From Paracoccus sediminicola (lineage in GTDB: Bacteria > Pseudomonadota > Alphaproteobacteria > Rhodobacterales > Rhodobacteraceae): a DNA stretch of 64,000 nucleotides. Of this stretch, positions 1 through 64,000 are shown in pieces. Each line of letters opens with the position of its first letter. The first letter of the stretch is position 1. The notes beneath the pieces were generated by a model that saw only the letters and a list, made by a program, of their open reading frames with translations, was not told where the DNA came from and did no database searches. The translations under genes were made by a program, and so were the position numbers. The stretch is from positions 2,782,501-2,846,500 of the forward strand of contig NZ_CP115768.1 in the NCBI RefSeq assembly GCF_027912835.1, written 5' to 3'.

Positions 1-610
1 CTGCCAGCTGCCAGGCATGGGTGCCGATATCGCCGATCGCGCCCGCGCCCGATTTCGCCGGATCGGTGCGCCAGGAAGCCTGCTTGGTCTTGACCTCTTC
101 CGACATCCAGCCTTGCAGATATTCGGCCTGCACAAGACGCAGATCGCCAATCGCGCCCTCGGCAACCATCGCGCGCGCCTCTCGGATCATCGGATGGGCG
201 CAATAGTTATGGGTCAGGAAGAAACGCGCCTTGCTGCGGCGCACTGCCTCGGCCAGCTCCTGCGCCTGTTCTTGCGTCGCGGTAAGCGGCTTGTCGCAGA
301 TGACGTTGATCCCCGCGTCGAGAAACGCGATCGAGACCGGTGCGTGCATATGATTCGGCGTCACCACCGACACGGCGCGGATGCCATCTTCGCGCGCGGC
401 CTCTTCCTGCGCCATAACGCGGAAATCGCCGTAGCTGCGGGCAATCCCCAGCTTTTCGGCAGAGGCTTGCGCGCGGCTCTCATCGGATGACAGCGCCCCG
501 GCGACCAGTGCAAACTGCCCGTCGATCCGCGCGGCGATGCGGTGGACGGCCCCGATGAATGCGCCCTCGCCGCCACCGACCATGCCCAGCGGGATCGGAC
601 CGGCAGCCAT
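1..610 (-). CDS. Gfo/Idh/MocA family oxidoreductase (C-terminus outside window)
   Basis: NAD(P)-dependent sugar or inositol-type dehydrogenase. Translating the minus strand from the ATG at 610-608 gives an N-terminal Rossmann segment with GMVGGGEGAFIG and, near residue 100, the family signature CDKPL in a VICDKPLT context, followed by FFLTHNYCAHPMIREAR and GAGAIGDIGTHAW, all typical of Gfo/Idh/MocA proteins. About 203 residues are present; the rest lies before position 1. Its ATG shares one base with the TGA of the upstream isomerase (TGATG), so the two are translationally coupled and probably act on the same sugar. Substrate cannot be read from the sequence. Confidence 0.9.
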   Translation of the reverse strand, partial: MAAGPIPLGMVGGGEGAFIGAVHRIAARIDGQFALVAGALSSDESRAQASAEKLGIARSYGDFRVMAQEEAAREDGIRAVSVVTPNHMHAPVSIAFLDAGINVICDKPLTATQEQAQELAEAVRRSKARFFLTHNYCAHPMIREARAMVAEGAIGDLRLVQAEYLQGWMSEEVKTKQASWRTDPAKSGAGAIGDIGTHAWQLA

Positions 611-1665
611 CACGACAGCCCCAGCATGCGGCGGTTTGCGGCCTCGTCGCTGCCCTGAGCGGCGAAATCGTCAAAGGCGTGGGGGGTGGTTCGGATGATG
701 TGGCGTTTCACGAATTCGGCTCCTTCCCTGGCCCCGTCTTCGGGGTGTTTCAATGCGCATTCCCATTCGACAACGGCCCAACCCTGGAAATCATACTGCG
801 CCAGCTTGGCGAAAATCTGTGCAAAATCGACCTGCCCGTCGCCGGGGCTGCGGAAGCGCCCGGCACGCTCGACCCAGCCCTGATAGCCGCCATAGACGCC
901 CTGCCGGCCGGTCGGGCGGAATTCGGCGTCCTTGACATGGAACATGCGGATACGGTCGTGGTAAATATCGATGTTTTCAACATAATCGAGCTGCTGAAGC
1001 AGGTAATGCGACGGATCATACAACATGTTGGCGCGGGCATGGCCGTCCACACGGTCAAGGAACATCTCGAAGGTGACACCGTCATGCAAATCCTCGCCGG
1101 GATGGATCTCGTAACAGATATCGACGCCGTGTTCCTCGGCCAGATCCAGCAAGGGACGCCAGCGTTGCGCCAGCTCGTCGAAGGCGGTCTCGACCAGCCC
1201 CGGCGCACGTTGCGGCCAAGGGTAAAGATAGGGCCAGGCGAGCGCGCCGGAAAACGCCGCCATCGCGTTCAGCCCCATCAGTCTGCTTGCCCGGATCGTC
1301 TTGCTCAGCTGATCCACAGCCCATTGCTGCCGCGCCTGCGGATCGCCGCGCACAGCCGCGGGGGCAAAGGCGTCGAAGGCACCGTCATAGGCGGGATGAA
1401 CGGCCATGAGCTGGCCCTGAAGATGGGCCGATAATTCGGTGACTTCGACCCCGTTTTCCCGTGCCGTTCCAAGAAATTCGTCTCGGTAATCCTGCGAGGC
1501 AACCGCCTTGTCCAGTTCGAACAGCCGCGAATCTCCGCTTGGAACCTGCACGCCGCGATAGCCGAGAGAGGCCGCCCACGCGGTGATCGATGCCCAGTCG
1601 TTGAACGGAGCGCTGTCGCTCGCGAATTGCGCCAGAAACAGCCCGGGCCCCTGCATCGTTTTCAT
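610..1665 (-). CDS. Sugar phosphate isomerase/epimerase (AP endonuclease 2-like TIM barrel)
   Basis: A 351-residue xylose-isomerase-like TIM barrel protein. Metal-site features of the family are visible: the CYEIHPGEDLHDG segment, NMLYDPSHYLLQQLDY, and the late VVEWECA strand. The start is placed at the ATG at 1665 because GAGGGGG sits about 10 bases before it; a longer frame to 1716 would run through the operator. It is the first gene of a minus-strand operon with the Gfo/Idh/MocA dehydrogenase, a pairing common in inositol and unusual-sugar catabolism. Probable control by the divergent LacI regulator. Exact sugar unknown. Confidence 0.88.
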   Translation of the reverse strand: MKTMQGPGLFLAQFASDSAPFNDWASITAWAASLGYRGVQVPSGDSRLFELDKAVASQDYRDEFLGTARENGVEVTELSAHLQGQLMAVHPAYDGAFDAFAPAAVRGDPQARQQWAVDQLSKTIRASRLMGLNAMAAFSGALAWPYLYPWPQRAPGLVETAFDELAQRWRPLLDLAEEHGVDICYEIHPGEDLHDGVTFEMFLDRVDGHARANMLYDPSHYLLQQLDYVENIDIYHDRIRMFHVKDAEFRPTGRQGVYGGYQGWVERAGRFRSPGDGQVDFAQIFAKLAQYDFQGWAVVEWECALKHPEDGAREGAEFVKRHIIRTTPHAFDDFAAQGSDEAANRRMLGLS

Positions 1666-1701
1666 GGCTGAAATCCCCCTCAGCACCATCAAGCCATAGA
1701 A

Positions 1702-1715
1702 TGAAATCGATTTCA
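1702..1715. promoter_or_regulatory. LacI-type operator O1
   Basis: Perfect 14-bp palindrome TGAAATCGATTTCA with the central CG typical of LacI/GalR-family operators. It lies between the divergent isomerase (start 1665) and lacI-type gene (start 1785). Confidence 0.7.
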
Positions 1716-1732
1716 ATGGAAGTTTCGCGTGT

Positions 1733-1746
1733 TGTAAACGATTTCA
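1733..1746. promoter_or_regulatory. LacI-type operator O2 (imperfect)
   Basis: TGTAAACGATTTCA matches the O1 palindrome in one full half-site and 5 of 7 bases of the other. The centres of O1 and O2 are 31 bp apart, close to three helical turns, which would place two dimers on the same DNA face. Confidence 0.5.
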
Positions 1747-1784
1747 GGATGGCGCAATCTTTGCGGACGTTGCAAGGAAGCCCA

Positions 1785-2795
1785 ATGAGCGATGTCCCGA
1801 TCTCTGCCACGGTGAGGATCGCCGATGTGGCCCGTCATGCCGGCGTGTCCACGGCAACCGTCAGCCGTGTGCTGTCCCGTCCCGAGCTGGTGACCGAAGC
1901 CACTCGCGAGGCGGTCATGGCCGCAGTCTCGGCGACCGGCTACCGGGTGAACCTGGCCGCGAGGAATCTGCGCAAGCAGCGCACCGGTGCAATCGTCGCG
2001 CTCGTCCCAAATCTCGGCAATCCCTTCTTCGCCCGCATCCTCGCCGGGATGGGGCAGGAACTCGGCGCTGCGGGATATGATCTGCTGGTCGGTGACACGA
2101 TGGAGGCGGGTGGCCGTCATCGCGCGCTGCACCGTTTTCTGGACCCGTCCCGCGCCGACGGGATCATCCTGCTCGACGGGCAGGTGACGGAGGCAGATCT
2201 TGCCGCGCTTCCGGTCGCGCCGCCGCTTGTCATGGCTTGCGAATGGATCGAGGGCGTCAGCCTGCCTCGCGTCGTGCTGGACAATGCGCTTGGCGCGGAA
2301 ATGGCGGCGCGGCACCTGCGCGAACTGGGTCATCGGCGTCTTGGCTGGATCGGCGGACCGCCGGCCAATGTGCTGCATCGCGCCCGGCTGGAAGGGATCT
2401 GCCGGGTCACGGGCGGGGCGCCGCCGGGCTATGCGGGCGATTTCACACCGCAGGCCGGGGCGGCTGCGGCGCAGAGCTGGATGGCCGAGCCGCCGGCGCA
2501 ACGCCCGACCGGGATCATGGCGTTCAGCGACGAATCGGCTGCGGGCTTTATGGGAGAGTTGCAGCGCCATGGCGTCTCGATCCCGCGCGATGTTTCGGTC
2601 GTTGGGTTCGATGGGATCGACTGGGTCGCGCATCTTCCGGTGCCGTTGACCACGATCCGCCAGCCAAAGCGCGATCTCGGCCGCGCCTCGGCCCGCATTC
2701 TTCTGGCCCATATGCGCGGCGACGCACCCGCCTCGACCGTGCTACAGCCCGAACTGCTGATCCGCGCCTCGACCGGGGCCGCCCCGGCGGATTGA
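1785..2795 (+). CDS. LacI family transcriptional regulator
   Basis: A 336-residue repressor. The N-terminal helix-turn-helix reads IADVARHAGVSTATVSRVLS, followed by the hinge region YRVNLAARNLRKQRTGAI and a type 1 periplasmic-binding-protein fold containing VVGFDGIDWVAHLPVPLTTI. The ATG at 1785 is chosen because AAGGAAG precedes it by several bases; longer frames would start inside the operators. Divergent from the isomerase/dehydrogenase pair, so it most likely represses that pair and itself, with the pathway sugar as inducer. Confidence 0.92.
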   Translation: MSDVPISATVRIADVARHAGVSTATVSRVLSRPELVTEATREAVMAAVSATGYRVNLAARNLRKQRTGAIVALVPNLGNPFFARILAGMGQELGAAGYDLLVGDTMEAGGRHRALHRFLDPSRADGIILLDGQVTEADLAALPVAPPLVMACEWIEGVSLPRVVLDNALGAEMAARHLRELGHRRLGWIGGPPANVLHRARLEGICRVTGGAPPGYAGDFTPQAGAAAAQSWMAEPPAQRPTGIMAFSDESAAGFMGELQRHGVSIPRDVSVVGFDGIDWVAHLPVPLTTIRQPKRDLGRASARILLAHMRGDAPASTVLQPELLIRASTGAAPAD

Positions 2796-2946
2796 TGCCG
2801 ACACGCGCCCGAGGCTCGACAGCGCCTTGATTGCACGGCAGGATTTTGACGCGACAAGCCAAGACGCCCGCTTCGCCATAGGGTCTGATGGCGTAAAGCG
2901 CGGCTGTCCCGCACAGAGGCTGCGCCGTATCACCCAAGGAGAGGCC

Positions 2947-4503
2947 ATGAGCAGCAGAGATCACAGCAACGAGGACGGTGTGACGCGCCGGCATTTCCTG
3001 AACACATCCGCCGGGCTTGCCACGGCGACCACGGTCGGTCTGAAGGCTGGCAGAGTGCTGGCGCAATCGGCCCCCGGCGAAGTGACCGACCTCGGTGTGG
3101 TCGATCTGGTGGCCGCGATCCGCGGCAAGGAGCTTTCTTGCCGCGAGGTGATGGAGGCGTATCTGTCGCGAATTGATCGCGTGAACCCGATCTACAACGC
3201 GATCATCACGCGTCAGGACCCTGACGCCCTGATGGCGGCTGCGGACCAGGCCGACCGGTCCCTTGCGGCGGGTGACGAGCTGGGCGCGCTGCACGGGGTG
3301 CCCCAGGCGCCGAAGGATCTGACGGCGACGTCGGATATGCCGACGACGCAGGGCTCACCGATCCTCAAGGATAATCTCCCCGCCGCCGACAGCGTGCTGG
3401 TCGAGCGGACGCGGCGGGCTGGCGCGATTTTTGTCGGCAAGACCAACACGCCGGAATTCGGCCTTGGCTCACATACCTATAACACGCTGTTCGGCGTCAC
3501 CCGCAACGCATGGGACCCGGCGCTCTCTGCGGGCGGCTCCAGCGGCGGTGCGGCGGTGGCGCTGGCGCAGCGGATGCTGCCGGTCGCGGATGGCAGCGAC
3601 ATGATGGGGTCGCTGCGCAATCCGGCGGGCTGGAACAACGTGGTCGGGTTTCGCGCAACGCAGGGCACCGTTCCCTATGCCCCGAGCGGCGAGCTGTTCA
3701 TGCAGCAGCTCGGCTATGAGGGGCCGATGGGCCGGACGGTGGCCGACACGGCTTACCTGCTGTCGGTGCAGGCGGGTTATGACGCCCGCGCCCCCTTGTC
3801 GCGTGATCTCGATCCCCTGCAATTCCGCGGCGATCTCTCTGCCGATATGTCGGGAAAGCGGATCGGCTATCTCGGCGATCTCGGCGGCTATCTGCCGATG
3901 GAGCCCGGCGTGCTCGATGTTTGCGAAGCGGCGCTCACATATTTCGAGTCGGCGGGCTGCACGGTCGAGGCGGCGACGATTGATTTCGACATGGCCACGC
4001 TCTGGCAGACATGGCTGACTCTGCGCGGCTTCCTCGTCGCCGGAAACGCCGGAGCGCTTTACGCCAACGAAGACACCCGCGCGCAGCTGAAGCCGGAAGC
4101 GGTCTGGGAGGTCGAGAACGGGCTGAAGCTCAGCGGTGCGGACATCTATCGCGCCAGCGCCAACCGCTCGGCCTTTTATCTGGCGATGAATGCGATGTTC
4201 GAAGATTACGATTATCTCGTGCTGCCCACGGCGCAGATTTTCCCCTTCGATGCCGAGATGGACTGGCCCAAGCAGATCGCCGGTACCGAGATGGACAGCT
4301 ATCATCGCTGGATGGAGGTTGTGATCCCCGGCACGCTGTCGGGGATGCCGGTTCTGGCCGTCCCGGCGGGATTCGGTCCGCAGGGCGACAGCCAGCCGAT
4401 GGGGCTTCAGATCATCGGACCGCGTCTCGCGGATCTCTCAGTTCTGCAAATCGGCCATGCCTATGAGCAGGCGAGCGGCTATGCCGCAAACCGCCCCGGC
4501 TGA
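2947..4503 (+). CDS. Tat-exported amidase (amidase signature family)
   Basis: A 518-residue amidase. The N-terminus carries a twin-arginine signal (TRRHFLNTSAGLATATT) ending near LAQ, so export in folded form is expected. The Ser-cisSer-Lys triad can be traced: Lys in GVPQAPKDLTATSD, cis-Ser in AGGSSGGAAVALA, and nucleophile Ser in GSDMMGSLRNPAG. The usual GSDTGGS is GSDMMGS here, an unusual substitution next to the nucleophile. The start at 2947 follows AAGGAGAGG. It stands alone between the LacI gene and a convergent gene. Substrate unknown; glutamyl-tRNA amidotransferase is excluded by the signal peptide. Confidence 0.88.
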   Translation: MSSRDHSNEDGVTRRHFLNTSAGLATATTVGLKAGRVLAQSAPGEVTDLGVVDLVAAIRGKELSCREVMEAYLSRIDRVNPIYNAIITRQDPDALMAAADQADRSLAAGDELGALHGVPQAPKDLTATSDMPTTQGSPILKDNLPAADSVLVERTRRAGAIFVGKTNTPEFGLGSHTYNTLFGVTRNAWDPALSAGGSSGGAAVALAQRMLPVADGSDMMGSLRNPAGWNNVVGFRATQGTVPYAPSGELFMQQLGYEGPMGRTVADTAYLLSVQAGYDARAPLSRDLDPLQFRGDLSADMSGKRIGYLGDLGGYLPMEPGVLDVCEAALTYFESAGCTVEAATIDFDMATLWQTWLTLRGFLVAGNAGALYANEDTRAQLKPEAVWEVENGLKLSGADIYRASANRSAFYLAMNAMFEDYDYLVLPTAQIFPFDAEMDWPKQIAGTEMDSYHRWMEVVIPGTLSGMPVLAVPAGFGPQGDSQPMGLQIIGPRLADLSVLQIGHAYEQASGYAANRPG

Positions 4504-4521
4504 TCCCGGCTGGCGGGGAGC

Positions 4522-6027
4522 CTATCTCCGCCGCTGGCGCGACCACAGAAACAGCCCCGCGGCCACAACCGCGGCACCGATCATCACATGCCGCGACGTG
4601 ACCCCGAGCCGCGCCTGCGCGCTGCGACGATAGCGCGGGTCGAAAAACCGCGTATCGGCCAGCACACGACCCATCAGCGATTCCTTGCGCGGGCGGATCG
4701 GACGCAAGCCCCGCCCTGAAGGCTGTTCGAGCGCGTCGAGCGCCGCAATCACGCCCCCTTGCCGTTCGATCGCCTCGGCAACCTCTTCGGGCTGACATCC
4801 CAGATGTTCGGCGATCAGGTTGTCGCGCGTGGCGCGGACCTTGTCCCGATCCCGCTCGTCATCCGCAAGCAGCGCCACGTCGCATTCCGTGTCGAATCCC
4901 ATAGAGCGGCGGTCGATATTGCTCGACCCGACGCGCAGGAACCGGTCGTCGATGATCGAGACCTTCGCATGGACATAGATCGGCTCTTCATCGGCGTTGC
5001 GCGGGTAGAGAATGCGGAAACGGTCGTAAATATCCGCTTCCTCCAGATCGCGGATCATGCGGCTGCGGGTGACATGCATCGCTGCATCTTCGACCATTTC
5101 CTGCGCGGCCTTGGGGTTGATGACGACCACCTCGGGCCCGTCTTCTTCCTGCAACCGGTCACGGATAGCATTGGTGATTCCGTCTGCGGCGAAATACTGC
5201 GACTCGAGATAGATGCAATCCTCCGCCGCCGCGATGCTGTCGAGATAGAGCGATTCGATCTCTGCCACGGAGGGGCGGTCATGTTCGGGCGGTTCGGTAC
5301 GGGCAATGGCGATGTCGATATCGGTAAAGTCGACCTGGACGCTCTCGGGCCAGCGGTCGCGACCGGGCCTGAATGGCTCCTCCAGCTCTTCATCCTGCGC
5401 GCGCTGCCAGCGTTTGCGGCAGAGATTGCTGAATTCGGCGGCAGCCTCGCCCGAGATCACGGTGGTCACGTCATGCCAGGGCTGAGCGATCTCGCCGCTT
5501 TTCAGCTTGCGCCGCTCGTCGCCCGGCGTGTGGTCGCGCGTATCCCACCGCCCGTCGGTCACGTCGATTCCGCCGCAGAACGCCAGCGAGTCATCGATGG
5601 ACACGATTTTCTGGTGATGGCAGGCCCCGATCGGGTGGCGCCCGTCAAACCCCAGATGCACCTGCTCGGGCGACAGCAGCTTGATCTGCGCGGTGGGGAG
5701 CGCCCGCCCTGGCGCGATCAGCACGCCGCCGCTCCATTTCAGCAGATAGATCTCTAGCTTGGGGCGGCGATCGACCAGAGCCTCGAGAAACGGCCCGATC
5801 TGGTTGGGCAGCCCGTCGGGCGCGTTGCCGTCCTCGTCGCTTTCGCCGGGCAGCATCTCGATCTCGAAATCGAAATCCCAGCCGACGAGGATGATAAGAT
5901 CTTCCGCCCGTTCCAGCGACTCGCGCAGGGCGCGGAAATATTGGGCGGCGTCAATGATGACGCCAAAGCGATCCGCCGACGCCACGCGCCAGCAGTTCCG
6001 ATGCGGCAGGAAAGAGAAGCTCTTCAT
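4522..6027 (-). CDS. Phospholipase D-like / cardiolipin synthase-like protein
   Basis: A 501-residue protein of the phospholipase D superfamily. Two HKD motifs are visible: HHQKIVSIDDSLAFCGG in the first half, followed by IDVTDGRWD, and VHAKVSIIDDRFLRVGSSN in the second half, ending in NIDRRSMGFDTECDV. Near the C-terminus is a single hydrophobic segment (MIGAAVVAAGLFLW) followed by SRQRRR, suggesting a C-terminal membrane anchor. This layout fits VTT-less PLD phosphatidyltransferases or transphosphatidylases rather than a secreted toxin. It converges on the amidase gene, with only 18 bases between them. Confidence 0.88.
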   Translation of the reverse strand: MKSFSFLPHRNCWRVASADRFGVIIDAAQYFRALRESLERAEDLIILVGWDFDFEIEMLPGESDEDGNAPDGLPNQIGPFLEALVDRRPKLEIYLLKWSGGVLIAPGRALPTAQIKLLSPEQVHLGFDGRHPIGACHHQKIVSIDDSLAFCGGIDVTDGRWDTRDHTPGDERRKLKSGEIAQPWHDVTTVISGEAAAEFSNLCRKRWQRAQDEELEEPFRPGRDRWPESVQVDFTDIDIAIARTEPPEHDRPSVAEIESLYLDSIAAAEDCIYLESQYFAADGITNAIRDRLQEEDGPEVVVINPKAAQEMVEDAAMHVTRSRMIRDLEEADIYDRFRILYPRNADEEPIYVHAKVSIIDDRFLRVGSSNIDRRSMGFDTECDVALLADDERDRDKVRATRDNLIAEHLGCQPEEVAEAIERQGGVIAALDALEQPSGRGLRPIRPRKESLMGRVLADTRFFDPRYRRSAQARLGVTSRHVMIGAAVVAAGLFLWSRQRRR

Positions 6028-6132
6028 GGTGCGACAGGTGCCTTTTTGCCCGAATTACGCAAGCCAACGGTCCGCCCGCCCGCAGGTTCCGCTGATTTTT
6101 GCGAACATTCTCAAAACGCTGGGCGCAGAAAC

Positions 6133-6170
6133 AAAGACCCCCGCGGACCAGGCGGCCTGCGGGGGTCTTT
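6133..6170 (-). terminator. Rho-independent terminator of tRNA-Leu
   Basis: Perfect 12-bp stem (6133-6144 paired with 6159-6170, AAAGACCCCCGC) with a 14-base loop. Read on the minus strand the stem ends in TCTTT and continues GTTTCT. It begins immediately after the tRNA 3' end. Confidence 0.85.
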
Positions 6171-6255
6171 TGGTGCCCAGGAGAAGACTCGAACTTCCAC
6201 GCCTTGCGGCACACGGACCTGAACCGTGCGCGTCTACCAATTCCGCCACCTGGGC
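6171..6255 (-). tRNA. tRNA-Leu, anticodon CAG
   Basis: Minus-strand cloverleaf of 85 bases with encoded CCA. Acceptor arms GCCCAGG and CCTGGGC pair fully. The D arm contains GGCGGAATTGGTAGACGC, typical of leucine tRNAs. The anticodon stem CACGG/CCGTG encloses loop TTCAGGT, giving anticodon CAG (reads CUG). There is a long variable arm (TGCCGCAAGGCGT) and a T loop GTTCGAGTC. CUG is the dominant leucine codon in the surrounding genes. Confidence 0.96.
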
Positions 6256-6418
6256 AGGTGTCGTGAGGCGGGTGATTAGACCCGTGGCATGGGGGTGTCA
6301 ACGGGGATTCTGCCGAAAATCATCACGGCGGCTTGCCGCTCTTGTCCGGGGTCGGCGCTTGCTCGCCCCGGCTGCGCAAGGTATCAGCGGGGCAAAGCCG
6401 GTTTGAGGAAAGCAACGC

Positions 6419-7405
6419 ATGTCGAAGATCGTCACGGTTTACGGCGGGTCCGGGTTCATCGGACGCCAGATCGCGCGCCGCATGGCCAAGCAGGGCTGGC
6501 GCGTGCGCGTGGCGGTCCGCCGCCCGAGCGAGGCGCTGTTCGTGCGCACCTATGGCGCGGTCGGTCAGGTCGAGCCGGTGCCCTGCAATATCCGCGACGA
6601 AACTTCCGTTCTGGCCGCCATGGCCGATGCCGAGGCGGTGGTGAACTGCGTCGGTATCCTGGTCAGCGAGGGCAAGAACCGCTTCGACACTGTGCAGGCC
6701 GAAGGTGCTGCCCGTATCGCGCGGCTAGCTTCGGAAACCGGGGTGAAGAGGCTTGTCCAGATTTCCGCCATCGGCGCCGATGCAGAGTCCGACAGCGCCT
6801 ATGCCGCGACCAAGGCCGAGGGCGAAGAGGCGGTGCTGGAACATTTCCCGACCGCTATGATCATCCGTCCCTCGGTCGTGTTCGGGCCAGAAGGCGGGAT
6901 TTACGACCGCTTTGCGGCAATGGCCGGGCTCGGTCCGATTCTGCCGATCACCGGCGGCAATACGCGGATGCAGCCGGTCTATGTTGACGATGTCGCGGCC
7001 GCCGCTGAAAAGGGCGTGCTGGGCGATGCTGCGCCGGGGGTTTACGAACTCGGCGGTCCCGATGTGATGACCCTGCGCGAGATCGTGAGTCAGGTGCTGG
7101 ACGCGACCTATCGCCGTCGGCTGGTGGTGAATTTGCCCTTCTGGCTGGCCGGGGTCGTCGGCTGGGTGCTCGATATCGGCTCCAAGATCACCGGCGGGCT
7201 TTTGACAAACCGTGTCCTGACGCGCGATCAGGTCCGGCTGCTGCGCCATGACAACGTCGTTGCCGACGGCGCGCGCGGTTTCGACGAGCTGGGGATCGAA
7301 CCGATCTCTCCCGGTGCGGTGATTGACGAATATCTCTGGCGCTTCCGTCCGAATGGCCAATACGCGGATATGACCGCCTCGGCCAGGAACATGCGCTCAC
7401 GCTGA
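6419..7405 (+). CDS. Complex I NDUFA9 subunit family protein (atypical SDR, NAD(P)H-binding)
   Basis: A 328-residue extended/atypical short-chain dehydrogenase. The N-terminal Rossmann motif is [37 protein letters not shown] and the late ADMTASA segment are typical of bacterial proteins related to the accessory complex I subunit NDUFA9. It lacks a clear YxxxK catalytic pair, fitting a structural or NADPH-sensing role rather than a classical dehydrogenase. It precedes uppP by 10 bases on the same strand. Confidence 0.85.
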
Positions 7406-7415
7406 TAGATTAGTC

Positions 7416-8216
7416 ATGGATAACACCATTGTCGCGGCCCTGCTGGGCCTGCTTGAAGGGCTGACCGAGTTCATCCCGGTTTCCTCGACCGGCCATGTCC
7501 TGCTTGCCGGATATTTCCTCGGTTTCGAAAGTCCGGGCCGCGCCTTCGAGGTGCTGATCCAGCTTGGCGCGATCATGGCCATTCTCGGGGTTTATGCCAA
7601 ACGGTTGTGGCACCTGTTCAGCTCGGCACCGCATAACCCCGCATCGCGGCGCTTTATCCTTGCGGTGCTGCTCGCCTTTTTGCCGGCCGCAGTGATCGGA
7701 GTGCTGGCGCATGAAATCATCAAGACGGTGTTCTTCGAAACCCCGGCGCTGATCGCGTGGATGCTGGTCATCGGCGGCATCGTCATCCTGATCGTCGACC
7801 GCAAGGCGCCGACGCCGCGTGTGACCGAGGTCGAGCAGATCTCTCTGCCAATGGCGGTGGGGATCGGGTTCATCCAGTGCCTTGCGATGATTCCCGGCAC
7901 ATCGCGATCTGGCGCAACCATCGTTGGTGCGATGCTGATGGGGGTGGGCAAGCGGGCCGCCGCGGAGTTTTCGTTTTTCCTGTCGATGCCGACCATGGCC
8001 GGTGCCTTTGTCTACGACCTGTTTCAGAATCGCGATATTCTGGACGGACAGGCCATCGGGAATATCGTCATCGGCTTTATCTGCGCCTTCATCATGGCGG
8101 TGATCGTCGTCAAATGGCTGCTCGGCTATGTGTCGCGCCATGGCTACGCCTTGTTCGGCTGGTGGAGAATCATCGTCGGGAGCGTGGTTTTGCTGGCGCT
8201 GGCGGCTGGTATGTAA
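7416..8216 (+). CDS. uppP: Undecaprenyl-diphosphatase UppP (BacA)
   Basis: A 266-residue polytopic membrane enzyme that dephosphorylates undecaprenyl diphosphate to recycle the lipid carrier for peptidoglycan. Both conserved active-site stretches are present: [14 protein letters not shown] near residue 14 and [19 protein letters not shown] near residue 157. Several hydrophobic segments follow, and the length is normal for the family. It lies 10 bases after the NDUFA9-like gene, which is likely cotranscribed. Confidence 0.96.
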
Positions 8217-8358
8217 GCATTACTGACCTTGTTTTAGGTCTTGTGCTGGTGAAAATCCCGCTGGACCGCCGGGAAAACGCAAATAGGTCAGCATGAGTGC
8301 CTTTTATTCGCTTTTCACCGCGTATACTGGGGTGGGGTGAAGGGAAGGGGCGCAGCAC

Positions 8359-9840
8359 ATGGCCACGCAGAAAATGCTCAAATTCGTCAAGCTCGAGCGC
8401 GAGATGCCCGAGAAACGTTCGGCAGCGGAACGAAGCGACGATTTTCACGAGATCTACCGCGAATTCGCCGATCTCAAGGCGACCGAGCAGGCAAGCCGGT
8501 GCAGCCAATGCGGCGTGCCGTATTGCCAGAGCCACTGCCCGCTGCACAACAATATCCCCGACTGGCTGCGCCTCACCGCGGAGGGCCGCACCCAGGAGGC
8601 GTTCTGGCTCAGCCAGGAGACCAATACCTTCCCCGAGATCTGCGGCCGCATCTGCCCGCAGGACCGGCTTTGCGAGGGCAATTGCGTCATCGAGCAGTCG
8701 GGCCACGGCACCGTCACCATCGGCGCAATCGAGAAATACATCACCGACACCGCCTTCGAGCAGGGCTGGGTCGAGCCGATCCGCCCCGCGCAAGAGCGTG
8801 ACGAATCGGTCGGGATCATCGGCGCCGGGCCGGGCGGTCTAGCGGCAGCGGACCGGCTGCGGCGCATGGGCTATCAGGTGACCGTCTATGACCGGCATGA
8901 CCGCTCGGGCGGGCTGCTGATCTATGGAATTCCCGGCTTCAAGCTGGAGAAAGAGATCGTCGAGCGCCGCAACCGGCAGCTCGAGGATGGCGGCGTCAAA
9001 TTCGTGCTGAACACGAATATCGGCGAGGATCTGAGCTTCGATGCCATTCGCGAAAAGCATGACGCCGTGCTGATCGCCACTGGGGTCTACAAGACCCGTG
9101 ATCTGGATATCGACAATGCCGCTGCCAAGGGTGTCATCCGGGCGCTGGACTATCTGACCGCCTCGAACCGCATCGATCTGGGCGACGAAATCCCCGATTA
9201 CGCGGACGGCGAACTGGACGCGAAAGGCAAGCGCGTGCTGGTGATCGGCGGCGGCGATACGGCGATGGACTGCGTGCGCACCGCGATCAGGCAGGGCGCG
9301 GAGTCGGTCAAATGCCTTTATCGCCGGGACCGCGCGAACATGCCCGGCTCGCAGCGCGAGGTGCAGAACGCCGAAGAAGAAGGCGTTGAATTCGTGTGGC
9401 TCTCCGCTCCGGGCAGCTTTGTCGGCGGCATCGAAGGCGAGACCGGGATGGAGACGCCGATCAATGACGAGCAGGCGCATATCGCCGCGGTGAGGGTGCA
9501 GAAGATGCGGCTCGGCAAGCCCGATGTATCAGGCCGTCAGAGCCCCGAGCTGATCGAGGGGGCCGATTATGACGAGCCCGCCGACATGGTCATCAAGGCG
9601 CTCGGCTTCGAGCCCGAAGAGCTGCCGCGTCTCTGGGGCGTCGAGGGGCTGGAGGTGACCCGCTGGGGCACCATCAAGGCCGATTTCCGCAGCCACCAGA
9701 CCAGCCTTCCGGGGGTCTATGCGGTGGGCGATATCGTGCGCGGCGCGAGCCTTGTCGTCTGGGCGATCCGGGACGGGCGCGAGGCGGCGGACAGCATCGC
9801 CACCTATCTGGGCACGCCGGCGCAGGTCGCGGCGGAGTGA
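8359..9840 (+). CDS. gltD: Glutamate synthase [NADPH] small subunit
   Basis: A 493-residue beta subunit that takes electrons from NADPH to the large subunit for glutamine-to-glutamate conversion. The N-terminal Fe-S cysteines appear in CSQCGVPYCQSHCPL and CGRICPQDRLCEGNC. The FAD-binding motif is IIGAGPGGLAAADRL and the NADPH-binding motif is VIGGGDTAMDCVRTA. It is the first gene of the operon. Its TGA overlaps the ATG of the next gene (TGATG), and gltB follows that gene, so all three are translationally linked. Confidence 0.96.
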   Translation: MATQKMLKFVKLEREMPEKRSAAERSDDFHEIYREFADLKATEQASRCSQCGVPYCQSHCPLHNNIPDWLRLTAEGRTQEAFWLSQETNTFPEICGRICPQDRLCEGNCVIEQSGHGTVTIGAIEKYITDTAFEQGWVEPIRPAQERDESVGIIGAGPGGLAAADRLRRMGYQVTVYDRHDRSGGLLIYGIPGFKLEKEIVERRNRQLEDGGVKFVLNTNIGEDLSFDAIREKHDAVLIATGVYKTRDLDIDNAAAKGVIRALDYLTASNRIDLGDEIPDYADGELDAKGKRVLVIGGGDTAMDCVRTAIRQGAESVKCLYRRDRANMPGSQREVQNAEEEGVEFVWLSAPGSFVGGIEGETGMETPINDEQAHIAAVRVQKMRLGKPDVSGRQSPELIEGADYDEPADMVIKALGFEPEELPRLWGVEGLEVTRWGTIKADFRSHQTSLPGVYAVGDIVRGASLVVWAIRDGREAADSIATYLGTPAQVAAE

Positions 9841-10757
9841 TGGCAATCCGGTCTGCACAGCATGTGCATGGCGCGTCCACAGGGGGCACGCGGCCTGTGC
9901 ACAGCCGTGGCCGCGCAGGGCCGAGGCCGGTCTGGCGCGGATTTGCGGCTGTCGGGATCGCGTCAACATTGCTAACCCTTCAGCCGACAGAGGCGCCGGC
10001 CCAGGCTGCGCGGTTTACCGCGCCCGAGGGGTGCAGTCTCCAGATGACGGTTCAGACCCGCGGCTGCAAAGTGTCCCAGCATTACATCTGCGCGGCGGAC
10101 CGGGCGGGCGATCAGCATGTGGTCTATTACGACCGCGAGGGGCCGAGCTATCATTCCAAGATCGACGCCGAGACGCGCTGGCTTGAATCGAATGATCTGA
10201 ATACCGGGCTGTCGGATTTTCTGGTGCCGGATGCGCCGGACCATGCCTCTTTCTCGACCCTGATCGAGACCGGGCGCGACGATTTCGATTTCTGGACCGT
10301 TTCGAACAGCGGCGAGCGTCTGCGCAATATCGGCGAGGACCAACTGACCGGAGAGACGGCCACGATCGACGGGGTCGAACTGGAGCTGACCGAGTTCAAG
10401 CTGGATGTGTTTTCCGAGGATGGGCAGTTGCTCATCCAGTCGCGGGGACAGCAATTCATCAGCCGCAGCCACGGGCGGTTCTATGGCGGGATCGAGCAAT
10501 CCTCGGACTGGACGGGCGAACGTTACGAAGAAAATGACAGCCCCGTCACCTTTGCCTTTCCGGGCGAGGACGGGTTCGGCATGACCGAGCCGCTTTTCGA
10601 TTGCGAGATCCAGATGGTGCGGGCCACACCGCTTTCCCCCGGCGATGAAATGCTCCGTACGAAGCTTGCGTCGGTAAGGACTTCAACGCGCCCTTATCTG
10701 CAAACGGCCGCGCGGCCCGATGCGTCCCATATCTCTGGTCAGGAGGTTGCCCAATGA
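9840..10757 (+). CDS. Putative secreted hypothetical protein between gltD and gltB
   Basis: Unrecognised protein of about 305 residues. After an Arg-rich N-region there is a hydrophobic stretch (FAAVGIASTLLTLQP) ending in APAQA, a plausible signal peptidase site, so the mature part is probably periplasmic. The mature region is acidic, rich in beta-prone sequence, and has cysteines in GCSLQM, RGCKVS and YICAAD near the N-terminus and FDCEIQM late on. The start overlaps the gltD stop, and its stop overlaps the gltB start by ATGA, so it is locked into the glutamate synthase operon. The first ~25 residues are unusual for a signal peptide, and an internal GTG start is possible. No function is assigned. 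Confidence 0.75.
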   Translation: MAIRSAQHVHGASTGGTRPVHSRGRAGPRPVWRGFAAVGIASTLLTLQPTEAPAQAARFTAPEGCSLQMTVQTRGCKVSQHYICAADRAGDQHVVYYDREGPSYHSKIDAETRWLESNDLNTGLSDFLVPDAPDHASFSTLIETGRDDFDFWTVSNSGERLRNIGEDQLTGETATIDGVELELTEFKLDVFSEDGQLLIQSRGQQFISRSHGRFYGGIEQSSDWTGERYEENDSPVTFAFPGEDGFGMTEPLFDCEIQMVRATPLSPGDEMLRTKLASVRTSTRPYLQTAARPDASHISGQEVAQ

Positions 10758-13700
10758 CTGAACTCGCGCATAACTGGCACGCCAATGAAGACGCTCGCCG
10801 CAAATGGATGGCGGAGAACAGTCTGTACCGGGCGGAGGACGAGCATTCATCCTGCGGGGTTGGTCTGGTGGTCAGCATCGACGGCACGCCTTCGCGGCAG
10901 GTGGTGCAGAACGGTATCGATGCGCTGAAGGCGATCTGGCATCGCGGGGCGGTGGATGCGGATGGCAAGACCGGCGACGGGGCGGGGATCCATGTGCAGA
11001 TCCCGGTGCCGTTCTTCTATGACCAGATCCGCCGCACCGGGCACGAGCCCGACAAGGACAAGCTGATCGCGGTCGGGCAGGTCTTCCTGCCGCGCACCGA
11101 TTTCGGCGCTCAGGAACGTTGCAGGACCATCGTCGAGACCGAGGTGATCCGCATGGGTCACTATATCTATGGCTGGCGGCATGTTCCGGTCGATATTTCG
11201 GTGCTTGGCGACAAGGCCAATGCCACTCGCCCCGAGATCGAGCAGATCCTGATCCGCAACGACAAGGGGCTGTCGGCGGTCGAGTTCGAGCGCGAGCTGT
11301 ATATCATCCGCCGCCGCATCGAAAAGGCCGCCGCCGCGGCGCAGATCCCGCAGCTTTACTTCTGCTCGCTGTCCTGCCGCAGCATCATCTATAAGGGGAT
11401 GATGCTGGCCGAACAGGTGGCCGAGTTCTATCCCGACCTGAAGGATGAGCGCTTCGAAAGCGCTTTCGCGATCTATCACCAGCGTTATTCCACCAACACC
11501 TTCCCGCAATGGTGGCTGGCGCAGCCCTTCCGCATGCTGGCCCATAACGGCGAGATCAACACGCTGAAGGGCAATCTGAACTGGCTGAAAAGCCACGAAA
11601 TCCGCATGGCGTCGAGCGCGTTCGGCGATATGGCCGAGGATATCAAGCCGATCGCGCCGGGCGGGTCGTCTGATTCTGCGGCTCTGGATGCGGTGTTCGA
11701 GGTGATGGTGCGCTCGGGCCGCTCGGCGCCGATGACGAAGACCATTCTGGTGCCGGAAAGCTGGTCGAAGACGGTCACCGACATGCCGAAGGCCTGGGCG
11801 GATATGTATGCCTATTGCAACGCCGTGATGGAGCCGTGGGACGGACCGGCGGCGCTGGCGATGACCGACGGGCGCTGGGTCTGCGGCGGGCTGGACCGCA
11901 ACGGGCTGCGCCCGATGCGCTATGTGGTCACCGGGGATAATCTGCTGATCGCGGGTTCCGAGGTCGGCATGGTGCCCGTCGATGAGGCCAATGTCGTCGA
12001 GAAGGGCGCGCTCGGCCCCGGGCAGATGATCTGCGTCGATATGGAAGACGGCAAGCTCTACCACGATTCCGAGATCAAGGACCGGCTATCGGCCAGCCAG
12101 CCCTTTGGAGAATGGATCGAGAAGGTCGTGCAGCTTTCCGAAGAAATGCGCGATCTCCCCGAAGAGCTGGTTTTCAAGGGCGAAGAGCTGCGCCGCCGCC
12201 AGACCGCGGCCGGCTTTACCATCGAAGAGCTGGAAAACGTGCTGTCCCCCATGGCCGAGGACGGCAAGGAAGCGATCGCCAGCATGGGCGACGATACCCC
12301 GCCCGCGGTGCTGTCCAGCCAGTATCGCCCGCTGAGCCATTTCTTCCGGCAGAATTTCAGCCAGGTGACCAACCCGCCCATCGACTCGCTGCGCGAAACG
12401 CGGGTAATGAGCCTCAAGACGCGGTTCGGCAATCTCAAGAACGTGCTCGACGAGAGCTCCAGCCAGACCGAGATTCTGCTGCTGGAAACACCTTTCGTCG
12501 CCAATGGCGAATTCGCCGAGATGATGAAACTGTTCGGCGACTCGGTCACGCAGATCGACTGCACCTATCCGAAGGATGCCGGCGCCGAGGCGCTTGGCGA
12601 AGCGCTTGCCCGGATTCGGGCCGAGGCAGAGGATGCGGTGCGCTCGGGTGCGGGGCATCTGGTGCTGAGCGACGAGAGGATCGGGGCAGAGCGTATCGGG
12701 GTCCCGATGATCCTGGCCACCTCGGCGGTGCATAGCTGGCTGACCAGCAAGGGGCTGCGGACATTCTGCTCGCTGAATGTGCGCTCGGCGGAATGTGTCG
12801 ATTCGCATTATTTCGCGGTGCTGATGGGCTGCGGGGCGACCACGGTGAACCCCTACCTCGCCCAGGACAGCATCGCCGACCGGATCGACCGGGGCCTGCT
12901 GGAGGGCACGCTGATCGAGAATATGCGCCGCTATCGCGATGCTATCGACGCGGGTCTGTTGAAGATCATGTCGAAGATGGGGATTTCGGTCCTGTCCTCC
13001 TATCGCGGCGGGCTGAATTTCGAGGCGGTCGGGCTGTCGCGGGCGCTGGTAAACGAATATTTCCCCGGCATGCAGAGCCGCATCTCGGGCATCGGGCTAC
13101 ACGGCATTCAACGCAAGCTGGAAGAGGTCCATGCCCGCGGTTTTCAGGGCGAGGCACAGCTTCTGCCGGTGGGCGGTTTCTACAAGCTGCGCCGCTCGGG
13201 CGAAAAACACGCCTGGGGCGCCAACAATATGCGGCTGTTGCAACTGGCCTGCGAAAAGGCGTCCTACGACGTCTGGAAGCAGTTCTCGAAAGCTGTGCGG
13301 TCAAACCCGCCGATCCATGTGCGCGACCTCTTGGACGTGAAGCCGCTTGGCAAGCCGGTCCCGATCGAAGAGGTGGAATCCATCACCTCGATCCGCAAGC
13401 GCTTCGTGACGCCGGGCATGTCCCTGGGGGCGCTGTCGCCCGAGGCGCATATGACGCTGAACATCGCGATGAACCGGATCGGGGCGAAGTCGGATTCCGG
13501 CGAGGGCGGCGAAGACCCGGCGCATAGCCATCCGCTGCCCAATGGCGACAATCCCTGCGCCAAGATCAAGCAGGTCGCCTCGGGCCGGTTCGGGGTCACG
13601 GCGGAATATCTGAATGCCTGTGAAGAGCTGGAAATCAAGGTCGCCCAGGGTGCCAAACCCGGTGAGGGTGGCCAGCTTCCGGGCATGAAGGTGACCAAGC

Positions 13701-15298
13701 TGATCGCGCGGCTGCGCCACTCGACCCCCGGAGTCACGCTGATCTCGCCGCCGCCGCATCACGATATCTACAGTATCGAGGATCTGGCGCAGCTGATCTA
13801 TGACCTCAAGCAGATCAACCCGCGGGCCAAGATCACCGTGAAACTGGTGGCGTCGTCAGGCGTCGGCACGATTGCGGCGGGTGTGGCCAAGGCGAAGGCC
13901 GATATCATCCTGATCTCGGGCCATAATGGCGGGACGGGGGCATCGCCTGCGACCTCGATCAAATTTGCCGGTCTGCCCTGGGAGATGGGCCTGACGGAAG
14001 CGCATCAGGTTCTGGCGATGAACAATCTGCGCGAACGCGTCACGCTGCGCACCGATGGCGGGCTGCGCACCGGCCGCGACATCGTCATGGCCGCGATGAT
14101 GGGGGCCGAGGAATACGGCATCGGCACCGCCGCGCTGATCGCCATGGGCTGCATCATGGTGCGTCAGTGCCAGTCGAATACCTGCCCGGTGGGCGTGTGC
14201 ACGCAGGATGAAAAGCTGCGCGCGATGTTCAACGGCTCGGCCGACAAGGTGGTGAACCTGATCACCTTCTATGCGACCGAGGTGCGCGAGGTGCTGGCCG
14301 AGATCGGGGCGCGCAGCCTCGATGAGGTGATCGGGCGGGCCGATCTGCTGACCCAGGTCAGCCGCGGCGCGGCGCATCTGGACGACCTGGACCTGAACCC
14401 GCTGCTGATCACCGTCGATGGGTCGGACAAGATCGTCTATGACCGTTCCAAGCCGCGCAACGCGGTGATGGACACGCTGGACGCGGAAATCATCCGCGAT
14501 GCCGAGCGGTTCTTCAGCGCCGGTGAGAAGATGCAGCTCCATTACGCGGTGCGCAACACGCTGCGCACCATCGGCACGCGCACCTCGTCGATGATTGTGC
14601 AGAGCTTCGGGATGAACAATAATCTTCAGCCCGATCACCTGACGGTTCGTCTGACCGGCAGCGCGGGGCAGTCGCTGGGCGCCTTCGCGGCGCCGGGGCT
14701 GAAGATCGAGGTGTCGGGCGATGCGAATGACTATGTGGGCAAGGGGCTGTCCGGTGGCATCGTCGTCGTGCGCCCGCCCATGGCCTCGCCGCTGAATGCC
14801 GCAGAGAACGTGATCATCGGCAATACCGTGCTCTATGGCGCCACCGAGGGGTATCTCTTTGCCGCGGGCAAGGCAGGCGAGCGTTTCGCCGTCCGCAACT
14901 CCGGCGCCAAAGCGGTGATCGAGGGCTGCGGTTCGAATGGCTGCGAATACATGACCGGCGGCACGGCGGTGATACTCGGCCGGATCGGGGCCAATTTCGG
15001 CGCCGGGATGACCGGCGGGATGGCCTATCTCTACGATCCAGAAAATGTCGCGACGAGCTATATCAACCCAGAGACGCTGGTGACCTGCCCGGTGACCGTC
15101 GCCCATTGGGAGGAAGAGCTGAAAACCCTGATCGAGCGCCATGCCGAGGAGACCAATTCGGCCAAGGCGCGCGAGATCCTCGAGAACTGGGATCTGGAGC
15201 GCGGAAATTTCCTTCAGGTCTGCCCGAAGGAAATGCTGCCGAATCTGGAACATCCGATCGCGGAATCGGGCGATCTGGCGGCGGTGCCGGCGGAATAG
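10754..15298 (+). CDS. gltB: Glutamate synthase [NADPH] large subunit
   Basis: A 1514-residue alpha subunit. A propeptide of about 33 residues precedes the catalytic Cys34 in SSCGVGLV, the N-terminal glutaminase nucleophile. The glutaminase domain contains QRYSTNTFPQWWLAQPF and HNGEINTLKGN. The FMN synthase domain holds GEGGEDPAHSHPLPNGDN and GHNGGTGASPATS, and the [3Fe-4S] cysteines are in CIMVRQCQSNTCPVGVCTQ. The C-terminal GXGXG helix domain ends with CEYMTGGTAVILG. Length matches the family. It is coupled to the preceding hypothetical gene by ATGA. Confidence 0.97.
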   Translation: MTELAHNWHANEDARRKWMAENSLYRAEDEHSSCGVGLVVSIDGTPSRQVVQNGIDALKAIWHRGAVDADGKTGDGAGIHVQIPVPFFYDQIRRTGHEPDKDKLIAVGQVFLPRTDFGAQERCRTIVETEVIRMGHYIYGWRHVPVDISVLGDKANATRPEIEQILIRNDKGLSAVEFERELYIIRRRIEKAAAAAQIPQLYFCSLSCRSIIYKGMMLAEQVAEFYPDLKDERFESAFAIYHQRYSTNTFPQWWLAQPFRMLAHNGEINTLKGNLNWLKSHEIRMASSAFGDMAEDIKPIAPGGSSDSAALDAVFEVMVRSGRSAPMTKTILVPESWSKTVTDMPKAWADMYAYCNAVMEPWDGPAALAMTDGRWVCGGLDRNGLRPMRYVVTGDNLLIAGSEVGMVPVDEANVVEKGALGPGQMICVDMEDGKLYHDSEIKDRLSASQPFGEWIEKVVQLSEEMRDLPEELVFKGEELRRRQTAAGFTIEELENVLSPMAEDGKEAIASMGDDTPPAVLSSQYRPLSHFFRQNFSQVTNPPIDSLRETRVMSLKTRFGNLKNVLDESSSQTEILLLETPFVANGEFAEMMKLFGDSVTQIDCTYPKDAGAEALGEALARIRAEAEDAVRSGAGHLVLSDERIGAERIGVPMILATSAVHSWLTSKGLRTFCSLNVRSAECVDSHYFAVLMGCGATTVNPYLAQDSIADRIDRGLLEGTLIENMRRYRDAIDAGLLKIMSKMGISVLSSYRGGLNFEAVGLSRALVNEYFPGMQSRISGIGLHGIQRKLEEVHARGFQGEAQLLPVGGFYKLRRSGEKHAWGANNMRLLQLACEKASYDVWKQFSKAVRSNPPIHVRDLLDVKPLGKPVPIEEVESITSIRKRFVTPGMSLGALSPEAHMTLNIAMNRIGAKSDSGEGGEDPAHSHPLPNGDNPCAKIKQVASGRFGVTAEYLNACEELEIKVAQGAKPGEGGQLPGMKVTKLIARLRHSTPGVTLISPPPHHDIYSIEDLAQLIYDLKQINPRAKITVKLVASSGVGTIAAGVAKAKADIILISGHNGGTGASPATSIKFAGLPWEMGLTEAHQVLAMNNLRERVTLRTDGGLRTGRDIVMAAMMGAEEYGIGTAALIAMGCIMVRQCQSNTCPVGVCTQDEKLRAMFNGSADKVVNLITFYATEVREVLAEIGARSLDEVIGRADLLTQVSRGAAHLDDLDLNPLLITVDGSDKIVYDRSKPRNAVMDTLDAEIIRDAERFFSAGEKMQLHYAVRNTLRTIGTRTSSMIVQSFGMNNNLQPDHLTVRLTGSAGQSLGAFAAPGLKIEVSGDANDYVGKGLSGGIVVVRPPMASPLNAAENVIIGNTVLYGATEGYLFAAGKAGERFAVRNSGAKAVIEGCGSNGCEYMTGGTAVILGRIGANFGAGMTGGMAYLYDPENVATSYINPETLVTCPVTVAHWEEELKTLIERHAEETNSAKAREILENWDLERGNFLQVCPKEMLPNLEHPIAESGDLAAVPAE

Positions 15299-15307
15299 GC
15301 GCGGCTT

Positions 15308-15334
15308 TCATCCTGACGCAAATATCCTCGGGGG
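15308..15334 (+). repeat. 27-bp intergenic repeat, copy 1
   Basis: The element begins TCATCCTGACGC, continues AAATATCCTCGGGGG, and matches 24 of 27 bases with an inverted copy at 19716-19742. It is followed at once by a GGGGGC/GCCCCC hairpin at 15331-15346. It lies just after gltB. Confidence 0.7.
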
Positions 15335-15356
15335 GCGTTCGCCCCCTGGGGCGGAC

Positions 15357-15381
15357 GAAGGGGGGCAGACAGCCCCCCTTC
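15357..15381. terminator. Hairpin between convergent gltB and rlmH
   Basis: Perfect 10-bp stem GAAGGGGGGC with loop AGACA, lying between the 3' ends of gltB and rlmH. The A/T edges of the stem give a short T run on both strands, so it could end transcription from both sides, though neither U-tract is strong. A second hairpin (15331-15346) sits just before it. Confidence 0.55.
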
Positions 15382-15398
15382 TTCGTCTCGGTCGCGGT

Positions 15399-15866
15399 TC
15401 ACGCCCGATGATAGGGCGATCCGGCCAGGATCGAGGCCGCGCGATAGAGCTGTTCGGCCAGCATGACGCGGACCAGCATATGCGGCCAGACCATGCGCCC
15501 GAAGCTGATCTGCCAGTCGGCGCGGTTGCGCAGGGCGGGGGCCAGCCCGTCCGCCCCGCCGATGATAAGGCAGATATCGCGGGACTGGTCACGCAACGCA
15601 GCGATGCGCTGCGCGAATTCGGGCGAGGAGGGCTGCTCGCCCCGCTCGTCCAGCATGATGACAAAGCTGCCCTGCGGAATGGCACGCTCGATCAGCGGTG
15701 CTTCGGCCGCCATGCCGCCGCCGCGCTTATCCTCGACCTCGACAAGCTGCACCGGCGGCAGGCCGAGGCTGCGCCCGGTCTTGGCAAAGCGGTCGAGATA
15801 GTCGTCAATCAAGCTCAGCTCGGGCGATTTCCGCAGCCGGCCCACGGTGAGAAGGGTGATGCGCAT
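15399..15866 (-). CDS. rlmH: 23S rRNA (pseudouridine1915-N3)-methyltransferase RlmH
   Basis: A 155-residue SPOUT methyltransferase acting on 23S rRNA helix 69 of the assembled ribosome. The N-terminus MRITLLTVGRLR, the SAM-site IGGADGLAP, and the C-terminus AEQLYRAASILAGSPYHRA are diagnostic. Length is as expected. It lies downstream of rsfS on the same strand, another ribosome-associated factor, with a GC-rich gap of 174 bases between them. Confidence 0.96.
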   Translation of the reverse strand: MRITLLTVGRLRKSPELSLIDDYLDRFAKTGRSLGLPPVQLVEVEDKRGGGMAAEAPLIERAIPQGSFVIMLDERGEQPSSPEFAQRIAALRDQSRDICLIIGGADGLAPALRNRADWQISFGRMVWPHMLVRVMLAEQLYRAASILAGSPYHRA

Positions 15867-16040
15867 GACACAGATTTGCGTGATCGGAGGGTGAAGCGAA
15901 AAAACTCAGCAGCGCCCGACCGGGTGGGGGCGAGAGCCCCGCCTGCGGGGTCGGCAGGGGCCGCCCGGCGCTGACCACCGGGCGAAGGCTCTGAGCGCGG
16001 CGCATCGCGGCGTGGCGACGGCCCGACGCAGCAACGTGGA

Positions 16041-16424
16041 TTAATGCGCAGCCATTTCAGCGCGGAGCGTTTTCAGCTGGTCGCTCGGCATCCACATCTT
16101 TTCGAGCTGATAGAACTCGCGCACTTCCGGGCGGAAGACATGGACGACGACATCATCCGTGTCGATCAGCACCCAGTCGCCCGCATCCTTGCCCTCGATC
16201 CGGGCCGAACGCCCGGTGGCGTCCTTGATGCGCTGTGCGAGTTTCTCGGCGATGGTCGCGACCTGACGGGCGTTGCGGCCCGATGCGATGACCATGTGAT
16301 CGGCCATGGCCGAACGGCCGCGGAGGTCGATGGTCACGACATCCTCGGCCTTGTCATCATCAAGAGAAGTCAGGATACGCTGCAAGATCTCGTCGCTGCT
16401 CAGATCCTGCGGCGCGGCGGTCAC
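16041..16424 (-). CDS. rsfS: Ribosomal silencing factor RsfS (Iojap family)
   Basis: Binds ribosomal protein L14 and blocks subunit joining when nutrients are scarce. Family hallmarks are DDDKAEDVVTIDLRGRS, MADHMVIASGRNARQV, GKDAGDWVLIDTDDVVVHVF and REFYQLEKMW. No ATG is available at the N-terminus. The GTG at 16424 gives 127 residues but has no ribosome binding site. A GGAGGA at 16468-16473 is spaced 8 bases from an in-frame CTG at 16460, which would give 139 residues. The true start is therefore uncertain. Confidence 0.9.
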   Translation of the reverse strand: MTAAPQDLSSDEILQRILTSLDDDKAEDVVTIDLRGRSAMADHMVIASGRNARQVATIAEKLAQRIKDATGRSARIEGKDAGDWVLIDTDDVVVHVFRPEVREFYQLEKMWMPSDQLKTLRAEMAAH

Positions 16425-16536
16425 ATTCGGCTGGTCTGCCGATTGGACGTGATTGGACAGGGGTAGATCCTCCGGTCTTCGCGCCTGATCGCCCCGGCGC
16501 CGGGCTGATATCAATATAGCACCGATAGCGTGTTTC

Positions 16537-17877
16537 TCAATCTCCGGCGATGAATTTCGGCGATGCCGCCCCGTCATCCTCGCCCAGAACCCGGACCTCA
16601 CGCTGCGGGAAGGGAATGGATATGCCGTGTTCCTTGAACGCATCCCAGAGAGCGATGAAGACCTGTCCGCGCACATTGGTAAGCCCGCCCTGCGCGTCCG
16701 AGATCCAGAAGCGCAGCACGTAATCGACCGAGCTGTCGCCGAAGCCGGTGATCCAGCAGACCGGCGTGCGCTGCGCCAGCACACGCTTGACCGTCATGGC
16801 TGCATTGATCGCCACGCGCGACACCTCATGCGGGTCGTCGCCATAGGCGGTGCCAAAATGCACGTCGAGCCGCACGAAATTATTGGTATGCGACCAGTTA
16901 ACCACCTGATTGGTGACGAGATCCTCGTTCGGGATCAGGTATTCCTTCCCGTCCCGCGTCACCACCGAGACATAGCGCGCGCCGAGCGCGTCGATCCAGC
17001 CGAATGTGTCTCCGAGGCTGATGACGTCTCCGGGCTTGACCGATTTGTCCAGCAGGATGATGACGCCGGACACGAGGTTCGACACGACTTTCTGAAGACC
17101 GAAGCCCAGACCGACACCGACCGCGCCGGAAAATACCGCCAGACCGGTCAGATCCACCCCGATCGCCTTCAGCCCGATGACGATGGCCAAAGTGAACAGC
17201 CCGATCTGGAGGATCTTCGCTGTCAGCACCCGCATGGTCGGCGACAGATCCGCAGATGTCGCGAGCCTCCGCGTCAGCACTCCGGTCAGCACCCGCGCCC
17301 CGGCCAGCAGCGCCGTCATCACCGCCGCCGCCTGCACCACCGTCAGCAGCGAGATGCGGAACGAGCCGAGGCTCAGCGCGATGCTGTCCATCAGCCGTCC
17401 CGCCGAGGGGGTGAGGTTCAAAAGATACAACACCGCCCAGATCCAGGCCGCCCATTTCGCGATGCGGCGGGCCAGCGGATTGGCGATCAGCCGCGACAGA
17501 AAGGCGATCAGCAGAACCGCGGTAGCAAGTTCGGCTGCGATGGTGACGACATAGCCCAACGCCGGCAGCGAGAGCTGCGTCAGCACGCCCACCGCCGCCC
17601 AGGCCATCAGGGTGAACAGGATCAGCCTCAGCCGACGGTCGACGATAAGCCCGATGCGGAGCTGCCATTTCGGCCAGCCCTCCCGCTTGCGCAGCCAGCG
17701 ACGCAGCATCGGCGAGAGCAGCCGCGCCAGCAGATGCGCCGCCAACATCAGCAGGATCACCGCCGCGACCTGTGCCAGCCGTGAGGGCGACAGCATGTTG
17801 CGCACGAGCAGATCGAGCTGTTGCCAGAAGCCTCCGGCAGCGTCGATGATATCCTCTGGCGGGGTGATGTTCTCCAT
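16537..17877 (-). CDS. Mechanosensitive ion channel, MscS family
   Basis: A 446-residue inner-membrane channel that opens under hypo-osmotic tension. Several N-terminal transmembrane segments (for example AAVILLMLAAHLLARLL) precede the MscS core: GVGLGFGLQKVVSNLVSGVI (pore helix TM3), then KPGDVISLGDTFGWIDALG and the beta domain with PNEDLVTNQVVNWSH. I place the start at the ATG at 17877 because it leads straight into an amphipathic and membrane region; a GTG at 17937 would add 20 residues. It lies between rsfS and the glycine riboswitch, divergent from gcvT. Confidence 0.92.
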   Translation of the reverse strand: MENITPPEDIIDAAGGFWQQLDLLVRNMLSPSRLAQVAAVILLMLAAHLLARLLSPMLRRWLRKREGWPKWQLRIGLIVDRRLRLILFTLMAWAAVGVLTQLSLPALGYVVTIAAELATAVLLIAFLSRLIANPLARRIAKWAAWIWAVLYLLNLTPSAGRLMDSIALSLGSFRISLLTVVQAAAVMTALLAGARVLTGVLTRRLATSADLSPTMRVLTAKILQIGLFTLAIVIGLKAIGVDLTGLAVFSGAVGVGLGFGLQKVVSNLVSGVIILLDKSVKPGDVISLGDTFGWIDALGARYVSVVTRDGKEYLIPNEDLVTNQVVNWSHTNNFVRLDVHFGTAYGDDPHEVSRVAINAAMTVKRVLAQRTPVCWITGFGDSSVDYVLRFWISDAQGGLTNVRGQVFIALWDAFKEHGISIPFPQREVRVLGEDDGAASPKFIAGD

Positions 17878-17978
17878 AACGGGATTAGACAGCCGGCATG
17901 CCGCAGCTTCAAGGGTTACGGGGATCGGCGGCTTCACTTTCCGCTTGCCTGAATCGGTCCAGCCGCGCTAGGCGTGCT

Positions 17979-18151
17979 CGCGGAATACGGGAGACGCTGG
18001 CGCAGGCCAGGGCCGAAGGAGCAACCGCCCCGGTAATCTCTCAGGCAAAGGGACCGTATCCGCCATAAACTCTGAAGAGTGGCCCATCCGGGCCCGCCGA
18101 AGGATGACGATCTCAGGCGCCCAGAGGCCGGAAGGCCGGGCAGGGACAGAG
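17979..18151 (+). promoter_or_regulatory. Tandem glycine riboswitch
   Basis: Two glycine aptamers are arranged in tandem ahead of gcvT. Aptamer I runs from about 17979 to 18063, with GCGGAATACGG pairing with CCGTATCCGC and the conserved core GCCGAAGGAGCAA and AATCTCTCAGGCAAA. Aptamer II runs from about 18070 to 18151, with CTCTG pairing with CAGAG and the core GCCGAAGGATGACGATCTCAGGCGC. The short linker and both cores match the known gcvT element. Glycine binding is expected to switch on the glycine cleavage operon. Confidence 0.94.
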
Positions 18152-18192
18152 GGGGTGACCAACCGCACGAGACCCGTGCAAGGAGGATGCCT

Positions 18193-19314
18193 TTGGCCGA
18201 GTTGAAACGAACACCGCTCTATGACCTGCATGTCTCGCTGGGGGGCAAGATGGTGCCCTTTGCCGGTTGGGAAATGCCGGTGCAATTCCCGATGGGTGTG
18301 ATGGGCGAGCATCTGCATACGCGCGGAAAGGCCGGGCTGTTCGATGTGAGCCATATGGGACAGGTGATCCTGCGCGCGCCCTCGGGGAAGGCGGCGGATG
18401 CGGCGCAGGTGCTGGAAACCGCCGTGCCCGCCAATATTGTCGGGCTGGGCGAGGGGCGGCAGCGCTATGGGCTTTTCACAAACGAACAGGGTGGCATTCT
18501 TGACGATCTGATGATCGCGAACAGGGGGGACCATCTGTTCCTGGTGGTCAATGCCGCCTGTGCCGATCAGGATATCGCCCTGCTGCGCAAGCTGGATGGC
18601 GTCAGCGTCGAGCCGATCACCGACCGCGCGCTGCTGGCGTTGCAGGGGCCGGAAGCGGTTCGGGTGCTATCCGCGCTGATCCCGGCTGTGGCCGAGATGA
18701 AATTCATGGATGTGGCCGTGCTGGACTGGGACGGGGCCGAGATGTGGGTCTCGCGTTCCGGCTATACCGGCGAGGACGGGTTCGAGATTTCCGTGCCCGC
18801 CGACCGGGCCGAGGCGTTTGCCAAGGCGCTGCTGGCCGATGAAGCGGTCGCGCCCATCGGTCTCGGCGCGCGCGATTCGCTGCGGCTCGAGGCCGGGATG
18901 CCGCTTTACGGGCATGACATGGATGCGGACGTGACGCCGGGCGCGGCGGCGCTTGGCTGGTCGATCCCGAAAATACGGCGGACGGGCGGCGAGCGCGAAG
19001 GCGGCTTCCCCGGTGCGGATGTGATCCTTCCCGAACTGGCCGAAGGGGCCGCGAGCAAGCGCATCGGGCTGCGCCCCGAGGGGCGCGCGCCGATCCGCGA
19101 GGGGGTGGCGATTTACGATGCCGCCGAGGGTGGCGCGCAGATCGGCACGGTCTGTTCGGGCGGTTTCGGTCCGTCTGTCGGCGGTCCGGTCGCCATGGCC
19201 ATCCTGCCATCTGGTCTTTCGGATGGTGATACGGTTTATGCTGAGCTGCGCGGCAAGCGCGTGCCGGTGAAGGTCTCTGATCTGCCCTTCATCAAACCCG
19301 ACTATAAACGCTGA
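18193..19314 (+). CDS. gcvT: Aminomethyltransferase, glycine cleavage T protein
   Basis: A 373-residue folate-dependent T protein that moves the aminomethyl carbon from lipoyl-GcvH to tetrahydrofolate. Visible motifs include TPLYDLHVSLGGKMVPFAGW, LFDVSHMGQ, GYTGEDGFEI and LRLEAGMPLYGHDM. A strong AGGAGG at 18181-18186 touches an ATG at 18187, which is too close. The in-frame TTG at 18193, spaced 6 bases, is the better start. Directly under the glycine riboswitch and followed by gcvH after 12 bases. Confidence 0.95.
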   Translation: MAELKRTPLYDLHVSLGGKMVPFAGWEMPVQFPMGVMGEHLHTRGKAGLFDVSHMGQVILRAPSGKAADAAQVLETAVPANIVGLGEGRQRYGLFTNEQGGILDDLMIANRGDHLFLVVNAACADQDIALLRKLDGVSVEPITDRALLALQGPEAVRVLSALIPAVAEMKFMDVAVLDWDGAEMWVSRSGYTGEDGFEISVPADRAEAFAKALLADEAVAPIGLGARDSLRLEAGMPLYGHDMDADVTPGAAALGWSIPKIRRTGGEREGGFPGADVILPELAEGAASKRIGLRPEGRAPIREGVAIYDAAEGGAQIGTVCSGGFGPSVGGPVAMAILPSGLSDGDTVYAELRGKRVPVKVSDLPFIKPDYKR

Positions 19315-19326
19315 GGAGCGCGACCC

Positions 19327-19686
19327 ATGCTGAAATATACCGAAGATCATGAATGGCTGAAGCAGGACGGCGACGAGGTCACGGTCGGCATCACTGCCCA
19401 TGCCAGCGAACAGCTTGGCGATGTCGTTTTCGTCGAACTGCCCGAGATCGGCCGCGAGGTCGAGAAGGGCGAGGAGATCGTGGTGATTGAATCGGTGAAA
19501 GCGGCGTCGGACATCGTGGCGCCGATCTCGGGCGAGATCGTCGCCGTAAATGACGACCTGGCCGATAATCCCGGTGCGGTGAATGACGACGCGATGGCGG
19601 CGTGGTTTTTCCGCATCAAGCCCGCCGCGGGCGAGGCGATTGACGGCTTCATGGACGAAGCGGCCTATAAAGAGCTGATCGGCTGA
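19327..19686 (+). CDS. gcvH: Glycine cleavage system H protein
   Basis: A 119-residue lipoyl carrier that shuttles the methylamine between P, T and L proteins. The lipoylated lysine is Lys58 in VIESVKAASDI. The N-terminus (YTEDHEWLK) and the ITAHASEQLGDVVFVELPE stretch are typical. It has its own GAGGAGCG ribosome binding site. Second gene of the riboswitch-controlled gcv operon. Confidence 0.97.
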   Translation: MLKYTEDHEWLKQDGDEVTVGITAHASEQLGDVVFVELPEIGREVEKGEEIVVIESVKAASDIVAPISGEIVAVNDDLADNPGAVNDDAMAAWFFRIKPAAGEAIDGFMDEAAYKELIG

Positions 19687-19694
19687 TGCCGCTG

Positions 19695-19714
19695 CCGGGG
19701 GTTTCCACCCCCGG
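19695..19714. repeat. Hairpin between gcvH and gcvP
   Basis: Perfect 7-bp stem CCGGGGG/CCCCCGG with loop TTTCCA, directly followed by the 27-bp repeat. It may stabilise the gcvTH message or lower read-through into gcvP. Confidence 0.5.
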
Positions 19715-19715
19715 A

Positions 19716-19742
19716 CCCCCGAGGATATTTAAGCCAGGATGA
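19716..19742 (-). repeat. 27-bp intergenic repeat, copy 2
   Basis: Inverted copy of the element at 15308-15334, with three mismatches in 27 bases, all within the inner ACGC/GCTT block. As in copy 1, its G-run end abuts a GC hairpin. Confidence 0.7.
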
Positions 19743-19769
19743 ACTCCTCATCCGGGCGTGGATGGACAG

Positions 19770-22607
19770 ATGACCCGCTGGAACCCGACCGATTATAACC
19801 CCGATGATTTCGCCAATCGCCGCCATATCGGCCCCTCTCCGGCCGAGATGGACGAGATGCTGGCGGCGGTCGGGGTGGACAGCCTCGACACGCTGATCGA
19901 ACAGACCGTGCCGGCTTCGATCCGGCAGGAAGAGGCGCTGGACTGGGTGCCTTTGTCCGAGGCCGGGTTGCTGGACAAGATGCGCGCGGTTGCGGCGAAG
20001 AACGAGGTGATGACCAGCCTGATCGGGCAGGGCTATTACGGCACGGTGACTCCGCCCGCGATCCAGCGGAACATTCTGGAAAATCCGGCATGGTATACGG
20101 CCTATACGCCCTATCAGCCCGAGATCGCGCAGGGCCGTCTTGAGGCGCTGCTGAACTATCAGACCATGGTGAGCGACCTGACCGGGCTGCCGGTGGCGAA
20201 TGCGTCCCTGCTGGATGAGGCGACGGCGGCGGCGGAAGCCATGGCCATGGCGCAGCGGGTGGCGAAGTCGAAGGCCAAGGCGTTCTTTATCAGCGAGAAC
20301 CTGCACCCGCAGACGATTTCCGTGATCGAGACGCGGGCGCAGCCCCTGGGGATCGAGATCATCAAGGGGCAGCCCGAGGATCTGGACCCCGAAGCCGTGT
20401 TTGGCGCGATCTTCCAATATCCCGGCACTTACGGACATATCCGGGATCTCAGTGCGGAATGCGCCGCCCTGCATGAGGCGAAGGCCGTTGCCGTGGTGGC
20501 GACAGACCTGCTGGCGCTGTGTCTGCTGCGCGAGCCGGGGGCGATGGGGGCGGATATCTGCGTCGGATCAAGCCAGCGTTTCGGAGTGCCGATGGGCTAT
20601 GGCGGGCCTCATGCCGGGTTCATGTCCTGCCGGGATGAATTCAAGCGGGCCATGCCGGGGCGGATCGTCGGTGTCTCCATCGACGCCAAGGGCAACAAGG
20701 CCTACCGGCTGGCTTTGCAGACACGCGAACAGCATATCCGGCGTGAGAAGGCGACCTCGAATGTCTGCACGGCGCAGGCTCTGCTGGCGGTAATGGCATC
20801 TTTCTATGCGGTGTTCCATGGCCCGGTGGGCCTGCGGGCCATTGCGCAGCGGGTGCACCTGAATGCGGTGACGATTGCGGATGCGCTGCGCGCCGCCGGG
20901 GCCGAGGTGGAACCCGAGGCGTTCTTTGACACGATCACCGTGCGCGTGGGCGTGGGGCAACTTGGTATCCTTGCGGCCGCGCGAAACCATGGCATCAACC
21001 TGCGCAGGATCGGGCGGGATCGCGTCGGGATCAGCGTCGATGAAACCACCGATGCCAGCGTCATTGCGCGGCTTCTGGATGCGTTCGGCATTACCGAAGA
21101 AGCCACGCCCGCCACCGCGCCCGCGATCCCCGAGGATCTGCTGCGCGAAAGCGACTACCTGACCCATCCGGTGTTCCATATGAACCGGGCGGAATCCGAG
21201 ATGATGCGCTATATGCGGCGGCTCTCGGACCGGGATCTGGCATTGGATCGAGCGATGATCCCACTGGGCTCCTGCACGATGAAGCTGAATGCGGCGGCGG
21301 AAATGATGCCGATCACATGGCCGGAATTCGGTGCTCTGCACCCCTTCGCGCCTGCCGATCAGGCCGCAGGCTATGCCGAGATGCTTGACGATCTGACGCA
21401 GAAACTGTGCACGATCACCGGCTATGATGCGTTTTCCATGCAGCCGAACAGCGGCGCGCAGGGGGAATATGCGGGGCTGCTGACGATCCAGGCCTATCAC
21501 CGTGCGAATGGCGACGATCAGCGCGATGTCTGTCTGGTGCCGTCCAGTGCGCATGGCACCAACCCGGCCTCCGCCCAGATGTGCGGCATGAAGGTCGTGG
21601 TGGTGAAATCCGCGCCGAATGGCGATATCGATCTGGAGGATTTCGGCGATAAGGCCAGGGCGGCGGGCGACAGGCTGGCGGCGGTGATGATCACCTATCC
21701 CTCGACCCATGGCGTGTTCGAGGACACCGTGCGCGAGGTTTGCAAGATCACCCATGACCATGGCGGTCAGGTCTATATCGACGGCGCGAATATGAATGCG
21801 CTTGTCGGGCTGGTGAAACCCGGAGAGATCGGCGGAGATGTCAGCCATTTGAACCTGCACAAGACCTTCTCGATCCCGCATGGCGGTGGCGGGCCGGGCA
21901 TGGGGCCGATTGGCGTGAAGGCGCATCTGGCGCCCCATCTGCCTGGCGATCCCCAGACAGGCGAGGGCGCGGTCAGCGCGGCGCCGTTCGGGTCAGCCTC
22001 GATCCTGCTGATCTCATGGGCCTATATCCTGATGATGGGTGGCGCGGGGCTGACGCAGGCGACGCGGGTGGCGATCCTGAACGCGAATTATATCGCCAGC
22101 CGTCTGGCAGGGGCCTATCCGATCCTGTTCATGGGCAATCGGGGCCGTGTCGCGCATGAATGCATCATCGACACGCGACCCTTCGCCGAACATGGTGTGA
22201 CGGTGGACGATATTGCCAAGCGGCTGATCGACAACGGGTTCCACGCCCCCACGATGAGCTGGCCGGTATCCGGCACGCTGATGGTTGAACCGACGGAAAG
22301 CGAAACCAAGGCCGAGATCGACCGTTTCATCGCCGCGCTGCTGTCGATCCGCGAAGAGATCCAGTCGGTGGCCGATGGCGAGATCGAGATCGGGTCCAGC
22401 CCGCTGCGCCATGCGCCGCACACGGTCGAGGATCTGGTCGCAGAATGGGACCGCCCCTATAGCCGCGAGCAGGGCTGTTTCCCGGCGGGTGCCTTCCGGG
22501 TGGACAAATACTGGCCGCCGGTCGGGCGGGTGGACAATGTTCATGGCGACCGCAACCTGATCTGCACCTGTCCGCCGCTCGAAGCCTATGCCGAGGCCGC
22601 CGAATAG
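19770..22607 (+). CDS. gcvP: Glycine dehydrogenase (decarboxylating), P protein
   Basis: A 945-residue PLP enzyme that decarboxylates glycine onto lipoyl-GcvH. It is the single-chain form, with the N-terminal half starting [18 protein letters not shown] and the PLP lysine of the C-terminal half in [20 protein letters not shown] glycine-rich segment near the end and [14 protein letters not shown] close the chain. Start at the ATG at 19770; a GTG at 19758 is an alternative. Third gene of the gcv operon, separated from gcvH by a hairpin and repeat. Confidence 0.96.
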
Positions 22608-22637
22608 CGGTTAGCCCTTGATGGCCGCCGCCGCGCG

Positions 22638-23561
22638 TTACGATCGGCGCGGCGGGACCGCCTCGGCGACAAGCGCGCCGTGATGGCCGATCACGCGCAG
22701 GCTGAGCGCATGGGCGCGCCGGATCGCAGCGGGAATATCCGCGCCCTCGATCCGCGCGGCAAGGAAGCCCGCGTTGAAGCTGTCCCCGGCCGAGGTCGTG
22801 TCGACCGGTTCGGCGCGGGACAGGCCGGTGATCTCTCCCGCCCCGTCAGTGCCGCCGTAATGCACCGGCCCGCCCCCTGCCTTCACGATAACCTGGCCCG
22901 CGCCACGGTCGAGATAGCGGGCGATGGTCGCTTGTGGATCGGCGTCGCCGAAGAAGCTCTGTTCGTCGTCGAAGCTGGGCAGGACCAGATCAGCCATCGC
23001 GGCGGCGTTTTCCACGGTGCGGCACATCTCGGCCTCGGATGCCCAGAGTTTCGCGCGCAGATTGGGATCGAAAACGATTCGTGTGCCCGCCTTGCTCGCA
23101 TCGCGCAGCGCGTCGAGCAGGGCGTCACGGCCCTCCTGCGGCAGGATGCCGAGGGTGATGCCCGAAAAATAGGCGATGCCGACCCCGTCGAGCGCCCGCG
23201 CGAGCAGGTTGGGATCATCGGCGAGCCGTCTTGCCGCAGAACTGTCACGCCAATAGCTGAAGCTGCGTTCGCCCGCCCGCAACGAGATGGCATAGAGCGC
23301 GATTTCGCGGCTGTCGTCGCGGCTGACATGGGTGGCGTCGATACCCTCGGAGGTCAGGAAGTCGATCATCTTGCAAGAGAATTCGCCGCGCCCGACCCGG
23401 CTCAGATAGCCGACATGCCATGCTTCTGGCAGAAGCCGCCGCAGATACCAGGCCGTGTTGAGCGTGTCGCCCGCAATCCCGAGCCGCCAGAGGCCGGGCT
23501 GGCCGGATTGGGACAGCTCGACCATCGCCTCGCCGATGGAGAGGATGCGGTCATGGCTCAT
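22638..23561 (-). CDS. kdgK: 2-keto-3-deoxygluconate kinase (PfkB family)
   Basis: A 307-residue ribokinase-fold sugar kinase expected to phosphorylate KDG to KDPG. Motifs: ILSIGEAMVELS and GIAGDTLNTAWYLRRL at the N-terminus (sugar site), and DTTSAGDSFNAGFLAA near the C-terminus, with the catalytic Asp of the PfkB signature 2. Last gene of the hexonate operon; its ATG overlaps the TGA of the upstream reductase (ATGA). The pathway context (mannonate dehydratase upstream) supports KDG as substrate. Confidence 0.92.
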   Translation of the reverse strand: MSHDRILSIGEAMVELSQSGQPGLWRLGIAGDTLNTAWYLRRLLPEAWHVGYLSRVGRGEFSCKMIDFLTSEGIDATHVSRDDSREIALYAISLRAGERSFSYWRDSSAARRLADDPNLLARALDGVGIAYFSGITLGILPQEGRDALLDALRDASKAGTRIVFDPNLRAKLWASEAEMCRTVENAAAMADLVLPSFDDEQSFFGDADPQATIARYLDRGAGQVIVKAGGGPVHYGGTDGAGEITGLSRAEPVDTTSAGDSFNAGFLAARIEGADIPAAIRRAHALSLRVIGHHGALVAEAVPPRRS

Positions 23562-25015
23562 TGCTGCGCCTCCTGCGTCATGGCCGCGCGCGGGCCTTCG
23601 GCGCGAATGCGGTCGAGATGCCGGGCCACCGCATCGGTGAATTCCGTGGCGTGCTGCAGCTCCGCCGGGGCGAGGCCGGGCAGGGAGAGGACGGCGCGGA
23701 TCAGCGCCCCGTGGTCGCCATCTGCGCTGCGCACCCGTTCGATCAGCGCATCTGCCCGCGGATCGTCGGGACGGTCTCCGAGGTCAGCCAGCTTTGCGAG
23801 CCATGCCAGCCAGATTGCCGTGGCGAAGGCAAAGGGGCCAGTGTCGCGCCCGTCGCGCAGCAGCTCAGCGGCAGGGGCGAACCAGCGTTGCGGCAGTTTC
23901 TCGGTGCCGTCCATGGCGATCTGCCGCGTCTGATGGGCGATGCCGGGATTGGCGAAACGGTCCATCAACGCATCTGCATAGGCCGCCGGGTCGAGCCCTG
24001 CATTCCGGGGCAGCGTCGCGGCAGCGGCAGCCATGTGACGCCGGCTCAGCCGCGAGAGGTCGCGATCCGCCACCGTATCGCGCACCAGTGGCAGACCCAG
24101 CAATTGCCCCGAATAGGCGATCAGCGAGTGGCTGCCATTGAGCATGCGTAATTTCATCGCCTCATGCGGGCCGACATCGCGGACGAATTCGGCGCCGCCC
24201 GCATCCCATGCCGGGCGGCCCTGCGGAAAGTGATCCTCGATCACCCATTGCCGGAACGGCTCGGTCTCGACCCCGGCAAGGTCGCGGCGCCCGGTCAGCC
24301 GCTCGATATCCGCCAGCGTGGCATCGGTCGTGGCCGGGGTGATGCGGTCGACCATGGTGGCGGGAAAGGCGATCTCTGCCTCGATCCAGCTGGCGAGGTC
24401 GGGATCGGTGCGGCGGGCGAAGCCCAGAACACCCGCGCGCAGCAGAGCGCCGTTATCCGGCAGGTTGTCACAGGACAGAACGGTGAACGCAGCAGCGCCA
24501 GCCGCGCGCCGTGCCGCAAGCGCCCTCGTGATGATCCCGACCACGCCTTTCGGTGTCTCTGCCGCGGCCAGATCCGCCGCAATCGCCGGGTGGGAGTCGT
24601 CGATATCCATGGCCGCCCGGTCGATCCCATAGGCCTTTTCCGAGACGGTCAGCGACAGGATGCGGATCCCCGGATCAGTGGCGACACGCAGGATCGCCGC
24701 CGGATCTCCGCCAATGGCCGGGCCATGCGCGCCGATGATGCGTGCGCGGTCGTGGTCCGAGCGTTCAAGCACCGTGTAAAGTCCGTTCTGCGCATTCATC
24801 GCCTCTGGCAGGTCTCGGCTGCGCAGATTGGCGCCGGTGATGCGCCAGTCGCCGCCCTCGGCCGCCAGCGCGTCATCGGTATAGACCGCCTGATGGGCGC
24901 GGTGAAACGCGCCGAGGCCGAGATGCAGGATCCCGACTCCCGCCGCATCGCGATCATAGGCGGGGGTCGCGACATCGGCGGGCAGCCCGGTCAGGCTTGT
25001 CAGAAGATCGCTCAT
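23558..25015 (-). CDS. uxuB: Mannitol dehydrogenase family, probable fructuronate reductase
   Basis: A 485-residue long-chain polyol dehydrogenase likely interconverting D-fructuronate and D-mannonate. N-terminal GVGILHLGLGAFHRAHQA is the Rossmann entry, and the catalytic Lys-Asn-His pattern is in KLRMLNGSHSLIAYSG. Overlaps uxuA by ATGA and kdgK by ATGA. Mannitol 2-dehydrogenase or D-arabinitol dehydrogenase are alternatives by family, but the uxuA neighbour favours fructuronate reductase. Confidence 0.88.
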   Translation of the reverse strand: MSDLLTSLTGLPADVATPAYDRDAAGVGILHLGLGAFHRAHQAVYTDDALAAEGGDWRITGANLRSRDLPEAMNAQNGLYTVLERSDHDRARIIGAHGPAIGGDPAAILRVATDPGIRILSLTVSEKAYGIDRAAMDIDDSHPAIAADLAAAETPKGVVGIITRALAARRAAGAAAFTVLSCDNLPDNGALLRAGVLGFARRTDPDLASWIEAEIAFPATMVDRITPATTDATLADIERLTGRRDLAGVETEPFRQWVIEDHFPQGRPAWDAGGAEFVRDVGPHEAMKLRMLNGSHSLIAYSGQLLGLPLVRDTVADRDLSRLSRRHMAAAAATLPRNAGLDPAAYADALMDRFANPGIAHQTRQIAMDGTEKLPQRWFAPAAELLRDGRDTGPFAFATAIWLAWLAKLADLGDRPDDPRADALIERVRSADGDHGALIRAVLSLPGLAPAELQHATEFTDAVARHLDRIRAEGPRAAMTQEAQQ

Positions 25016-26223
25016 CCTGCCGCCCCCGCGTGACGCAGACCGGCCTCGACGCCGCGCAGCTCGGCCAGCCCCTTCAGCCGCCCGATGGCGGGATAACCCG
25101 GCTGACCGCCGCGGCCGATATCGTCCAGAATATCCTGCCCGTGATCGGGCCGCATGGGGATTTCGGCATCGGCGCGGCCCGCGTCGCGGCGCCGTTTTTC
25201 TTCGCGCAGAACGGCTGCGACAAGGGCAACCATATCGGTTTGCCCGCCGAGATGCTCATCTTCGAAGAACGAACCGCGCAATGCGTCCCCGTCGCGCCGC
25301 ACATTGCGCAGATGCAGGAAATGCACCCGCTCGCCCAGCCGGTCCATCATTCCGGGCAGGTCGTTGTCGGGCCGCGCGCCAAGTGAGCCCGCGCAAAGCG
25401 TGATCCCGTTCGCGGGAAGATCGACGGCGGCGCAGCGCTCGGCGTAATCGGCCTCGGTCGACATGATGCGCGGCAGGCCCAGCAGGCCGAAGGGCGGATC
25501 GTCGGGATGGCAGCACAGCCGCACGCCGATCTCCTGCGCGACGGGGGCGACCTGTTCGAGGAAATCGTGGAAGTTGCGCCGCAGCACGCTGTCGGTCACC
25601 GGCGCATAGCTGTCGAGAAGCGCGCGCACATCGTCAAGGCTGAACCGCTCGGCCGCGCCCGGAAGGCCGAACACCACATTCCCGGCAAGGCGTTCGCGCT
25701 GCGCATCGTCCATTTCGGCGAAGCGGCGGGCGGCCTCTTCGCGGATATCTTCGGGGAAGTCCTCGGCCGCGCCCTTGCGTTGCAGGATATGGATGTCGAA
25801 GGCTGCGAAATCGGTGAAATCGAAGCGCATGCAGGTCGCCCCGGTGGGTCGCCGCCAGGCCAGATCGGTGCGCGTCCAGTCCAGCACCGGCATGAAATTA
25901 TAGCAGATGACTTCGATCCCGGCCGCCTTGAGGTTGCGCATCGAGGTGATCCAGTTCTCGACATGCGCCCGCCAGTCGCCTGTCTGGGTCTTGATCGCCT
26001 CGCTGACCGGCAGGCTTTCGACCACCTCCCATTTCAGATGCGAGGGCGCGCCGTCGCGCATCCGGGCGATCAATGATTGGCGCCGGGCGATTTCGTCGGG
26101 CGACCAGACCGTGCCGGTGGGCATGTGATGCAATGCCGTGACCACACCCTGCACACCGGCCTGAAGCATGTCATCCACCGAAACCCGGTCCTCGGGGCCG
26201 AACCACCGCCATGTCTGTCGCAT
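25012..26223 (-). CDS. uxuA: Mannonate dehydratase
   Basis: A 403-residue metal-dependent TIM-barrel enzyme turning D-mannonate into 2-keto-3-deoxygluconate. Signature segments: RQTWRWFGPEDRVS, GVVTALHHMPTGTVW, CYNFMPVLDWTRTDL and CCHPDDPPFGLLGLPRIMS. The ATG at 26223 follows AAGGAA. It lies 27 bases after the FMN dehydrogenase gene. Confidence 0.95.
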   Translation of the reverse strand: MRQTWRWFGPEDRVSVDDMLQAGVQGVVTALHHMPTGTVWSPDEIARRQSLIARMRDGAPSHLKWEVVESLPVSEAIKTQTGDWRAHVENWITSMRNLKAAGIEVICYNFMPVLDWTRTDLAWRRPTGATCMRFDFTDFAAFDIHILQRKGAAEDFPEDIREEAARRFAEMDDAQRERLAGNVVFGLPGAAERFSLDDVRALLDSYAPVTDSVLRRNFHDFLEQVAPVAQEIGVRLCCHPDDPPFGLLGLPRIMSTEADYAERCAAVDLPANGITLCAGSLGARPDNDLPGMMDRLGERVHFLHLRNVRRDGDALRGSFFEDEHLGGQTDMVALVAAVLREEKRRRDAGRADAEIPMRPDHGQDILDDIGRGGQPGYPAIGRLKGLAELRGVEAGLRHAGAAG

Positions 26224-26250
26224 CAATCCGTTCCTTGTAATCTGATGAAA

Positions 26251-27399
26251 TCAGGTTGCATCCTCGGACCACAGGCAGTCCGGGCCGAAATCTGCAATCT
26301 CGTTGACGCCGCAAAGCGCCATGGTGATGTCCATCTCGCGGCGCAGGATCTCGATCGCGGTTTCGACGCCTTTCTGACCCATCGCCCCGAGCCCGTAGGT
26401 AAAGGCGCGGCCGATAAACACCCCATCCGCGCCGCAGGCGATGGCCTTCAGCGCCTCTTGCCCAGACTGAATACCCCCATCGAGATAGAGCGGGTAATCC
26501 GTTCCGACCGCCCGCCGGATGCGGGGCAGGGCGCGGATCGTCGAGGGCGCGCCGTCAAGCTGGCGGCCGCCGTGATTCGAGACGAGGATCGCGTCGGCCC
26601 CGGTCTGGACCCCGCGCTTCGCGTCCTCGGGATCGTTGATGCCTTTCAGGATGACCTTGCCGCCCCATTTGCGGATGATCTCTTCCACGCGCGCCCAGTC
26701 GAGCCGCTGGTCGAATTGCTGACCGGTCCAGCTCATCAGGTCGCCCAGATCGTCGACGCCGCGTGCATGGCCGATGATATTGCCGAAGCCGCGCCGCTTG
26801 GTGCGCAGCATCCCGAGCGCCCATCGCGGGTGGCGGGCGATGTCGAGCATATTCGGCAAGGTCAGCCTGGGGGGCGCGGTCATGCTGTTCTTCAGATCCT
26901 TGTGCCGCTGCCCCTGAATGGTCAGGTCCAGAGTCAGCACGAGCACCGTCACGCCGGCGCGGCGCGCGCGGTCCAGCACATTGTCAAGGAACTCTTCGTC
27001 GCGCAGCGTGTAAAGCTGAAACCAGAACGGCGCGCCGGACGCCTCGGCAATGTCCTCCAGCGAGCACATCGACATGGTGGACAAGGTGAAAGGCACGCCG
27101 GCTGCCCGCGCCGCGCGGGCGGCGTGGATCTCGCCATCGGGATGCTGCATCCCGAGCAGCCCGACCGGGGCAAGCGCCAGCGGCATCGAGACCGGCTCGC
27201 CCATCATCGTTGTCGCAAGGCTGCGCGCCTCGATATTTCGGGCGACACGCTGGCGAAACAGGATGCTCTCGAAATCGGCGCGGTTGGCGCGATAGGTGCT
27301 GCCCGTCCATGCGCCGACATCGACATAATCATAGAACATGCGCGGCACGCGGCGCTGATGCAGCCGACGCAGATCCTCGATCTCGGTGATGACGCTCAT
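26251..27399 (-). CDS. FMN-dependent alpha-hydroxy acid dehydrogenase (LldD-like)
   Basis: A 382-residue enzyme of the lactate dehydrogenase/glycolate oxidase family. Family features: VPRMFYDYVDVGAWTGSTYRAN at the N-terminus, the FMN site APVGLLGMQHPDGE, and the catalytic His in LVSNHGGRQLDGAPST. Lies 3 bases after the Zn dehydrogenase gene, inside the hexonate operon rather than with lactate genes. It may oxidise the 2-hydroxyl of a sugar acid, although L-lactate oxidation cannot be excluded. Confidence 0.88.
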   Translation of the reverse strand: MSVITEIEDLRRLHQRRVPRMFYDYVDVGAWTGSTYRANRADFESILFRQRVARNIEARSLATTMMGEPVSMPLALAPVGLLGMQHPDGEIHAARAARAAGVPFTLSTMSMCSLEDIAEASGAPFWFQLYTLRDEEFLDNVLDRARRAGVTVLVLTLDLTIQGQRHKDLKNSMTAPPRLTLPNMLDIARHPRWALGMLRTKRRGFGNIIGHARGVDDLGDLMSWTGQQFDQRLDWARVEEIIRKWGGKVILKGINDPEDAKRGVQTGADAILVSNHGGRQLDGAPSTIRALPRIRRAVGTDYPLYLDGGIQSGQEALKAIACGADGVFIGRAFTYGLGAMGQKGVETAIEILRREMDITMALCGVNEIADFGPDCLWSEDAT

Positions 27400-27402
27400 G
27401 GC

Positions 27403-28446
27403 TCAGCCCCCGAAATCGAGCTGCACCTTCACCGCCTGCGAACGGTCTCCTGCCAGGTCGAAGGCGCGGACCGCTTCGGCGGCGGGGATCACCTGCGTCA
27501 CCATCGGTAAGAGGTCGATCTCACCCGTGCCGATCATGCGCACAGCCTCGGCGAATTCGGTGTCGAAGCGATGGGTGCCGATGAAGCGCAGCTCCTTGCT
27601 GACGATCAGGTTCAGCGGCAATGGAAGGCTGCCACCGACGCCGATCTGGACCAGAGTGCCCTGCGGGCGCGTGACGCCGATGGCCTGCGCGATCGCGTGT
27701 TGATTGGCAGAGCATTCCAGTACCACGTCAATGCGGCCCTTGCCCGTTGCATAATCAGAGAGCCCGTCAGGATTGCGCGCGACATTGACAACCCTGTCCG
27801 CCCCCATGCGCGCGGCAGTTTCGAGCGTGAAGTCCTGGACGTCGGTGACGACGATCTCGGCCGCGCCGCGCAGCCGGGCAAGCGCGGTGCAGATGGCGCC
27901 GATCGGGCCGGCACCGGTGATGAGCATGCGCTGCCCCTCAAGCGGCGGCGCCATCGTCAGCGCGTGCAGGCAGACCGCAAGCGGTTCGGCCCCGGCAGCA
28001 GCGGCGGGAGAGGTGCCGTCGGGCAGCGCGAAGCATTGCCCCACCGGATGTGCGACGCGGCTGCGAAACAGGCCCTGCTCATGCGGGACCCGCATGGCCG
28101 AACCGCTGAAGCGCATCTTCAAGCAATGGCGCGGCTGTCCGGCGGTGCAGAACTCGCAGCTTCCGCAGGCGCGGGACGGGCTGAGCGACACCAGCTGTCC
28201 CTCACTGAGGCCCGACCCCTCGGGTGCGTCCTCGACCCAGCCGGAGGCTTCATGGCCGAGAATGATCGGCTCTTGCACACGGATCGGGCCGAAGCCGCCA
28301 TCGTGGTAGTAATGCAGGTCCGAGCCGCAGATCCCGCCCCGCGCCACGCGGATCACCGCGCTGGCTTCGTCGGCCGCGGCCTCGGGGGCTGGTTCAATGC
28401 GCAGGTCATGGGCGGCGTGAAGACGGCAAGCAAGATTGTAGGTCAT
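27403..28446 (-). CDS. idnD: Zinc-dependent L-idonate/L-gulonate 5-dehydrogenase
   Basis: A 347-residue medium-chain dehydrogenase. Catalytic zinc ligands appear in GGICGSDLHYYHDGG and LGHEASGWVED, the structural zinc in CGSCEFCTAGQPRHC, and the NAD site in LITGAGPIGAICTALARLRG. L-idonate 5-dehydrogenases look like this. In this operon, oxidation of L-gulonate to D-fructuronate would feed the uxuB-uxuA-kdgK steps; that assignment is inference. One base separates it from dctM. Confidence 0.85.
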   Translation of the reverse strand: MTYNLACRLHAAHDLRIEPAPEAAADEASAVIRVARGGICGSDLHYYHDGGFGPIRVQEPIILGHEASGWVEDAPEGSGLSEGQLVSLSPSRACGSCEFCTAGQPRHCLKMRFSGSAMRVPHEQGLFRSRVAHPVGQCFALPDGTSPAAAAGAEPLAVCLHALTMAPPLEGQRMLITGAGPIGAICTALARLRGAAEIVVTDVQDFTLETAARMGADRVVNVARNPDGLSDYATGKGRIDVVLECSANQHAIAQAIGVTRPQGTLVQIGVGGSLPLPLNLIVSKELRFIGTHRFDTEFAEAVRMIGTGEIDLLPMVTQVIPAAEAVRAFDLAGDRSQAVKVQLDFGG

Positions 28447-28447
28447 G

Positions 28448-29725
28448 TCAATTGTCCATCAGCGAAGGAAGCCAGGTGCTGATCCAGGGGATATAGGACA
28501 CCAGCAGCAGCACGATGATATTGGTCACGAGATAGGGCACCAGCGCACGGATCACCGGCGCCAGCGGCAGGCGCGCGATATTGGCGCAGACGAACATGCA
28601 GACCCCGACCGGAGGGGTGGTCAGCCCGATCATCAGGTTCAGCACGGCAAAGACAGCGAAATGCAGCGGCTCGATGCCCACAGCCTCGGCCAGCGTCAAA
28701 AGCGGCACGAAGAGGATGATGAGCGCGGCGATGGTTTCCATGAACATGCCGACCATCAGCAGGACGATGTTGATGAGCAGGATCACGAGGAACCGGTTAT
28801 CGGTCACGGACAGCACCGCTTCGGCGATCATCTGCGGGATCTGCTCGCTGACGAGGATCCAGCCGAAGACATTGGCGGTGCCGACAAGCGCCAGGATCCC
28901 CGCCGACGACACCGCGCTGTCGACCAGAATGCCGGGGACGCGGGCCAGCGGCAGCTCACGATAGACGAAGGCGCCGACGATGACGGCATAGATCGAGGCG
29001 ACGACCGCCGTCTCGGTCGGTGTCACGATGCCGGACAGCATTCCGCCGACGATCAGCGCCGTCATGGCCAGCGCCCAGAACGCCCCGAGAAAGGCCGATC
29101 CCAGCTCGGACCAGCCCTGCCAGGGTTGACGCGGAAAGTTGCGGCGCCGGGCGATGAGATAGGTGGTCACCATCATCGCGCCCCCGAGAAGCAGCCCCGG
29201 CAAGGCGCCTGCGATGAACATCTTTCCGACCGAGATCCCGGCCAGCGAGCCGACGATGATCATCGGCACCGAGGGCGGAATGATCGGCCCCACGGTAGAA
29301 GAGGCGGCGGTGACCGCGGCCGAGAAATCCGCCGGATAGCCGGCCTTTTTCATGCCGGGGATCATCATCCCCCCGATCGAGGCCGCATCCGCCACCGCAG
29401 TCCCGGAAATGCCGCCGAACAGCATCGACGAGGCCACATTCGTCTGCGCCAGTCCGCCCCTTATCCAGCCGACAAGCGCCTGTGCAAAGCGGATGATCCG
29501 CCCGGTGATGCCGCCCCCATTCATCAGGTTCCCGGCCAGGATGAAGCCCGGAATGCACAGCAGCACAAAGCTGTCCATCCCGGCATACATCTTTTGCGGA
29601 ATGACCACGAGCGGCATGCCTTCGAGCAGCAGATAGGCCATGGAAGACACGCCGAGCGTAATCGCCACCGGCATCCCGATGACAAGCCCGAAGAGAAAGG
29701 TCAGGCCGAGGATCGCGAGGCTCAT
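28448..29725 (-). CDS. dctM: TRAP transporter large permease (DctM)
   Basis: A 425-residue polytopic permease with about 12 hydrophobic segments, beginning LAILGLTFLFGLVIGMPVAI. It carries the family's GGISGTAVADAASIGGMMIPGM and STVGPIIPPSVPMII stretches. It is the ion-coupled translocation subunit of a TRAP importer. Overlaps dctQ by ATGA. Confidence 0.94.
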   Translation of the reverse strand: MSLAILGLTFLFGLVIGMPVAITLGVSSMAYLLLEGMPLVVIPQKMYAGMDSFVLLCIPGFILAGNLMNGGGITGRIIRFAQALVGWIRGGLAQTNVASSMLFGGISGTAVADAASIGGMMIPGMKKAGYPADFSAAVTAASSTVGPIIPPSVPMIIVGSLAGISVGKMFIAGALPGLLLGGAMMVTTYLIARRRNFPRQPWQGWSELGSAFLGAFWALAMTALIVGGMLSGIVTPTETAVVASIYAVIVGAFVYRELPLARVPGILVDSAVSSAGILALVGTANVFGWILVSEQIPQMIAEAVLSVTDNRFLVILLINIVLLMVGMFMETIAALIILFVPLLTLAEAVGIEPLHFAVFAVLNLMIGLTTPPVGVCMFVCANIARLPLAPVIRALVPYLVTNIIVLLLVSYIPWISTWLPSLMDN

Positions 29726-30225
29726 TCGATCTCTCCCACAAGATGTTCGGGGCGGCCATCGCTGGTGCCGGACAGCATCCCGATCACCCGCAGAAGCGCG
29801 GCAAGCGCCAGGGAGACCAGCAAAAGCAGTACGCTGGCATGGGCATAATTCATCGGCACGGCCAAGGTCGGCGAGGTCTGCATCGCGCCGATCACGGTAA
29901 AGCGCCAGGCCGGGCTGAGCAGCATCAGGCAGAAACCAAGAACCAGCAACGCCGACAGCAGCCGCAACAGCCAGGGCGCGCGGCCAGGCAGGCTCTCGCT
30001 GACCAGATCGACATTGACCAGATCGCCAGAAAGCAGCGCCAGCCCGGTGCCGAAACCGGCGAGATAAAGCAGCGCGAAGCGGGTCAGTTCCTCGGTCCAG
30101 ACCGGCGAGCTGAGAATGAAGCTGCGCCCCAGAACCTGAATGGTCACCGCGCCGATCAGCACGGCGAAGGACAGGCCGACGCCTATCCGCAGCACGATCC
30201 GCATCCAGTCGGTCACGAGTCTCAT
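29722..30225 (-). CDS. dctQ: TRAP transporter small permease (DctQ)
   Basis: A 167-residue membrane protein with four hydrophobic segments. The family pattern is seen in VLGRSFILSSPVWTEELTRFA (first cytoplasmic loop region) and in LSGDLVNVDLV. It partners DctM in the TRAP complex. Separated from dctP by a strong intercistronic hairpin. Confidence 0.9.
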   Translation of the reverse strand: MRLVTDWMRIVLRIGVGLSFAVLIGAVTIQVLGRSFILSSPVWTEELTRFALLYLAGFGTGLALLSGDLVNVDLVSESLPGRAPWLLRLLSALLVLGFCLMLLSPAWRFTVIGAMQTSPTLAVPMNYAHASVLLLLVSLALAALLRVIGMLSGTSDGRPEHLVGEIE

Positions 30226-30290
30226 GTGATCTTCTCCCGGCCTGACATCGGGCCCGTGATATAAGGGAAAAAGGTTCGAAAGCGGGATAT

Positions 30291-30319
30291 GCCGCGGCCA
30301 GATCCTATCCGGCCGCGGC
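30291..30319. promoter_or_regulatory. Intercistronic hairpin between dctP and dctQ
   Basis: Perfect 9-bp stem GCCGCGGCC/GGCCGCGGC with an 11-base loop. Such hairpins after binding-protein genes protect the upstream message and let it accumulate above the permease message; that role is inferred. Confidence 0.6.
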
Positions 30320-30327
30320 GAGAGGGA

Positions 30328-31311
30328 TCATTCCTGTGCGGCAAACAGCTCTTCGACGACCGGCTTGATGTCTTCGCTGACATTCGCCAGCACCGCGTCC
30401 TGCGCGGCGGTCGCGAAGGCTTCGGCATCGCTGTCGACGAAGGTCATGCCCTTGTCCTTCAGAACCTGCTCCAGGCGCTCTTCATCGGCGAGGAATAGCT
30501 CGCGCTCGTAGTCCTGCGCGTTCTGCGCAGCTTCGAGAACCGCCTGCTGATCTTCCTCGGACAGCTTGTTCCAGCTCATCTCCGAGATGGTCAGATAGAT
30601 CCAGGACCGGACATGCTCGGTCCGGTTCACGAATTGCTGGACCTCGTTGAAATTGGCCGATTCGATCAGCGCCAGCGGGTTTTCCTGCGCGTCGATCGTC
30701 CCGTTCTGCAACGAAGTGAACACTTCGCTGAACGCCATCGGGGTCGGCGCGGCGCCCAGCGCCTCCCAGGTCTTCACGAAGAGCGGCACGTTCGGCACAC
30801 GCAGCTTGAGACCGTCCAGGTCGTCAGGGGTCATGATCTCGGTGTTCGAGGTCAGGTTGCGCGGACCGCGCGCGAAATAAGCGATGGGACGGATCTGCGC
30901 CTTTTCGATGATCTCGGCCTCGATCTGATCGCCGATCTCGCCCGAGGCGACTTCGTCCATCTGTTCCAGCGAAGAATAGGCATAGGGCACGGCCAGCAGC
31001 GCAGCCATCGGCGCCCAGTTCTGAAGGCTCTCACCGGTGATGGTCATGTCGGCTGTGCCGAGCTGCATCCCGTTGATGAGGTCGATTTCCTTGCCAAGCG
31101 ATTCATTCGGAAACACCTGCACCTCGACCCGGCCATCGGTGAGGCTGGCAACATCCTCGGCGAATTTCAGCGACGCCTTGTGCCAGCTGTTTTCTTCGTT
31201 GGCGAGGTGGCCGAGCTTCAGCGTGACCTCCTGCGCGGACGCGCCCAGGGCCGGCAGTGTCAGCATCGTCGCGGCAGCCAGAGCGGTGAATTGACGGCGA
31301 TAAAGTTTCAT
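30328..31311 (-). CDS. dctP: TRAP transporter substrate-binding protein (DctP)
   Basis: A 327-residue periplasmic binding protein. An N-terminal signal (YRRQFTALAAATMLTLPALG) ends at ASAQ. The mature part has the DctP pattern: KLGHLANEENSWHKASLKFA, LRVPNVPLFVKTWEALGAAP and NGTIDAQENPLALIES; the Arg of RVPNVP is the usual carboxylate contact. Two ATGs occur in tandem. The second (31311) lies 6 bases from AGGAGG and is preferred. Likely ligand is a sugar acid, from context. Confidence 0.93.
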   Translation of the reverse strand: MKLYRRQFTALAAATMLTLPALGASAQEVTLKLGHLANEENSWHKASLKFAEDVASLTDGRVEVQVFPNESLGKEIDLINGMQLGTADMTITGESLQNWAPMAALLAVPYAYSSLEQMDEVASGEIGDQIEAEIIEKAQIRPIAYFARGPRNLTSNTEIMTPDDLDGLKLRVPNVPLFVKTWEALGAAPTPMAFSEVFTSLQNGTIDAQENPLALIESANFNEVQQFVNRTEHVRSWIYLTISEMSWNKLSEEDQQAVLEAAQNAQDYERELFLADEERLEQVLKDKGMTFVDSDAEAFATAAQDAVLANVSEDIKPVVEELFAAQE

Positions 31312-31335
31312 CATCTTCCTCCTGTTGATGAATTT

Positions 31336-32016
31336 CTAGGTGGTAAACAGATCCGGGTGCGCGCTGGTCACCTCGGGGAGATCGTCGAGAAGCTGGTTCA
31401 GATGCCCGCGCATTGCCTGTTCGGCCAGATCGGCGTCGCCGGCGCGCAGTGCCTCGACGATTTCGCGATGCTGGCCGATCAGCTTCTGGAGATCGAATTT
31501 CTTGGCAGTGATGTGGCGCAGCCGGTTCATCTGCGAGCGCAGCCCTTCCAGGACCAGCCAGACTCCTTCATGCCCGGCCGCTTCAGCGATCATGTAGTGA
31601 AACCGGTCGTCGAGCGCGACGAAGCGTTCGGAATCATTCTCAGGGACGGTGAGTTCCTGCTGTCTGAGTTCCTCATCGAGACTGGCGACCAGAGAAGCAT
31701 CCGGCGCATCGGTCACCATGCGCACCAGATCACCCTCGACGGATTCGCGGATCATCCGGGCCGAGAGCACCGCAGAGACCGAGATCTTGCGGATAAAAGT
31801 GCCACGCTGCGGGCGGACCTCTGCCAGACCATCGGCCGTCAGGCGGATGAAGGCTTCTCGCACCGGCTGGCGGCTGACGCCGAAACGCTTTGCGACCTCG
31901 GTCTCGCTCAGCCGGTCGCCGGGCGAAAGCTCGCCGCGCAGCACCTCCTGCCGCAAGAGCTCGTAAAGCTGCGGCGCGGTCGACAGGCTCAGATCCAGTG
32001 CCGGCGTGGCTGACAT
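31336..32016 (-). CDS. GntR/FadR-family regulator of the hexonate operon
   Basis: A 226-residue FCD-domain GntR regulator. Winged helix at the N-terminus: LYELLRQEVLRGELSPGDRL and ETEVAKRFGVSRQPVREAF. The C-terminal FCD ligand domain contains DDRFHYMIAEAAGHEG, with the metal-binding Asp/His pattern. The ATG at 32016 follows GGGGGA. It is the first gene of the operon and lies 24 bases before dctP, so it should repress or activate its own operon in response to a hexuronate intermediate. Confidence 0.92.
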   Translation of the reverse strand: MSATPALDLSLSTAPQLYELLRQEVLRGELSPGDRLSETEVAKRFGVSRQPVREAFIRLTADGLAEVRPQRGTFIRKISVSAVLSARMIRESVEGDLVRMVTDAPDASLVASLDEELRQQELTVPENDSERFVALDDRFHYMIAEAAGHEGVWLVLEGLRSQMNRLRHITAKKFDLQKLIGQHREIVEALRAGDADLAEQAMRGHLNQLLDDLPEVTSAHPDLFTT

Positions 32017-32040
32017 GATTCCCCCAATCCCGGCGAGAAA

Positions 32041-32061
32041 GTATACCATACTTCCATACAA
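32041..32061. promoter_or_regulatory. Probable GntR operator
   Basis: GTATACCATAC (GTAT-N3-ATAC palindrome) overlaps two direct CCATAC repeats spaced 8 bp and ends in ATACAA. It lies about 25 bases upstream of the regulator's start. The TTGTAT/ATACAA style is typical of FadR-subfamily GntR sites. Confidence 0.55.
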
Positions 32062-32119
32062 GTAAAGAGCGAAGGTTCCGGGCGGCTTGGGCGCAGGCAC
32101 CGTGCCGCCTGCGCCCTGT

Positions 32120-32887
32120 TCAGGTCAGCATCCGGGTGTCGCCGCAGATGGAAATGGCCTGCCCCGAAATATGCCGCCCGAGCGAGCTGGCGAGGAACAG
32201 GATCTGATCTGCAATCTCGCGCGGGGGGACATAGTCACGGATCGAGGTATAGGAAAACGCCTCGGCCTCGACCTCGCCGACCGAGCGACCCTGCGACTGA
32301 GCTTTGGCCTCGAGCACGCGGCGCTGACGGTCCCCGGCGACGAGGCCGGGCAGGATTGCATTGACGCGGATGTTGTCGGGACCGAGCTCGACCGAGAGCG
32401 ATTTCGTCAGGCCGACTACGCCCCATTTGGCCGCCGCATAGGGTGTGCGCAGCCCGAAGCCGACTCGTCCGGCGACCGAGGACAGGTTGATAATCGACGG
32501 GTTGGCGCTTTTGCGCAGCGCATCAACGGTTTGGCCGACGGCAATGAACTGGCTGGTCAGGCAGATGTTCAGACATTGATCCCAGGCGGCGCGGTCCAGA
32601 TCCTCGATCCGGCCTGTCGGCCCGGCGATGCCCGCATTGTTTACCAGACAATCCAGCCCGCCAAGCGCGCCGACGGCATCATCCAGAAAGCCGCGCAACG
32701 CCGCTTCGTCGCCGACATCGACATGCCGGGCCAATACGCCCGCAGGCAGCGTGTCCAGAGACGCGCGGTCAATGTCGCAGGTGGCGACGGTTGCGCCTTC
32801 TTCGATGAATCCGTCGAGGATCGCGCGACCGATCCCCGAAGCTCCGGCCGTTATGATGACCCGCGCGCCTTCCAGTGCCAGTTTCAT
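32120..32887 (-). CDS. SDR family NAD(P)-dependent oxidoreductase
   Basis: A 255-residue classical short-chain dehydrogenase. The cofactor motif is TAGASGIGRAILDG, then NNAGIAG, and the catalytic Ser/Tyr/Lys in INLSSVAGRVGF and TPYAAAKWG. The ATG at 32887 follows GAGGAG; the longer frame to 32986 overlaps the upstream regulator. Coexpressed with the second GntR gene (1-base gap). Together with the divergent dehydrogenase and BKACE it may perform an oxidation in the same pathway. Confidence 0.92.
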   Translation of the reverse strand: MKLALEGARVIITAGASGIGRAILDGFIEEGATVATCDIDRASLDTLPAGVLARHVDVGDEAALRGFLDDAVGALGGLDCLVNNAGIAGPTGRIEDLDRAAWDQCLNICLTSQFIAVGQTVDALRKSANPSIINLSSVAGRVGFGLRTPYAAAKWGVVGLTKSLSVELGPDNIRVNAILPGLVAGDRQRRVLEAKAQSQGRSVGEVEAEAFSYTSIRDYVPPREIADQILFLASSLGRHISGQAISICGDTRMLT

Positions 32888-32888
32888 C

Positions 32889-33593
32889 TCAAATCTCCTC
32901 TTCCGAGCGTCCCAGAATGTCACGCGACAGGATGAAATCCGCAGCCGAGCGGATATCCTCCGCCAATGCCGCCGCGGCTGCGTCACCGTCGCCTGCGATC
33001 AGCGCATCCACGAGCTTGCGATGATTTTCGACCGATGCCGCGTTGCGGCTGCGTCGCACCTGCTGTCCAACATCGAGATTGATGATCGGCCCGGCCTTCA
33101 GCCACAGCACCGAAATCACCTCGGTCAGCATCGGAGAGCCTGAACGCGCATAGACGTCGAAATGCAGCGCCTTGTTGGTGCGCACAGCCTCGCGCACGTC
33201 GTGGCTTTTCATGCTGTCCCGAAAAGCGTTTTCCAGCATCCGCAGCCGTGGTTCCTCGCCTGGGGTGACGTGCGCGGCGGCGAGGCGGGCGGCGAAGCTT
33301 TCGTTGTGGATGCGGATCTCGGTCAGGTCCTGAAACTCTGCGCGGCTCAGCACCGGCACCCGAACCGCCCGGTTCGGTGCCACTGACAGCGCGCCGCGCG
33401 CGACCAGACGTGTCACGGCCTCGCGGACGGGCATCACCGAGACGCCCAGCTTTTCTGCCAGCTCGCGCATCGACATCCGGTCGCCCGGCGCCAAAGCCCC
33501 GGAAAGCAGCATCTCGGAGAGCACGTCATGCACTTGCCCGGCCAGCGGTCTGCGGATCTTGCTGTTCGAGGCGTGTTCAGTGAGATCAGTCAT
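32889..33593 (-). CDS. GntR-family regulator (FCD domain) of the BKACE locus
   Basis: A 234-residue regulator. The winged helix reads LSEMLLSGALAPGDRMSM and RELAEKLGVSVMPVREAVT. The C-terminal half is an FCD domain beginning around FQDLTEIRIHNESFAARLAA. Divergent from the ABC transporter operon, with two matching palindromes between the two starts, so it should control both directions. Confidence 0.92.
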   Translation of the reverse strand: MTDLTEHASNSKIRRPLAGQVHDVLSEMLLSGALAPGDRMSMRELAEKLGVSVMPVREAVTRLVARGALSVAPNRAVRVPVLSRAEFQDLTEIRIHNESFAARLAAAHVTPGEEPRLRMLENAFRDSMKSHDVREAVRTNKALHFDVYARSGSPMLTEVISVLWLKAGPIINLDVGQQVRRSRNAASVENHRKLVDALIAGDGDAAAAALAEDIRSAADFILSRDILGRSEEEI

Positions 33594-33627
33594 AAGCGGT
33601 TCCGCAGGGCATATTTGCTGATCTTAC

Positions 33628-33643
33628 ATCTGCGATCACAGTT
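33628..33643. promoter_or_regulatory. GntR operator, site 1
   Basis: ATCTGCGATCACAGTT, a 16-bp imperfect palindrome (6 of 8 positions), sharing GATCACAGTT with site 2. Confidence 0.5.
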
Positions 33644-33694
33644 GGCAAGCCGCCTATTACTCATAAAATACTTGACGAATCACGTCCCATCTCA

Positions 33695-33710
33695 AACTGT
33701 GATCTCAGTT
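33695..33710. promoter_or_regulatory. GntR operator, site 2
   Basis: AACTGTGATCTCAGTT, palindromic in 7 of 8 positions. A TTGACG at 33672-33677 lies one promoter spacer upstream, so this site would cover the -10 region of the transporter operon. Confidence 0.6.
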
Positions 33711-33748
33711 TGGCGCGGTGCCGCGTCGATGAGGAGGAGGAAGAACTC

Positions 33749-34999
33749 ATGGCTTCATCTCGTTTAGATCGCAGGGGTGTGTTGCGTCTGGGCGGCGCAT
33801 CGGCAATCGGGCTTCTGGCCAGCCCTGCCATTCTGCGCGCGCAGGACGGGCCGTTGGTGCTGGGCCACCTGACGCCGCGCACAGGATTTCTCGGCCCGCT
33901 CGGCGATTATGCCGTGATGGGGATCGAGATGGCTGCCGAACAGATCAACGCCAATGGCGGGATACTGGGGCGGCAGGTTGAGCTTCTGATGGAGGATTCG
34001 GTTAACCCGCAGACCGCCTCGACCAAGGCGGACCGCATGATTCAGCGGGACAATGTTGCCGCGATCATTGGGGAAATCTCTTCGGCTTCGGCTCTGACGA
34101 TCGGTCAGACGGTCGAGCGCAACCAGACGCTTTTCTTCAACACCGGCGCGAACTCCGACGCGCTGCGCGGCGAGGACTGCAAGCGGCATATGTTTCATGT
34201 CGAAACGCAGAACGTCATGTATGTGAATGCTGAAGGGCAGCATTTCCTTAACGAAGGGATGGTCGACGGCAAGCGTTGGTATATCCTGACCGCAGATTAC
34301 GCATTCGGTCATGACCTGCTTGCAGCTGCGCGGGCCTTTCTCGATCGCAACAACGGCGAGATCGCGGGCGAGGATCTGGTGCCCACCGATGCAACCGATT
34401 TTTCCGCATTCATGTTGAAAATCCGTGAGGCCGAGCCGGACCTCGTTGCCCTGAATCTTGCCGGGACGCAGATCACCAGCTTCTTCAAGCAATATGGCGA
34501 GTTCGGGCTGGACTTTCCGGTGGGTGGGTTCGGTTTCGACACTGCCTCTGCCTGGGCGGCGGGCGCGCAGAATTTCCGTGGCACCTGGCCGAATGTCTGG
34601 AACCACCTGCTCGACATTCCTGCCTCGCGGGAATTTGCGGCATCCTTTACCGAGAAATACGGGAAGCCGCCCGAAAACCAGGCCTGGGGCGATTACATGG
34701 CGCTTTATATCGTCAAGCAGGCCTTCGAAGAGGCAGGCGGCACGGATTCGGCGGCGGTGATCGAGTATCTCGAATCGTCCGACGCGAAATTCGATCTGCT
34801 GAAAGACAGGCCGGGATATTTCTACCCCGAGAACCACCAGCTGTTGCAGGACATCTATGCGATCACCGCGCTCCCGCCGGATGAGGTCGAGAACGAGTGG
34901 GATATCTTCACCGCGTCGGGCGCGCTTCTGGCCGAGGATCAGCCGCTCGAGGATCTGTTGAAGGACGCCGTTGGCGGCAGTTGCAGCTTCAGCGCCTGA
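33749..34999 (+). CDS. ABC transporter substrate-binding protein (branched-chain amino acid type)
   Basis: A 416-residue periplasmic type 1 binding protein. It starts with a Tat-like signal (DRRGVLRLGGASAIGLLAS) ending near ILRAQ. The fold shows LGHLTPRTGFLGPLGDYAVMGIEMA and INANGGILGRQVELLMEDS, as in LivJ/AmiC-like proteins. The ATG at 33749 follows GAGGAGGAGG. First gene of a plus-strand operon with two permease/ATPase genes, a dehydrogenase and a BKACE. The ligand is unknown; a quaternary amine or hydroxy acid fits the enzymes. Confidence 0.92.
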   Translation: MASSRLDRRGVLRLGGASAIGLLASPAILRAQDGPLVLGHLTPRTGFLGPLGDYAVMGIEMAAEQINANGGILGRQVELLMEDSVNPQTASTKADRMIQRDNVAAIIGEISSASALTIGQTVERNQTLFFNTGANSDALRGEDCKRHMFHVETQNVMYVNAEGQHFLNEGMVDGKRWYILTADYAFGHDLLAAARAFLDRNNGEIAGEDLVPTDATDFSAFMLKIREAEPDLVALNLAGTQITSFFKQYGEFGLDFPVGGFGFDTASAWAAGAQNFRGTWPNVWNHLLDIPASREFAASFTEKYGKPPENQAWGDYMALYIVKQAFEEAGGTDSAAVIEYLESSDAKFDLLKDRPGYFYPENHQLLQDIYAITALPPDEVENEWDIFTASGALLAEDQPLEDLLKDAVGGSCSFSA

Positions 35000-35068
35000 G
35001 CGCTGCCACACGACCCGGAGCCCGCCGCGGCCCCGGGCCTTTCCCAGATACGCAACCGGGGTGACCTC

Positions 35069-35947
35069 ATGTCGGTGTTTCTTTTTGTGTCGCAGCTGCT
35101 CAACGGTCTGCTCGACGGATTCTATTATCTGCTGATTGCGCTCGGCTTGTCGCTGATCTTCTCGCTCGGCGGCATCGTGAACCTGGCGCATGGGGCGTTC
35201 TTCGCCCTTGGCGCCTATATGGCCGTGCTCGTGACACCCTATCTGGGCTTTTTCGGCGCGCTCATCGTCGCGCCGCTGATGGTGGCCTGCATTGGCGTGG
35301 CGGTTGAGAGGCTGCTGTTCACGCGGTTCTATCGGGTGGACCCGCTTTATTCCCTGCTGCTGACATTCGGGTTGGCAATGGTGATCGAGCAGGCCCTGCG
35401 ATGGAGCTTCGGCTCGGCGCCTCTGGCCTACGACATGCCCGGGCTGCTGCGCGGACAGGTCTCCATGGGCGATTTCATCTATTCCCGCTATCGCATTTTC
35501 CTGATTGTCGTGGCCGTCACCGCGGTTGCGCTGCTCTGGCTGCTGCTGAACCGCACTGCCTTCGGGCGGATCGTCAGGGCAGGGATTCAGAACCCCGATA
35601 TTCTGGGGGCCATGGGCATCTCGCTGCGGCCCTATCTCTCGGCAGTGGCGGCGATCGCGATCGGGCTGGCCGGCCTGGCCGGGGTGCTGATGGCGCCGAT
35701 CGTGCCGGTGCATCCGGCGATGGGGATCGAGGTGCTGACCGCTGCCTTCGTCGTCGTCGTGATTGGCGGGCTCGGGTCTTTCTGGGGCGTGGTCGTCTCG
35801 GCCCTGCTTGTCGGGCTGGTCAAGGGTTTCGTGACCGCGCTCGGCTTTACGTCATGGTCGCTTGCCGCGATCTATCTGCTGATGTTCATCGTCCTGCTGA
35901 TCCGTCCGCGCGGTCTGATGGGCGAGCGGATCCTGCGTTTCGAGTAA
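35069..35947 (+). CDS. livH: ABC transporter permease, LivH family
   Basis: A 292-residue inner-membrane permease with about 8 hydrophobic helices. Family stretches: NGLLDGFYYLLIALGLSLIF, GGIVNLAHGAFFALGAYMAV, and near the end VVVIGGLGSFWGVVVSALLV. It is one half of the LivHM-type channel; its partner is fused in the next gene, which starts 4 bases on. Confidence 0.94.
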   Translation: MSVFLFVSQLLNGLLDGFYYLLIALGLSLIFSLGGIVNLAHGAFFALGAYMAVLVTPYLGFFGALIVAPLMVACIGVAVERLLFTRFYRVDPLYSLLLTFGLAMVIEQALRWSFGSAPLAYDMPGLLRGQVSMGDFIYSRYRIFLIVVAVTAVALLWLLLNRTAFGRIVRAGIQNPDILGAMGISLRPYLSAVAAIAIGLAGLAGVLMAPIVPVHPAMGIEVLTAAFVVVVIGGLGSFWGVVVSALLVGLVKGFVTALGFTSWSLAAIYLLMFIVLLIRPRGLMGERILRFE

Positions 35948-35951
35948 ACAG

Positions 35952-38465
35952 ATGACATCCTATCGCAACCTCGTCGTGCTCGCCGCCGCGCTGATCGTGC
36001 TACCGTTCCTGCTGCTTGCGGTCGGGCTGACCACCACCTCTGCCTCGGAGGTCGCTATCTTCGCCATGGCCTGCATGGGTCTGAACCTTCTGGCGGGCTA
36101 TACGGGCCTGGTCTCCTTCGGTCACGGCGCCTGGTTCGGGACCGGCGCTTACGCAGCGGCGTTGATCGCGCTAGCCATGCCGGGAGAACAGATGCTGCTG
36201 CCGCTTCTCGGTGCGGTGCTGATCGTGGCCGTTTTCGCCGCGGGTTTCGGCGTGCTCATGCTGCGGCGGCGCGGTGTGTATTTCTCGCTGATGACTCTGG
36301 CGCTTTCGGCACTCGGCTTTGCCGTAGCGTTTCGCTGGACCGGGCTGACCGGCGGCGAGAACGGTCTGGGCGGCGTCGAGCGCCCGCCGCTTTTCGGGAT
36401 CAACCTGAACGATGGCTGGAATTTCTATATCCTCGTCGCGCTGATCCTGTTTGCGGTCGCGGTGCTTTTGCTGAGGCTGGTCAATTCGCCGCTCGGCAGC
36501 GTGCTCGAGGCGATACGCGAAAACGAGGAACGCAGCCTCGCCATCGGCTATCCGACCCGGCATTACAAGCTGGCGGCCTTCGTTGTCTCGGCCTCGGTCA
36601 CCGGGCTGGCGGGCGGGTTGCTGCTGTTCCAGAACAGGCTGACCTCGGCCGAACCGATGTCGATCCAGTTCTCGGGCGAGTTGCTGGCGATGACGGTGAT
36701 CGGCGGAATGCGCGGCTTTCTCGGCCCGGCACTCGGGGCGCTGTTCTATATCCTGTTCCGGGAATACCTGTCGATCTACGCCGAAAACTGGCTGCTCTGG
36801 TTCGGGCTGATCTTCATCGGGTTCGTCCTGTTCGCCCGCGACGGGCTGATCGGCATCGGCCGTCAGGTGATGGCCAGGCTGCGCCCCGGTCCCGATCTGG
36901 ATGCCGCCATGGCAGGACGCCGAGCCGAGGCGCTGCCGCTGCCCGAGATGCTGCGCCGCGCGCCGGAAGAAGGCGGCGGAACCGTGCTTGAGGCGCGCGG
37001 GATCAGCAAGAGCTTCGGCGGCTTCAAGGCGGTGGACGGGATCGACCTTTCGGTTGCGGACCGCAGTCTTCACGCGCTGATCGGCCCGAACGGAGCCGGC
37101 AAGACCACGGCCTTCAACCTTCTGACCGGAACGCTTGGCAGCGACAGCGGCAGTGTGACCCTTGCCGGGCAGCAGGTCGCCGGGCAAAGCATCGACCGTG
37201 TCGCCGATATGGGGATGGGACGCTCGTTTCAGATCACCAATCTTTTCCCGGATCTGTCGGTGAAAGAGAATATGCGCCTCGCCGTGCAGGCTGGCGATAA
37301 GCGGCGCATGAACCCGTGGCTGAATGCGCAGCGCCTCGATGAGGTGAACCGGACCACGGCGGCGATCCTCGAATGGGTGGGTCTGGGCGGTATGGAAGCG
37401 GCGCAGGCAGGCTCGCTTTCCTATGGTGGGCAGCGCCTGCTGGATCTGGGCATTGCGCTGGCCTCGCAGCCGCGCGTGCTTCTGGCAGACGAGCCGCTTG
37501 CCGGTCTGTCCGTGGCCGAACGAGAGCGGGTCGGCAATCTCATCAAGCAGGTCTCGGCCGATATTCCTGTCCTTCTGGTCGAACATGATATCGACCGCGT
37601 GTTCGACCTCGCGGATCATGTGACAGTGATGAACGAGGGCCGGGTGTTGCTGGATGGCAGCGTCGATGAGGCCCGCAATTCCGACGAGGTGCGCGAGATC
37701 TATATCGGCTCTGGCACCGCCGAGGTCGCCGCCGGGGTTCACCACGGCCAGCCGGGCGATGCGATCGCGGTGCTTGATCGGGTCAATGTGCATTACGGCA
37801 AGAGCCATATTCTGCACGATGTCAGCTTCGAGATCCGACAGGGCGAGATACTTTCACTTTTGGGCCGGAACGGGGCGGGCAAATCCACGCTGCTAAAGGC
37901 GATGGTGGGCATCGCGCCGATCAGCTCGGGCAGCCTGACGCTCAACGGTCGTGAGCTGGCCGGGCTGGATTCTGCGACCATCGCGCGGGCCGGGATCGGC
38001 TATGTCCCGCAGGGCCGGGGCCTTTTCGCCGGAATGACCGTTCGCGAAAATCTCGAACTCGGTCGCCTGCGCCGCCGCACCGGCGAGGGCAGCCATTGGA
38101 GCGAAGAGCAGATCCTGGATTTCTTCCCCCGCCTTGCCGAGCGGATGGACACCGAGGCCGACAAGCTCTCGGGTGGTGAACAGCAAATGGCTGCGGTGGC
38201 GCGGGCGTTGTCGGGCGACACGCGCATCCTGTTGCTGGATGAACCCTTCGAAGGGCTGGCCCCGGCCGTGGTCGAGCAGCTTTTCCAGGCCTTCGACCGC
38301 TTGCGCGATACGCTGTCGATCGTCATCGTCGACCATAATCTGGATCTCGCTCTTGCCTTGTCGGACAGGACGGTGGCGCTCGAGATGGGCAGGGTCTTCC
38401 ATGAAGGCCCCTCGCGAGAGCTGTCGGAGAATCTGGAATTGCGGCGGGAGGTGCTGTGGCTGTGA
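35952..38465 (+). CDS. Fused LivM permease - LivG ATPase - LivF ATPase
   Basis: An 837-residue protein that joins three subunits normally made separately. Residues 1 to about 310 are a LivM permease (NLLAGYTGLVSFGHGAWFGT, GGMRGFLGPALGALFY). About 345-590 is a LivG ATPase with Walker A GPNGAGKTT near 378, signature LSYGGQRLLDLG near 489 and Walker B LLADEP near 511. About 605-837 is a LivF ATPase with Walker A GRNGAGKST near 637, LSGGEQQMAAVA near 738 and LLLDEPFEG near 761. The frame is open throughout, so the fusion is not an artefact of overlap. Confidence 0.95.
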   Translation: MTSYRNLVVLAAALIVLPFLLLAVGLTTTSASEVAIFAMACMGLNLLAGYTGLVSFGHGAWFGTGAYAAALIALAMPGEQMLLPLLGAVLIVAVFAAGFGVLMLRRRGVYFSLMTLALSALGFAVAFRWTGLTGGENGLGGVERPPLFGINLNDGWNFYILVALILFAVAVLLLRLVNSPLGSVLEAIRENEERSLAIGYPTRHYKLAAFVVSASVTGLAGGLLLFQNRLTSAEPMSIQFSGELLAMTVIGGMRGFLGPALGALFYILFREYLSIYAENWLLWFGLIFIGFVLFARDGLIGIGRQVMARLRPGPDLDAAMAGRRAEALPLPEMLRRAPEEGGGTVLEARGISKSFGGFKAVDGIDLSVADRSLHALIGPNGAGKTTAFNLLTGTLGSDSGSVTLAGQQVAGQSIDRVADMGMGRSFQITNLFPDLSVKENMRLAVQAGDKRRMNPWLNAQRLDEVNRTTAAILEWVGLGGMEAAQAGSLSYGGQRLLDLGIALASQPRVLLADEPLAGLSVAERERVGNLIKQVSADIPVLLVEHDIDRVFDLADHVTVMNEGRVLLDGSVDEARNSDEVREIYIGSGTAEVAAGVHHGQPGDAIAVLDRVNVHYGKSHILHDVSFEIRQGEILSLLGRNGAGKSTLLKAMVGIAPISSGSLTLNGRELAGLDSATIARAGIGYVPQGRGLFAGMTVRENLELGRLRRRTGEGSHWSEEQILDFFPRLAERMDTEADKLSGGEQQMAAVARALSGDTRILLLDEPFEGLAPAVVEQLFQAFDRLRDTLSIVIVDHNLDLALALSDRTVALEMGRVFHEGPSRELSENLELRREVLWL

Positions 38466-39388
38466 CGGAACATCAGGACAGGCCGGTCATCGCGATCATC
38501 GGCGCCGGGCTGATCGGCAGGGGCTGGTCCATCGTCTTTGCCCGCGCGGGGCTTCCGGTGCGGATCTGGGACCCCGATGCCGGATTGCGTCGCGCGCTGC
38601 CTGCGCGCATCGCGGAGATGCTGCGGGCGGTCGGCATGGCGGAGGAGGTTTGCGAACAGATCTCGGTGTTCGACAGTCTGGCAGATGCGCTTTCCGGGGC
38701 ATCCTATGTGCAGGAGAACGGGCCCGAAAAGCTGGAGGTGAAGCAGGCGCTTTTCGCCGAGATGGACGGGATCGCCGCGCCCGACACGGTCCTTGCGTCA
38801 TCCAGCTCGGCGCTTGTCGCTTCGCGTTTCGGCGAGGGACTAAAGGGCCGTGCGCGCATCCTGGTGGCGCATCCGGTTAACCCGCCCCATCTGGTGCCGG
38901 TGGTCGAACTGTGTCCCTCGCCGGACACCGCGCCCGAGGTGATGGACCGTGCCGAGGCGTTGCATCGCCGCGTCGGGCAGGTGCCGGTGCGCATGAGCCG
39001 CGAGATCGACGGTTTCATCCTGAACAGGCTTCAGGCGGTGGTGCTGGCCGAGGCGATGTCGCTGATCGGTCAGGGCATCGTCAGTGTCGAGGGTCTGGAC
39101 GACACCATGCGGCACGGGCTCGGACGACGTTGGACGCTGATGGGCCCGCTCGAGACGATCTATCTCAACGCGCCGGCTGGCGTGCCGGACTACCTTGAAC
39201 GCTACGGGCCGATGATGGCCGGGCTGGCCGACAGTGCTGCGCGGGGCGAGGCCTTTACGGCGCAGACGGCAGAACGGCTTGCGGCTGCCTTTCCCCCGGC
39301 CGATCATGTTCCTGAGCGCAGCGCGCAGCGCGATGCGAAACTGGCCGCTCTGGATCGGCATCTCAGACGATATGACACCGAGGACTAA
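38456..39388 (+). CDS. 3-hydroxyacyl-CoA dehydrogenase-like enzyme (L-carnitine dehydrogenase / lambda-crystallin family)
   Basis: A 310-residue NAD-dependent dehydrogenase. The Rossmann motif is IAIIGAGLIGRGWSIVFARAG. ASSSSALVASRF and AHPVNPPHLVPVVELCP hold the conserved Ser and His region, and EIDGFILNRLQ leads to the C-terminal domain. The GTG start at 38456 follows GGGAGG and overlaps the fused ABC gene by 10 bases. Beside a BKACE, the best guess is oxidation of a beta-hydroxy acid such as L-carnitine to its beta-keto acid; L-gulonate 3-dehydrogenase is an alternative of the same family. Confidence 0.85.
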   Translation: MAVTEHQDRPVIAIIGAGLIGRGWSIVFARAGLPVRIWDPDAGLRRALPARIAEMLRAVGMAEEVCEQISVFDSLADALSGASYVQENGPEKLEVKQALFAEMDGIAAPDTVLASSSSALVASRFGEGLKGRARILVAHPVNPPHLVPVVELCPSPDTAPEVMDRAEALHRRVGQVPVRMSREIDGFILNRLQAVVLAEAMSLIGQGIVSVEGLDDTMRHGLGRRWTLMGPLETIYLNAPAGVPDYLERYGPMMAGLADSAARGEAFTAQTAERLAAAFPPADHVPERSAQRDAKLAALDRHLRRYDTED

Positions 39389-39399
39389 GGACTGATCTC

Positions 39400-40332
39400 A
39401 TGGCCACGACACGCAAGACCATCATCACCTGCGCCGTGACAGGCGCGATCCACACGCCCTCCATGTCGCCGCATCTGCCGGTCACCGCCGAAGAGATCGC
39501 CGATGCCGCGATCGGGGCGTCCGAAGCCGGGGCGGCGATCGTCCATCTTCATGCCCGCGATCCGCAAGACGGGCGGCCCGACCAGACGCCCGAGGCGTTC
39601 AAGCCCTTTCTTCAAATCATCAAGCAGCGCAGCCCCTGCATCGTGAACATCACCACCGGCGGCGCGCCAACCATGTCCATCGAAGAGCGAATCCGCCCCG
39701 CCGAAACATGGCAGCCAGAGGTCGCCTCGCTGAATATGGGAACGATGAATTTCGGCCTGTTTCCGATGCTGAACCGTTTCGACGCCAAGCTGGAACATGA
39801 GTGGGAGCGCGAGTATCTCGGCAACAAGAACATCGTCTTTCGCAACACATTCGGCGATGTCGAGCATATTCTGACCACGCTCGGCGCGCTCGGCACGCGT
39901 TTCGAGTTCGAATGTTACGACAGTTCTCATCTCTATAATCTCAAATATTTTCTGGATGCGGGCTTCGTGAAGCCGCCGCTGTTCATCCAGACCGTGTTCG
40001 GGCTGATGGGCGGGATCGGCGCGCATCCCGAGGACGTGATGCATATGAAGCGCACCGCCGACCGGCTGTTCGGCGATCAGTATCGGTGGTCGGTCCTTGG
40101 CGCAGGGAAGAACCAGCTTCCCATCGCCGCGATCTCGGCGTCTATGGGCGGGCATGTGCGCGTCGGGCTGGAGGATTCGCTTTGGGCCGGGCCCGGAAAG
40201 CTGGCCGAAAGCAATGCCCAGCAGGTAGGGATGGTGCGGCAGATCATCGAAGGTCTCGGGCTGGAAATCGCTTCGCCGGACGAGGCGCGCGAGATCCTGT
40301 CGCTGAAAGGGGCCGATCAGGTTGCTTTCTGA
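39400..40332 (+). CDS. Beta-keto acid cleavage enzyme (BKACE, DUF849)
   Basis: A 310-residue zinc TIM-barrel enzyme that transfers acetyl units between a beta-keto acid and acetyl-CoA. Typical features: IITCAVTGAIHTPSMSPHLP at the N-terminus, AAIVHLHARDPQDGRP with the metal-binding HxH, and NITTGGAPTMSIEERI. Lies 11 bases after the dehydrogenase gene. Family members act on 3-dehydrocarnitine, 3-keto-5-aminohexanoate and several others; the partner dehydrogenase favours a 3-dehydrocarnitine-like substrate. Confidence 0.92.
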   Translation: MATTRKTIITCAVTGAIHTPSMSPHLPVTAEEIADAAIGASEAGAAIVHLHARDPQDGRPDQTPEAFKPFLQIIKQRSPCIVNITTGGAPTMSIEERIRPAETWQPEVASLNMGTMNFGLFPMLNRFDAKLEHEWEREYLGNKNIVFRNTFGDVEHILTTLGALGTRFEFECYDSSHLYNLKYFLDAGFVKPPLFIQTVFGLMGGIGAHPEDVMHMKRTADRLFGDQYRWSVLGAGKNQLPIAAISASMGGHVRVGLEDSLWAGPGKLAESNAQQVGMVRQIIEGLGLEIASPDEAREILSLKGADQVAF

Positions 40333-40438
40333 CGACAAGATATTGCCAGAATAATATTGACCGGGTTCAGCGGCTTCCGCGTGATCCCGAGTAATTTACT
40401 GTGGATAGACCTTCACCGACGGCGCTCTGACCCTTAGC

Positions 40439-40448
40439 TTGTTAACAA
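40439..40448. promoter_or_regulatory. Palindrome ahead of phosphotransferase gene
   Basis: TTGTTAACAA, a perfect 10-bp palindrome 20 bases before the ATG at 40468 and just upstream of its GGGGGAGG. Possible operator; the binding protein is unknown. Confidence 0.3.
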
Positions 40449-40467
40449 CAGCAAAAAAGGGGGAGGC

Positions 40468-41409
40468 ATGGAGCGTCAAATGCCCGAGGCAAAAGACGCG
40501 GCGCTGATCCGTGACATTGCCGCGTTTCTGTCCAGCCGCGAAAAAGGCTCCTGGCAGTTGCGACGGGTGGTCAGCCGCGATAAATCCGAGGGCTTCGAGG
40601 CCGTATTCCATGCCCGTGCTGCGGATGGTCGCCAGCTTGCCGTGAAGCAATGCGCCCATCCGCGCAAGACGATCAACGAATATCATGCGCTTCAGCGGCT
40701 CGCAGAGAGTTCGGGAGAGTCGCTTCGCGCCTTTGCATTAGATCCGCAATCTCGCTTTTTCGCGATGGAGTGGGTCGACGCGCCACTTGTCAAACAGATG
40801 ATGCATGAACCCAACCGGCTGGAACTGATCCAGGCGGCGGGCCGATGGCTGCGACGTCTTCACGACCGGACCTGGCGGACGACGCCGCTGCGTGATCCGG
40901 CGATGGAGGGCGCGCTGCTGATCGACCCGCAGGGGTCCTGCTTCCGGGAACTCGACCGCAGACTGGCCCGCCGCCGCCGCCGGCTCGGGATCCGGCGCAG
41001 CGGCCATGCTCTGCTGCATACTGATTATCATATTGGCAATATCTTCGCCGGTCCGAACGGGCTTATTCCCTTCGATCCAACGGCGCGGCGGCGCGGCATG
41101 CCGGTGTTCGATCTGGCGGATTTTCTGACCGTGTTGATGGTCTATCGCCATCACGCGGCTTTTCAGGGACGCCCATGGCCGGACAGTCGAGCCGTCGATC
41201 GCCGCGAGTTTTTGAAAGGTTACGGGCGGTTTTCATGGCCGCAGCGCCGATTAATGGGTTTTGCGCAGGATCTGAAGATCGCGCGCATGTGGCATCACCA
41301 CGCCAAGCTGCGGACGCTGACACCGCTTCAGAAGGCTGAACATGAACTTCTGGACGCCGAGATGCGCCGTCGCGGGTTGCTTCCCAAAGCGCTATCCGCA
41401 GCTGGCTAA
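40468..41409 (+). CDS. Phosphotransferase, aminoglycoside phosphotransferase (APH) fold
   Basis: A 313-residue small-molecule kinase-like protein. The Brenner motif HTDYHIGNIF near residue 187 carries the catalytic Asp and metal-binding Asn, and FDPTARRRGMPVFDLADFL provides the second metal-site Asp. The N-terminal lobe has LAVKQCAHP, with the ATP-site Lys. It has no resistance-gene neighbours. It converges on an envelope gene cluster, so a lipid or sugar substrate is more likely than an antibiotic. Confidence 0.85.
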   Translation: MERQMPEAKDAALIRDIAAFLSSREKGSWQLRRVVSRDKSEGFEAVFHARAADGRQLAVKQCAHPRKTINEYHALQRLAESSGESLRAFALDPQSRFFAMEWVDAPLVKQMMHEPNRLELIQAAGRWLRRLHDRTWRTTPLRDPAMEGALLIDPQGSCFRELDRRLARRRRRLGIRRSGHALLHTDYHIGNIFAGPNGLIPFDPTARRRGMPVFDLADFLTVLMVYRHHAAFQGRPWPDSRAVDRREFLKGYGRFSWPQRRLMGFAQDLKIARMWHHHAKLRTLTPLQKAEHELLDAEMRRRGLLPKALSAAG

Positions 41410-41419
41410 GCGCGATCGT

Positions 41420-42475
41420 TCAGCCGAATGCTGGCCCGTCCAGAACCGCACCCGCGGCACGGGCGGTATCGCTCCAGCCCGGAAGACCGGACGCAAGCCG
41501 CGCCGCCGCCCCGGAAAGCCGCGCGCGCTCATCTTCATTCTCCAGCAACTGGCGCAGAGCATCCGCGAAGCGGGCGCTGTCGTCGGGCGGCACGAGCAGG
41601 CGCACGGCCTCGGGGATCGTATCGGGGACCGCGCCGGTATCGCAGCTGACGATGGGCAGGCCATGGCTCAGAGCCTCGTCGAACACGATGCCATATCCCT
41701 CGTAGCGCGTCGCAAGCGCAAAGATCGACGCTTCGGAGAAGAGCCGTTGCAGCGCGTCATCCGGCAGCTTCCCGGCCAGTATGATCCGATCCGACGCATT
41801 GCCGCGCGAAATCATTTGCGCCAGCTCATCGGCATGATCCGGATGCCAGCGCCCGCCGACGATCACCGCGCGCCAGTCAAGATCGGCCAGTCGCGACAGG
41901 GCTGCAATCAGAATATCATGCCCCTTGCGCGGATGGAGGATCCCGACCGACAGGATCAGCGGCGGAGACACACGCGCCGTGACACGGCGCGGCTTGTCGA
42001 TTCCGGGGCGCGCGATGCTGATATGGTCGGGCGAGACGCCGTATCGCTCGACGAGGATTGACTTTGTATGCGGGCTCGGCACCAGCACATGCCGAGCGAG
42101 ACGCAGATTGTCGCGCTCGGTGCGGAACAGGTGATCGGCGCGCTGCGGATCAAGCCCGCTTTCAAGTGCCAGGGGGTGATGGATCATGGCAAGGATCGGC
42201 GCGCGGACCCGGGCCAGACCCCTCGTGGCGATGGCCCCGAAGACCAGCCCGTCGAGGATCAGCACGCGGTCCTCGGGCAGCGCCTGCAACTGATCGATCG
42301 CGGCCGCCATTTCGGCTTCCGAGGGGTCGGGGAAGCTCGCCGGAAGCTCCAGATGCTCCACATCGCGGCCCTGATCGCACAGCCCCTGCAGAAGCCGGCG
42401 CTCATAGATATAGCCCCCCGTCACCGTGTTGATATCGCCCGGTATGGCGAAGACAGCGGAGCGAAGCGTGGTCAT
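41420..42475 (-). CDS. Glycosyltransferase, group 1 (GT4)
   Basis: A 351-residue GT-B enzyme. The C-terminal domain shows LILSVGILHPRKGHDILIAA, VGGRWHPDHADEL and the E-x7-E donor motif EGYGIVFDEALSHGLPIVSC. The N-terminal acceptor domain starts AVFAIPGDINTVTGGYIYER. Its ATG overlaps the stop of the ABC permease (ATGA), an unusual coupling. No signal or membrane segment, so it is cytoplasmic and probably builds a glycolipid or glycoside. Confidence 0.9.
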   Translation of the reverse strand: MTTLRSAVFAIPGDINTVTGGYIYERRLLQGLCDQGRDVEHLELPASFPDPSEAEMAAAIDQLQALPEDRVLILDGLVFGAIATRGLARVRAPILAMIHHPLALESGLDPQRADHLFRTERDNLRLARHVLVPSPHTKSILVERYGVSPDHISIARPGIDKPRRVTARVSPPLILSVGILHPRKGHDILIAALSRLADLDWRAVIVGGRWHPDHADELAQMISRGNASDRIILAGKLPDDALQRLFSEASIFALATRYEGYGIVFDEALSHGLPIVSCDTGAVPDTIPEAVRLLVPPDDSARFADALRQLLENEDERARLSGAAARLASGLPGWSDTARAAGAVLDGPAFG

Positions 42476-44061
42476 CGCCCGACCTGTTCGGCGGCATAGA
42501 CGCTCAGCACGCGCTGTTCCAGCACGGCGACGGCGGCGTGGCACAGCACCGTGAGCAGCGCCACTGCGACGACCGAGGCCCACAGCATGTCGTAATCCGA
42601 CAGCGACGCCGACAGCGCCATCAGGCTTCCGACGCCTCGTCCGGTCGCCAGCCATTCGACCACAGTCACGGCCAGGATCGCGGCCGGCACGCTCATCCGG
42701 GCGGCCGCGAAAAAGGCAGGCAGCATCGCCGGGATGCGGACATGGATCAGCCGCCGCAGCGGGCCCGCGGCATAGCTGTCGAACACATCCATGATCTGCC
42801 CCGGCCCCTGCTTCAGCCCGTGAAGGCAGGCGACGAAGGTCGGGAAGAACACCATGACGGCGACCAGAACCACCGTGCCGAGTGCGCCGCGCCCGAGCGC
42901 CAGCACGATCAGCGGCGCCGTGGTGACAATCGGCACCGAACGGAGCGCCACCGCCACGGGCATCGCCACCGAAGCGAGCGCCGGGATCAGGATCAGCAGC
43001 ACCGCCAGCCCGGCCCCAAGTGCCAGCCCGGCCAGATAACCCGGCAGCACAAATATCGCCGTTTCGGCCAGCGCTGCGCCGAGGGTCTCGCGGGTCTGGG
43101 CTGCATCGGGGGCGAGGAACAGCGCACCCCATACGTCTCCGGGTCGCTTCGCGAAAAACCTGTTCAGCCCCAAAAGCTCCATCGCGCCCCACCAGAACAG
43201 CAGTGCCAGGCCGCCGATCACCGCGGCGCGCAGCACGACGCGCGTGACGCTGCTCGCCGGCCCGGCGGCGGGCGGGGCGAGGATCACGGGCGGCTTGTCC
43301 TGCAACACTCGCTCGGCCAGCCAGCCGATCGCGGCATAGGCGATGATCGAGATCGCCGCCGCCACGCTGGCCAAGGCCCAGATCGCGGGCACATCCATCG
43401 CTCGCAGAAACCGGACCGTCAGCACCCCCATGCCCCGTTCGGCGCCGGTGAACTCGCCCACCATTGCGCCCAGAAACGCGGCAGGCGCGGCGATCTGAAG
43501 CCCGGCGAACAGATAGGGCAGCGAGGCGCGGGCGCGGATATAGACCAGCTCGGCCCAACGCCCGCGGCCATAGCTTTGCACCAGATCGAGCCAGACCGAC
43601 GGCGCCGCGCGCAGACCGACCATCAGCGGGATCAGCGTCGTGTAATAGACCGCGAGCGCTGCCAGCCAGATCTGCGGCCCGTTCCCCGGCCCCAGAAGCA
43701 CACGCAGGATCGGGCCGGTGGCGACGAGCGGCAGGCAGAAGACCAGCAGCGCCAGCCCCATCACGGGCCTCTGCGACGAGGGCCACGCGAGCGCGATCCC
43801 GGCAAGCGCGACGGCGGCCAGATTGCCGGCGAGAAAGCCCCATGCCGCATTGCCCAGCGTCTCACCAGCGGCACGACCCAACAGCGAGGCGTTCTGCATC
43901 AGCCATCCCGAAACTTCGGACGGCGCAGCGAGGATATAGCTGCCGCTCAGCGCTTGCGCGCCCGTTTCCCATAGCATGAGCAGAAAAAGAATGCCGAGCG
44001 CGGTCGGAACGCCGCCGCGGATGCGCGCCATCCGCAGATCGGTTTGCGCCGCACCGGTCAT
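42472..44061 (-). CDS. ABC transporter permease with two fused membrane domains
   Basis: A 529-residue permease made of two BPD-transp-1 domains in tandem (about 1-260 and 280-529). Each has its own conserved EAA-like loop: YGRGRWAELVYIRARASLPY in the first, and AAGPLRRLIHVRIPAMLPAF in the second. Such tandem forms occur in SsuC/TauC/ThiX-type importers. Works with the ATPase and binding protein upstream; coupled to both neighbours by short overlaps. Confidence 0.92.
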   Translation of the reverse strand: MTGAAQTDLRMARIRGGVPTALGILFLLMLWETGAQALSGSYILAAPSEVSGWLMQNASLLGRAAGETLGNAAWGFLAGNLAAVALAGIALAWPSSQRPVMGLALLVFCLPLVATGPILRVLLGPGNGPQIWLAALAVYYTTLIPLMVGLRAAPSVWLDLVQSYGRGRWAELVYIRARASLPYLFAGLQIAAPAAFLGAMVGEFTGAERGMGVLTVRFLRAMDVPAIWALASVAAAISIIAYAAIGWLAERVLQDKPPVILAPPAAGPASSVTRVVLRAAVIGGLALLFWWGAMELLGLNRFFAKRPGDVWGALFLAPDAAQTRETLGAALAETAIFVLPGYLAGLALGAGLAVLLILIPALASVAMPVAVALRSVPIVTTAPLIVLALGRGALGTVVLVAVMVFFPTFVACLHGLKQGPGQIMDVFDSYAAGPLRRLIHVRIPAMLPAFFAAARMSVPAAILAVTVVEWLATGRGVGSLMALSASLSDYDMLWASVVAVALLTVLCHAAVAVLEQRVLSVYAAEQVGR

Positions 44062-44861
44062 TCGGCGGCCTGGCCGTGAATGCCATGCACCCCTTCGGCG
44101 AGTGCCTCGGAGACGCGGGCGGTCAGTTCCTGAAACGCCGCGCTGCGCGTGATATGGGCCCGCCGCGGACGAGGCAGGCCGATGGAAATATCCCCCACGA
44201 TCCGGGCGGGGCGCGGCGACATGACCAGCACCCGGTCGCCAAGCAGCACCGCCTCATCGACGGAATGCGTGACCAGAAGCGTGGTGGTGCCGCGTTCTTC
44301 CCACAGCCGGGGCAGCTCTTGTGCAAGCTGGCGACGGGTCAGCTCGTCCACTGCGCCGAAGGGCTCGTCCAGCAACAGCAGGCTCGGCCGGGTCACCATG
44401 GCGCGGGCAATGGCGGTGCGCTGCCGCATCCCGCCGGACAGCGCCGCGGGGCGTGTGTCGCCGAAACCGCTCAACCCGACCAGCCCGATCAAGCGCGCAA
44501 CGGCTTCCGGGTCGGCTGGCTTGCGGGCCAGTGTCCGGGCCAGGGCGATATTGCCGCTGACCGTGCGCCAGGGCAGCAGCGACGGGTCCTGGAACGCCAT
44601 CGAGATCGCCCCGCCGCGCTGCATCCGTTCAGGCGGCGCGCCACCGATGCGCACCGTGCCGCCGCTCGGCGTCTCAAGCCCTGCGACAAGGCGCAGAAGC
44701 GTGGATTTGCCGCAGCCGGAGGGTCCGACAATGGCGGTCGTGTGCCCCGCGGCAAAGGTCAGATCCAGCGGCGGCAGAACCTGGACCCCGCCCCGAAAGG
44801 CCTTGCTCAGCCCGGTGCAGACGATCTCTGGCGGCGCATCCGGGTTCGCGTCAGCTTCCAT
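44058..44861 (-). CDS. ABC transporter ATP-binding protein (SsuB/TauB/ThiZ-like)
   Basis: A 267-residue ATPase with Walker A GPSGCGKSTLLRLVAGL, Q-loop AISMAFQDPSLLPWR, signature LSGGMRQRTAIARAM and Walker B LLLLDEPFGAVDEL. H-loop VTHSVDEAVLLGDR. Energises the tandem permease; its stop overlaps the permease start by ATGA and its start overlaps the binding-protein gene by 11 bases. Confidence 0.94.
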   Translation of the reverse strand: MEADANPDAPPEIVCTGLSKAFRGGVQVLPPLDLTFAAGHTTAIVGPSGCGKSTLLRLVAGLETPSGGTVRIGGAPPERMQRGGAISMAFQDPSLLPWRTVSGNIALARTLARKPADPEAVARLIGLVGLSGFGDTRPAALSGGMRQRTAIARAMVTRPSLLLLDEPFGAVDELTRRQLAQELPRLWEERGTTTLLVTHSVDEAVLLGDRVLVMSPRPARIVGDISIGLPRPRRAHITRSAAFQELTARVSEALAEGVHGIHGQAAE

Positions 44862-45849
44862 GGATCTCTTCTAGGATCGAGCGATCCCATAGCTCTGGCG
44901 AGACCTCACGCCCAAGCAGCGCAAGGGTTTCGATATTGGCGGCGACGGTATCGTCGGTCCACCAGCCAAAGCCGTTCTCGTCGGTCAGCTCGGAAAACAT
45001 CAGCGGTACCTGCCGCTCGGCCTGGAGCTGCTGCGTCGGCAGATCCAGCCCGGCATCCGGGAACATCTCCAGCGTCAGTTGCGCCGCGGCGTCGGTGTCC
45101 CTTCGATAGGCCTCCCATCCGCGCAGTTCGCCCGCCATCAGCCCGACCAGCTCAGTGCGGCGATTGGCAAGGCTGTCCTCTGTGGCGATATAGGTCTGGC
45201 TGTGCACTGCATAGCCGTGATCGGCCATCAGCATGGTGATGCATTCGATGCCCTGAATGGCCATCGCCACCGGCAGATCGGTTTCCCAGCACAGAAGGCA
45301 GTCCACTTCGCCCGAAACCAGCGGCTGCGCAGAATACTGCGTCGGCACGATCTCGATCGCATCGATATCCACATCGTTGATGCTGCACAGCGCCTGAAGC
45401 ACCGGCGTGTTGGCCAGCGCCATGCCGATGCGCTTGCCCTCCAGATCGGCGGGCTCATTGACAGGGTTCTCGGGCAGCGAGGCGATCACGAAGGGGTTCT
45501 TCTGCATCGCCACGCAGATGATCCTGAACGGCGCCCCCTCGGCCACGGCGGCGGCGGTGTAATCCGCTGCCGAGATCCCGACGAGAGCATTGCCAGACAC
45601 GACTGGCGGTTCCACCGGCGCGTTCGGTCCGCCCTGCTGCAGCGCGACCTCCAGCCCGGCATCGCGCCAGAAACCCCGGTCCTGCGCGATATAGCTGCCA
45701 GCAAACTGCACGGAATGCAGCCAGGACAGTTGCAGGCTCACCGGCGTCTGTGCAGCCGCCCGCATCGGGCGCATCCCCAGGGGCAGCGCGGCCAGCCCGG
45801 CACCGCCCGCCGCCAGAAGACGGCGTCTCGTCAAAAATGTCATGCTCAT
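44851..45849 (-). CDS. ABC transporter substrate-binding protein (NMT1/THI5-like)
   Basis: A 332-residue binding protein. The N-terminus carries a twin-arginine signal (TRRRLLAAGGAGLAALPLG). The mature part begins with the THI5-like VSLQLSWLHSVQFAGSYIAQ, then QQGGPNAPVEPPVVSGNALVG in pieces, as in pyrimidine (HMP precursor) and alkanesulfonate binding proteins. The start at 45849 has GGAG nearby; an ATG 6 bases downstream is equally possible. The ligand may be a thiamine precursor or other heterocycle. Confidence 0.87.
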   Translation of the reverse strand: MSMTFLTRRRLLAAGGAGLAALPLGMRPMRAAAQTPVSLQLSWLHSVQFAGSYIAQDRGFWRDAGLEVALQQGGPNAPVEPPVVSGNALVGISAADYTAAAVAEGAPFRIICVAMQKNPFVIASLPENPVNEPADLEGKRIGMALANTPVLQALCSINDVDIDAIEIVPTQYSAQPLVSGEVDCLLCWETDLPVAMAIQGIECITMLMADHGYAVHSQTYIATEDSLANRRTELVGLMAGELRGWEAYRRDTDAAAQLTLEMFPDAGLDLPTQQLQAERQVPLMFSELTDENGFGWWTDDTVAANIETLALLGREVSPELWDRSILEEIHGS

Positions 45850-45915
45850 GCCGGGGCTCCGCTCTGGTTGGGTCAAAGGCCAATATCGGAGTAACGGTCG
45901 GGAGAAATGATTAGT

Positions 45916-46818
45916 TCAATCCCGTGACACCCTGCGGCGAGTTGTCGCCAGCAAAATCGCGATGCCGGGCAGCGTGCTGACCAGAAAGACCAGCCCGAAA
46001 GCGATACTCGCGGCGAGCCCTGCCTCGCTGCTTGCACCGGCCAGTGGAAAAAGCGCCGCCGCCGCGCCTTCGCGCAGGCCCCAGCCGCTGATCGAGATCG
46101 GCAGCAGCATGGTGGTGATGATCAACGGTACCAGCACCATCAACGCCGAAAGCGGCAATGCGGTGCCGGTTGCGCGGGCGCAGGCGTCGAAGGCCAGAAG
46201 ATTTGCCGTGGCGGTGCCAAGGCTCAGCGCGATCTGCAGGGGCAGAACCTCGCGGCCCATGGACCGGCCGACGGCAATGCGCAGATGGCGCATCCTCTCG
46301 CCAGGCAGATACAGCAAGGCCAGCGTCAGGATCAGGATCGCAGCGGCGATGGCGGAGACAAGCCCGAGAACCGCTGTCGGCAAGCCAAGCCCGCCCGGCA
46401 CAAGCGTGACCGCCAGCACCGCCGTCAGCATCATGCCGAAGATCGCGGCCTGACCTGCCATGCGTTCGATCACCACGGCCTCGGCGGCGCGGGTCAGCCC
46501 GGCGGCCCGGCGCGAGCGCACCGCCCGACCCATATCGCCCAGAACGCCGCCGGGGAGGGATTGGTTGACGATCTGGGCAAGATAATACTCCCTCACCGCA
46601 AGCGATGGCGGGATGCGCAGCCCGAGTTGCCGGGCGGTCAGCCTCCACCTCGCCGCAGAAAGCAGGGTCTGCGCGGACAAGATCAGCAGCGCCGCGATCA
46701 GCCAGCCCGGCCGCGCCTCGCGGAGCAGATGCAGTGCCGCCTTGCCGTCAAGCCGCATCCACAGCAGCGCCATCAGCGCAAGCGCCACGCCAATCTGCAG
46801 AAGGCGGCGCGTCGTCAT
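45916..46818 (-). CDS. Lysylphosphatidylglycerol synthase TM-region family protein (flippase-like)
   Basis: A 300-residue polytopic membrane protein of the AglD/MprF N-terminal domain family (UPF0104). It contains several hydrophobic helices and the family stretch YYLAQIVNQSLPGGVLGDMG near residue 85, followed by a basic patch RAVRSRRAAGL. Such proteins are suspected to flip or transport lipids. Overlaps the sulfatase-fold gene by ATGA. Confidence 0.88.
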   Translation of the reverse strand: MTTRRLLQIGVALALMALLWMRLDGKAALHLLREARPGWLIAALLILSAQTLLSAARWRLTARQLGLRIPPSLAVREYYLAQIVNQSLPGGVLGDMGRAVRSRRAAGLTRAAEAVVIERMAGQAAIFGMMLTAVLAVTLVPGGLGLPTAVLGLVSAIAAAILILTLALLYLPGERMRHLRIAVGRSMGREVLPLQIALSLGTATANLLAFDACARATGTALPLSALMVLVPLIITTMLLPISISGWGLREGAAAALFPLAGASSEAGLAASIAFGLVFLVSTLPGIAILLATTRRRVSRD

Positions 46819-48413
46819 GGCGGCGCGACCCTCGCGGCGTCGGAGAATCCGAGCAGCATCAGATCGCGCATCGCCTCCATCGGCAGCGGATCAGTGTCAG
46901 CCGGCGGAACCAGCCCTGGCGCGAGACCCCATGCCGCGCTGCGGGCCACGAGCGCCTCGGGGCCGATGAGGTGGACCGGCACGTCGCGCCTGTCGTCCAG
47001 CGCGATGCTGGCCGCAGCCTGATGGTCGCCCAGAACGATCATGAGCGGCGGCGCATCGGCATGGCGCAGCGCATAGCCGGTCACGACGCGCAGAACATAG
47101 TCTATGGATTTGCGATATTGCTGCCGCACCCGCGCGCGATCCTGCCAGACGATGCGCGGCGGGTCTCCTGCCTCTGCCATCTCGTTAAAGATCTGCCCGT
47201 CGCCAATTTTTTCCCAGTCGATCATGGACGGGATCGGCACCCATGGCGCGTGGGACGAGATCAGCGCGATCTGCGCGAAGACCGGGCGCGGATCGGTGTC
47301 GCCCTCTGCCAGCAGCCGGTCAGCCGCCGCCAGCGTGAACTGGTCTGGCATGGTCACCCAGTTGAACGGCTTTCCGCGATAGCCCAGATCAGCCGCTGTA
47401 AACACATCATCGAAGCCCATGCGCTGCGCCTCTGGCCAGGGCAGGGTGATGGCCGGCATGATCGCCGCGGTGCGAAACCCCGCGCGCTGCGCATGATGGA
47501 ACATCGTCTGCCGCCCGCTTGCCAGCGCGGCAAGATAGCGGGACTGGTCGCTGATCCAAAGGCCGTTGGCGAAGCTCGCATGGGCCAGCCAGCTCTGCCC
47601 GCCCTGCGTCGGCGAGGTCAGAAACCCCGAACGCATCGACAGCCCGGCCTGTCGCAGCTGCGCTTCGGCTTTGCGCAGCACCGGCAAATGCGTGTCCGCG
47701 TAGAACGGTGTATCGAAGCTCGTCCGACCATAGCTCTCGATAAAAATTACCAGAACGTCGCGGTTGATAGCGCTCAGCAGACCGTCCCGCCTTTTAAGCG
47801 GATCGCGCTGCGCCGCAGCGCGGAAGGCGCGCAGGTCAGTCAGGCTTTGCCGGGCGGTCTGCGCGGTGCGGATGGCGAATTCGGTGCTGCCGCCGACCGG
47901 CCCGCTCAGTGCGAAAATACCCGCCGCGGCGGCGCCGAGCGTCAGGATCGCGGCCGGGCGCAGTCTCGGCGCGATCCGTGCCCAGACCGACAGCGCCCAC
48001 CACAGCGCCACCGCCAGCCCCGACAGCAACGCGATCAGCGCCAGCGCAAGGATCAGCGTCGCCGCCGTGCCAAAGCTTCCGGCGAGGATGCGCCGCGTGG
48101 CCTCTATCAGCGGCAGGTCCGCCACCGGGTTGAAGCTGCGCCCAAGCACCTCCCGCGTCGCCAGATCGGCGATTTTCAGTGCCACGATCGAGACCAGCGC
48201 CGCGGTTATCGACACCAGCAGGATGCGCCCGGTCCTGCCACGCCCCAGCATCACCGACAGTGCCAACAGCAATGGCAGTTCAGGCGGCAGGCTCAGCAGC
48301 GCCTCGGGAGAGAGATCTTCGGGTCGATGCGGCAGCACCAGCACGAACCACAGAACCAGAGCCGCACAAGCCGCGCGCAGCGGGCCGGGTGGCTGAACCG
48401 CCTCCGGCCTCAT
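46815..48413 (-). CDS. Sulfatase/phosphoglycerol transferase-fold membrane enzyme
   Basis: A 532-residue protein with about four N-terminal hydrophobic helices followed by an alkaline-phosphatase-superfamily domain, as in LtaS, OpgB and EptA. Metal ligands: Glu in VIFIESYGR and Asp-His in VLGDHQAAAS. The nucleophile region is SPTQGGQSWLAHASF, near the usual Thr/Ser position. The start at 48413 overlaps the upstream stop (TGATG). A periplasmic transferase of a phospholipid head group onto a glycan or lipid is a reasonable inference. Confidence 0.87.
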   Translation of the reverse strand: MRPEAVQPPGPLRAACAALVLWFVLVLPHRPEDLSPEALLSLPPELPLLLALSVMLGRGRTGRILLVSITAALVSIVALKIADLATREVLGRSFNPVADLPLIEATRRILAGSFGTAATLILALALIALLSGLAVALWWALSVWARIAPRLRPAAILTLGAAAAGIFALSGPVGGSTEFAIRTAQTARQSLTDLRAFRAAAQRDPLKRRDGLLSAINRDVLVIFIESYGRTSFDTPFYADTHLPVLRKAEAQLRQAGLSMRSGFLTSPTQGGQSWLAHASFANGLWISDQSRYLAALASGRQTMFHHAQRAGFRTAAIMPAITLPWPEAQRMGFDDVFTAADLGYRGKPFNWVTMPDQFTLAAADRLLAEGDTDPRPVFAQIALISSHAPWVPIPSMIDWEKIGDGQIFNEMAEAGDPPRIVWQDRARVRQQYRKSIDYVLRVVTGYALRHADAPPLMIVLGDHQAAASIALDDRRDVPVHLIGPEALVARSAAWGLAPGLVPPADTDPLPMEAMRDLMLLGFSDAARVAPP

Positions 48414-49156
48414 CACCGCCGCGCCCGGAGCCACAGAATATCGGCGGCAAAGGACCAGAGGACGAGGCCAAGCGCTGCCCATGATAACCCGTCCGCAAGC
48501 GGACCCGGCAGGGCGGGCAGCTGAAGCAGGATCAGCGTTGCCAGCTGCGCGACGCAGATCGCCTTACGTCGCCAGCGCTGCGGCAGCGGTGCCGTCAGCC
48601 ACGGCCAGACCATCGAGGCTGCTGCAAAGAGATATCTTACCAGCCCGAGCGCCAGGACCGGCGCGCCTGCGGCGCTGCCGAGATAGCCATGCACCGCCAG
48701 CAGCAGCGCCAGAAGCGCGTCGATCTCGAGATCGAAACGCGCGCCGAATGACGAGGCGAGCCCGCTGCGCCGCGCCAACCAGCCGTCGATCCCGTCCAAG
48801 GCCAGGGCGACGCTGGCAATCGCCGCAACAGTCCAGCCCGCCGCCATGCCTGACAAGAGCGGTGAGGTCAGGCTGAGGATCATGGCCGCGCGGATCATGG
48901 TCAGCGTATTGGCCGGCCCGACCCGGTGAAGCGGGTAGTGCCGCACCATCAGCCCCCGGATCAGCAGCCACAGCAGCACGAACCCGATGACGGGCAGTAC
49001 CCACCCGGAAACCCCGATCGGCCGCAACGCCGCGCAGCAGATCAGCAACGCGGCACATCCTGCGAGCCCGGCGCCGAACAGTCCTGCCTGAAGATGATCC
49101 TGCCGCCGACCCCGCATCGCCCCGCGTAGCCGAGCCTCGCCGCCGATTTCGCTCAT
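48413..49156 (-). CDS. CDP-alcohol phosphatidyltransferase
   Basis: A 247-residue integral membrane enzyme. The full CDP-alcohol motif is present: DGIDGWLARRSG followed by SSFGARFDLEID, with all the metal-binding Asp residues in place. Several transmembrane segments flank it. It makes a phosphodiester lipid from CDP-diacylglycerol or a related donor. First gene of the envelope cluster, coupled to the sulfatase-fold gene. The head group is unknown. Confidence 0.9.
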   Translation of the reverse strand: MSEIGGEARLRGAMRGRRQDHLQAGLFGAGLAGCAALLICCAALRPIGVSGWVLPVIGFVLLWLLIRGLMVRHYPLHRVGPANTLTMIRAAMILSLTSPLLSGMAAGWTVAAIASVALALDGIDGWLARRSGLASSFGARFDLEIDALLALLLAVHGYLGSAAGAPVLALGLVRYLFAAASMVWPWLTAPLPQRWRRKAICVAQLATLILLQLPALPGPLADGLSWAALGLVLWSFAADILWLRARR

Positions 49157-49654
49157 CAGGCGACGTTATGGGAATGCAGCCTCGCGTCAAGCTGTGTCGC
49201 CATGCTCGCCCTGCCGGTGAGGGAAAAGCGAGCGAGGCGCGTCCGACGCCGCCGAGGGCCGGCTGGGGGAAGGCGATTGCGAAAAGCGTTGGTGACCCCG
49301 GCAGAAGATAAACCGCTCCAGCAAAAACAGACACTTAGACTGTCTAACCCCGAAACCTTGCCCCATTGAAAACATTGGGGAATTTCCCGGCTTGTCCAAC
49401 CGCAGAACCGAAAAAGAAAAACGCCGAGGCAGCGGCCACTGCACTCGGCGTCATTTCGTTGGAAAACGACAGTTCCTACGCTTGTCTGCATACCATGCCG
49501 TTGCTGCTCAAGGCAAGTTAGATGGCTTTCCTGCCGTTATGGTTGGGTCTGACATGTTGGGTGGGCCGTCGGAGAAGTTCTGCTCGTTCACCACGGCAAA
49601 AAGCTCGCTTGCGAAGAATTCGCTGCCCTATTGTTGTGGGGGTGGAGAAGTCCA
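49157..49654. other. Gene-poor junction between core and accessory island
   Basis: No convincing gene in about 500 bases. It holds a nested inverted repeat at 49329-49347 (TTAGAC-T-GTCTAA inside AGACA...TGTCT), a weak CCCCA/TGGGG hairpin at about 49361-49380, and a strong minus-strand terminator. Short frames on both strands lack ribosome sites and family features. Gene content changes here from metabolic to mobile and defence genes. Confidence 0.5.
49411..49451 (-). terminator. Orphan Rho-independent terminator, minus strand
   Basis: Perfect 8-bp stem ACGCCGAG (49421-49428)/CTCGGCGT (49444-49451). On the minus strand the stem is followed by TTTTCTTTTT. No minus-strand gene lies upstream of it within the 200 bases before the plus-strand gene at 49655. 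Confidence 0.75.
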
Positions 49655-50518
49655 ATGAGCTGGCGTATCGCAAATGAATGCGCCGAGCGCCGTTTTGGCA
49701 GTGCCGCGCGCAAGCAGATCATCATGTTCCTGGCCGACAAGGCCAGCGATGACGGCTCAGGCATTTGGTGCTCAAAAGGAACCATCCAGCGCCACACGGA
49801 ACTGGGGGAGACGACCGTGAAGCGGACCATCTCCGACTTCCTGAGCGAAGGCATCCTTGTTGAGACCGGGCGCCGTCCCTGCCGCAACGGCTATACCGTC
49901 GTTTACCGCATCATGATTGATCGCATTCGTACGCTTGAATCCATCGGTGAGCCCGAGCTCGACACGGGGTCCACCATGGACCCCGTCCAGCCTGGACCCG
50001 GTACGGGGTCCATAGTGGACGGGGTACGGGGTCCACAGCGGACCCCAAACCACCCTAAAACCATCCATAAACAACCTACGCGCACACGCGAGGCGGCGGA
50101 GGAGGTAGAGAACCCTGAAACCGAAAAGATCCTTGCAGCCTACCCGAAGGACAGGATCAGGAACCGACGGACGACCCGAAGCCTAATTTCAGCAGCGTTG
50201 AAGGAAAGCGCGGTCCCCGATGACCTGCTACAGGCGGTGAAGGCCTACGCGAAAGAGAGCGAGGGCTATACGCGTAGCAAGGTCTGTTTCTCGGACAACT
50301 GGTTCAAGATGCGCCGATGGGAGACGAGGCTCACGCAAATACAGGCTGACCGCGAGAAAGCAGTGGAGGCTGAAACCAAAGGGCGCGCCAATCTTGTCGG
50401 ATGGATCCGAGACCGCCACCCCCTGTGCCGCCATATCACCCAACGGCAAATCGATGGGCTCATTGCCTCGAAAATGGTGACGGCTGAGCAAGTACTTGCG
50501 GCGGGTCTGCATCCATGA
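49655..50518 (+). CDS. Helix-turn-helix protein, possible phage/plasmid replication initiator
   Basis: A 287-residue protein. The N-terminal ~90 residues form a HTH_36-like winged helix: CAERRFGSAARKQIIMFLAD, WCSKGTIQRHTELGETTVKR and TISDFLSEGILVETG. A low-complexity Gly/Pro/Asp linker follows (about 105-135), then a Lys/Arg/Glu-rich C-terminal domain. The N-terminal type occurs in phage and plasmid replication proteins. The DNA of the linker carries iteron-like repeats. SD GGAGAAG precedes the ATG. Function is inferred from architecture only. Confidence 0.7.
   Translation: MSWRIANECAERRFGSAARKQIIMFLADKASDDGSGIWCSKGTIQRHTELGETTVKRTISDFLSEGILVETGRRPCRNGYTVVYRIMIDRIRTLESIGEPELDTGSTMDPVQPGPGTGSIVDGVRGPQRTPNHPKTIHKQPTRTREAAEEVENPETEKILAAYPKDRIRNRRTTRSLISAALKESAVPDDLLQAVKAYAKESEGYTRSKVCFSDNWFKMRRWETRLTQIQADREKAVEAETKGRANLVGWIRDRHPLCRHITQRQIDGLIASKMVTAEQVLAAGLHP
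49964..50035. repeat. Iteron-like repeats inside the HTH gene
   Basis: Three direct copies of ACGGGGTCCA start at 49964, 50003 and 50026, two of them extended to GTACGGGGTCCA. Inverted copies TGGACCCCGT (49977-49986) and TGGACCCGGT (49993-50002) interleave; the first pair forms a perfect 10-bp inverted repeat with a 3-base spacer. Confidence 0.7.
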
Positions 50519-50565
50519 GCTTGCTTACCAGACTCGAAAATCAGGCCCGAACTATACCTGGCACT

Positions 50566-50583
50566 TATGATCAATGGATCATA
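50566..50583. promoter_or_regulatory. hip operator O1
   Basis: TATGATC-AATG-GATCATA, a perfect 7-bp inverted repeat in an 18-bp site upstream of hipB. Confidence 0.7.
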
Positions 50584-50592
50584 GAATTGATT

Positions 50593-50610
50593 TATGGCTT
50601 CGAAGCCATA
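50593..50610. promoter_or_regulatory. hip operator O2
   Basis: TATGGCTTCGAAGCCATA, a perfect 18-bp palindrome, 27 bp after the start of O1. A -35-like TTGACA follows at 50611-50616. Confidence 0.7.
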
Positions 50611-50619
50611 TTGACAAAT

Positions 50620-50637
50620 TATGATCGATGGGCCATT
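50620..50637. promoter_or_regulatory. hip operator O3 (imperfect)
   Basis: TATGATCGATGGGCCATT, same 18-bp size and again 27 bp after the previous site; outer arms conserved, one outer base changed. A weaker fourth TATGG...CCATG site (50644-50661) overlaps the hipB start. Confidence 0.55.
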
Positions 50638-50658
50638 TGGCGTTATGGGAGAACCGCC

Positions 50659-50910
50659 ATGAAGCATCTTGTCCGCACGCCAAAAAACATCGGCCATGCC
50701 ATTCGCGAGGCCCGAAAGGCCAAAAGCCTGACCCAGACGGACCTCGCCGCGATGAGCGGTGTTTGGCAAGAGACCATCTCCAAGATCGAGAACGGCAGCG
50801 GCGGTACCAAGCTGGAAACGATCTTCGAGTTGCTCGCGGCTCTTGATCTTGAACTCACGGTCACCGAGCGCAGCAAGGGTGCCTCTGACGGGTTCGAGGA
50901 TATTTTCTGA
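50659..50910 (+). CDS. hipB: HipB-type antitoxin (XRE/Cro helix-turn-helix)
   Basis: An 83-residue DNA-binding antitoxin. The HTH is IREARKAKSLTQTDLAAMSG followed by VWQETISKIENG, then TKLETIFELLAALDLELTV. The ATG at 50659 with GGGAG upstream is chosen; the frame runs back to 50515 but that part lies over the operator array. One base separates it from hipA. It should bind the upstream operators and neutralise HipA. Confidence 0.88.
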   Translation: MKHLVRTPKNIGHAIREARKAKSLTQTDLAAMSGVWQETISKIENGSGGTKLETIFELLAALDLELTVTERSKGASDGFEDIF

Positions 50911-50911
50911 C

Positions 50912-52213
50912 ATGGGCCGCAAGCGCAGCTACACACCGCTGAACGTGTTCCTGAACGCGCGGCTTGTCGGCCAGTTGGTGCGGGAGTCCTCAGGCGGCAT
51001 CAGTTTCGCCTATGCCCGAGAATGGCTCGACTGGGAGCACCGGATGCCTGTTTCCCTGTCCTTGCCGCTGCAGGAAAACCGCACCGTCGGCGCGCCGGTG
51101 ATGGCGGTATTCGACAATCTGTTGCCCGACAGTGACCTGATCCGCCGTCGGGTCGCGGAGCGCGTTGGCGCTGAAGGCGTGGATGCCTTCAGCCTGCTGT
51201 CACAGATTGGGCGCGATTGTATCGGCGCGTTGCAGTTTCTACCCGATGGGCAATCCCCACAGCCAATGAACGAACTTAGCGGTGAGACGGTGGACGACGC
51301 GCAGATCGAAGCCATTCTGAACGATCTCGACATCGCGCCGCTTGGCATTCGGCGTGAGAATGATGTCCGCATTTCTGTCGCAGGCGCTCAGGAAAAAACG
51401 GCCCTTCTGCGCAAGGACGGTCAGTGGATCGAACCAACCGGCACGACGCCCACCACGCATATCATCAAGCCGCAAATCGGCCGGCTGCCCAATGGCATGG
51501 ATCTGTCCGACAGCGTGGAAAACGAATTCCTGTGCCTGAAGTTGATGGAGGCCTTCGGCCTACGGGTCGCCAAGGCCGAAATGGCGCGGTTCGGCGAGAA
51601 GAAAGCCTTGGTCGTTGAGCGGTTCGATCGGCGATGGACGTCTGATGGCCGGTTGATCCGCCTGCCGCAGGAAGATTGCTGCCAAGCATTGTCCGTGGTG
51701 CCCACGCAGAAGTATCAGAACGAGGGCGGCCCAAGGATCGCGGACATCATGAGCCTGCTGCTCGGGAGTGATGACGCCAACACAGACCGGAGGGACTTTT
51801 TCAAAGCGAATGTCCTGTTCTGGCTTCTGGGCGCGACGGATGGGCACGGCAAGAACTTCAGCATCAGCCTCCTGCCAGGCGGCCGCTTCCGCTTGACGCC
51901 GCTGTACGACATCCTGACCGTTCAGCCGACCGTCGACGCTCGGCAGATCGAGCGAAAGCAGTTCCGGCTCGCCATGAGTTTCGGCAACTCAAATCACTAC
52001 AAGGTGGCGGATATCGTGGGGCGCCACCTTACGGAAACCGGCGTGCATTCCGGATTGTCCCGCGCGGCCGTGCAGAGCTTATTCGACGAATTGCAGGATA
52101 CCGCGCTCGAGCGCGTTGATGCCACCCTCAACCGACTGCCAGGCGATTTCCCTGGGGCGCTGATGTCTTCAATCGAGGCGGCCGTGAAGGCCCGACTGTG
52201 CCTGTTGGGTTGA
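50912..52213 (+). CDS. hipA: HipA-family toxin, Ser/Thr kinase
   Basis: A 433-residue HipA kinase. The N-terminal couple domain holds NARLVGQLVRESSGGISFAY and PVSLSLPLQ. The P-loop-like motif ISVAGAQEKTALL matches the autophosphorylation loop. The catalytic stretch is GATDGHGKNFSI (Asp and Asn) and the metal Asp is in LTPLYDIL. In E. coli HipA phosphorylates GltX; its target here is not known. Complete and apparently intact, so an active toxin-antitoxin pair. Confidence 0.94.
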   Translation: MGRKRSYTPLNVFLNARLVGQLVRESSGGISFAYAREWLDWEHRMPVSLSLPLQENRTVGAPVMAVFDNLLPDSDLIRRRVAERVGAEGVDAFSLLSQIGRDCIGALQFLPDGQSPQPMNELSGETVDDAQIEAILNDLDIAPLGIRRENDVRISVAGAQEKTALLRKDGQWIEPTGTTPTTHIIKPQIGRLPNGMDLSDSVENEFLCLKLMEAFGLRVAKAEMARFGEKKALVVERFDRRWTSDGRLIRLPQEDCCQALSVVPTQKYQNEGGPRIADIMSLLLGSDDANTDRRDFFKANVLFWLLGATDGHGKNFSISLLPGGRFRLTPLYDILTVQPTVDARQIERKQFRLAMSFGNSNHYKVADIVGRHLTETGVHSGLSRAAVQSLFDELQDTALERVDATLNRLPGDFPGALMSSIEAAVKARLCLLG

Positions 52214-52256
52214 GGGCGGAAAGGTGGAAGATGGTATGAGGTTGCCAGCCCTAACA

Positions 52257-55200
52257 CTAGGCCACTTGATGAATTTGCACCCCCTCGCCGCAGACATCTC
52301 GCGCAATATCGACAACGTGCTGGTGATGAGTCAGGTAGACTGCCTGCCCACGCCGCCCGATCCGCTCCATGACGCGGCAGGCTGAACGCGTGCGCTCCTC
52401 GTCGAAAGTCTCGAAAATGTCATCGCAAAAGAAGGGAAGCGCTGCCCCCTGATCTGCCAATTGCTCATAAGCTGCTGCCCTTAGGGCAAGATATAGCTGG
52501 AACCGGGTGCCCTTTGACATGTCTTGGGCCTGCTTCGCCATTCCTGCAGAATCAATGGCAAGAAGGGTTTCTGAGTTTCCATCCACTTGGGTTTGGAGCG
52601 TTGAATAGGCGCCGTTGGTTAGTTCCGCGAAAGCGGTTTCGGTAGCTTGCATCATCATGCTGCGATGAACGTCGCGATATCGGCGGATCGCTGTCTCTGC
52701 GAGGCGGTGGCCGAGGCTCAGCTCGAGATGCCGTAGGGCATTCTCCTGCATTTCGATCTCAATGGTCGCCTTGCGCTCGACGAGAAGGGCAACATCAGCG
52801 TCACCGCCGATGGATCGGAGCTGTTGCTCGGCCGCGCTGCGGGTCTCAATTGCCGCCTTGTAGTGCGTATCAATGCCCTCAAGATCGGCAATGACCTCAT
52901 CCAGCTGGGCCTGCAATCCGGCTTGTGTTGCACCAGTGAGGAAAGAACGCGCTTCCTCGGTATTCTTGAGATCAAGAAGTGTGGCGACCTTTCGCTGTTG
53001 TTCCAGTCGTTTTGACCGGCTGTCGATAACGTCCGAAGCCCTATTGACAGCCTGCCGCAGAGCGGTGAGAGATCCCGTGTCAACGTCGTCGGGAAAGGCA
53101 CGCGCCAGCTCAGCCACCATGCGGTTGATATCGCCGAGGGTTTTTTGCGCCGCCGCCATTGACGCTTCATGCGCATTGATGCGCTTTGCTAAATCCTCGG
53201 CCGTTTTTTCTGCCTCAGCAGCGCTCTGAACCAGCGCCTTCATCTCGGCATAATCAGCCATTGGCTCGCCAAGGGTCATGGTGCCAAGGCGCGCGATCAA
53301 CGCCTCGACGCCTTTGCCAAATTGGGCCTGATCCTCTTCCATGGAAGAGATTTGCCGCTCCAGCAGCCCCCTTTGCGTGTCGAGCTCGCGCAAATCCTGG
53401 AGGGGTTTAAGCGCGTTTTCGAGGGCATTCACGTCGATGATGTCCGGCAGCACATGTTTGATCAGCGCGAGCCAATCGCCGCGGGCAGTCGTGGCTACGT
53501 CTTCAAGCGCTGAGAGTTTATCGGTGCGCCTTTGGTGGTCCTGCGTAAGATCGTTGAGCCGCGATGAAGCGCTTCGTAGCCGTTCTTGATGGCTACGCTG
53601 CGCTGTCAGGCTCGCTTTTGCGGCGCCGACAAGCTCTTCGAATTCTGGTGTATCCCGATTGAAATGCGCCGCAAGCGCTTGGGTTAACCGATCCGCTTTC
53701 TGAAATGTATCCTGGTGCTCAGCTTCTAGTCTGCGCAGCGTGTCTTGGGCTTGCCTGGCGAGATCGAGTTTGCGCAGCCAAGAGCAGAAGGTGTCGGGGG
53801 TAATCGAGGTTTTGATGCCCGCATCGCGCGCCGCACCGGCCATTCGTTCCAGTATCTTGTCGCGCGCTCGTGTGAGTATGGCGACCTTCTGTGCCGCTGT
53901 TTCCAGCTTTGCCTGATCGGATGCAAGATCCTGCTCTTGTTGGCGCAGTGTCCCGAGATCGGCGGCCTTTGAGAGCCGCAGGTCTGTCACTGTGTCAACG
54001 CGCGCCATGGCACCCTCGAACGCGTCTGCAGTTGCAGCACTCAGGCTTGCCCGATGTGCCTGCCAAAACGCGTCGCGTTCTGTGCGCAGGTGGCGGGCCT
54101 CGGCATCGTCAACCAACCCATCACTGTCTTTTATGACGGCAATCCGCGCGGCGCGTTCCTCCACGGTGGCCTCAATCGACTTGACGTCTTCTTCTGCAGC
54201 ACGGATTTTTTGAACGGTAATCTGCAGCTCGCTATGCTGTGCTTCCGCCTCCTCAGCGGTCAAGGGGCTGACCGGCAGAGCTTCAAAGCTCTGTCCCTTG
54301 AGCGTGAGCGCATCGAATGCCACATGTCGTGCGCCACGCGCGGTTTTCAACGCCTCTGACGCGGCTGCATAGCGCGCAGAAAGCGTATCAATGTCGAAGC
54401 GCTCGAAGAGATCAGCCAAGTCAGCAGAAGCGGATGTGCCGTCATTCAGCTCGGCGAGCTGCGTCTTCGCGAACCGGACTTTGTCATTGAGGGTCGCGAC
54501 CTCATCTTGCTCATGCCTGACAGCGGCATCAGCATCACGCATCCGATCCCGCGCTTGTTCAAGCTCTGACAAGGTGGCGGCCGGCAGGACAAGTGCCTTT
54601 GGGTCAATATCCTCGGTGATGCCCATGTCGCGAACGGCGATACCCATATCAACCAGAACCTGATCGCGGTTCTTTCGCCGACGGTCTAAGTCCAGTTGGG
54701 CGGCCGCATATTTGCTTCTCAGGGGATCGAGGTCTTCCAGCGCCTGCGCGAGTGCCACGTGCTCCGGATGATGCTTGATCGCCCCCAGTTCCGCACGAAG
54801 ACTTTCCAGCTCTTCTTTGAACTTGGTGATGTCGCCGGTGGCCTTAGTCTGGTTGGCGAGCATCTGAACCAGATCCTCTGGGTCAACATTCAGCTGCGTC
54901 GGCCAGTTTTCAAAATCCGCCAGCTTGTCATCAAGCTCATCAATCTCATGCAGGATCGGCAGCGCCTGAAGTTTGGCCTCTAATTGCGCCTTTAACGCAA
55001 ACAACTCCTTACGCCGCCCGGAAACCTCGGTTTCCTCCTGTAATGCCACGCCGAGCGCCTTCTTCAAGCTGCGATATTGCGCGGCGGAGATGTCAAGATC
55101 ACGGATTTGTCCTTCGACATCGGCCAGTTCTTTTTTCAAAGCCGCGAGCCGGGTTGTGCTGGCCCGTTTGCGATAGAGGGTATCGGCCTGCTCTCGCACG

Positions 55201-55703
55201 GTGTCGAGAACTGCGGAAAGCTCGCTGATCCCTGCCGCGGCTGAAAACAGCAGGCGCCCGATATCGCCTTTGGCTTTCGTAATCTCCTCGCCGCCTTTTT
55301 CGATGGTCAAATCATCAAGGCACAGCAGGTTCCGGTAATCGTCTTCAGACAGCCCGCCAAGATGGGCCTGCAAGGCGCTGTTTGGCAATTCCCGGCCCTC
55401 GGCATCGCGCAGAGAGGGATCGCGAGTCGGCATCCGCGTAAAGCTTGTCTCAGCGCCATCAATATCCAAGAGCCCCGTCACGCGAAGGTTCTTGCGTTGA
55501 TGCAAGAAATCGTAGGGCTCGCGGTGCGGGAACCCATAGAGCAACCGAAGATAGCCTTCCATGGTCGTGGTTTTGCCAGCCTCGTTCAGCCCATAAATGA
55601 CATGGAAATCCGGCGTGTTGGCGTCACGGCGCGCTCCAAAATCGAATGACTTGCCGGAAAACCGGCCGAAAAACTCCAGATCGAGCCGACGCAGACGCAT
55701 CAT
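52257..55703 (-). CDS. YhaN/SbcC-like coiled-coil ATPase
   Basis: A 1148-residue SMC-like AAA protein. The N-terminal half-ATPase has Walker A GLNEAGKTT (38-46) preceded by LDLEFFGRFSGKSFDF. The long middle is charged coiled coil with a probable hinge. The C-terminal half has signature SKGTRFQLYLALRAA and Walker B LPFFCDDIFETFDEERT, ending in a VYLTHHQH D/H-loop. This is the YhaN layout: larger than many, and partner of the nuclease that overlaps it by ATGA. Likely drives DNA end or structure processing by the nuclease. Confidence 0.9.
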   Translation of the reverse strand: MMRLRRLDLEFFGRFSGKSFDFGARRDANTPDFHVIYGLNEAGKTTTMEGYLRLLYGFPHREPYDFLHQRKNLRVTGLLDIDGAETSFTRMPTRDPSLRDAEGRELPNSALQAHLGGLSEDDYRNLLCLDDLTIEKGGEEITKAKGDIGRLLFSAAAGISELSAVLDTVREQADTLYRKRASTTRLAALKKELADVEGQIRDLDISAAQYRSLKKALGVALQEETEVSGRRKELFALKAQLEAKLQALPILHEIDELDDKLADFENWPTQLNVDPEDLVQMLANQTKATGDITKFKEELESLRAELGAIKHHPEHVALAQALEDLDPLRSKYAAAQLDLDRRRKNRDQVLVDMGIAVRDMGITEDIDPKALVLPAATLSELEQARDRMRDADAAVRHEQDEVATLNDKVRFAKTQLAELNDGTSASADLADLFERFDIDTLSARYAAASEALKTARGARHVAFDALTLKGQSFEALPVSPLTAEEAEAQHSELQITVQKIRAAEEDVKSIEATVEERAARIAVIKDSDGLVDDAEARHLRTERDAFWQAHRASLSAATADAFEGAMARVDTVTDLRLSKAADLGTLRQQEQDLASDQAKLETAAQKVAILTRARDKILERMAGAARDAGIKTSITPDTFCSWLRKLDLARQAQDTLRRLEAEHQDTFQKADRLTQALAAHFNRDTPEFEELVGAAKASLTAQRSHQERLRSASSRLNDLTQDHQRRTDKLSALEDVATTARGDWLALIKHVLPDIIDVNALENALKPLQDLRELDTQRGLLERQISSMEEDQAQFGKGVEALIARLGTMTLGEPMADYAEMKALVQSAAEAEKTAEDLAKRINAHEASMAAAQKTLGDINRMVAELARAFPDDVDTGSLTALRQAVNRASDVIDSRSKRLEQQRKVATLLDLKNTEEARSFLTGATQAGLQAQLDEVIADLEGIDTHYKAAIETRSAAEQQLRSIGGDADVALLVERKATIEIEMQENALRHLELSLGHRLAETAIRRYRDVHRSMMMQATETAFAELTNGAYSTLQTQVDGNSETLLAIDSAGMAKQAQDMSKGTRFQLYLALRAAAYEQLADQGAALPFFCDDIFETFDEERTRSACRVMERIGRRGQAVYLTHHQHVVDIARDVCGEGVQIHQVA

Positions 55704-56938
55704 TCAGAAGCTCCCTTCATCGAGGCGAAGAGATGCTCTGATCCGGCTTTCGCCAGTTCGTCTGTAAGAGTTGCAAGCGCTGCAGGATCCGACAGGAGCG
55801 CGGTCCGGCATGCAGAGGGTAACTGCGATAGAACCTCCTCCACTTCTGCCTGCGCCTGGGCCACAAACCCATCCTCAGCCGCTATCTTGGCCATGAGCTG
55901 ACCGAGCTCCTCTGTCGCGCTTTTGTCAGATGCCACTCGGGGCGCCTCAAGCGCAAAGCTGAGTTTCTCAACCCAAAGCCGGCCCGTTTCTTCCGCGATT
56001 TGCGTGACAGTTTCAAACCAGACGTCCCGGTCTCGGAGCACATGCCAGTGCCTGGTTGTGTGCCCAGCCAGCGAAAGCCGTAAGATTGTGCGCTCCGCAC
56101 GGCCAAGCTCCGAGGTCATTTCATGAAGATCGGCCCGGATTTTCTGACGGATATCATCATCGCTTTCAGCGCCAGAGAGATCAACGGCATGGCTTAGGAA
56201 TAAGACAACCGAGGTTGGGATTTCCGTTACCGTGATCTCTTCCTCATCAATGCTCAGAAGCGTGGCGGATTTGCGCCCTGCTTCACCGATGTCACGCCCC
56301 TGTGGGATACCGGGCATCACGACCCAGGGCGCCTCAGAATGCACCTGCCGTTTGTGCACATGGCCGAGCGCCCAATAGTCAAAACCCATGGCTGCAAGCT
56401 CAGCCACCGAACAGGGCGCGTAATTGTCATGCCCGACGGCGCCCCCAAGAGAGGTATGCAAAATCGCAATATTGACCGCACCGGAAACGGGCGCGGCGAA
56501 TTTGTTGAGAAGACTGTCTGGAGCGTGCTTGCCGCTGAAGCTCACACCGTGGATCCAGATATCGGTATCGGCCAACTGGACTTTGCCGCCACGACCGTCA
56601 AACACATGGACGTTATCGGGCAGCGTGACTTCGCCTGTAATCGGGTTTTCTGCATCATGGTTGCCCTTGATGTAGAAGACAGGGATGCCCGCCACCTGAA
56701 GCCGCTCAAGTTGCGCTGTCAGAAAGGCCGCCGTCTTGGCGCTGCGCTGCGCGCCATCATATAGGTCGCCAGAGATCAAAAGTGCCGCCACGTCCTCCGA
56801 GAGGGCGGTGTCGATAATCCTAACGAAAGCCGAGCGTGTGGCAGATTGTATATTTGCACGTAGTTGCTCATCACGAAGCGCCAAAGAGGTCAGCGGCGAG
56901 TCGAGGTGAATATCGGCAGTGTGTAAGATCTTGATCAA
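55700..56938 (-). CDS. YhaO/SbcD-like DNA exonuclease (metallophosphoesterase)
   Basis: A 412-residue calcineurin-like nuclease. Metal-binding motifs in order: ILHTADIHLDSPLTS, LLISGDLYDGAQRS, YIKGNHDAENP, and YWALGHVHKRQVHSEAPW. The C-terminal third is the YhaO extension. Overlaps the YhaN-like ATPase gene, forming an SbcCD-like pair. Lies 49 bases after the res gene on the same strand. Confidence 0.92.
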   Translation of the reverse strand: MIKILHTADIHLDSPLTSLALRDEQLRANIQSATRSAFVRIIDTALSEDVAALLISGDLYDGAQRSAKTAAFLTAQLERLQVAGIPVFYIKGNHDAENPITGEVTLPDNVHVFDGRGGKVQLADTDIWIHGVSFSGKHAPDSLLNKFAAPVSGAVNIAILHTSLGGAVGHDNYAPCSVAELAAMGFDYWALGHVHKRQVHSEAPWVVMPGIPQGRDIGEAGRKSATLLSIDEEEITVTEIPTSVVLFLSHAVDLSGAESDDDIRQKIRADLHEMTSELGRAERTILRLSLAGHTTRHWHVLRDRDVWFETVTQIAEETGRLWVEKLSFALEAPRVASDKSATEELGQLMAKIAAEDGFVAQAQAEVEEVLSQLPSACRTALLSDPAALATLTDELAKAGSEHLFASMKGASE

Positions 56939-56987
56939 TCTCGCATCTCCGGGTTGAAACGTACTTTCTCAACACTGAACCGCAAAG

Positions 56988-59900
56988 TTATTGGGTCATT
57001 TCTTGAACAAGCTTCGAGACATATGTGTCCCGCTGATCGTCCATAAATAACACGTGCATATCTTCCAATTCGTGGATCGTCTTGCCCCAGTTCAGCTTGC
57101 CGAAGCGCGTTGGCGTGACAATAAAGCTGTTCAATGTGACGTTTTCAGTGGCGAGCCTTGCCTGAATGTCTTTGATGACCTGATAAAACTCGATCTTCTT
57201 GTGGCCGGGACCTTCATGTTGCAGGCCGTGGGGCTCGACGAAAGCCAAGTGCTGTCTGCCGTCCTTCACGAGCCATAGAAGGAAGTCAGGATAGAAATTT
57301 CCCGCCTCAAAGAAGCCCACCCCGCGCCCACGGCTCTCATTGCGAAGCAAGAATAGTTCAATTCCTTCTGACGCCAGCCGCGCTTGATCCTTTTCGATAA
57401 AGAGGCGCAGATCATCCAGGAACTGGAATTCACTCTCATTCAATGAAACCGGCGCAATCTGTATTTTGCTTCCCTTGGTCGCATGAAGCACCGGCTCGTA
57501 GAGATGCGCACCAAACAGGCAGCCTTTCAAGTCGCCAGCGCGTAACACCCCGGCTTTTCGAGCCGATATCTCGCCGGTGAGGTTCTGGATGTCGTTAATG
57601 AGCGCGGCTTCGCTGGCATCGACGATTAGCTGGTATTCCTCCGCTTCAGGCAGGCTTCCGTCACGGGCTTCGATCTCACGGAGTTCAAGACGTGGCTCGA
57701 TAAAGGCTGCCTTGCAGTAGTTGTAGTATTCTTCCGATAATTTCTGCAACAGCTCCGCCGCCATCTCCTGCCAGAGCGCGACGTTTCCAAAATCCGAGAA
57801 CTCCATCTTACCCGAAGGCACGACGACCTTGTACCAGGTCCGGTCAGTGAGCAGCGTTCTGATCATGGACTTCGTAATGTTGAGATTGTGCCAGGTGCGC
57901 TCACGCTTGAATTTCTCAAGACGGAAGAAAAGGTCATCGTAGTCTAGGAAGTTCAGGTGGCCAGCCTCGAAAACGGTCTCCTCCTTGGTGCCCAGCTTGC
58001 TGCCCTTCTTGGACTCAAGAGACTGGATGCGGGGATACCAATCTATCGCGACGCCCTTGTGGCGTATCTTTTCTGGGATCAGCGTCAGGGCCGGCACTGC
58101 GCCGTCCCTCTTGAAATCGTACTCGCGACCGTCACCGCGCTTCTTTCGGGGGCGCAGCACCTTGAGGCGTTGCCCGAAGTCGTATGTGACCGTCAGCGGA
58201 ACTGTGAAGACCTGCTTCTGATCGTTGCGAGGCAGCTCTTCCTCTTCGAGGAACTTTCGGAAACGCTCCATGAAATCGGCTTCGATCCCGAAGACATTCA
58301 GTGTCTCGACGTACTGGATGAGCTCCGGTTGATGGGTGGGGGTGGCGAAGCCGCTGCGCTGGAGCGACCAGTCATACCCCTTTAGACGGACGCCGCGCCC
58401 GAAAAGCTGGATAATCTGCGCGCCTTCGCTCTTGCCGACATGCATGAGACCAAGGGTGCTGACGCGCCAACAATCCCAGCCCTCGACAAAACGCTTGGAA
58501 CCGATGAGCAGATTGACCGGGGAGCTGGAGAGGTTGATCTGCCCGAACATCGTCTCGGCAAACTCGGATTCCAGGACCGCGACGTTGTCGAACCCCTGCT
58601 CAGCGATATGGGTCGCCAAGCCGGATGCATCGCCGACGTTGATGAGCCCGAAAGGCCTTTCGGCCTGACCGACACGCAGCATGATCTCGTTCTCGTCGCC
58701 CTTGATCCGGGCAATCGACAACTCGCCACCGGCCCGATTCTGAAAGAGCTTTTCGAGGATGTCTCGGAACAGGTCGCCGGACTTCCAGCCCTCCCTAAGC
58801 ATGAGCTGCTGCAGATAGACGAAACCGCCGGCGAAAATGTCGCCGCCGTTCTCATCGAGGAGACCGGTCTCCTGAGCGTTACCGGTGAGGATCCGCTCGA
58901 TTTCGGCGGCCGATGTACCCTCGCTCTTCAGGAACTTCGCGATGAAGGCGAGGATCTTGCCTACGTCAGAAACCGTGGCCTTCTCAGCCTTGGATCCGGT
59001 GGCCTTGGTCACGCTGGAACCGACGAAAACCCAGAGCGGCTTCTCGATGTTGTAAGTCGCATAGAGCGTCTGCTTGTCCTCGTAGAGCTTCAGCTGCTGA
59101 TAGAAGCTCAGAAGACACGCCGTCAGGTATGAGAATTCAAGCTGAGAGAAGGTCCTCGGAAGGTTGAAGATGCGGTAGTCCTTGCCGTAGCCGTCCTCGT
59201 AAAAGTACCGGTACGAGTAGTCGAACAGGATCGTCTTCGCGTAGGATGCCTCGATTTCGGGACGCTTTGCGGCAGTGACAGCCTCCTTCAGCGTCGCCGA
59301 ATATTCGAAAACGAAACCCTTCTCCGACAGGCGGGCGCGGCTTCGGAACCAGCCGCGCTCTTCCTGGCTTCCCAACCCGCGATGAGCTTCGTCGACAAGC
59401 AGCAGGTTTTGGTCGCCCAGATTGCGCGTCGCGATGACGTTGGGCCCGTCGGTGTCACCGAGCTTTGTGACCTCGGTGTAGTCCACCTGGCGCAACCCGT
59501 TCTTGCCGGAGGACAGCAGGTCGCCGCTGTCCGTCAGCAGGCGCGACGCGACGATATTGCTGCCCTTCATCTCGCGCGCGTGCTGCAGGGAAAGCTGCTC
59601 GTTCGGAGTGATCAGCACCGTCCGCGTAAGGTCGTGCTTGAGTGGCGACTTCGAAGCGTAGTGCCGGAATTGCAGGAAGTTGACGTGCATCAGCAGCGTC
59701 TTCCCCGAGCCGGTGGCGTTCTGCAGGCAGAGCTTGTTCAGATCGTCGAGCTCGTAGGGCGTGATCCCCGGCTCGTAGCCCGCATCGGTCCAGTATTTGT
59801 CGAATTCATCGACATAGGCGTTCAGCGAGTCCAGCAGCACCGCGCGGTCGGCGAAGAACCGGTCGAGATAGATCTCGGCAAACAGCAGCGAGAGCCACTG

Positions 59901-60242
59901 GTAGTACTTCCAGACGATCGGCCGGTCGCGCTTCTCGTTGATCGCGAGCGTGTGGCTGACGATGTTGTGCTCGTAGCGCAGCAGGTCTGCCCGCGTGATC
60001 TGGGCGCCCGCCTGCAGGTGAACGTCCAGCGCCTTGTAGAAATGGTGCAGGTTCTCGGACGTCATGCCTTCGGGCGCGTCCTTCACCGTCTTGGCCAGCG
60101 GCTGCACCGGCCGCAGGGTGCGCTTGCCGTCCTTGTGGTCCTTCAGTGGATCGAAGCCGAACAGGCTGACGATCCACTGGTTCAGCACCAGCTTGTGGCC
60201 GAAGGGGAGCGGCTTGATCTTGGATTTGGACTTTCTCGCCAT
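56988..60242 (-). CDS. Type III restriction-like Res subunit (DEAH helicase with C-terminal nuclease)
   Basis: A 1084-residue ATP-dependent restriction enzyme subunit. SF2 helicase motifs: Walker [13 protein letters not shown] near residue 175, DEAH in [12 protein letters not shown] near 283, SAT in [10 protein letters not shown], and motif [15 protein letters not shown] near 614. The C-terminal nuclease region has FYPDFLLWL followed by LAFVEPHGL near 994-1015, a PD-(D/E)xK layout where the usual ExK is ExH. Starts 3 bases after the mod stop. Restricts DNA lacking the partner's methylation. Confidence 0.9.
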
Positions 60243-60245
60243 CGG

Positions 60246-63200
60246 TCAGCCCTCCACGTCCCACATCGCCTGGTGGAAGGCTTCCTCGATGAGGCGCACC
60301 TTCCAGGTCTCCTCGTCCTTGCGGAGGTTGAACAGGTTGTTGGAGCCGTTCACGTACATCACGTCGAACTCGGTGTCCTGCGCTGAGAGGCGGTACTTCC
60401 GGAACCACTCGTCCAGCATCAGGTTGTCCTGCTCGAGATCGCCGGTGAGCTTCCGCCAGACCACCAACGCCCTTTCGCGATCGTTGTGATCGCCGGGGGT
60501 GCGCAGGGTGTAGCCCTCGACCTTACGGAAGCGCCAGGCGCCGTCATCCGTCTCCTTCAGCGCGCCGTCGAGCATCAGCCGGGTGTTCGTGTCCCCCGGC
60601 AGCTCGGGATCGACCTCGCGCTTAAAGGCGGCGTCATAGCCGCGCCAACGGTCCAGATGCTCGACATGCAGGCCGATCAGCCAATTGAACGTCTCGACCA
60701 GGTCCACGGACTTCTCGACATACTCGTCCGTGCCGGGCTTCTTGATTTTCAGCTTGTAGGCGGTCGGATCGTCGAACCATTCGATGTTCAGGAGCGACGG
60801 GCTGCCCTTGGTCTCGAAATCGAGCCAGTAGCGAAGCATGTAGTCGCGTGCGAAGTCGCCTTTGGCCCCCTTGAAGTCGGTCCCGGGGAGGAGCGTAAGG
60901 TTGTTCAAGGCATCTTCGTAACTTTCGAGCCGAACATATTTGAACAGAGCGGACAAGCCGTCGTTCGAAAGCGGTTTCCCGTCCCGCCACTGTGACGCGT
61001 AGATTGCCTTCTGCATTCTCGGTCGCGTAACCGTATCAAAATATTCGCCCATCTCAACCAGACAGAACTTGCGGGAGCCGTGATCAGCTCTGTTCAGCGA
61101 TATCACGGCATGCCCAGTGCTTGCCGAGCCGCCGAAACAATCAAGGATCGTCGAGTCTTTTTCTGCCGCGTGCGTTATGAAACGAGAAACAAAATCAGCA
61201 TGCTTCGGCGCAAGAAAAATACCAGACTGACCAAACATCGCAGAGGTTTGCTTTTCCCCGTCCGAATAATCTACAAAAATACTCTTTCCGACGTTTGTTT
61301 CGACTTCATGGAGCATTCTCTTGATTTGGGGAACCTTGGCTTCGGTGTCGCCCCATGCAATACGCCCGTCCTCGTCCAACGTCTTAAGTGTTGTTCGATT
61401 TGTGTCATCCTCCGCTCGGTCATACGGAAACTTCCAGCCACTCTTGGGCATTGTGACCGGCTTTCCTGTTATTGGATGATTGGCGGAATAGAATCGATAG
61501 TTAGGGCTCTTGGGATCACGTGTACTTGCGGCTTGTTTGGTCGCTGGTAGTGCGAGGTCAGACTCCCTGAAGACCCAGATCTGCGCTTGAAGCTCTCTAG
61601 CAACAGACTCGTCAACGATCTTCCCATCAGCATCGCGATATTCTGCATTCTTATAGTTAAACAGTCCCTTCCACGGGTCGTCCTTCTGAAGGTCCTCCCA
61701 GTCAAGACCTTGCGCTTCAATTTCTTCGCGATAAGCGATTTTGTGATCGTTGTATAATTTCTTGATTGCCTCTTCAATTTCCGAGATCGGCGGGTAATCT
61801 GCGTTCAGAGCTGCTATAAGCTCCATCACTTCCAGATAACCCGGCTTGGGTTCTCTGAACATGTTCCGGTCTTTCTCAGCGGTTGGCTTGTCCTTCGCGT
61901 AAACCAAAACGTATTCGTGGTTGGTCGAATAGTTTGGAACTTGGCTATTATTGGTGTTCATCGACCAGATCAGCTCTTCAATCCGGTTCTCCGGACCGAA
62001 GACCGCATCCATTGCATGCTCAAGTACCGTTCTCTCGGCCTTGTCGATACTCACAAAAATCGCGCCATTCTCAGGCAACAACGGCTTCATCGCATGAAGT
62101 CTGTCGTGCATCAGTGTTGCCCAAGACGAATGCTTATAGCTGTTCTTGTATGGAATGGAACTGCTGTCGGTGTTGTATGGCGGATCGATATAGATACACT
62201 TGACGCCGCTCTTAAGTTTCTCTTTTAGAACCCTCAGAGCCTGAAAATTATCAGAGTGCAGAAGCTGCCCGATTTGTTCGGCGTCGATATCTTGAATTTC
62301 TGAAACTACACGATCTCTGAAATCGGCCTCAAAAAGAGCGGTATCCAGAAGAAGCTTTTCGTTCTCTTGCAGGAATTCAACTGTTAGGGGCACCGAGTAA
62401 TTGTCGAGCTGATCGATGGCGAAAAGCTGAACCCACTGTTCACGCTGCACGTCGTTGGCCGCAATCTCCGGATAGAATTCCTCCGCGATACGGTCGAGCG
62501 TGATGCAGTAATGCGTATCGACAACGAACTTTTTCTTCAGCCACAGCCGCTTCTGAAAGTCCTCAAGCTGGGCGAGGAAGTCAATCAGGTGCCGCGCGAT
62601 GCGGCGCAACACCTTGACCTTGGCGAGGTAGGCTTCCACCCGCGGCACATCGCCGGACTCGATGTCGTCCAGCCGCATGACCTCGTTCTTGATGTAGAAG
62701 TCCAGCTCGCGCCGCAGGAACCCGCCCAGATCCTTGTGGATGAAGTAATCCATACTGTTCCGGCCGGTGTAGTGGGTGAGATATTTCTCCAGCAGCGTCC
62801 GGTCCTTCTCGGCCTCGGTCGGCGCCGGTGTCATCAGGGCGGTCACATAGTCGTCCCCGCCCTCCAGCTTATGCAGCAGTTCTTTCACCTTCTTGGCCGC
62901 ATCGACCACGCGCTTCTTTCGCCATGTCCCGTCCTGGCCCGTCTTCTCGGGATCCGGGCGATACTGGAACTGGATCACCAGCTCCGGCTCGCCGGTGTCG
63001 CCCACCTCGATCTTCACCGGTTCCGGCTCGTGGATGATGAAGTAGCGTTCGGTCTGTTCGGACGCCTTGACGTTGTTGTGCTCGCCTTCGGACGCCGAGA
63101 CGATCCGGCAGTGGACCTTGAGCGGCTTCTGCTCTAACAGCGCGCCGTGCTTGTCCTTGAACTCCTTCGCCTGCGTCGGATCGAAGGTGAAGTTGGTCAG

Positions 63201-63719
63201 GTACTCGGACGTCTTGATGTAGTACTGGTCACGGTTGGCCCAGTGCAGATAGACCTCGCGCCCGTCATAGGGGACGGCATAGGGGGCGGCCTTGCCGTCC
63301 GTCTCGCGCGCGAAGTAGCGGCGGCTCATGAAGTCGCCGTTGTCGTAATAGCGCTCGAAGAAGCGGTAGAGGTGATCGTAGACGTCGCCTTCGTTGCTGC
63401 CGCTGTCCTTGGCCGCATCCCAGGCCGCCTTGGCTTCCTTCACTTTCGGAGCGGCATCCGGATCGGGTGCGCCGAATTCCTCGGCCTGCTTGCGCGCGGC
63501 CTCATAGGCGGATTTCGCCTGCTCGACACGGGCGCCGTCCGCCTCGCCGAAAGCATCTCGGATGATGCCCAGCAAATCTTCCTCGAGAAACTTCGTCACC
63601 TGGCCGGCCTTCGCATGCATGATGCGATAGAAGCCAAAGTCCAGGTCGGGCTGGTCGAGCTGGAACAGCTCCTTCAGCAGGCTGATCAAGCGTTCTCGTT
63701 GTTTCTCGACGTTCGGCAT
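60246..63719 (-). CDS. Type III-like adenine-specific DNA methyltransferase (Mod)
   Basis: A 1157-residue beta-class N6-adenine methyltransferase. Catalytic motif IV is [17 protein letters not shown] near residue 513, and the SAM motif I is [14 protein letters not shown] near 865, giving the beta order. About 500 residues precede the catalytic core, twice the size of EcoP15I-like Mod. The middle of the gene is lower in GC than the ends. The ATG at 63719 has AGGAG upstream; a GTG at 63752 that overlaps the previous stop (GTGA) is the alternative. Confidence 0.9.
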
Positions 63720-63748
63720 ATAGCGGGTTTCTCCTGCGTTCTGTTGGC

Positions 63749-64000
63749 TCACACGACCGTCCAGCGGATGGCGAAGAGCTCTTGCTTGCTGATATCCTGT
63801 TGGAGGCGGGCTTCCAGGTCCGAGATCATCTGATCGCGCTCGTCGATGATCTCGTCCTCCACCTCGAAGATGCGCTGGCGCAACCGGCGCTTGGATTTTT
63901 CCAGATCCTGGATCTGCTTCTGGATCCGGTGCTGCTCGTCGGGGGATTCGGCCGTACGCGCTTCGCGCTTGAGCTCGAGGATCCGCGCCTTCGCGTCCTT
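63749..64000 (-). CDS. C-terminal fragment of coiled-coil protein, first visible gene of the defence operon
   Basis: Only the last 83 residues are in the window. They are strongly charged and helical (ILELKREARTAESPDEQHRI, FEVEDEIIDERDQMI) and end with ELFAIRWTVV. The stop overlaps a possible GTG start of mod. This tail resembles the C-termini of SNF2-type helicases that accompany large restriction systems, but that is recall without a search. Confidence 0.55.
   Translation of the reverse strand, partial: KDAKARILELKREARTAESPDEQHRIQKQIQDLEKSKRRLRQRIFEVEDEIIDERDQMISDLEARLQQDISKQELFAIRWTVV

Follow-up and report, generated by a model that had tools for sequence, protein, structure and literature searches.

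Three-gene type III restriction systems of the m4C kind, Eco86II and BspHIV, have a gene for a helicase-like ATPase 5' of mod (Murray 2021; PMC8259958), and the same paper reports such a helicase-like gene next to type III genes in over 500 genomes (PMC8259958). The view of type III systems as mod and res alone, from which the initial annotation of the locus described here started, is therefore out of date for this subgroup. The Eco86II preparation cuts DNA and yields peptides of Mod and Res only, with no helicase found (PMC8259958), so that the Res of this group needs no nuclease partner. The questions at stake are what becomes of DNA after a type III enzyme has acted and what job the extra helicase performs in the three-gene group.

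The type III genes

The window analyzed (64,000 nucleotides of Paracoccus sediminicola DNA) contains four complete minus-strand ORFs of 1168, 1084, 412, and 1148 aa (mod, res, yhaO, and yhaN), and an upstream fifth gene reaches in from beyond position 64000. ORFs and profile matches bore out the gene order, the spacings, and the type III and SbcCD-like assignments made in the initial annotation; given the strength of the profiles and the length of the frames, the family matches are not due to chance. Reading past position 64000, a check proposed there, names the first gene as an SNF2/DrmD-like helicase of 949 aa. Its C-terminal end occupies 63749..64000 on the minus strand, and the whole gene spans 63749-66598 in window numbering (L002:4249-7098). 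The helicase start is overlapped by 4 bases by a gene for a 318-aa WYL regulator, which lies outside the window (66595-67551 in window numbering; L002:7095-8051). The best PADLOC model for the helicase is DrmD (701 bits). Assignment to Hma was rejected, the HmaA model scoring 171 bits, as was assignment of the operon to DISARM: the helicase is the sole resemblance, and DrmA, DrmB, and DrmC were not found among the operon genes scanned. Among 79 fetched Res loci, drawn from the best 80 of 106 confirmed, the helicase is present in 38 of the 45 that have 3.5 kb or more of sequence ahead of mod, and a WYL regulator was matched in just five of the 79.

The mod gene (60246..63752, minus strand) overlaps the helicase gene by 4 bases, GTGA, at 63749-63752. 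Its 1168-aa product matches N6_N4_Mtase and PADLOC MTase_III (650 bits), and its best solved relative is the EcoP15I Mod (E 1.4e-31). A DPPY motif IV precedes an FGG motif I, the beta-class order, which together with the homology to a known type III Mod identifies it as a type III methyltransferase. Of the 58 loci whose sequence reaches 3.5 kb or more ahead of res, 56 have Mod; it is missing in L088 and L095. The middle of mod (60868..62412, minus strand) has no DNA match to nine of 15 near relatives (14 distinct, as L165 is the L028 locus) that match on both flanks, and its GC content is 0.49, against 0.60-0.62 alongside; this exchanged segment is probably the target recognition domain.

Three bases separate mod from res (56988..60242, minus strand), a 1084-aa helicase-nuclease that matches DEAD, ResIII, and PADLOC REase_III (560 bits). 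The SF2 helicase motifs (Walker A, DExH, SAT, and RGVR) in a gene beside mod mark it as a type III Res; it has no sequence match to solved structures at E <= 0.01. The nuclease motif retains PD and the glutamate, with EPH replacing ExK. We aligned this motif in 82 rows (the window, 76 of the 79 loci, and L165-L169, of which L165 repeats L028), leaving out loci with a Res frame under 900 aa. Four rows are gapped there, and of the remaining 78, including the window, 74 have histidine at the lysine position, three have lysine, and one, a doubtful partial frame, has valine. Because histidine stands where such nucleases have lysine, DNA cutting by this Res is not to be taken for granted.

The YhaO-YhaN pair and its border with res

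The yhaO gene (55700..56938, minus strand, TTG start) encodes a 412-aa Mre11/SbcD-like protein that matches Metallophos as well as the Mre11/SbcD equivalog models, though under their cut-offs. It overlaps by 4 bases (ATGA) with yhaN (52257..55703, minus strand), whose 1148-aa product is a Rad50/SbcC-like ATPase (AAA_27, 201 bits). YhaO retains the Mre11 metal-site residues, and its gene adjoins that of the Rad50/SMC-like ATPase, as in nuclease pairs of the Mre11-Rad50/SbcCD type.

The gap between res and yhaO measures 49 bases and contains no terminator-like site, which suggests that the two modules may be read as one transcript. The terminator scan, which also returned no promoter-like sites, carries little weight because its 13 sites overall compare with 12.8 expected from shuffles.

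The junction of the two modules (56939..57018, minus strand) is where one DNA homology ends and another begins. Homology to the 15 near relatives stops at 57006-57034, short of the end of res by 18-46 bases, and homology to the pairs of two other genomes (G893 and G444) runs from 56938 down to 52270 and 52269, respectively, covering the two genes only. Third-position GC likewise differs, at 0.61-0.63 in yhaO and yhaN versus 0.71-0.77 in the helicase gene, mod, and res.

Occurrence in other genomes

The helicase-Mod-Res arrangement recurs widely. YhaO-YhaN was found in none of the 79 Res loci (from the best 80 of 106 confirmed), not even in relatives whose Res is 95-96% identical. Sequence after res extends for 1.5 kb or more in 56 of these loci; in 46 it reaches 5 kb or more, and in 33 it falls short of 5 kb. 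L026 (Res 97%) stops within res and is uninformative on downstream genes. Among 394 genomes sampled from the family and 385 from the class, Res and YhaN are adjacent only in this genome. The initial annotation had proposed YhaO-YhaN as a conserved member of the system and had itself set adjacency in a single genome against that proposal; in the data searched, the pairing is indeed confined to this genome, and the proposal is not supported. In viral contigs, Res aligned at three loci, which lack YhaO, YhaN, and matches to the cargo queries used (two of them extend just 1.1 and 3.2 kb past res), and five pattern matches to YhaN included no relative. The longest contigs of 54 close YhaN clusters and of the 120 listed of 7148 Res clusters have no size in common, a weak comparison made by eye with one contig per cluster. 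Our literature search, in the portions of the papers available, found no description of Mod-Res with YhaO-YhaN or SbcD-SbcC, and, by title and opening of the abstract, none of the papers listed as naming both yhaO and yhaN deals with phage defence.

The clade of the window's YhaN comprises the 54 listed clusters (55-97% identity, followed by a drop to 48%), among them P0001 and P0002 at 97% and 77%. Three contexts were read for this close clade, in G893, G444, and G394, from two genera; in all three the pair lies among other defence genes, in defence islands.

Relatives carry a variety of genes behind res, identified by Pfam on representatives of most types (L020, L021, L025, L027, L030, L039, L058, and L063) and in the other cases by BLASTP to these. 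McrB follows res in L019, L020, and L035, and part of it in L022, with McrC in L020 and L035; the ORF picked at the expected McrC place in L019 is an opposite-strand frame. L021 has a HEPN-SNF2 protein and a Sacsin-domain protein, and L027 a Sacsin-domain protein of 2406 aa. SIR2-HerA follows res in L039, L042, L063, L073, and L078, and SbcD-SbcC in L058 and L063, which belong to one distant lineage. The ORFs behind res in L028 are of 982 and 338 aa. Between L058 and L063, Res is 85% and SbcD 81% identical and SbcC just 47%, indicating that the SbcD-SbcC placement has lasted in that lineage; the two loci probably count as one event. Seen in two loci, this placement gives limited support to a possible use for an end-processing nuclease next to Res.

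Interpretation of the locus

Since relatives hold other defence genes at the same place, YhaO-YhaN resembles an exchangeable accessory more than a component of a fixed new system. The reading we favor, with about even confidence, is a three-gene type III operon under a WYL regulator, in which YhaO-YhaN is a distinct defence module occupying the site after res where other modules stand in relatives. In such an arrangement Mod would mark self DNA and Mod-Res would act on unmarked DNA using ATP, while YhaO-YhaN, read from the same transcript, would act like Mre11-Rad50-type enzymes on the ends or hairpins of incoming foreign DNA, independently of Res.

The two modules could instead form a coupled machine of recent pairing, in which Res or Mod-Res breaks unmodified DNA and YhaO-YhaN degrades the ends as a working partner. 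The shared strand, the short gap, the position after res, and the different Mre11-Rad50-type pair behind res in L058 and L063 are consistent with such coupling; we nevertheless consider it doubtful, as none of the 79 fetched Res loci (from the best 80 of 106) has the pair, even those with Res 95-96% identical, the SbcD-SbcC loci probably represent a single event, and Eco86II cuts in a preparation that yields Mod and Res peptides only (PMC8259958). The chance arrival of a general DNA-repair pair behind res, without any defence function, would agree with the 39 genomes of the 394-genome family sample that carry YhaN (E <= 1e-100), 38 of which have it away from Res, and with the pairs 44-45% identical to the window's that stand beside household genes on three annotated plasmids. 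The defence-island contexts of the window's own YhaN clade and the defence genes found behind res in relatives make this unlikely. The fixed five- or six-gene system of the initial annotation has the tight operon of this genome in its favor and, with no second instance of the set, is refuted in the data searched; we judge it highly improbable, and the neighbors of P0001 and P0002 might still change that verdict.

A broader generalization, which we consider doubtful, can also be offered: the place behind res in three-gene type III operons may take second-line effectors (McrB(C), SIR2-HerA, and HEPN-helicase plus Sacsin-domain proteins), with Mre11-Rad50-type pairs recruited at least twice (YhaO-YhaN and SbcD-SbcC), so that restriction would be followed by a dedicated end-degrading machine encoded on the same transcript. 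Near-identical Mod-Res cores with varied cargo (McrBC, Sacsin-domain proteins, and YhaO-YhaN; further off, SIR2-HerA and SbcD-SbcC) constitute a natural comparison set, in which the cargo could be probed for an additive, a back-up, or a restriction-dependent role. The YhaO-YhaN clade found among defence genes is likewise a candidate for phage tests.

Comparison with known systems

With EcoP15I and EcoP1 the locus shares Mod homology (to the EcoP15I Mod) and the mod-res order; it differs in the length of Mod (1168 versus 644 aa), in the extra helicase, and in a Res that matches no solved structure at the threshold given above. With DISARM it has in common a helicase that best matches the DrmD model, in an operon without DrmA, DrmB, DrmC, or DrmMI. 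SbcCD, YhaO-YhaN, and Mre11-Rad50 likewise consist of adjacent nuclease and ATPase genes with the same metal-site residues, whereas the window's pair forms a distinct clade and is placed downstream of type III genes. Clusters linked to WYL/BrxR that combine type III and type IV restriction have been reported (PMC12255303, PMC9122601); like the embedded or clustered defence genes there, the locus has one module inside or beside another, although the passages available name no Mre11-Rad50-type cargo.

The closest likeness in layout is to Eco86II and BspHIV, in which a helicase-like gene likewise precedes mod and res, Mod has DPPY and FGG, and Res has Walker A GSGKT and DExH. In E. coli loci that share this layout, the helicases are 47-49% and Mod and Res 34-39% identical to those of the window; the Eco86II genes themselves were not in the ~99 kb read of E. 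coli NCTC86, whose record is not among the DNA matches listed. Unlike the six Res proteins with a canonical PD-(D/E)XK motif in the available passages of PMC8259958, the window Res has EPH. Eco86II and BspHIV are m4C systems described in those passages without a nuclease pair, and the likeness drawn here is one of layout and motifs. The locus is best read as a known three-gene type III core with interchangeable nuclease cargo at its tail.

Gene content of the operon

In the window, which spans contig positions 2782501-2846500, Mod, Res, YhaO, and YhaN are encoded by four complete, consecutive ORFs on the minus strand. The mod ORF (60246-63752; 1168 aa; Pfam N6_N4_Mtase) and the res ORF (56988-60242; 1084 aa; Pfam DEAD and ResIII) score 650 bits and 560 bits against the PADLOC models MTase_III and REase_III, respectively, in agreement with the type III-like assignment of the initial annotation. 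The naming of the next two genes as YhaO/SbcD-like and YhaN/SbcC-like also stands: yhaO (55700-56938; 412 aa) matches Pfam Metallophos and yhaN (52257-55703; 1148 aa) Pfam AAA_27. YhaO further matches Mre11 and SbcD models, with scores below the equivalog cut-offs, and solved Mre11 structures at E-values down to 2.9e-10; its residues D9/H11, D58, N93, H161, and H193/H195 align with D8/H10, D49, N84, H173, and H206/H208 of the Mre11 chain, which we take to bind metal. No second YhaO was found in this genome at E <= 0.001.

Sequence beyond position 64000 identifies the gene upstream of mod, previously described only as coiled-coil-ended, as a 949-aa SNF2 helicase whose best PADLOC model is DrmD (701 bits). 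A gene for a 318-aa WYL protein overlaps the start of this helicase gene. Genes farther out (8161-19359 of L002, the continuation of the window) encode a ParA-type ATPase, an ArdC-like protein, a relaxase, and a T4SS coupling protein. HTH and HipA-like genes occupy the other flank (49631-52213); the genes on both flanks suggest that the operon sits within an integrated mobile element.

The middle of mod (60868-62412), where GC drops to 0.49, is, judged from DNA matches, an exchanged cassette: near relatives match both of its flanks (e.g., to 62412 and from 60867) and not the middle itself, apart from L035 and L024, in which all of mod matches.

The Res nuclease motif was compared between the window and 81 related rows, 78 with letters at the motif. 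The window (Res residues 984-1006) and 74 of the 78 read PD...(E/D)PH, with histidine (EPH/DPH) at the position of the catalytic lysine; lysine is retained in three distant loci (L166-L168). In contrast, the six Res proteins covered by PMC8259958 are reported there to carry a canonical PD-(D/E)XK. Because this motif is atypical and the window Res has no sequence match among solved structures, DNA cutting, predicted from family membership, is no firmer than probable.

A recurring helicase-Mod-Res core

Our set of 79 Res loci, taken from the best 80 of 106, draws on a single genome for each species. Where the sequence reaches 3.5 kb or more upstream of res, Mod is present in 56 of 58 loci; where it reaches as far upstream of mod, the helicase is present in 38 of 45. 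The WYL protein occurs in only five of the 79, all near relatives (L019, L020, L021, L028, L035); the recurring core is therefore helicase-Mod-Res, and the regulator varies. Seven of eight plasmid loci examined carry all three genes (Hymenobacter, Blastomonas, Aeromonas, E. coli, Priestia, Conchiformibius, and Athalassotoga), in a different order in Conchiformibius; a haloarchaeal plasmid locus has Mod-Res without the helicase, and Klebsiella plasmids match Mod and Res. In E. coli loci of this layout (L007, L197), the helicase is 47-49% and Mod and Res are 34-39% identical to those of the window. The core is thus widespread, and its layout is already published (see below).

In eight loci (L025, L040, L053, L063, L068, L078, L093, L097), mod and res are separated by an AAA_21 ATPase and DUF4276 pair (PADLOC HEC-01), which in L091 stands between helicase and mod. 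Two E. coli chromosomes (L198, L199) also encode a member of the core's helicase family, 44-47% identical to the helicase of the window, ahead of methylase and helicase genes of smaller size. The intervening genes are either Abi and AIPR or an AAA ATPase and an S8 peptidase. The res DNA of Acinetobacter amyesii and of E. coli plasmids NZ_CP018955 and NZ_CP100928 (the L061 case) is alike only in its last 84 bases (89%), which may reflect exchange at the res 3' end.

YhaO-YhaN and the genes behind res

The initial annotation proposed that YhaO-YhaN belongs with Mod-Res, possibly as a new system; conserved membership is not supported by the comparisons. In the 79 loci (best 80 of 106; 56 with at least 1.5 kb and 46 with at least 5 kb after res), tblastn with YhaO and YhaN gave nothing at E <= 1e-8, and profiles of 12 sequences each found no pair, while picking up SbcD-type proteins in L058 and L063. 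The pair is absent from L019, L020, L021, L028, and L035, in which Res is 95-96% identical and 10 kb follows res, and from three viral-contig Res loci as far as they reach. In the family sample of 394 genomes (about one for each genus), 39 have YhaN (E <= 1e-100) and five have Res; both are present only here and in genome G590, whose YhaN is 44% identical and lies about 51 kb from Res. Among 385 class genomes, Res (E <= 1e-50) occurs in seven and YhaN (E <= 1e-20) in 23; both occur only here and in G348, where Res and a partial YhaN match are 1.8 Mb apart. YhaN (E <= 1e-30) is found in 15 of 101 genus genomes, the best outside this one at 44%. Res and the pair are thus neighbors in no other sampled family or class genome, and by these searches YhaO-YhaN lies outside the core.

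The window and its continuation were compared by blastn with 15 near relatives, of which 14 are distinct (L165 is the L028 locus). In every one of the 15, homology stops within 57006-57034, leaving out the final 18-46 bases of res. The pairs of genomes G893 and G444 match from 56938 as far as 52270 and 52269, respectively, a stretch that covers the two genes alone. By these limits the modules meet within about 80 bases. Third-position GC is 0.61-0.63 in the pair versus 0.71-0.77 in helicase, Mod, and Res.

Elsewhere, the genes behind res are varied: McrB-like (L019, L020, L035, partly L022) and McrC (L020, L035) proteins; a HEPN_Swt1-SNF2 and a Sacsin-domain protein (L021); a 2406-aa Sacsin-domain protein and an SNF2 protein (L027); SIR2-HerA (L039, L042 after other ORFs, L063, L073, and L078, whose SIR2 is only 24% identical); a 950-aa protein whose weak SMC_N match falls below cut-off (L030); and SbcD-SbcC, preceded by an AAA_13-type protein in L058 and by SIR2-HerA in L063. 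Since Res, SbcD, and SbcC of L058 and L063 are 85%, 81%, and 47% identical, we count SbcD-SbcC as one recruitment; it differs from YhaO-YhaN (YhaO 22-24% identical, no YhaN match).

The window YhaN clade comprises 54 listed clusters at 55-97% identity, followed by a fall to 48%; we read three contexts, from two genera. The G893 pair (YhaN 66%, YhaO 79% identical) has on one side McrB-McrC, an MkoA-like helicase-nuclease, a WYL protein, a 222-aa protein, and a DEAD-UvrD helicase. Another set, 14 kb from that pair (L191/L192), begins with a WYL protein that shares 85% identity with that of the window and continues with a DruE-like MrfA-type helicase, a DpdE/DrmD-like helicase, a DrmMI-like methylase, and a CBS-domain protein. 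Next to the G444 pair (YhaN 63%, YhaO 76%) stand a DEAD-box helicase and homologs of the MkoA-like, WYL, and 222-aa genes, and in G394 a truncated YhaN adjoins the set seen in G444. Pairs at 44-45% identity adjoin household genes in three annotated plasmids. The conserved ~222-aa protein recurs next to defense genes (L158:11495-12166; L160:6706-7374; L190:12627-13295; L021:20095-20766, the last recognized by eye only); the two copies scanned (L021, L190) have no Pfam or PADLOC match.

Interpretation and comparison with known systems

The gene content, the recurring core, the module edges, and the variety behind res are direct observations; mechanism is inferred. Mre11-Rad50-type enzymes attack DNA ends or hairpins, and by analogy YhaO-YhaN would do so. 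Mod-Res would restrict DNA, and core and pair would share one transcript. We give an even chance to YhaO-YhaN being independent cargo on that transcript, a reading consistent with the variety behind res and the defense neighbors of its relatives. That the pair is a working partner of Res, as the tight junction might invite, is doubtful given near-identical Res without it; slightly less likely is a chance neighbor of res, to which the household-gene contexts could point and the defense contexts do not. A fixed new system is very improbable: zero of the 79 Res loci (best 80 of 106) carry the pair.

A literature search that did not cover preprints turned up no description of Mod-Res with YhaO-YhaN or SbcD-SbcC. 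Murray et al. 2021 (PMC8259958) report m4C type III systems, of which Eco86II and BspHIV carry an extra helicase-like gene 5' of mod; such a gene adjoins type III genes in >500 genomes, methylation did not require it, and its peptides were absent from the active Eco86II preparation. The kinship of the operon in the window to Eco86II is one of layout only. Among BrxR/WYL-linked defense genes, PMC9122601 reports clusters that join type III with type IV, and PMC12255303 mentions defense genes embedded inside other systems.
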